From IMG/VR virus record IMGVR_UViG_3300023223_000583, positions 1 to 21,867 of that record: a stretch of DNA of 21,867 nt. One strand, written 5' to 3'. The stretch is from a virus. Made by a program: the position numbers and the translations under genes. This document shows, piece after piece, positions 1 through 21,867 of the stretch (position 1 is the stretch's first letter; every line of letters begins with the position of its first letter). Under the pieces are notes generated by a model, which did no database searches, was not told the DNA's origin, and worked only from the letters and a program-made list of their open reading frames with translations.

Positions 1-2
1 AA

Positions 3-380
3 AAAAAGGGTATCGTAGATGACACAGAGATCATCACCGCGAACAAAACGTTAAGGGATGATGAGTCAGGCAAGACTATTTATATTGCCACGGACGCATG
101 AGTAATAACTCTTCCATCCGCTAAACCGGGTCTTGAATATACGCTGATCAACTCAGGCGCAGACGGTAACAATATCGTTACTGTTTCTCCTGCTGCTGCT
201 GATGCGGTATTCGGATCAATAGCCAATGCTGCCGCTGATGTGGTTGCAGGTGGTGTGGTTGATAAGGATTGGATCAATACAAAAGCAACCGCAAACAAAG
301 GGGACCGATGTACCCTTATTGCTGGTGCCGGAGGTTGGTTCATCAAGGATGGTGTAGGTATTTGGGCGTCAGAAGCGTAA
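3..380 (+). CDS. Partial beta-rich virion decoration or fibre-like protein with in-frame TGA
   Basis: The reading frame enters from the left edge and ends at TAA 378-380, but TGA interrupts it at 99-101. Coding character continues on both sides: before it TLRDDESGKTIYIATDA, after it VITLPSAKPGLEYTLINSG. Together these read as one continuous beta-strand domain of the kind seen in phage head-decoration and fibre proteins, where a 'tool-of-attachment' strand is followed by a 'TLP..GLEYTLIN' segment. No ATG restart follows the TGA in frame; the first candidate is an internal GTG much further on. The stop could be a nonsense mutation, a sequencing error (TTA or GGA to TGA) or programmed readthrough. 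TGA is a normal stop elsewhere in the window, so global recoding is not the explanation. The 5' end and total length are unknown. The function is inferred from fold-like pattern only. Confidence 0.55.
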
Positions 381-384
381 GCAG

Positions 385-1536
385 ATGATTCTCGGATTTG
401 TAGAGGATTTCACTAGTAATGTTGCATTGGATTCAGAGTTAACCTCTGTTCCTGATAGCGGCATGTATTTCAACAGTGGAGTACATGAAAGCGTTACTAT
501 TGATAATCTTCTACACTTCCTACCCAATTTAGATTTTACATTCGCAGCGTATGTTGCAGGTACCACCTACGGAAAATTTGAAGACAGCAGGATCAAAACC
601 GACATCGTTACTTCAGGCGGTAAAATCTTCAAATCAATTGCTGCAGGAAATATCGGTAATACTCCGGCTACTCCCTCCGCATTCTGGCTCGAGACAAATA
701 TCGAATCATTACGATTAAAGACATTTATTTTTAAAGTTCAGGACAAAGTACAGGCCGAGCTTAAGTTAACCCAACGCCTAGTGGACAACCAATACTTGTA
801 TAGTGTTGGCGATGTGGTTAAAGACGTTAAGGTTGTATTATCCGGGGACTTCAGTGGGATGGCATTCGAGCCTAAAGGATCGGATTATGTAGCTATTAAG
901 ATCAACGAAATAGCTCTTCAGGCTCCCGTTGTGGGACCGGTTGATTTATTCGTTATTAACCAGGGAGTGTTAATAGATACCATATCATTAACGACCAATA
1001 TAGATGGCCGGTTGGTATTCCAGCCCATAACTAATAAGATATTATTTGGTAAGGGGAGATTCATACTTGCATTTGCTTCCCAGGACGTATTTACCAATAG
1101 CTCATTTATAGATCCGTTGAAATTCGATGGCTTTGTAGCCTATACAGTAACGGGTCAAGGGTCAACAGCCGAGGACGCCAATTATACTCTTAACAGTGTT
1201 GGGAATGGTCTTAATTTCAATATCTCAGCTTTTCTGGACTCTGACATCTATGTAAGAGATAACTTCGTTTATTTCGCAAGTTTCATCCAGGCAACATTCG
1301 AACTTGAAGCCCTGCAGGTATATTTGAGAAATGCCAATAACCGGAGTAACCGGCAACAGCGGATCCAGATGAATGATAATCTATTGATTACCGAAACAAA
1401 AGATTTAACAACTAACACTGCAGCAAGGAAGTTCCAAAGGGAGCGTAAGCTGGCTGTTAAACAATTAGAGAAAACATTTGATAGAGAAATATCCGGAGGG
1501 GATGATCCTATTGAAATAAAAATCGAATCAGTATAA
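385..1536 (+). CDS. Putative virion structural protein, 383 aa, unknown family
   Basis: Starts at ATG 385, four bases after the preceding stop, and ends at TAA 1534-1536. I do not recognise the family. The body (about residues 1-300) alternates short hydrophobic and polar stretches typical of beta-sandwich virion proteins. There is no signal peptide and no membrane segment. The C-terminal 70 residues change character to charged and helical (NNRSNRQQR, then KFQRERKLAVKQLEKTFDRE), which could be a peripheral anchoring or oligomerisation segment. Its place between a decoration-like gene and the neck/tail genes suggests a head-associated or head-tail junction role. That is inference from synteny only. 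Confidence 0.7.
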   Translation: MILGFVEDFTSNVALDSELTSVPDSGMYFNSGVHESVTIDNLLHFLPNLDFTFAAYVAGTTYGKFEDSRIKTDIVTSGGKIFKSIAAGNIGNTPATPSAFWLETNIESLRLKTFIFKVQDKVQAELKLTQRLVDNQYLYSVGDVVKDVKVVLSGDFSGMAFEPKGSDYVAIKINEIALQAPVVGPVDLFVINQGVLIDTISLTTNIDGRLVFQPITNKILFGKGRFILAFASQDVFTNSSFIDPLKFDGFVAYTVTGQGSTAEDANYTLNSVGNGLNFNISAFLDSDIYVRDNFVYFASFIQATFELEALQVYLRNANNRSNRQQRIQMNDNLLITETKDLTTNTAARKFQRERKLAVKQLEKTFDREISGGDDPIEIKIESV

Positions 1537-1545
1537 ATTATTATC

Positions 1546-2061
1546 ATGGCAGTAGAAATCACAAAAAAAGGCGGTACGATAAAAGTTGATGAAGGCGGTA
1601 CCATTGAATATTATCCAATCGACGATGTGCTTATTAAAGTAGAGAGCACAAATTTAGTCCTGTATCACCAACTTAAGCAATTTGCTAGGTTTGAGTTCGC
1701 TGATATAACTCTTCCTGCCGGAGCAGACATTGAAGAGAAGGCCGATGCAATTGCAATCTTATCGCTTGGGGCTGATGCTCCTGCTGTTTGGAGTGCTAAG
1801 GCTCAGATAAGCCCTAATGATACAGGTACAATTAATATCGCCGCCAATCCAGATAGAAAGGTTGTAAGAATTTCTAACGACATTAATGGAGAGCGATCAT
1901 ACTTCTTATTTGGTGATTTTCTCCCTGTGTTTGAGGAAGATATCTTAATCGATAAAGGAATTACTTTCATATTTCCTGTTGCTGAATCAGGTGCAGACAA
2001 GATTAGGTTTGTCATGGAGACCGGAAAAACTACAACAATAACTTATCAGGAGGCAACGTAA
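1546..2061 (+). CDS. Small putative virion protein, 171 aa
   Basis: ATG 1546 to TAA 2059-2061; the last base of the stop is the first base of the next ATG (TAATG). The protein is acidic and beta-rich, opens with a duplicated Gly-Gly-Thr-Ile element (GGTIKVDE, GGTIEYYP) and has no membrane segment or cysteine motif. The second half (ISPNDTGTINIAANPDRKVVRISN) resembles the strand-loop pattern of phage neck or decoration proteins. No family can be named with confidence. Its position among single-domain proteins upstream of the tail tube supports a structural or head-completion role. Confidence 0.65.
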   Translation: MAVEITKKGGTIKVDEGGTIEYYPIDDVLIKVESTNLVLYHQLKQFARFEFADITLPAGADIEEKADAIAILSLGADAPAVWSAKAQISPNDTGTINIAANPDRKVVRISNDINGERSYFLFGDFLPVFEEDILIDKGITFIFPVAESGADKIRFVMETGKTTTITYQEAT

Positions 2062-2414
2062 TGAGAGAAATAGGCAAACAACAAGTAACCTCGGAGATCG
2101 TTACTATTACAGGGTCAACTTATACCATAGATTACAATAACCTTAAAACATCTATAGTTAACCTGTGTCTTAATATTAATGTTGCTGCGGTTACAATTAC
2201 TGCCGTAAACTTTGATATGCATGCGAAATTACAACTAATGTGTATAATTAAAACGGCCGGAGCAGTAGTAACTTTTGATTCATCATTTGATATGTCTGAT
2301 AATAATGATGCGGCATTAAGCGGATTGGATGACATGAATACTTATATCCTTATGGGGGATATGTCAGGTGGTGGTCTTCACCAAATAGGAACAATGGGTA
2401 AAATAGCTGCATAA
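2061..2414 (+). CDS. Small beta-rich head or decoration-type protein, 117 aa
   Basis: ATG 2061 overlaps the previous stop by one base. It is preceded by a textbook Shine-Dalgarno AGGAGG (2048-2053) seven bases upstream, which fixes the start and is stronger than for most genes here. The protein is almost all beta-strand, rich in Val, Ile, Thr and Asn, with a 'TYTIDYNN ... VNLCLNINVAAVTITAV' pattern. This recalls the domain in the truncated gene at the left edge, so the two may be paralogous decoration modules; that similarity was judged by eye. The Gly-rich C-terminus (GDMSGGGLHQIG) could be a surface loop. Confidence 0.65.
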   Translation: MREIGKQQVTSEIVTITGSTYTIDYNNLKTSIVNLCLNINVAAVTITAVNFDMHAKLQLMCIIKTAGAVVTFDSSFDMSDNNDAALSGLDDMNTYILMGDMSGGGLHQIGTMGKIAA

Positions 2415-2416
2415 GA

Positions 2417-2983
2417 ATGGCCACGGTATTAAAAACGGACCCAGTCGGATTGGATGTATTTTTAAATTCAATGCAGATCAGCCTGTTTAACTTCCTGACA
2501 ACTGATGATATCAAAGTTCCTTGGACAAAGTATGAAAGCTTTCACAGGGCTTATAAGAATCCAAAGAACGGCTTAATGATCCCTGAGATTTACACTGCTG
2601 ATGGGGAGTACAAGGATATATTGTTTAATGATGAGTTTAATGTAACATCCTTTTTCCTTGCCGACGATACCAGGACAGATGATCTTGAAATTATTACTCA
2701 GAGAATATCAATAATCTTTCAAGGCAAACTGGACAAGCTTTATCCGTTAATTGATCACAGGGCTGATGAGGAAATGAATTTTGATATCCTAAATGCGGTT
2801 AAGGCTTTCCCGCCGATGCGTGATAAAGATATCACCATGGTAACCGGAATAAGAAATGTCTATGCAGAACTTAATTTGAATAATCTCGTAGACTTTGACG
2901 ACATGAGTAAATTTCATGTGGTGAAAGTTGATGTTGATGCAACCTATTATTCAGGTTGTGAAAATGTGGGAACTATTGCTTAA
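2417..2983 (+). CDS. Candidate tail-completion or tail-terminator protein, 188 aa
   Basis: ATG 2417 follows the previous stop by two bases; it ends at TAA 2981-2983. This is a soluble alpha/beta protein with no membrane segment. It has an N-terminal helix-rich section (DVFLNSMQISLFNFLTTDD), then beta strands (DLEIITQRISIIFQGKLDKLYP) and a closing strand (SKFHVVKVDVDATYYSGCENVG). Length, fold pattern and location as the last gene before the promoter and tail-tube gene match tail-terminator or tail-completion proteins of long-tailed phages. No diagnostic motif is visible, so the role rests on synteny. Confidence 0.6.
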   Translation: MATVLKTDPVGLDVFLNSMQISLFNFLTTDDIKVPWTKYESFHRAYKNPKNGLMIPEIYTADGEYKDILFNDEFNVTSFFLADDTRTDDLEIITQRISIIFQGKLDKLYPLIDHRADEEMNFDILNAVKAFPPMRDKDITMVTGIRNVYAELNLNNLVDFDDMSKFHVVKVDVDATYYSGCENVGTIA

Positions 2984-2998
2984 AAAAAATTAATTTCA

Positions 2999-3026
2999 TT
3001 TGCATAAAAGAAAAATTATATATTTG
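2999..3026 (+). promoter_or_regulatory. Bacteroidetes-type promoter for the tail tube unit
   Basis: TTTG at 2999-3002, a 16-base spacer, then TATATTTG at 3019-3026 (consensus TAnnTTTG). Transcription would start near 3032-3034, giving a short A+T-rich leader to ATG 3060. The gap is the only sizeable non-coding space in the rightward structural genes and sits before the most highly expressed tail gene. The spacer is slightly shorter than the usual 17-23 bases. Confidence 0.7.
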
Positions 3027-3059
3027 TAAAACGATTATCTAAATCCTAAATAAAAAATT

Positions 3060-3995
3060 ATGGCTGCAGAATTATGTTTATGTGGAGGAACTGGAAACAC
3101 AGGACAATCCAATTGCCAATCAATATTCGATAGACTTTTCGGAATAATTGCAGTCGAATACCTTGATGCTTCAGGCGCGGTAAACACCGTTGATCCAAGC
3201 GTTACAATCGATCAGGCCTTCGTCGATGCAAAAATAAATAACGTTGATATTTTAAAAAGATGGTTTCCAATAATGAACATTTCCACTGTTGAACAGTTGA
3301 GAGCTGAGGACTTAACTGAAACAATCGACAACGTTGATGTTAATGCAGAGCAGGGAGCCAAATCGGTTATGTTTGATCTTCTTAAGCATGGCCCTGAGTA
3401 CATTGGCCAAATGAATCAATGGAAATGTAAAAAATTCTCTTACTTCGGAGTTGACTTGGCCGGTAACTTAATCGGAATGGTTCAGCCTGACGGTCTACTT
3501 GCCCCAATCAGGGCTGACGAAAGGACTCTATCAAATATTCTTGTTGATACAACTTCGGCCCCGATTATCCAGAGAGTAAGAACTAAATTCTTTTTCGATC
3601 CTAAAGAGAGAGATGAAAACCTTAGATTCATCAAGCAAGAGGATATCACTGCAGACCTTCTTAAAATACAAGGGTTGTTTGATATTCTTGCTTCAATTGT
3701 TGCCGGATCTATTTCGACTACAGATTTCAAACTTGAGCTTTCATCTATATTCGGAGGACTTCCTAAAAGGAATCCGCTTAAAGGATTTTTGGAACCGGAT
3801 TTTGATTTAAATGAAATCACTCCGACTCCAGGCGTGATTGTAATTACATCTGTTACGGAAAATCCGGACGGAACTTATCAGGTTGTTTTCCCTCTTGCAA
3901 CCACAGGAGATGTATTAAGACTTACTCTTAAGACTACTGTTAAGGGATTTGATGACGCTGAGTCGTTGCAAAAATTGGATATTCTTATACCGTAA
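3060..3995 (+). CDS. Probable major tail tube protein, 311 aa
   Basis: ATG 3060 follows a strong promoter and an A-rich leader; it ends at TAA 3993-3995. The N-terminus is Cys/Gly-rich (ELCLCGGTGNTGQSNC), followed by an alpha/beta core. The last 60 or so residues (PTPGVIVITSVTENPDGTYQ onward) look like an added beta-sandwich (Ig- or FN-like) domain, as many siphophage tail tube proteins carry. Supporting context: its own promoter, a stop followed by small chaperone-sized genes, an intrinsic terminator, then the tape measure. This matches the order tube, chaperones, tape measure. No catalytic motif is present. A major virion protein of another kind cannot be excluded. Confidence 0.65.
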   Translation: MAAELCLCGGTGNTGQSNCQSIFDRLFGIIAVEYLDASGAVNTVDPSVTIDQAFVDAKINNVDILKRWFPIMNISTVEQLRAEDLTETIDNVDVNAEQGAKSVMFDLLKHGPEYIGQMNQWKCKKFSYFGVDLAGNLIGMVQPDGLLAPIRADERTLSNILVDTTSAPIIQRVRTKFFFDPKERDENLRFIKQEDITADLLKIQGLFDILASIVAGSISTTDFKLELSSIFGGLPKRNPLKGFLEPDFDLNEITPTPGVIVITSVTENPDGTYQVVFPLATTGDVLRLTLKTTVKGFDDAESLQKLDILIP

Positions 3996-4000
3996 CCTTA

Positions 4001-4156
4001 GTGCAGGAATTTATAACGGTCGGAACTGCTGAGATAAGAATATCTCAATGGGTAAAATTTAAAACAATTAAAACGCTGACCAAAGCTCTAAAGGATAAAG
4101 GCATGACGCTGGATCCTCAAGCAGTTTGGGAAGCTTTACAACCATTTAAAAACTGA
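4001..4156 (+). CDS. Small protein (51 aa) in tail assembly chaperone position, GTG start
   Basis: An open frame from GTG 4001 to TGA 4154-4156, five bases after the tail tube stop. It encodes a basic, helical product (ISQWVKFKTIKTLTKALKDK, then LDPQAVWEALQPFKN). The frame is the -1 frame relative to the tail tube gene and stays open from about 3962, so it could also be reached by ribosomal frameshifting near CAAAAATTG (3968-3976). That is not a canonical slippery heptamer. Without the gene this 170-base gap would be empty. No Shine-Dalgarno is visible before the GTG. Confidence is limited by the short length and non-ATG start. Confidence 0.5.
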   Translation: MQEFITVGTAEIRISQWVKFKTIKTLTKALKDKGMTLDPQAVWEALQPFKN

Positions 4157-4163
4157 TAGTGTT

Positions 4164-4400
4164 ATGAAAATTAATGGAACAGACTTCCGAATCCTTGCAT
4201 TCAAGGGCATGAGCTTTGAAAAATTCGAGGCTATGTATAAGAAAACAGAATTACCTTTTCCTCGAAAAGAAACTTTTGAGAAGATCCAGAAGGAAATTCC
4301 CAAGGAGGAAAAACGTCTAGCTGCTGAGAAAAAAGCTGCTGAGAAAACACAGAAAGCCGCTGACAAGGCTGCCGAAAAAGAAACTGCCGCTGGTAAATAG
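4164..4400 (+). CDS. Small Lys/Ala-rich protein (78 aa) in tail assembly chaperone position
   Basis: ATG 4164 to TAG 4398-4400, seven bases after the preceding stop. The N-terminal 50 residues look like a compact domain (MKINGTDFRILAFKGMSFEKF), and the C-terminal 30 are a repetitive charged helix built from Glu-Lys-Ala units (AAEKKAAEKTQKAADKAAEK). It is the last gene before an intrinsic terminator. Two small proteins between tail tube and tape measure is the usual place for chaperones such as lambda gpG/gpGT, but I see no sequence evidence of homology. Confidence 0.7.
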   Translation: MKINGTDFRILAFKGMSFEKFEAMYKKTELPFPRKETFEKIQKEIPKEEKRLAAEKKAAEKTQKAADKAAEKETAAGK

Positions 4401-4428
4401 TATTTTGTATTAGTTATAATGATGGTTT

Positions 4429-4457
4429 AAAGGGAGGCTTCTGGTCTCCCTTTTTTG
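4429..4457 (+). terminator. Intrinsic terminator after the tail tube and chaperone-position genes
   Basis: AAAGGGAG (4429-4436) pairs perfectly with CTCCCTTT (4446-4453) around a nine-base loop; the T run extends to 4456. It lies between TAG 4400 and ATG 4460 and fits a rho-independent terminator. Because the tape measure and tail-tip genes follow in the same direction with no clear new promoter, it more likely acts as a partial terminator that lowers their expression relative to the tail tube. Confidence 0.85.
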
Positions 4458-4459
4458 TT

Positions 4460-4942
4460 ATGAAAAGATTAATTCGACTACTTAAAGCATTTTTAAAATT
4501 GAACGTTGACCAAATCGCTATAGGGATTTATCAACAAGACGATGTTCAAAATCTTATTATCGAATTAAATACTCAGAACCAATTATTTGATAAGGGGGAG
4601 GATTCTATAGGGGCAACGCTTGAGTCCATTGGCGGTCCATATTCACCGGTAACAATTGAGGGGTTACCGGGTCCTGGTGGATTCTTAGGAAAAAGGGAAA
4701 GGGGCCTACCATTCGATAGGATTACATTATTTGATAGTGGCGATTTTTACGGCTCATTCAAGGTTGTTCCTTTCCTTGGTGGTTTTAGAATAGAAGCGGA
4801 CACTGTAAAAGACGGGCGCGATCTAAAGATCGACTGGGGTCAAAATATAATAGGATTACAAAATGAAAGTAAAAAAATTCTTATTGAGCTTATTAGGCCG
4901 AAGTTCAAAGCGGAGGTTATCAGGAGATTACTTGCCGCGTGA
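4460..4942 (+). CDS. Conserved phage hypothetical protein, 160 aa
   Basis: ATG 4460, three bases after the terminator T-tract, to TGA 4940-4942. The pattern 'QLFDKGEDS.GATL ... YSPVTIEG' followed by 'RITLFDSGDFYGSFKV' and 'WGQNIIGLQNES' is one I associate with a protein family common in Bacteroidetes phages and prophages just upstream of tail genes. Its molecular role is not established to my knowledge. It is soluble and basic at the N-terminus (MKRLIRLLKAFLKL). It overlaps the next gene by up to 80 bases and may be translationally linked to it. Function is unassigned; tail assembly or head-tail joining is possible by position. Confidence 0.75.
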   Translation: MKRLIRLLKAFLKLNVDQIAIGIYQQDDVQNLIIELNTQNQLFDKGEDSIGATLESIGGPYSPVTIEGLPGPGGFLGKRERGLPFDRITLFDSGDFYGSFKVVPFLGGFRIEADTVKDGRDLKIDWGQNIIGLQNESKKILIELIRPKFKAEVIRRLLAA

Positions 4943-5393
4943 TTTATATTCTACCCTGGAAGAATTACCATGGATAATATGGGTCAAGATCCAGGAAACC
5001 GGAGAGCTATCCTTGTTATCAAAAAATGGTAATCAGTTCTCCAATTCTAAGCTTGCTGATGCCTGGGCGCTTCTCGAGGATCAATACTTTAGAGAGCATG
5101 GTCAGACAGAAGATTATACTAAATGGATCCGGTTAAGAATGGAAATCCATGAAATGCGACTTGAGTTCCTAATCGAACAAGACAGGAAGATTCTCAATTT
5201 TATCGAGCAGAAGGAAGCCGAGTTGAAGGAAATGGAGGAGTCCGGAGAAAAGATTAAATTTGACGAAGTAATACCTTCTTTGGAAATTCGATTAAAATTT
5301 ACACTAAATGAAAACTTAATTAGTACAAAGAAAGTATATCAGTATATTGAAATATTAAGTAAAAAGCCGGCAAGTGTCAGATCAGATAGATAA
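4863..5393 (+). CDS. Conserved phage protein upstream of the tape measure (176 aa, start uncertain)
   Basis: The frame is open from ATG 4863 to TAA 5391-5393. The conserved-looking part begins at YLPRDLYSTLEELPWIIWVK, and the rest is a long charged helix region (DYTKWIRLRMEIHEMRLEFL, KEAELKEMEESGEKIKFDEV). The ATG start gives an 80-base overlap with the previous gene and a basic 23-residue leader. The alternative TTG 4932 follows AGGAG (4922-4926) at good spacing and starts right at the conserved segment, so the shorter product is quite possible. The gene ends inside the tape measure start (20-base overlap). The position directly before the tape measure is that of a tail assembly chaperone, but no homology is visible. 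Confidence 0.75.
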   Translation: MKVKKFLLSLLGRSSKRRLSGDYLPRDLYSTLEELPWIIWVKIQETGELSLLSKNGNQFSNSKLADAWALLEDQYFREHGQTEDYTKWIRLRMEIHEMRLEFLIEQDRKILNFIEQKEAELKEMEESGEKIKFDEVIPSLEIRLKFTLNENLISTKKVYQYIEILSKKPASVRSDR

Positions 5394-8300
5394 TAATGAA
5401 TTATTTGGTGGTGATCTTTTTGGGGGTAATCCCCTCAAGAATATACAGATTTTACTTCCGCTTGTACAGCAACTCAATACTGAATTTACAAATTTAGGCA
5501 AGACTTTGAAGTCAGCTTTTGGAGCTGGAGCCCTTCCGAAAACAAAAAAAGATCTGGATGATTTTACTAAGGCTGAGAAACAGGCCAAGGTTGCCTCCGA
5601 TACTCTGAATAAAACTAAACAGGAGGAACTTAAATTAAGAGAAAGATTAAAGCAGGCTAATTCAGATCAGATTCAGCAAAATGAACAGCTTAAGGTCCAG
5701 TTAACCGAACAGCGGAAAATCAACAAGAATTTAGCCAAAGAAACCTTAGGGCTTGTAAATTCATACGATAGATTAGTAAAGGAAACTAACGAGGCTCAAA
5801 ATAATTTCAAGAAGCTTGCTGCTGAATTTGGGGTCAATTCAACTCAGGCAAAGAAAGCGTCGAAAATTTTCTTGCAATTAGATAATAGATTAAGAAATAT
5901 AAATACTGCCGCCAGGGATGGACGAAGAGATGTGGGCAGGTATTCAATTGCTCTTGGGAATGCGAGAGCCAGATTAATTTCAGTTGCTCAGGCGGCCGGA
6001 ATTACAGGTGGTCTATTTGGTGCATTTAGATTATTCAGGAATGCAACCGAAACCGTAAGGACTTTCGAGAAAGCTAACGCCGAGCTTGCCGGGGTACTAG
6101 GAAAGACCAGAGACGAGATTAGGCCACTTACGGAGGACGCTCTAAGGTTGGGGTCCGTTACCACTAAAACCGCCACAGATGTCAATAAATTACAGATAGC
6201 ATTTTCAAGGTTGGGGTTTTCCCAGGAACAAGTACTTGCCTTAACTGAACCGACTATTAACGGATCTATTGCCCTAAACGCTGGACTGGAAGAAACTGCC
6301 GAGCTTACGGGTGCTATCGTAAATACCTTTGATGATTTTTCAGCCGTTAATGCTCCCGAGATATTAGATCAACTTACAGTAGCAACTCAGAGTAGTGCAC
6401 TAAATTTCGAGAAACTTAATACGTCTCTGCCAATTGTTGCGGGTGCTGCAAACGCTGCCGGGGTTCCGTTTAATAAATTACTGGCGTTATTAGGTAAGCT
6501 TTCCGATGCTGGTATCGACGCAAGTTCTTCGTCGACAGCACTTAGGAATATCTTTATCGAGAGTGCAAAACAGGGATTAAACTACGAAGAAATACTTTCT
6601 AAAATAGTAAATGAGCAGGATAAGTTAACCTCCGCTACAGATGAGTTCGGTAAACGTGCTGCCGTATCTGCAACTGTTCTTTCAGCTAATATTGCGGCAA
6701 CTGAGGAGCTTGCGGAATCTATCGCAAATGCCGGGGGTGCCGCCGAAAGGGTTGCTGAAGAACAACTCGATACTTTAGATGGATCTATACAATTACTTAC
6801 TTCGGCTTGGGAGGGGTTTATACTTTCCCTGAACGATGGCACAGGGGTTATTACTGGGGGACTACGAAGGGCTGTTCAGTTTTTGGCTAAGAACTTAGTA
6901 ACTATACTAAAGGTAATTGGGTCACTTGTGGCTGGATTCATTGCATTTAAAACCGTGTTGATTGTAGTGAGCTTAGCGGCTAAGATTCACGCGATTACTC
7001 TAAGGGCTGCTGCTGCTGCTCAAACATTATTTAACGGAGGGATTAAGATCGGAACGGTTTTAATGAGGCTATTCAATAAGGTAACCAAGCTGAACCCTAT
7101 CGGATTACTGATTGGTGCTTTAACTGCCGCTGCCGTTGCCTTTGGTTTCTTTTCTGATTCTGCAGACGAGGCGACCGAATCGCAAAAGGAATTAAATGAG
7201 GCTGTTAAAGAGGGGCAGAAATTACTTGATGATATCGCGGAACTTGAAGCGAGAGGCAGGACAGTTTCTAAGCTAAGTAAAAAACAATTAAAAGATTTTA
7301 TTGCTGATATAGATACTCGGATAGATGAGAACTCAAGGAAAAATGCAGCAATCTTAAAACAAGAACAGTCTGTCGCTGAACCTATACGTAGATTAAGAGA
7401 GAATCTATTAAATGAAAATATAAGGCTTAATACTGAGTTATTGGAGGCTGATTTAAAAGTATCCCGTAGGCTTGAAATTACTGCCAGATTAAGGCGTAAT
7501 AATGAAGTATTACAGGCTAACCTGACTGTCGACGCTCAAGTAAAAAACTTAGAAGGGTTTACTAAATCTATAAGTATAGAGAACGCTAAACGGCTTCAGA
7601 TTTTAAAGAAGGCAGCCGAAGCACAATTAAGGCTGATCCCTCCTTCTGGTGAAACTGACGAAGAGAAAAAGGCAAGGATTAAGCGTGAAAAATTAAGAGT
7701 CAAAGAGGACGAGGCTAATTTGAAACGGTTCTTGGAATTACAAGCCAATGACGATCGAAGGGCTGAAAATGCACGTAAGGCTCGTATTGACTTAGCTAAG
7801 TTTATTGCATTTACAGAGGAAGATCAGGTCGCTGCGGTTATCCGACAAAGAAACAAAGACCTTGAGAATTTAGACTTGACAGAGGACGAACGGATTTTAA
7901 TTATTACTAAGGCTGAAAAAGATATTTCTGATATTCGACAGAAATTCCGGGATGCTGAAAAAGTGGCATCGGATGAGGCTGCTGAACAACAAAAGATTAA
8001 GGATGATGAAGCTGCCGAATTAAAAAAGAAAAGAATTCAAGATGCGGTTGATACCGTAAATGCCATAGCCAATATTCAACGCAAGGCTTTTGACGAAAGA
8101 ATTAAATTAATCGACAAAGAAATAAATGCATCCAAAAAAAGAGAGGATGCATTTCGGGCCTTAGCTCAAAAAGGCAGTGAGGACGCCGAGGAAAACCTTG
8201 CATTTGAACAAAGAAAGCAAGCTGAAGCGGAAAGAGAACGGGAACGCCAAATTAGGCGGCAGGCGAATATTGAATTAATTATCACCGGGATAAATACTTT

Positions 8301-8808
8301 TAATCAGAAAGTCCAGCAGGGGGATAAGTCTCCTTTAGCCAGCACAATACGTGATATCACATTATTGACTCAAGTGCTCCAGAACCTTCCGCTGTTTTTC
8401 GAAGGAACCGAACATATTGGTAAGTCGCTTGGCCAACCTGACCTGCCAGGGCGGGACGGTTACGTTGTCCGGACTGATGGCACCGAAAGGATTGTTCCGG
8501 GCGTTGATAACAAAAAGATGGATGGTGTTTCCAATCCTGTACTCGGCGACCTTGCCAAGATGTATAAGATGGGAATGCTTACCAATATGGGTGATGACCC
8601 TAATATTAATTTGATGTATCCGTATCAGAGCAATCAAGAATTGATGCAAAAGGTTGATAAGTTGGATGCTTCTATTAGAGCTATCCCTGGAAGCATGACT
8701 CAGTTTAATATGACTTATGATGAATTTGAGCGTTTAGTTTTAGAGATATATAAATCTCAGGATAAAACAGTTGTCAATAAATCTAAAGTAGGGAGGCGAT
8801 TTGACTAA
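5374..8808 (+). CDS. Tape measure protein, 1144 aa (TP901-type)
   Basis: Starts at GTG 5374 (the first possible start in frame), overlapping the upstream gene; TAA 8806-8808. Layout: an N-terminal charged coiled coil (about residues 50-180); a TP901-type tape measure core (about 225-480, including TFEKANAELAGVLGKTRDEI and the Ala/Ser-rich GIDASSSSTALRNIF); hydrophobic segments at about 503-543 and 574-594; a long Lys/Glu/Arg coiled coil (about 600-960); then a C-terminal tail. It sets tail length and occupies the tube lumen until DNA ejection; the hydrophobic part is thought to enter the host membrane. By the family rule of roughly 0.15 nm per residue the tail would be near 170 nm (inference). 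This is the clearest evidence for a long-tailed phage. Confidence 0.93.
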   Translation: MSDQIDNNELFGGDLFGGNPLKNIQILLPLVQQLNTEFTNLGKTLKSAFGAGALPKTKKDLDDFTKAEKQAKVASDTLNKTKQEELKLRERLKQANSDQIQQNEQLKVQLTEQRKINKNLAKETLGLVNSYDRLVKETNEAQNNFKKLAAEFGVNSTQAKKASKIFLQLDNRLRNINTAARDGRRDVGRYSIALGNARARLISVAQAAGITGGLFGAFRLFRNATETVRTFEKANAELAGVLGKTRDEIRPLTEDALRLGSVTTKTATDVNKLQIAFSRLGFSQEQVLALTEPTINGSIALNAGLEETAELTGAIVNTFDDFSAVNAPEILDQLTVATQSSALNFEKLNTSLPIVAGAANAAGVPFNKLLALLGKLSDAGIDASSSSTALRNIFIESAKQGLNYEEILSKIVNEQDKLTSATDEFGKRAAVSATVLSANIAATEELAESIANAGGAAERVAEEQLDTLDGSIQLLTSAWEGFILSLNDGTGVITGGLRRAVQFLAKNLVTILKVIGSLVAGFIAFKTVLIVVSLAAKIHAITLRAAAAAQTLFNGGIKIGTVLMRLFNKVTKLNPIGLLIGALTAAAVAFGFFSDSADEATESQKELNEAVKEGQKLLDDIAELEARGRTVSKLSKKQLKDFIADIDTRIDENSRKNAAILKQEQSVAEPIRRLRENLLNENIRLNTELLEADLKVSRRLEITARLRRNNEVLQANLTVDAQVKNLEGFTKSISIENAKRLQILKKAAEAQLRLIPPSGETDEEKKARIKREKLRVKEDEANLKRFLELQANDDRRAENARKARIDLAKFIAFTEEDQVAAVIRQRNKDLENLDLTEDERILIITKAEKDISDIRQKFRDAEKVASDEAAEQQKIKDDEAAELKKKRIQDAVDTVNAIANIQRKAFDERIKLIDKEINASKKREDAFRALAQKGSEDAEENLAFEQRKQAEAERERERQIRRQANIELIITGINTFNQKVQQGDKSPLASTIRDITLLTQVLQNLPLFFEGTEHIGKSLGQPDLPGRDGYVVRTDGTERIVPGVDNKKMDGVSNPVLGDLAKMYKMGMLTNMGDDPNINLMYPYQSNQELMQKVDKLDASIRAIPGSMTQFNMTYDEFERLVLEIYKSQDKTVVNKSKVGRRFD

Positions 8809-10525
8809 GTATGCGCAAGGTGCTTTGGAGATTGCCGGCAAGGAAGTACTGCTTCCGGAGGAATGGCCAGATATAGAAATCAAGGCTTCATTTGATGACG
8901 CCGATAACGCGACCATAAGTACTGAAAAAATTACTTTAGTTAATAATGCTGCCCAGGCTGCTATTAAACATATCGAGGACGGTAACACCGGCAAAGGGGT
9001 TGGTATTTTCGAGGGGCTTCCTGCAGTACTGCGAATATTTAACGATACCGATTCATTCGACGCCATCAACGGGTACTTAGATCTAACCAAAGATTATAGG
9101 CAGACGGCAGGGATCAAAGCAGAGTGTAGACTAGTGGATCCATCTCAAATGCTTTCATTTCAGGAACGGGCCGATGGCATTAGTTACGGGTTTCTTTTCG
9201 ATCAAGGCTTAATCACCGCATCAGATTTCACCCCAGTTAAATACGTAGTTGAAAAGCCGGTTAATCCGCTTGAATTGTTAATGATAGGAATTACCACCTA
9301 TCTAATGATCAAGGAGCTTGCCGAAGCGGTAAGAGATACTGCAGATGCTGTTTCCAATGTTGCCGCCCATTTCGCCGGTGGAGTTAGCGGGAGTCTCGCT
9401 TCAATACTATATGCCATAGCTATTGCCTTATTAAACGCAGCTTATGCTGTGTTGTTGGTAATAGCCATAATCGCCCTGGTCACTCAATTGGTGCAATTAT
9501 TATTTTCTCCTGTAAGGACTCATAAGACTACTTCGCTAAGAAAGCTTCTTGAGGTTGGATTCCTGCACATGGGACATGAATTTTCATCAGATATTCCTGA
9601 GCTAGATACTTACTTCTATCTTCCATCCAAGCCAACCGAAGAGGAGTCCGTTCAAACCGGGATCCCAAATACCAGTGATTTTGGTTATACAGTGGGTGAG
9701 CTTAAATTGCTTTGTGAGCGACTATTTTTAGCTAAGACAAGGATTATTGACGATGTGGTCCACTTAAGGCCGGAAAACGATCCCTTTTGGGTTAAAACAT
9801 CAAATTATGTGCTTCCCGATGTTATAGATGTTGAGGAAATAACCAGGTATAATACAGATGAGCTCAAGGCAAATATATTACTGGCCTTTGAAACCGATAC
9901 ATCCGACGAATGGACAATTGAAAACTTTACCGGTGCCAATTTCGAGGTTATTACTACTCCCAAGACTATTACAAATGATAAGTTCGTGTTGATCAAAAAC
10001 CTTGACGAGACACGCTTCAATCTGGCTCTAGGAAACAGGAAGGATGAATTAACCGACATTGAAGAGGCGTTAGAATTATTGGCCAGTGCTGCTGATAAGA
10101 TAATTAATTTATTTGGCGGTAATTTTTCTCTTGCCGGAGCAATCCAGGGTCGTAAAGGAATGTTAAAACAATGGAATAATATCCACAACTTAGCTAAATT
10201 GATTGTTATAGAAAATTCCAGGCTTCCAAAAAATCATCGGGACCAATTGTCTGCTCGTCATCTGTGGGAAGAATATCATAATTATAAATCGTTTGTCGAA
10301 AATGATTTTGAAAAGCAAAGAAAAATTTATACTGATGTTGGGATTGGATTTGGTCTTGAGGATTTTCTTACTCTTATTGATAATAATTACTTTACAACTG
10401 CAGATGGGCGAACTGGTAAAATAACTAAATTCACATGGAACGTAAGCAAGGATAGTGCTAAAGCTGATTTTTGGATAGAGAATAAGTATACTGAAAACTT
10501 GCAGCAAACTTTAATCGAAGCATAA
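8801..10525 (+). CDS. Tail tip or distal tail protein with hydrophobic helices, 574 aa
   Basis: The start is TTG 8801, overlapping the tape measure stop by eight bases and preceded by GGGAGG (8791-8796); no nearer ATG exists in frame. The N-terminal 150 residues (EVLLPEEWPDIEIKASFDD onward) look like a beta-rich tail-tip domain. Residues about 155-240 are strongly hydrophobic, including an Ala/Leu/Ile stretch around 199-237 that could span a membrane twice. The C-terminal half is alpha/beta with a helical tail (LPKNHRDQLSARHLWEEYHN). As the gene right after the tape measure it holds the Dit or hub position. The membrane-like segment is atypical for Dit, so it may belong to the DNA-injection machinery. 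No enzyme motif is visible. Confidence 0.75.
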   Translation: MTKYAQGALEIAGKEVLLPEEWPDIEIKASFDDADNATISTEKITLVNNAAQAAIKHIEDGNTGKGVGIFEGLPAVLRIFNDTDSFDAINGYLDLTKDYRQTAGIKAECRLVDPSQMLSFQERADGISYGFLFDQGLITASDFTPVKYVVEKPVNPLELLMIGITTYLMIKELAEAVRDTADAVSNVAAHFAGGVSGSLASILYAIAIALLNAAYAVLLVIAIIALVTQLVQLLFSPVRTHKTTSLRKLLEVGFLHMGHEFSSDIPELDTYFYLPSKPTEEESVQTGIPNTSDFGYTVGELKLLCERLFLAKTRIIDDVVHLRPENDPFWVKTSNYVLPDVIDVEEITRYNTDELKANILLAFETDTSDEWTIENFTGANFEVITTPKTITNDKFVLIKNLDETRFNLALGNRKDELTDIEEALELLASAADKIINLFGGNFSLAGAIQGRKGMLKQWNNIHNLAKLIVIENSRLPKNHRDQLSARHLWEEYHNYKSFVENDFEKQRKIYTDVGIGFGLEDFLTLIDNNYFTTADGRTGKITKFTWNVSKDSAKADFWIENKYTENLQQTLIEA

Positions 10526-10749
10526 TGAATGTACATGAGTCATTAAAAGATTTGAACAAATTATTGGATAATAATGCGAATTTTGTAAATGAGAATTTGG
10601 ACTATGCCAATAAAATGCTCGATCAGATTCCACAGGATAAGAGGGATGAAATGCGTTCTCACATGACCGACATTAGGGGGGCCATGAAGAGTATGGATAG
10701 TAGTAAATTAATGGAAACTATAAATAAGTTAAAGAACGATGCCCGTTGA
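10525..10749 (+). CDS. Small helical protein, 74 aa
   Basis: ATG 10525 shares one base with the upstream TAA (TAATG); TGA 10747-10749. The product is wholly helical and charged (DLNKLLDNNANFVNENLDYA, then RDEMRSHMTDIRGAMKSM) with heptad-like spacing, so a short coiled coil is likely. It overlaps the next gene by 11 bases. Small helical proteins at this place in tail operons may be assembly factors; nothing specific is recognisable. Confidence 0.75.
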   Translation: MNVHESLKDLNKLLDNNANFVNENLDYANKMLDQIPQDKRDEMRSHMTDIRGAMKSMDSSKLMETINKLKNDAR

Positions 10750-13219
10750 TGTTCTTGTAAGTAATAGAAAGGTTTTCGACCCGTTAAAAAACGACGAAGA
10801 TTACTTGTCAAATACGGGCGATTTCGCTACGCATCAGGCAGGTAATGTCATGGATAATCCTAAGCGGGTTCTCGAAATTGATGTATCGTGGAGTACTGAA
10901 TCGACTGCATCCAAAAGGATAAAGGTAAGTGATGGAGCGACCGGAGCAGGTAATCAATGTGAGCTCATTGATGTGGGATCATTTCTAATTGACGGCTTTT
11001 CCGTTGGAGATACCTTTGATTTTCAAGGAGACTTGGTTGCGTTAGGCAGGGAGATAACAGGAATTTCTAATGATGGAAGTACATTATTTTTTGACGGATC
11101 GGCATTAGGTGAACTTACTAGTGCTAACATACAGTTGAGGGGAACTACTGATTTAACCTCTTTGATATATAACTATGGGATTATCGAGAACTCAGCTACA
11201 CCAAATTTTAAAAGTATTCTTGATAATTCAGATCAAACATTTTACACAACTGATATTGGCCTTGGCGGTCCGCGAAGTACTGCGCTTCAGGACGGGATCC
11301 CTCAAGGCACCGTTAAGGGCTGGGTCACCGGAAGCGTAAAGGTTGCTTTTGATTCTAATCCAAGTACTTATGTTCAAAGATTCACATTAGAACATGATTA
11401 TATCATCATTCCATATTACCAGGAGGGTGACGAAGCCAATATTAATGCCGGAATAAATCCGGATCTACTTCTGGGAAACAAGTCGCTTAAGTTTGTCGGG
11501 CGGTTTGAATTCAGAACTACGCTATCTAATATCAATAGTCGTAAGGTTGGATTTGATACCATTCAGCTTGGCGATGTCGGGGGGCTTGATGAAAACTTTA
11601 ATGGCTTCGATCCAAATTATAAATTAAAATCAATCGCTTACGAAGATGATGCCACTGCTCTGGCCGCGAATGGATTGATTGTGGATAAGACGACTAAGGT
11701 TACAATAAGGATTACCAGAACTATTGGAACCTTCACCGCTTCCGATCCATTTGTTGTGCACCATTCATTTTTACCTCAAGAAGCTGGGTATACTAATAAC
11801 ACTGATGATTTTAAGACGGTCTGGTTTTATGAACTTAAGCGACAATTACTCGGAGGCTCGACCGTATCAGGAACAATTATAACCGATATCAGTTCATCTA
11901 TTATTAGCCCCACTGAAATGGAGGCGGTATTTAAAATAACTTATTCTGTAACGCAGCAGACCAAATTATCAAATACTAATCTCTTCTTGCTTACTATTAA
12001 TATCGGCAATCCGTCCCTTACAACAGTATTGTCGGATAAGGTAATGGTCAAAGGCCAGCTTACGAATTATGTGAAAAATTCGGATATCCCCGATCTTATG
12101 ATATTGGATAAGTTCAAAATCTATAATCATCCGCACACCATTAATGTTGGAACCGCAGCGACCAGCCTTGAGGTATGGCCGGAGGATGGGATTGTTATCG
12201 ATTTCCGGTCGCACATGGATATTACCAAGAAATCTACAATCACCGGAGCTCGTCAGCGATTTGTAGCTTTCAATCCTTCGACCGGCGATATATTTGAATT
12301 AGATAAATTTGATTTATCGATCGATACATCAGTAATAGTTCCTTCCGGATCTGATTTTGTACAGAAAATGAATCTGGATACTATCAGGGGGTTTCAAATA
12401 CCTGACGATGACCAGTTTAATAAGGTTCTCTTCAAATCGGATATCCTTACCGGAGATGATCAGTTCTATGATGTTCAGATCGGCTTTAAAGTTCCCTGGC
12501 AGGATTGGTTGGCATTACCTGGGGCCAATAAAATATTCTATGATGAAACCAAGCCCAATAACAATCTTAATAAGCTTGCTTCCAATTATAACTTACTGAA
12601 TGGTTACGAATTACGTGCATTTATTGAATTTGATATTTTAAATGGTGACGTAACTACTAAATATCAATTCTCGTCTGCTTCAGGTGAGGTTAGACCCTAC
12701 GATGATGATGGTGATACGCCGGGAGATTTTGTAGGAACAATCTCGAGGCATACGCTTGCTGGTTTTGATATCGGTACCAATATCTTAACCGGTGACGATA
12801 CAATATTTAGAGTAACATGGTCCCATACTGCTCCTTTTGTATCTGTTTCAGACTTTTGGGTTGTGCACCGATTAGAGGAGGTTAATTCTCCATCCGGAAA
12901 TCCTTCCTTGGTAAGTTCGGTAAGGGCCAATAGAACCGATACCATATTGTTACCAAAAACCGGGGAGTCCTTTGTTACTAAAGTATTAGGAACGGGTCCC
13001 GATGCCGGTAAACTAATTACCGAATGTCGAATCAATAAAGACCTAGTTGATCTGAATAAAACATATAAGTTCTCGGCGCGTATAGGTAGCGTAGCGGGAT
13101 TGTTACCTGGTGATGATTGTACTAAGATAAAAGAAGATACAATAACACCGAAAGTACTTGAAGATGGAACAACATTTAAAAACTTGGAGAATTGTACTCC
13201 AACAATATTTGGTTGGTAA
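10739..13219 (+). CDS. Large beta-rich tail tip or baseplate protein, 826 aa
   Basis: ATG 10739 overlaps the upstream gene by 11 bases; TAA 13217-13219. The protein has no membrane segment and is rich in Asp, Thr, Gly and Ile with alternating strands throughout, as in baseplate or fibre-anchoring proteins. A related segment occurs twice: around residues 334-343 (ASDPFVVHHS) and around 704-712 (SDFWVVHRL), each at the end of a beta-sandwich-like block. 'TGDD.xF' turns occur near residues 575 and 688. This suggests tandem Ig-like domains. It is probably part of the receptor-facing tail tip. The family is not identified by name. Confidence 0.75.
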   Translation: MPVDVLVSNRKVFDPLKNDEDYLSNTGDFATHQAGNVMDNPKRVLEIDVSWSTESTASKRIKVSDGATGAGNQCELIDVGSFLIDGFSVGDTFDFQGDLVALGREITGISNDGSTLFFDGSALGELTSANIQLRGTTDLTSLIYNYGIIENSATPNFKSILDNSDQTFYTTDIGLGGPRSTALQDGIPQGTVKGWVTGSVKVAFDSNPSTYVQRFTLEHDYIIIPYYQEGDEANINAGINPDLLLGNKSLKFVGRFEFRTTLSNINSRKVGFDTIQLGDVGGLDENFNGFDPNYKLKSIAYEDDATALAANGLIVDKTTKVTIRITRTIGTFTASDPFVVHHSFLPQEAGYTNNTDDFKTVWFYELKRQLLGGSTVSGTIITDISSSIISPTEMEAVFKITYSVTQQTKLSNTNLFLLTINIGNPSLTTVLSDKVMVKGQLTNYVKNSDIPDLMILDKFKIYNHPHTINVGTAATSLEVWPEDGIVIDFRSHMDITKKSTITGARQRFVAFNPSTGDIFELDKFDLSIDTSVIVPSGSDFVQKMNLDTIRGFQIPDDDQFNKVLFKSDILTGDDQFYDVQIGFKVPWQDWLALPGANKIFYDETKPNNNLNKLASNYNLLNGYELRAFIEFDILNGDVTTKYQFSSASGEVRPYDDDGDTPGDFVGTISRHTLAGFDIGTNILTGDDTIFRVTWSHTAPFVSVSDFWVVHRLEEVNSPSGNPSLVSSVRANRTDTILLPKTGESFVTKVLGTGPDAGKLITECRINKDLVDLNKTYKFSARIGSVAGLLPGDDCTKIKEDTITPKVLEDGTTFKNLENCTPTIFGW

Positions 13220-13229
13220 AAAGAATTAG

Positions 13230-14156
13230 ATGGCAATACTTGAAACGATAACAAACTCAGCGCCCATGGTGCTTAAGTACTTGGCCGTTAAAGACGAGGC
13301 GAGTCCGGTACCATCAATAGTAGAAGAGGAAATATTAGATTTCTGCTTTTGTAATTTTGAATGTGATTACCAGGAACCTGTTTTTGCAACACTTCCTGCA
13401 GATGCATCTGATACCATCAAAAACGATCAGACGGCTACCTTATATCGATTATTTGATCCGGCCGACACCATAACCATCAATCTTATTAGAAATGGATTAG
13501 ACATTGCCGTATTGACTGGCTCTGCCCTGGGAACTGATTTCCCTTTGGGATCGCTTGTTCCACAGCCATTGTATAGGGGCTTTCTGATTGATTGGAATAA
13601 AGTATTAGATGCGCATGGCTCTGGGATATATCAGGTTAGAGCCGATGTGGTTATCTTGGGGACGCCGCTACAGATATTTACAAATGAATTCAATCTAACG
13701 CTTTTTAGTGAATATACTGCAGATAGGACTGTGAGGATTGAAACCTTCCAGAACGGTAACATAGAAAGCAGCCAATTTGATTATACCGACCTCAATTGGT
13801 TCCAATCGATCCGTATACCCGGTAAATTTTGGGATAAGCAGCCCAAGTTCACTACAGAAAACCTTTTGTCAGGATCCAGAAGTATCATCCAGGTACAGGA
13901 CTCGGTTCGAAATGTATACACGTTGAATACGGAGTTATTGAATTCCAAAGCTGCTAACAGGATGATATACGATTACTTTTTGGCAAATAAAGTTTTCATA
14001 ACTGATTACAATTTATTCAATTTTGAGATTTATAGACAGCTTGAGGTTTATCCGGAGGATTATGGAGACGCCACTTACTTTAGTCAATCGCGTAAGGGGA
14101 TATTCGAATTTACGTTCACGGACAAAAAGCAGGACATTCTAAAAAGAAATTTTTAA
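13230..14156 (+). CDS. Conserved Bacteroidetes-phage tail protein, 308 aa
   Basis: ATG 13230, ten bases after the previous stop; TAA 14154-14156. Cysteines near the N-terminus (FCFCNFECDY) are followed by beta strands. The C-terminal half contains 'DLNWFQSIRIPGKFWDKQP', then 'IIQVQDSVRNVYTLNTELLN' and 'LANKVFITDYNLFNFE'. I associate this pattern with a tail or baseplate family frequent in Bacteroidetes phages; its precise role is unknown to me. Its location between the 826-residue tip protein and the fibre genes fits a tail-tip component. No catalytic motif is apparent. Confidence 0.78.
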   Translation: MAILETITNSAPMVLKYLAVKDEASPVPSIVEEEILDFCFCNFECDYQEPVFATLPADASDTIKNDQTATLYRLFDPADTITINLIRNGLDIAVLTGSALGTDFPLGSLVPQPLYRGFLIDWNKVLDAHGSGIYQVRADVVILGTPLQIFTNEFNLTLFSEYTADRTVRIETFQNGNIESSQFDYTDLNWFQSIRIPGKFWDKQPKFTTENLLSGSRSIIQVQDSVRNVYTLNTELLNSKAANRMIYDYFLANKVFITDYNLFNFEIYRQLEVYPEDYGDATYFSQSRKGIFEFTFTDKKQDILKRNF

Positions 14157-14165
14157 TTTAGCATT

Positions 14166-14480
14166 ATGGCCGGAGAAATATCAAACTACGCAACTGAGGT
14201 AACAGTCATAGAAGGTGACATTGATTTAATCGATGTTTCCGTATTAATTTCGACCGGTCCTAATGTCTATGATAGCCAAAAGGCAAAGGCTCAGGCCCTG
14301 CTCACGCAAAGGCTTCCGTTTGGACTTGTTCAATCTAAAAAGGCATCGGGAAATACTGATTTGACAGCAGATGAGATTGGTGATTGGAGAGAACGCGTTA
14401 ACGGATCGGGCAATTTTGTTATTGAAGTTTGGAATGGTTCCGTATGGTTAGTTAGATTGAATTTATTAAAAGGATTCTAA
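14166..14480 (+). CDS. Small tail-associated protein, 104 aa
   Basis: ATG 14166 to TAA 14478-14480; the next gene starts in the stop (TAATG). It is soluble and acidic at the N-terminus (VTVIEGDIDLIDVSVLISTG). The C-terminus has 'NFVIEVWNGSVWLVRLNLLKG', a strand pair typical of small fibre or tail adaptor domains. It is tightly coupled to the fibre-like gene, so it may be a fibre attachment protein or chaperone. This is inference; no family is recognised. Confidence 0.7.
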   Translation: MAGEISNYATEVTVIEGDIDLIDVSVLISTGPNVYDSQKAKAQALLTQRLPFGLVQSKKASGNTDLTADEIGDWRERVNGSGNFVIEVWNGSVWLVRLNLLKGF

Positions 14481-16552
14481 TGAAAAAGATATTTGGATTA
14501 TTATTTGCATTACTTATTTGGGGCGGGGCTTCTGCTCAGTTTCCGGATACACAAGAAGTCACAGATGGTAACATCAGAGTCGACGGGGTTGTTAAAGTCG
14601 ATACGATTTTTAACACCGGAACCGGGAATCTTACAATTGATGATACTCTTCTTGTAACAGGTATAGTCGGAATTGGAACGGCTTCACCTTCGGCAGGGCT
14701 TGATCTAGTCGGTACGTTTCAGTATGTAGATGGAAATGAAACGCTTGACAGGATTTTAAGAACTGACGCAAGTGGTAATGCCACTTGGGTTGATCCGAAT
14801 TCTGTTGGAGTAACTACATTATATGCTATTAACGGATCGCTTTCTGGAAACAGAACTGTAGCTCAAACAGGGTTTACTTTAGACTTTACAGCAAGTGCGG
14901 TTGACGCCTTTTCTGTTGACGGAACAACATTCAGTGTTGACGCTTCAAATGGGAGAGTTGGGATTGGTACGTCTGCTCCTTTAACCACTATGCACATAAA
15001 TGGCGGTACTGTGACAGGAACTACTCCTTTAGTTGGAACAGTTTTAACAGTTGATAAAACAGGAGATTGTTTTGTTAGTGTTTTATCTGGCTCAGGAAAT
15101 AGCGCCGCTGTATTATTTGGAGATCAAGCCTCAAATCTTAGGGGGGCGGTTCTATACAATCACGCAGATGATGCTTTAAATCTTAGATCAAACGGTAATA
15201 CAACGAGAATCGGCATTAGGACAACTGGCATTAATATAGCTCAAAAAACTTTAATAGGAATTGGCACTTTAACAGAAACGCCAGTTTCTAATTTACATGT
15301 TATCCCCGGAGCTACAGCGCCCGTTGATGCGGCTGTTCTAGCCGGAACATTACTCACTTTAGAAGATGGCGATGCAGCCTACTTGTCATTTCAACATAAT
15401 GAATCTTCGACATCAAGAGGGTCTGGACTGTTTTGGAGTAGTAATTTAACAACCACAATGGGGGCTATCCTTTTCGATCAATTAACTACCAGCGTAGGGA
15501 ATCCAAGGGGATTTGATTTTAGAACGGGGGGGAATGTTAACAGGCTTCGTTTGGATAATTCGGGCGATATGTTATTAGCCTCCACAATTACCGGGGGTAC
15601 TACAGCTAATGCAAAGCTTGAAATTAATGGAAATGGCGCGACTTCAGCAACAAACGCTTTTGAAGTTCATAATTCAACAGGGTCAAGTAACACTCTGGTT
15701 GTAAGAGATGACGAAAGGGTCGGTATAAGAACTTCAGCACCAGGATCACCTTTACATATTTTTGGGGCAGGAAACAATCATATAATACTTTCTCAAGACG
15801 GAGGAAGCACGACAAGATACAGGCAATTTTTAGGTGATGGAACGGGCGGGTTTTTAGATGAGGAAATTTACTTCAAAACAGATAATGCTAATTTTCATTT
15901 TCAAAAAAGCGCATCAGAAGTATTAACATTAAAAACCAGTAGTGTTGGAATAAATAATCCAGCGGTAGCAAATACGGGTGTTTTTAGCGTAGGAACTTCC
16001 TCTGCGCCTACAAGAACAGATTTAATTGGTGGTGGAATTGATGCCTTGAGAATAACATCATCCGGTTTATTAGATGCAGGCATAGCATTAGGAACTAATG
16101 GATTATTTACAAGGGCTGATATTTTTGTTGATGATGCAAATCAGTTCCTTAATTTATCAGGATTCAATACCGATATAACATTTAATACAGGTGCTACGGG
16201 GGTAACCGAAAGGATAAGAATTGAACAGGGCGGTGATGTTGGAATCGGTACAACTAATCCGGTTGAAATTTTAAGTGTTACCAATGGTCAGAATATTGCG
16301 TTAGGGAATACCGCTGCAAATGGCTCCGCTACAAATACACTTGCAATATTAAACGGAACCGCTCCGGCTGGGGATATAGCGAATCTTATTCAGATTTTTT
16401 CACAAGACGCTACTGTCGGAGATGCTCAGGCGACATTGGGATTGTTTTTAGAACAGGCGGTTGAGGCTATTGGCACCTTTACGCCTTCACATAAAATACC
16501 GATATTTATTAACGGTGTTGAATATTATATACAATTGGATTCAGTTCCTTAA
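14480..16552 (+). CDS. Fibre-like repeat protein with Sec signal peptide, 690 aa
   Basis: ATG 14480 overlaps the previous stop by one base; TAA 16550-16552. The N-terminus is a clear Sec signal: Lys-Lys, a hydrophobic core (IFGLLFALLIWG), then ASAQ with likely cleavage at Ala-Gln. The body carries repeated VGIGT-type turns: VGIGTASP, VGIGTSAP, VGIRTSAP and VGIGTTNP, plus degenerate IGIGTLTE and IGIRTTG. Between them are Gly/Thr/Asn-rich strands, as in beta-helical or trimeric fibre shafts. The C-terminus (KIPIFINGVEYYIQLDSV) resembles the end of Bacteroidetes-phage fibre proteins. It is probably the receptor-binding fibre or side fibre. A Sec signal on a virion protein is odd: it may reflect a module recruited from a secreted host protein, or the product may be exported to the host surface. 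Confidence 0.75.
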   Translation: MKKIFGLLFALLIWGGASAQFPDTQEVTDGNIRVDGVVKVDTIFNTGTGNLTIDDTLLVTGIVGIGTASPSAGLDLVGTFQYVDGNETLDRILRTDASGNATWVDPNSVGVTTLYAINGSLSGNRTVAQTGFTLDFTASAVDAFSVDGTTFSVDASNGRVGIGTSAPLTTMHINGGTVTGTTPLVGTVLTVDKTGDCFVSVLSGSGNSAAVLFGDQASNLRGAVLYNHADDALNLRSNGNTTRIGIRTTGINIAQKTLIGIGTLTETPVSNLHVIPGATAPVDAAVLAGTLLTLEDGDAAYLSFQHNESSTSRGSGLFWSSNLTTTMGAILFDQLTTSVGNPRGFDFRTGGNVNRLRLDNSGDMLLASTITGGTTANAKLEINGNGATSATNAFEVHNSTGSSNTLVVRDDERVGIRTSAPGSPLHIFGAGNNHIILSQDGGSTTRYRQFLGDGTGGFLDEEIYFKTDNANFHFQKSASEVLTLKTSSVGINNPAVANTGVFSVGTSSAPTRTDLIGGGIDALRITSSGLLDAGIALGTNGLFTRADIFVDDANQFLNLSGFNTDITFNTGATGVTERIRIEQGGDVGIGTTNPVEILSVTNGQNIALGNTAANGSATNTLAILNGTAPAGDIANLIQIFSQDATVGDAQATLGLFLEQAVEAIGTFTPSHKIPIFINGVEYYIQLDSVP

Positions 16553-16562
16553 CTTTACAACT

Positions 16563-17021
16563 ATGAAAAAAATATTTCTTTTAATATCATTTGCACTTTT
16601 AATTGTAGTAAGTTCATTCGGTCAAATACGAATCGATACAACTTTAACGACTCAGGGTATTGGTTTGCCCATTCCAGACAGTTCGGTTGTAACCACAAAG
16701 ACAACCTTTATCAGTACTCCGATCGATAGTTCCGGTACGGCTAAAATGAAAAGAGAAATTCATTTTAATCTTGACTTACATCTTGATGTTACTCAAGCAG
16801 GAAAGGTTGGAGCTCAACCTCTTCAGGGATGGATTAAAGAATTTCCTAAAGGCTTTGTAAAGGAATTAACTGAGGCAGAGTATCAATCTATTTTTAGCGG
16901 AGTCACTACAAGCGAGACAACAGACGCAGGGATTATCGTGATGACTTGGCTAAGTGAATTGATAGATGCTAAAATTGGAGCTGATAAAACAGTTATTATA
17001 AGCATAACTCCATCGTTATGA
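16563..17021 (+). CDS. Exported small protein with Sec signal peptide, 152 aa
   Basis: I start this gene at ATG 16563, ten bases after the fibre gene stop, not at an upstream in-frame ATG at 16461 inside that gene. From 16563 the product begins with a canonical signal peptide (MKKIFLLISFALLIVVSSFG, then Gln). It resembles the signal of the preceding gene. The mature part is about 130 residues, Thr/Ser-rich and then alpha/beta (HFNLDLHLDVTQAGKV, ELTEAEYQSIFSGV). TGA 17019-17021 overlaps the next ATG (ATGA). It could be a fibre-tip partner of the 690-residue protein or an exported factor acting in the periplasm or on the surface, for instance superinfection exclusion. No family is recognised. 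Confidence 0.72.
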   Translation: MKKIFLLISFALLIVVSSFGQIRIDTTLTTQGIGLPIPDSSVVTTKTTFISTPIDSSGTAKMKREIHFNLDLHLDVTQAGKVGAQPLQGWIKEFPKGFVKELTEAEYQSIFSGVTTSETTDAGIIVMTWLSELIDAKIGADKTVIISITPSL

Positions 17022-17266
17022 ACGAATTTATAAAACAAAATATTACTTCAATATTGGCGGTACTTTGGTCGTTAGCCAGTTTTATTTTCATCTATTTATT
17101 GATGCACAAGAACGTTGATATTGATAAAAATATCGCAATGATTATTGTCGGGTTTCTTACCACCACCGACACGCTAATTCTAACGTTCTATTTTGGAAGT
17201 TCAACCGGCAGTAAGAAAAAGACTGAGATGATGAGTGAAGCTAAAAAGCCAGGAGTGCAATCCTAA
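17018..17266 (+). CDS. Holin-like two-TM membrane protein, 82 aa
   Basis: ATG 17018 overlaps the upstream stop (ATGA). Two hydrophobic helices lie at about residues 9-29 (ITSILAVLWSLASFIFIYLL) and 39-60 (IAMIIVGFLTTTDTLILTF). They are followed by FGSSTGSKKK and a charged tail. Size, two TM segments, the FGSS.GS basic tail pattern and closeness to the endolysin support a holin-like role: forming inner-membrane lesions that release the endolysin or collapse the membrane potential. Several candidates occur in this cassette, so which is the true holin is not settled. Confidence 0.75.
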   Translation: MNEFIKQNITSILAVLWSLASFIFIYLLMHKNVDIDKNIAMIIVGFLTTTDTLILTFYFGSSTGSKKKTEMMSEAKKPGVQS

Positions 17267-17745
17267 TGAATAAAAGGAAACCAGTTAATCCAATAGTAAA
17301 GTGGACACTGATAATACTTGCTAATTACGGTCTTCTCACAACCGCTGCAGGTGTTTTCTGGAACCGGTTCGTTGTTCCGGATATGAAGGTGATCATCCAG
17401 GAGGAAATTGAAAACCATCATGACGATAAGACCGGGACCCTTGAGGCGAAGGTTGCCCAGGGATTAAACAGGGATCAGAAACTTGTGGCCCCTGTGCTCG
17501 TACAAGTGATTAAGGGATATGCTAATACTAGGGACTCGATCGGCAATTTTACTAGAGATTACTATCCTGCACTGCAAGAATATTGTAAATATCATGATGT
17601 TGGCTTGAAAGTGGACACGACTACAGGATTAACATATTACATGAATGAAAGGGGAGTTCTTTACCGGGCTGCTCCGTCATCCGAGGACAAGACTAAATTC
17701 TTTTATTTAAACGAACAGAACAAATGGATCAAGTGCCGTTGGTAA
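17266..17745 (+). CDS. Membrane-anchored protein of the lysis cassette, 159 aa
   Basis: ATG 17266 overlaps the preceding stop (TAATG), with AGGAG at 17251-17255. A basic N-terminus (MNKRKPVNPIVK) is followed by one TM helix at about residues 13-32. A soluble domain with a charged helical region (IIQEEIENHHDDKTGTLEAK) and Tyr-rich strands (YYPALQEYCKYH) comes next. The predicted N-in topology places most of it in the periplasm. This could be an i-spanin-like protein or a lysis regulator, but it lacks a clear long coiled coil. The last seven codons overlap an alternative start of the next gene. Confidence 0.7.
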   Translation: MNKRKPVNPIVKWTLIILANYGLLTTAAGVFWNRFVVPDMKVIIQEEIENHHDDKTGTLEAKVAQGLNRDQKLVAPVLVQVIKGYANTRDSIGNFTRDYYPALQEYCKYHDVGLKVDTTTGLTYYMNERGVLYRAAPSSEDKTKFFYLNEQNKWIKCRW

Positions 17746-18005
17746 TGGAGTCGGGGGGAATATCGATCGTAACCCTGCTGTCAATAATTGGCGGAATAGT
17801 TGTCTTTTTTGGGACATTGATTTCTATTATGATTGGGGTGATATGGAAACAGCGGAACGCGAAATATGATGAGCAGCTGGCTCTTGGTAAAAAAGCGTTT
17901 GCGCAGCAAGAGGAGTTTAATTCCTGGATCAAGAAAAAAATTAATAACCACGATTCCGATATTGAAAACATCAAAAAAAAGATTAATTTGAATGGAGATG
18001 GTTAA
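17745..18005 (+). CDS. Single-TM coiled-coil protein of the lysis cassette, 86 aa
   Basis: The start chosen is ATG 17745, which shares a base with the upstream TAA (TAATG), the coupling used repeatedly in this window. An in-frame ATG at 17724 would add seven residues inside the previous gene. One TM helix (IVTLLSIIGGIVVFFGTLIS) is followed by a charged helix (WKQRNAKYDEQLALGKKAFA, then WIKKKINNHDSDIENIKKKI), probably a coiled coil. It ends at TAA 18003-18005, overlapping the endolysin start. Size and shape fit an inner-membrane spanin or a holin/antiholin; the soluble coiled coil makes it the better spanin-like candidate. Confidence 0.72.
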   Translation: MESGGISIVTLLSIIGGIVVFFGTLISIMIGVIWKQRNAKYDEQLALGKKAFAQQEEFNSWIKKKINNHDSDIENIKKKINLNGDG

Positions 18006-18525
18006 GAAGCTACAGATCTTTTTAAACAGTTACGAATACGGATTGGTTATCGATGGTATTGCCGGTCCTAAAACTAAGTCTGCATTCGAAAATTATAAAA
18101 TTAAGGTATTTGCTATGGAAGACCAAGAAATGATATGGCCAGCGCCGGGAAGAATATCCAGCCCTTATGGGAATAGAAAGCATCCGGTTACTGGAGTCAA
18201 AGGGAGATTTCACAATGGGATCGATATTGCTTGCGCAGAAGGAACTCCGGTTGTATCGCCGGCCGATGGAAAAGTTACATCTACTTATGACAATCAATTC
18301 GGGGGCCTGACCATGATCATCTTACATGATAATGGTTTAGAAAGTAGGATGTGCCATTTAAACAAATATTTGGCTTCGCCTGGTGATAGGGTAGGCCAAG
18401 GAGAGGCTGTTGCCGAATCAGGGAACACCGGCCGGTCAACTGGAGCGCATTTGCACTATGGAATTAAGGATGCTGGTAAGAATTACGTGGATCCAGAGGA
18501 TTATCTAAAAAAGGAAGAGTCATGA
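17992..18525 (+). CDS. Endolysin: peptidoglycan-binding-like segment plus M23 metallopeptidase, 177 aa
   Basis: ATG 17992, or ATG 17998 two codons later, overlapping the previous gene; TGA 18523-18525. Residues 5-38 (KLQIFLNSYEYGLVIDGIAG, then PKTKSAFENY) match a short peptidoglycan-binding repeat. Residues about 49-172 are an M23/LytM-type zinc endopeptidase: H74 and D78 in HNGIDIA, H122 in MCHL, and H153/H155 in the HLHYG motif. SSPYGNRKHPVTG precedes them as usual. All key metal and catalytic positions are present. The enzyme would cleave peptide cross-links in peptidoglycan at lysis. There is no signal peptide, so export depends on a holin, in keeping with the neighbouring membrane proteins. 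Confidence 0.93.
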   Translation: MEMVKKLQIFLNSYEYGLVIDGIAGPKTKSAFENYKIKVFAMEDQEMIWPAPGRISSPYGNRKHPVTGVKGRFHNGIDIACAEGTPVVSPADGKVTSTYDNQFGGLTMIILHDNGLESRMCHLNKYLASPGDRVGQGEAVAESGNTGRSTGAHLHYGIKDAGKNYVDPEDYLKKEES

Positions 18526-18770
18526 AAAAGCTATTTAAGTTATTCAATGCCAAGACCCCAAAGGTTGGTCGCAAGCTGGCTAAAGTTGGGCTTGTAATTG
18601 GTGGATTTGGTGTAACGATGGAATTCACAAAGGCTGAAATAATAGAGTTTCTGCCTGAAGAACACCGGATATACTACGTTTTAGCTATGCGAGTACTTGA
18701 GATCGCTGGAGGTATATTTTTCGTTGCTGGCAGAACTCAGACCAAGACGGATCCGGATAAGGGGCTTTAA
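18522..18770 (+). CDS. Small membrane protein after the endolysin, 82 aa (holin-like)
   Basis: ATG 18522 overlaps the endolysin stop (ATGA); TAA 18768-18770. A basic N-terminus (MKKLFKLFNAKTPKVGRK) is followed by two hydrophobic stretches, LAKVGLVIGGFGVTMEF and IYYVLAMRVLEIAGGIFFVAG. The tail is charged. It is a second holin-like or antiholin-like candidate. It is the last gene of the rightward operon, and its stop overlaps the stop of the convergent gene through TTAA at 18767-18770. Confidence 0.72.
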   Translation: MKKLFKLFNAKTPKVGRKLAKVGLVIGGFGVTMEFTKAEIIEFLPEEHRIYYVLAMRVLEIAGGIFFVAGRTQTKTDPDKGL

Positions 18771-19024
18771 TCAGAATTGGGCGGGGGATCGCCTATCCAA
18801 GTTAGGTTGCCGTCCTCGTCTATTTGGCCCCAATAAACAGGAGCTTCATCTATAGCTTTCCTGAATGCGCTTTTTTCTGTTGGCTCTTTAAGCTGAAACC
18901 ATCTGGGCTTATACCCCTCTTCACGCTCGGTAATCATGTCCTCTGTGATCTTATCAGTATAAATAACCTTAGTGGTAATTGTTATTTTTTGTTCTTTACA
19001 GGGCTTACATTTACATTTTTTCAT
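18767..19024 (-). CDS. Small Cys-motif protein, last gene of leftward operon, 85 aa
   Basis: ATG at 19022-19024 overlaps the upstream gene's TGA (ATGA); stop at 18767-18769. The N-terminus has three closely spaced cysteines (KKCKCKPCKEQK) in a C-x-C-x2-C arrangement that could bind metal, followed by beta strands (ITITTKVIYTDKITEDMI). The C-terminus contains 'APVYWGQIDEDGNLTWIGDP', a common phage small-protein pattern. The family is unknown. Its stop meets the rightward operon tail to tail with no terminator between them. Confidence 0.72.
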   Translation of the reverse strand: MKKCKCKPCKEQKITITTKVIYTDKITEDMITEREEGYKPRWFQLKEPTEKSAFRKAIDEAPVYWGQIDEDGNLTWIGDPPPNSD

Positions 19025-19275
19025 GGGTAAAGTTCAGGATTAGCTAATACCGTAAGTCGATCTTTAAGTTCCCGGCAACGGAGCCATTTGATTTGATCAA
19101 AACCATCGTATTTCATTGCTTCAAGTTTGGTGAGCATTTCCTTTGTGAGATCGTTTTGAGGCATTGATTCGGTTAATTCTTTTAGATTTTTTAAAGCCAG
19201 TCTTCTTACATCTGTTTTCGGATGATGCTTAAACCATGTTAGGTTGTCAGCTATCTTTGCTAAGGTTTCGTTCAT
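19021..19275 (-). CDS. Small hypothetical protein, 84 aa
   Basis: ATG 19273-19275 to TGA 19021-19023, overlapping the next gene by four bases and the previous one by 29. The product is helical and soluble (LAKIADNLTWFKHHPKTDVR, then RRLALKNLKELTESMP), with a central run of repeated Leu/Lys. It has no cysteine cluster or membrane segment. I do not recognise a family. Tight overlaps on both sides argue that it is a genuine gene co-translated within the leftward operon. Confidence 0.7.
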   Translation of the reverse strand: MNETLAKIADNLTWFKHHPKTDVRRLALKNLKELTESMPQNDLTKEMLTKLEAMKYDGFDQIKWLRCRELKDRLTVLANPELYP

Positions 19276-19828
19276 TTGGTTTAGGATTAAAAAATTTATA
19301 AACTGGCTCTATATCATACATCTTCAATCCCTGTTCGGTAAAGATTGTCTTAGCCTCGTTTGTGCTTTCTGATTTAAAAATATGAAGGAATACGGGCTGC
19401 AATTGGAGCCAGTCTGAGAATATGCAATAAAATTCTCCGTTTCTATTAAACGCGCAATCATGGCCTAGCATTTCGAAAAGGAATAGAATACTTTGGCTAC
19501 TTATTTCTCCCTCTATATTTTCCGAAATATACTCTAAGGTTATATTTCTTTTTTCGATTTCTTCTCGTTTTTTATTGGCCTCATCAAAAAGGTGTTCCCC
19601 TCCTTCATCCAGTAATGTTAACTGATTTTCATCATACCAAGACGATTGGCCTCCGTCCTCAATAAATACTAAAGTATAGGACTTAGATTGCTGTGCCCCT
19701 CCACCAAATTGATCGGCATAGCTTCCAAAAATAATTGCATCCGCATCATTTCTAAAATGAGACATCATATCCCCTAAGTTTTTTGCAACGCGAACTAGGT
19801 TACCCCGTTTAAATTTTTGCTTACTCAT
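19247..19828 (-). CDS. Hypothetical phage protein with SH3/KOW-like N-terminus, 193 aa
   Basis: I chose ATG 19826-19828, which shares a base with the upstream TGA (TGATG). A GTG one codon earlier is also possible. The N-terminal 70 residues (KFKRGNLVRVAKNLGDMM, 'ADAIIFGSYADQFGG', 'SYTLVFIEDGGQSSWYDENQ', 'LTLLDEGG') form a small beta-barrel pattern recurring in phage hypothetical proteins. The middle is a charged helix (DEANKKREEIEKR). The C-terminal 100 residues (ISSQSILFLFEMLGHDCAF onward) look like a second domain. No catalytic motif is seen. It may be a fusion of two small phage domains. Confidence 0.72.
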   Translation of the reverse strand: MSKQKFKRGNLVRVAKNLGDMMSHFRNDADAIIFGSYADQFGGGAQQSKSYTLVFIEDGGQSSWYDENQLTLLDEGGEHLFDEANKKREEIEKRNITLEYISENIEGEISSQSILFLFEMLGHDCAFNRNGEFYCIFSDWLQLQPVFLHIFKSESTNEAKTIFTEQGLKMYDIEPVYKFFNPKPNERNLSKDS

Positions 19829-20115
19829 CACTCAACCCTCCAAACTCTAATCCCGCCGTTAAACTTACGGACGACAAATTTATATTCATTTCCTTGCTTA
19901 AAAGCCCAAGATGACACTTGCGCTAAGATCTTGGAGGCATCAACCTGTTTATAAATATCTGAAGCCTGGAAGCTATCCCCGATATCCATTAAGTGAAGGG
20001 GAAAAAAATGGTGCTCAGGAGACTCCTTTCTTTTAGGAAGCGGAATGTTTTTGCTTATTGGGAACAGGTTTCTAGGTTGGAGAGCCTCGCTTAACTCATC
20101 GAATAGTTCGCTCAT
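19828..20115 (-). CDS. Small phage protein of DUF7303-like type, 95 aa
   Basis: ATG 20113-20115 overlaps the upstream TGA (ATGA); TGA 19828-19830. The layout is 'ISKNIPLPKRKESPEHHFFP', then 'LHLMDIGDSFQASDIYKQVD', a helix (ASKILAQVSSWAFKQG), and a closing 'YKFVVRKFNGGIRVWRVE'. The 'GDSF ... F.VRK..GG.RVWRV' pattern is one I associate with a widespread small phage domain, often called DUF7303. Its function is unknown, and the assignment is by eye. Confidence 0.75.
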   Translation of the reverse strand: MSELFDELSEALQPRNLFPISKNIPLPKRKESPEHHFFPLHLMDIGDSFQASDIYKQVDASKILAQVSSWAFKQGNEYKFVVRKFNGGIRVWRVE

Positions 20116-20354
20116 GATTGATCCTCCTCTCGTTGTTTTAACATGGCATCAGCTGCTTGATATGATGCTTGTGCAATATTTTTTAAATCAATACTTCCAT
20201 ATCCAGCGTTTATTATAAACGATTGCATAGCCTTTGTAGCGAAATAATCTCTAAGAGTCATTCCTTTGATATGAGCTTCTTTATTCCAGTTTCCGTCATA
20301 ATTTGGATTTATTACAGGAAACGCTTGTGGGTTTTTAGGTTTGTTATCTTCCAT
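20112..20354 (-). CDS. Small phage protein with GMTLRDYFA motif, 80 aa
   Basis: ATG 20352-20354 overlaps the stop of the upstream 55-residue gene by one base (TAATG); TGA 20112-20114. It contains 'AFPVINPNYDGNWNKEAHIK' followed by GMTLRDYFATKAMQSF and 'QASYQAADAMLKQREE'. The GMTLRDYFA helix plus the ADAML.RE tail is a very common hypothetical protein of phages and prophages in many hosts. Its biochemical role is not known to me. Confidence 0.8.
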   Translation of the reverse strand: MEDNKPKNPQAFPVINPNYDGNWNKEAHIKGMTLRDYFATKAMQSFIINAGYGSIDLKNIAQASYQAADAMLKQREEDQS

Positions 20355-20521
20355 TACTTGTCCTCCGGTTTTTTAAGATAGTTTTCAAGGCAATCTTTGG
20401 AACTTGTAAGAAATACAATTGAGGAGGTTAAATCCTTGTCTAAATCTTGTTTACGAAGTGATCTCAAACGTAATTTAAGATCGTTAATATCTGAAATTGC
20501 TAGTCTAATTTTATTCTTCAT
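20354..20521 (-). CDS. Small basic helical protein, 55 aa
   Basis: ATG at 20519-20521, TAA at 20354-20356. The frame was read base by base: it begins MKNKIRLAISDINDLKLRLR and ends CLENYLKKPEDK. It overlaps the upstream gene by 11 bases, and its stop shares a base with the downstream ATG (TAATG). This fits the coupling seen throughout the operon and fills an otherwise empty 155-base gap. The product is mostly amphipathic helix with many Lys/Arg and Leu. No family is recognised. Its shortness means automated callers could easily miss it. Confidence 0.7.
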   Translation of the reverse strand: MKNKIRLAISDINDLKLRLRSLRKQDLDKDLTSSIVFLTSSKDCLENYLKKPEDK

Positions 20522-20759
20522 AAGAGTCCATTTTACGGATCATATATTTATGGTTTACCTCACGGCCAGTAAAAGCCTCGTCTCTAAACTTAGCGATTAG
20601 CTCGTCAGCCTTAACTTCCCCTACTCTTGATTTTAAATCATCGTATGATACCCGTATCTTGCAATTAATTTCATATCCTTCTTTTGCCATTCTCTTTAAG
20701 GGCTCTGGTAAAGAGAAAATTAACCCTAAGGACTTAAGATGTTTAGTAATTAATTTCAT
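20511..20759 (-). CDS. Small hypothetical protein, 82 aa
   Basis: ATG 20757-20759, two bases after the upstream gene's stop; it overlaps the downstream 55-residue gene by 11 bases. The N-terminus is basic and partly hydrophobic (MKLITKHLKSLGLIFSLPEP), followed by 'EGYEINCKIRVSYDDLKSRV' and 'RDEAFTGREVNHKYMIRKMD'. It has no membrane segment and no catalytic motif. The family is not recognised; it belongs to the leftward early-type operon. Confidence 0.72.
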   Translation of the reverse strand: MKLITKHLKSLGLIFSLPEPLKRMAKEGYEINCKIRVSYDDLKSRVGEVKADELIAKFRDEAFTGREVNHKYMIRKMDSYEE

Positions 20760-20761
20760 CC

Positions 20762-21163
20762 TTATTCGCTAACTGACTCTATCAGAGAATCTAAATATTC
20801 ACAGTCATCTCCGCAAAGCTCTTCGTTGTTGTCTATAAAATTTCTTAGGTCAGAAACCATTTCCCCTATCTTCTCAGGATTTATTCCTTTACCGTAGGTG
20901 TTGTTTACTGCTTTGATATGTTTCAGTGCAAATTCAGTTGATAGTTCACATAAAATTTCATTGTCATTTTCAGGATCGTGATGGTTAGCAAATTCTTCTT
21001 CAGTAAGAATATCGTAACAAGGGGGCCCGACATTATCATAACCAGAATTGTATTCAGAATATAGTTCATCAGGAACCTCAACTTGAGCCTGTACTTTAAC
21101 CAAAATATATCTTGGCGTTTCCTCTGTGATCTTTTCTTTTCTGTGTAAGTTTGGTGATATCAT
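20762..21163 (-). CDS. Acidic hypothetical protein, 133 aa
   Basis: I start at ATG 21161-21163, not at an upstream in-frame ATG at 21251-21253. The intervening region is a structured non-coding leader, and the same 14-nt element precedes this ATG and the ATG of the gene upstream. The protein is strongly acidic (about 30 Asp/Glu against 10 Lys/Arg). It contains TPRYILVKVQAQVEVPDELY, then ILTEEEFANHHDPENDNE and the Cys-containing ELCGDDCEYLDSLIESVSE. It is soluble with no signal peptide. No family is recognised. Such acidic small proteins in phage early regions can act on host DNA-binding proteins, but nothing specific supports that here. Confidence 0.72.
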   Translation of the reverse strand: MISPNLHRKEKITEETPRYILVKVQAQVEVPDELYSEYNSGYDNVGPPCYDILTEEEFANHHDPENDNEILCELSTEFALKHIKAVNNTYGKGINPEKIGEMVSDLRNFIDNNEELCGDDCEYLDSLIESVSE

Positions 21164-21177
21164 AGTACAAAGTTTTT
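21164..21177 (-). repeat. 14-nt element abutting a start codon, copy 1
   Basis: Plus-strand AGTACAAAGTTTTT; read on the minus strand it is AAAAACTTTGTACT, immediately followed by ATG of the 133-residue gene. It is identical to the copy at 21461-21474. An inverted partial copy, AACTTTGT, lies at 21238-21245. Confidence 0.75.
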
Positions 21178-21258
21178 GGTTTCTCACCGCCGAAACCCCG
21201 TATCGGGTAGATACGAGGGTCGGTTTGTCCAACGGTGAACTTTGTGAAAACACCGAGG
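21164..21258 (-). promoter_or_regulatory. Structured 5' leader with alternative stems upstream of the 133-aa gene
   Basis: This is the only sizeable gap inside the leftward operon. In the minus-strand transcript there is a nine-pair hairpin (plus-strand arms 21196-21204 and 21210-21218, loop 21205-21209). TCACCG at 21184-21189 complements CGGTGA at 21233-21238, and ACAAAGTT at 21167-21174 complements AACTTTGT at 21238-21245; these would close a long stem over the start region. CGGTG at 21233-21237 can instead pair with CACCG at 21251-21255. The two pairings exclude each other, as in attenuators or riboswitches. No known riboswitch class is recognised. Confidence 0.5.
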
Positions 21259-21459
21259 TTATTCTATTACAAAGCCATATTCTTCTTCATAATCATGGCT
21301 TCCATGTTGTCCTGAAATCGTTCTTGTTTGGCCATTTTCCTCTTCAATGGTTACATTACCTCTAAATGATCCATTTTCACAGGTAGTAAAATCTAATTCT
21401 ACATTGTTTACTTTTTCGTGGTGAAGGTTTTCGTTGGTAATTTTAATTGTGGTTTCCAT
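21259..21459 (-). CDS. Small acidic protein, first gene of leftward operon, 66 aa
   Basis: I start at ATG 21457-21459, not at the upstream in-frame ATG (21526-21528), because that one lies upstream of the predicted transcription start. TAA 21259-21261. The protein is acidic (14 Asp/Glu against 4 Lys/Arg): METTIKITNENLHHEKVNNV, then 'ELDFTTCENGSFRGNVTIEE', and 'GQHGSHDYEEEYGFVIE'. It is probably a small beta-rich protein. First position behind the leftward promoter is typical of early host-takeover or regulatory genes. No family is recognised. Confidence 0.7.
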   Translation of the reverse strand: METTIKITNENLHHEKVNNVELDFTTCENGSFRGNVTIEEENGQTRTISGQHGSHDYEEEYGFVIE

Positions 21460-21460
21460 A

Positions 21461-21474
21461 AGTACAAAGTTTTT
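21461..21474 (-). repeat. 14-nt element next to a start codon, copy 2
   Basis: Same 14 bases as 21164-21177, here one base from ATG 21459-21457 (minus-strand reading AAAAACTTTGTACT, T, ATG). It lies within the short leader of the first leftward gene. Confidence 0.75.
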
Positions 21475-21497
21475 AAGGTTATATAGTAGTATACGGA

Positions 21498-21528
21498 CAA
21501 ACATAGGGAAAGTTACGTTTAATGCCAA
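21498..21528 (-). promoter_or_regulatory. Leftward Bacteroidetes-type promoter
   Basis: On the minus strand, TTG (plus-strand CAA 21526-21528), a 20-base spacer, then TATGTTTG (plus-strand CAAACATA 21498-21505), a perfect TAnnTTTG. The transcription start would be near 21490, leaving about 30 bases of leader before ATG 21459. It drives the nine-gene leftward operon. Confidence 0.8.
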
Positions 21529-21575
21529 GTCTTTTTTTATTTCGTGCTTAAAATGTAACCTTTTTTGTATACGAG

Positions 21576-21606
21576 TTGTATAAACAATTAATTATTTATA
21601 CATTTG
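21576..21606 (+). promoter_or_regulatory. Rightward Bacteroidetes-type promoter
   Basis: TTG 21576-21578, a 20-base spacer, TACATTTG 21599-21606 (perfect TAnnTTTG). Transcription would start about 21612-21614, at or next to ATG 21612, so the message should have little or no leader. An 8-bp-arm dyad overlaps the promoter. Confidence 0.8.
21577..21602. promoter_or_regulatory. Operator-like dyad overlapping the rightward promoter
   Basis: TGTATAAA (21577-21584) and TTTATACA (21595-21602) form perfect 8-base inverted arms around a 10-base A/T-rich centre. The right arm covers part of the -7 box. A direct repeat TTGTATA occurs at 21565-21571 and 21576-21582, so two related binding sites may exist. 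This is consistent with a phage repressor operator; the binding protein is not identified in the window. Confidence 0.6.
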
Positions 21607-21611
21607 TTGTC

Positions 21612-21779
21612 ATGGGATATCGAGAAAAAATGCATCAAGAAGTCAGAGAGGGGTTTGCCCTGCTTTATAAGGAGGGAGAAATGACCAAAGCCTCCGTTAT
21701 TGGCAAGCTTGCTAAGATACACAATTGTAGCGAATCTAACATCAAAAAAATTATCTATGATAGCTCAACAACTGCTTGA
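21612..21779 (+). CDS. Small HTH-like protein, 55 aa
   Basis: Start at ATG 21612, since it lies at the predicted transcription start; an in-frame ATG at 21576 is upstream of it. TGA 21777-21779. The protein is basic at the end and has a plausible helix-turn-helix: EMTKASVIGKLAKIHNCSES followed by NIKKIIYD. The middle 'REGFALLYKEGEMTKASVIG' is also helical. It may be a small transcriptional regulator made from the operator-controlled rightward promoter, possibly of Cro or activator type. The family is not identified. It overlaps the next gene by 23 bases. Confidence 0.6.
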   Translation: MGYREKMHQEVREGFALLYKEGEMTKASVIGKLAKIHNCSESNIKKIIYDSSTTA

Positions 21780-21867
21780 AGAGCGTATCCAAGACATGGA
21801 AAATGTCAAGGCGCATGTGCTCAAGTCTAAACCTGATACTCATCCCCTAGGCCGCAAAGAATGTGTA
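21757..21867 (+). CDS. Partial gene running off the right edge
   Basis: ATG 21757 lies inside the end of the preceding gene in another frame and stays open to the last base (37 codons): MIAQQLLEERIQDMENVKAH onward to HPLGRKECV. The N-terminus is a charged helix. The true length and function cannot be seen. Co-transcription with the HTH-like gene from the rightward promoter is likely. Confidence 0.6.
   Translation, partial: MIAQQLLEERIQDMENVKAHVLKSKPDTHPLGRKECV

Follow-up and report, generated by a model that had tools for sequence, protein, structure and literature searches.

The 95 nt between the first two genes of a leftward block in a probable Bacteroidota phage form, as minus-strand RNA, a single long hairpin whose stability is beyond chance, and we tentatively favour the reading that this is a static intercistronic hairpin in a two-gene phage message, setting the relative output of both genes. 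The initial annotation had proposed a translational switch at this position. The two-state model is coherent energetically, but most random gaps come closer to bistability, the second gene's start is closed to an ordinary degree, and the fold is absent beside relatives of the flanking genes.

The window (the whole 21.9 kb stretch of DNA that was analysed, virus record IMGVR_UViG_3300023223_000583) encodes a tape measure protein similar to its counterparts in Flavobacterium and Polaribacter phages, a resemblance that makes a host among the Bacteroidota probable. A leftward gene block at the right end of the window opens with a 66-aa gene followed by a 133-aa gene, and the gap between them has the size first given to it, extending from the stop codon at 21261–21259 to the ATG at 21163–21161. 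The three features are as follows:

21259–21459, minus strand: upstream gene, 66 aa, with a relative in L002 (51% identity)
21164–21258, minus strand: intercistronic gap with the hairpin, 95 nt
20762–21163, minus strand: downstream gene, 133 aa, with a motif, NNTYGKGINPE, common to other viral proteins

Both frames look like real genes, because the 66-aa protein has its relative in L002 and the NNTYGKGINPE motif of the 133-aa protein is shared by small viral proteins that differ otherwise (L115–L120). A stretch related to this motif is also present in a Clostridia bin (L122). The 80-aa protein encoded at 20112–20354 on the minus strand is related to PHROG 2201, which is mostly of Proteobacteria phages, and is found here in a probable Bacteroidota phage. 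GGAGG-like sequences lie just upstream of a few starts in the window (2061 on the plus strand; 20354, 20115 and 19828 on the minus strand), and most of the window's genes are without them.

The hairpin is composed of an outer stem (ACAAAGT/ACTTTGT), a main stem and an inner bulged hairpin, and its elements, together with the segment that offers an alternative pairing, are located as follows:

21251–21255, minus strand: CGGTG, alternative partner of CACCG (21237–21233) in the local-hairpin state
21238–21245, minus strand: ACAAAGTT, 5′ arm of the outer stem; its ACAAAG is also pairable with CTTTGT at 21274–21269, the end of the upstream gene
21184–21238, minus strand: main hairpin, consisting of the TCACCGTTGG/TCGGCGGTGA stem and the inner hairpin at 21195–21220, with most pairing probabilities near 1
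21167–21174, minus strand: AACTTTGT, 3′ arm of the outer stem, complementary to ACAAAGTT

All of the complementarities described in the initial annotation are present on the minus strand, with two adjustments of detail. The hairpin described there as having nine pairs exists, but has 10 pairs with a one-base bulge (21220–21195), and the start-side arm said to abut the start codon directly adjoins it only nearly, with AACTTTGT ending 3 nt before the ATG. CACCG (21237–21233) is complementary both to CGGTG at 21255–21251 and to CGGTG at 21189–21185 and, as had been noticed, these two pairings are mutually exclusive; the outer pairing of ACAAAGTT and the CACCG:CGGTGA pairing together make one nested structure. 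Folding with a partition function, the check that had been suggested, gives an ensemble dominated by one structure; an alternative fold, approximately 4–5 kcal/mol higher, emerges once the main helix is broken.

The hairpin goes beyond chance in several ways. First, the lowest fold energy of the record is that of the segment over the gap, among 1282 segments of 102 nt from both strands. Secondly, the gap fold has a z-score of −3.2, or of −3.4 in another shuffle set, with dinucleotides and flanks kept, of which only six in 3000 are equally stable. Thirdly, about 1.6% of shuffles contain an 8-mer near-start arm and about 1.6% a 5-mer that has two partners, and none of 3000 contains both; these two criteria were set post hoc, with the sequence already seen. 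The record-low energy and the scarcity of equally stable shuffles argue against a chance structure in an ordinary gap, whose near-start arm would come only from a 14-nt sequence shared with, or duplicated from, the neighbouring gene. This explanation nonetheless draws on the facts that 21 of the 1282 segments reach a z-score of −3.2 or lower, that the gap was chosen by an earlier reader as the most striking of many, that the 14-nt sequence precedes both genes, and that the closing of the second start exceeds that of shuffles only marginally (see below); we consider it unlikely.

Similar standing is given to the idea that the RNA fold is a by-product of a DNA-level inverted repeat, such as an operator, a recombination scar or a small palindromic insertion, which is likewise a minority possibility. 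The plus strand folds nearly as strongly (−32.5 kcal/mol), the G+C content is 49% in the gap versus 40% in the window, and in L002 the relative of the upstream gene directly abuts the next gene with no gap, as for a modular junction. However, the two arms of the hairpin differ, a loop of 10 nt lying on one side only, and three of the pairs (21232/21190, 21231/21191 and 21229/21193) form only as G-U pairs of the minus strand, their plus-strand counterparts being A/C mismatches; these three weakly favour minus-strand RNA over a DNA-level repeat. Furthermore, no second copy was found in the window, in phages or in plasmids, and there is thus no sign of a mobile repeat.

The hairpin would be part of a leftward message if transcription begins upstream of the first gene, and box pairs with the Bacteroidota promoter consensus TAnnTTTG (PMC9723704) are located there:

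21498–21528, minus strand: putative Bacteroidota-type promoter of the leftward message, TTG-N20-TATGTTTG
21576–21606, plus strand: putative divergent Bacteroidota-type box pair, TTG-N20-TAnnTTTG, with a 20-nt spacer

These divergent box pairs sit between the leftward block and a rightward gene at 21612–21779. The latter is small and has a weak helix-turn-helix match. TTG-N20-TAnnTTTG sites number five in the window, against a mean of 1.9 in whole-window shuffles, and the finding of two box pairs within about 110 bases, each oriented correctly for its gene block, is suggestive. Within the gap no TAnnTTTG box was found on the minus strand, and no Bacteroidota sigma-A promoter (TTG, 19–21 nt, TAnnTTTG) is present. 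From the promoter boxes, the simplest inference puts the start of the leftward message near 21492 and has it span both genes and the gap; with correctly spaced boxes upstream and no minus-strand box in the gap, the hairpin should be transcribed. It was also considered as a terminator and rejected as such, there being no terminator call at the gap and no U-tract after the stem, where the minus-strand 3′ sequence is GAAACCAAAAAC.

A different use of the start-side arm would be as a promoter, with AACTTTGT serving as a −7 box, the message of the second gene starting at or next to its ATG, and the hairpin having no part in its translation. In its favour, AAACTTTG differs from TAnnTTTG by one base and precedes each of the two start codons by about 10 nt. 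However, the conserved first T is missing, no TTG is suitably spaced, a canonical box pair is available further upstream, and leaderless messages account for only 5.5% in F. psychrophilum (PMC9723704), all of which makes this explanation highly improbable.

The reading proposed in the initial annotation is that of a true two-state translational switch, in which CGGTG:CACCG (or CTTTGT:ACAAAG) opens the second start and the long hairpin closes it, with the outcome decided by the upstream-gene ribosome, a protein or a small molecule. By calculation there are indeed two exclusive pairings, one of which hides the start site, as in a translational attenuator or switch. With a penalty on the main helix, the local hairpin of CGGTG (21255–21251) and CACCG (21237–21233), which the initial annotation had described, becomes the most stable fold, at 4.2 kcal/mol above the minimum, or about 5 kcal/mol if the folded RNA includes part of the second gene. 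Opening of the second start region costs 0.5 kcal/mol in the local-hairpin state and 5.2 kcal/mol in the long-hairpin state, which bears out, as a calculation, the claim that the latter hides it. Local pairings also come first as the transcript grows, and CTTTGT, within the final codons of the first gene, provides a second partner for ACAAAG; this pairing is slightly favoured (by 1.4 kcal/mol) if the transcript ends at the start codon, and is 3–6 kcal/mol less stable in contexts extending into the second gene. However, in 874 of 1000 shuffled gaps the longest helix can be broken at the same or a lower cost, so that their alternative is at least as close, and the closeness of the two states is ordinary rather than beyond chance.

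The accessibility of the second start also speaks against a switch. It costs 5.8 kcal/mol to open, ranking 15th among the 28 gene starts in the window, and is no more hidden than the average start there. The corresponding cost in gap shuffles is 3.1 ± 1.3 kcal/mol, and the start is closed as much in 47 of 1000 shuffles for a wider region and 85 of 1000 for a narrower one, so that its closing is only marginally beyond that of the shuffles. The start of the first gene, which has no such hairpin, costs 4.2 kcal/mol to open in a local fold, and in a longer-message fold the order is reversed, at 7.2 kcal/mol for the first start versus 5.4 kcal/mol for the second. A ribosome modelled on the end of the upstream gene, on the 5′ side, shifts the cost of the second start by only about 0.5 kcal/mol, or by about 2 kcal/mol if its footprint covers the ACAAAGTT arm. 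In sum, the two states are no closer than those of shuffled gaps and the start is no more closed than those of ordinary genes, and we regard a true switch as improbable.

A 14-nt sequence repeated before the two genes includes the start-side arm of the outer stem:

21164–21177, minus strand: AAAAACTTTGTACT, copy before the downstream gene
21461–21474, minus strand: AAAAACTTTGTACT, exact repeat before the upstream gene

Among the 28 upstream regions no shared match is longer than this one, at 14 nt compared to at most 12 nt in 200 shuffles. The copies lie 0–1 nt before the ATG of these adjacent genes, each with AACC just upstream, and AAAAACTTTGTACT and AACC together look like a duplicated start region or a common target of a regulator. 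Probably the element has a role of its own at both starts or arose by duplication, and the outer stem may be a consequence of it. A promoter reading of the 14-nt element was rejected, the boxes being missing. A DNA scan for the element adjoining an ATG gave 33 matches, nearly all ahead of frames with early stops; the one convincing match (L105) has the element inside the end of the upstream coding sequence, and was set aside as probably a coincidence. A Bacteroidota phage switch built on the repeat, in which the arm hides the start region with the 14-nt sequence of the two genes and is flipped by the upstream-gene ribosome or by a phage factor binding the shared element, is in our estimation quite doubtful.

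Comparative searches were made with the gap and with the proteins encoded around it. No Rfam family scored above its gathering threshold (the best score was a chance-level 16.5 bits, versus thresholds of 39–105), in agreement with the remark that known riboswitch classes do not obviously match. The gap DNA has no homologues beyond chance in 50,697 phage records and 72,556 plasmids, collections that may omit the window's very near records, and a scan of IMG/VR DNA with a 15-base pattern of the hairpin loop gave 78 matches, approximately the chance number, none of which extends along the gap. Protein scans of IMG/VR and genomes, using the downstream, upstream and tape measure proteins as queries, gave one useful relative of the upstream gene (L002) and, for the downstream gene, a few distant ones (L115–L120). 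The leaders of the latter are A-rich and weakly folded (−6 to −12 kcal/mol), and together with the missing gap in L002 this indicates that the fold does not travel with either flanking gene, at least among these distant relatives. The tape-measure-related phages hattifnatt9-1 and Freya_1 gave nothing comparable, and in hattifnatt9-1 the first and second leftward genes are separated by a gap that folds weakly (−8.4 kcal/mol).

The controls for bistability, start closure, ribosome footprint and AAAAACTTTGTACT give no support to a switch, and we prefer the static hairpin as the most economical explanation. Transcription would begin ahead of the first gene, at the Bacteroidota-type promoter, and read through the gap, and the inter-gene RNA is calculated to fold into one long, essentially static hairpin. 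This would moderately lower the accessibility of the second start region and, judging only from the kind of structure, may shield the message of the first gene from 3′ decay; neither a ligand nor regulated switching would be required. With the difference from the gap shuffles in opening cost counted for it, the effect on the second start would be one of modest tuning, and near-start structure tunes initiation in Flavobacterium johnsoniae (PMC6847099). Against the static hairpin stand the lack of a homologue of the gap, and hence of any conservation, the almost equal folding of the plus strand, and a start that is not above the window average in closure. There is no evidence of selection for switching, and only a calculation, which random sequences would often satisfy as well, speaks for the suggested undescribed regulatory switch. 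Bacteroidota are largely without Shine-Dalgarno sites, and a true switch would be a case of a Bacteroidota phage controlling a start site that has no Shine-Dalgarno sequence; the regulatory RNAs of such phages are, to our knowledge, little known. As it stands, the intercistronic hairpin is well folded, has no known relatives and is of local interest.

Several known systems offer comparisons. The Flavo-1 RNA motif of Flavobacteria is likewise a structured RNA of Bacteroidota, with an unknown role (PMC9723704), but is not among the Rfam matches listed for the gap, even at E-values up to 5. The gap has in common with translation-controlling riboswitches a structured leader with a start-site arm, and differs in its position between genes and in having no Rfam match, conservation or known ligand-binding core. 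Leaders of the erm type are translational attenuators, and share with this region a short upstream gene, alternative pairings, and one arm adjoining the downstream start. However, the upstream gene here encodes 66 aa and has a relative elsewhere, and is thus not a mere stalling leader peptide; moreover, one state is favoured in nearly all contexts tested, and no Shine-Dalgarno site is hidden. Intercistronic hairpins of the REP and puf types set relative expression in polycistronic messages. Although the gap hairpin is without a conserved sequence family and is here a predicted fold, it resembles them in being a stable stem-loop between co-directional genes of one inferred message, with no U-tract and a fold beyond chance.
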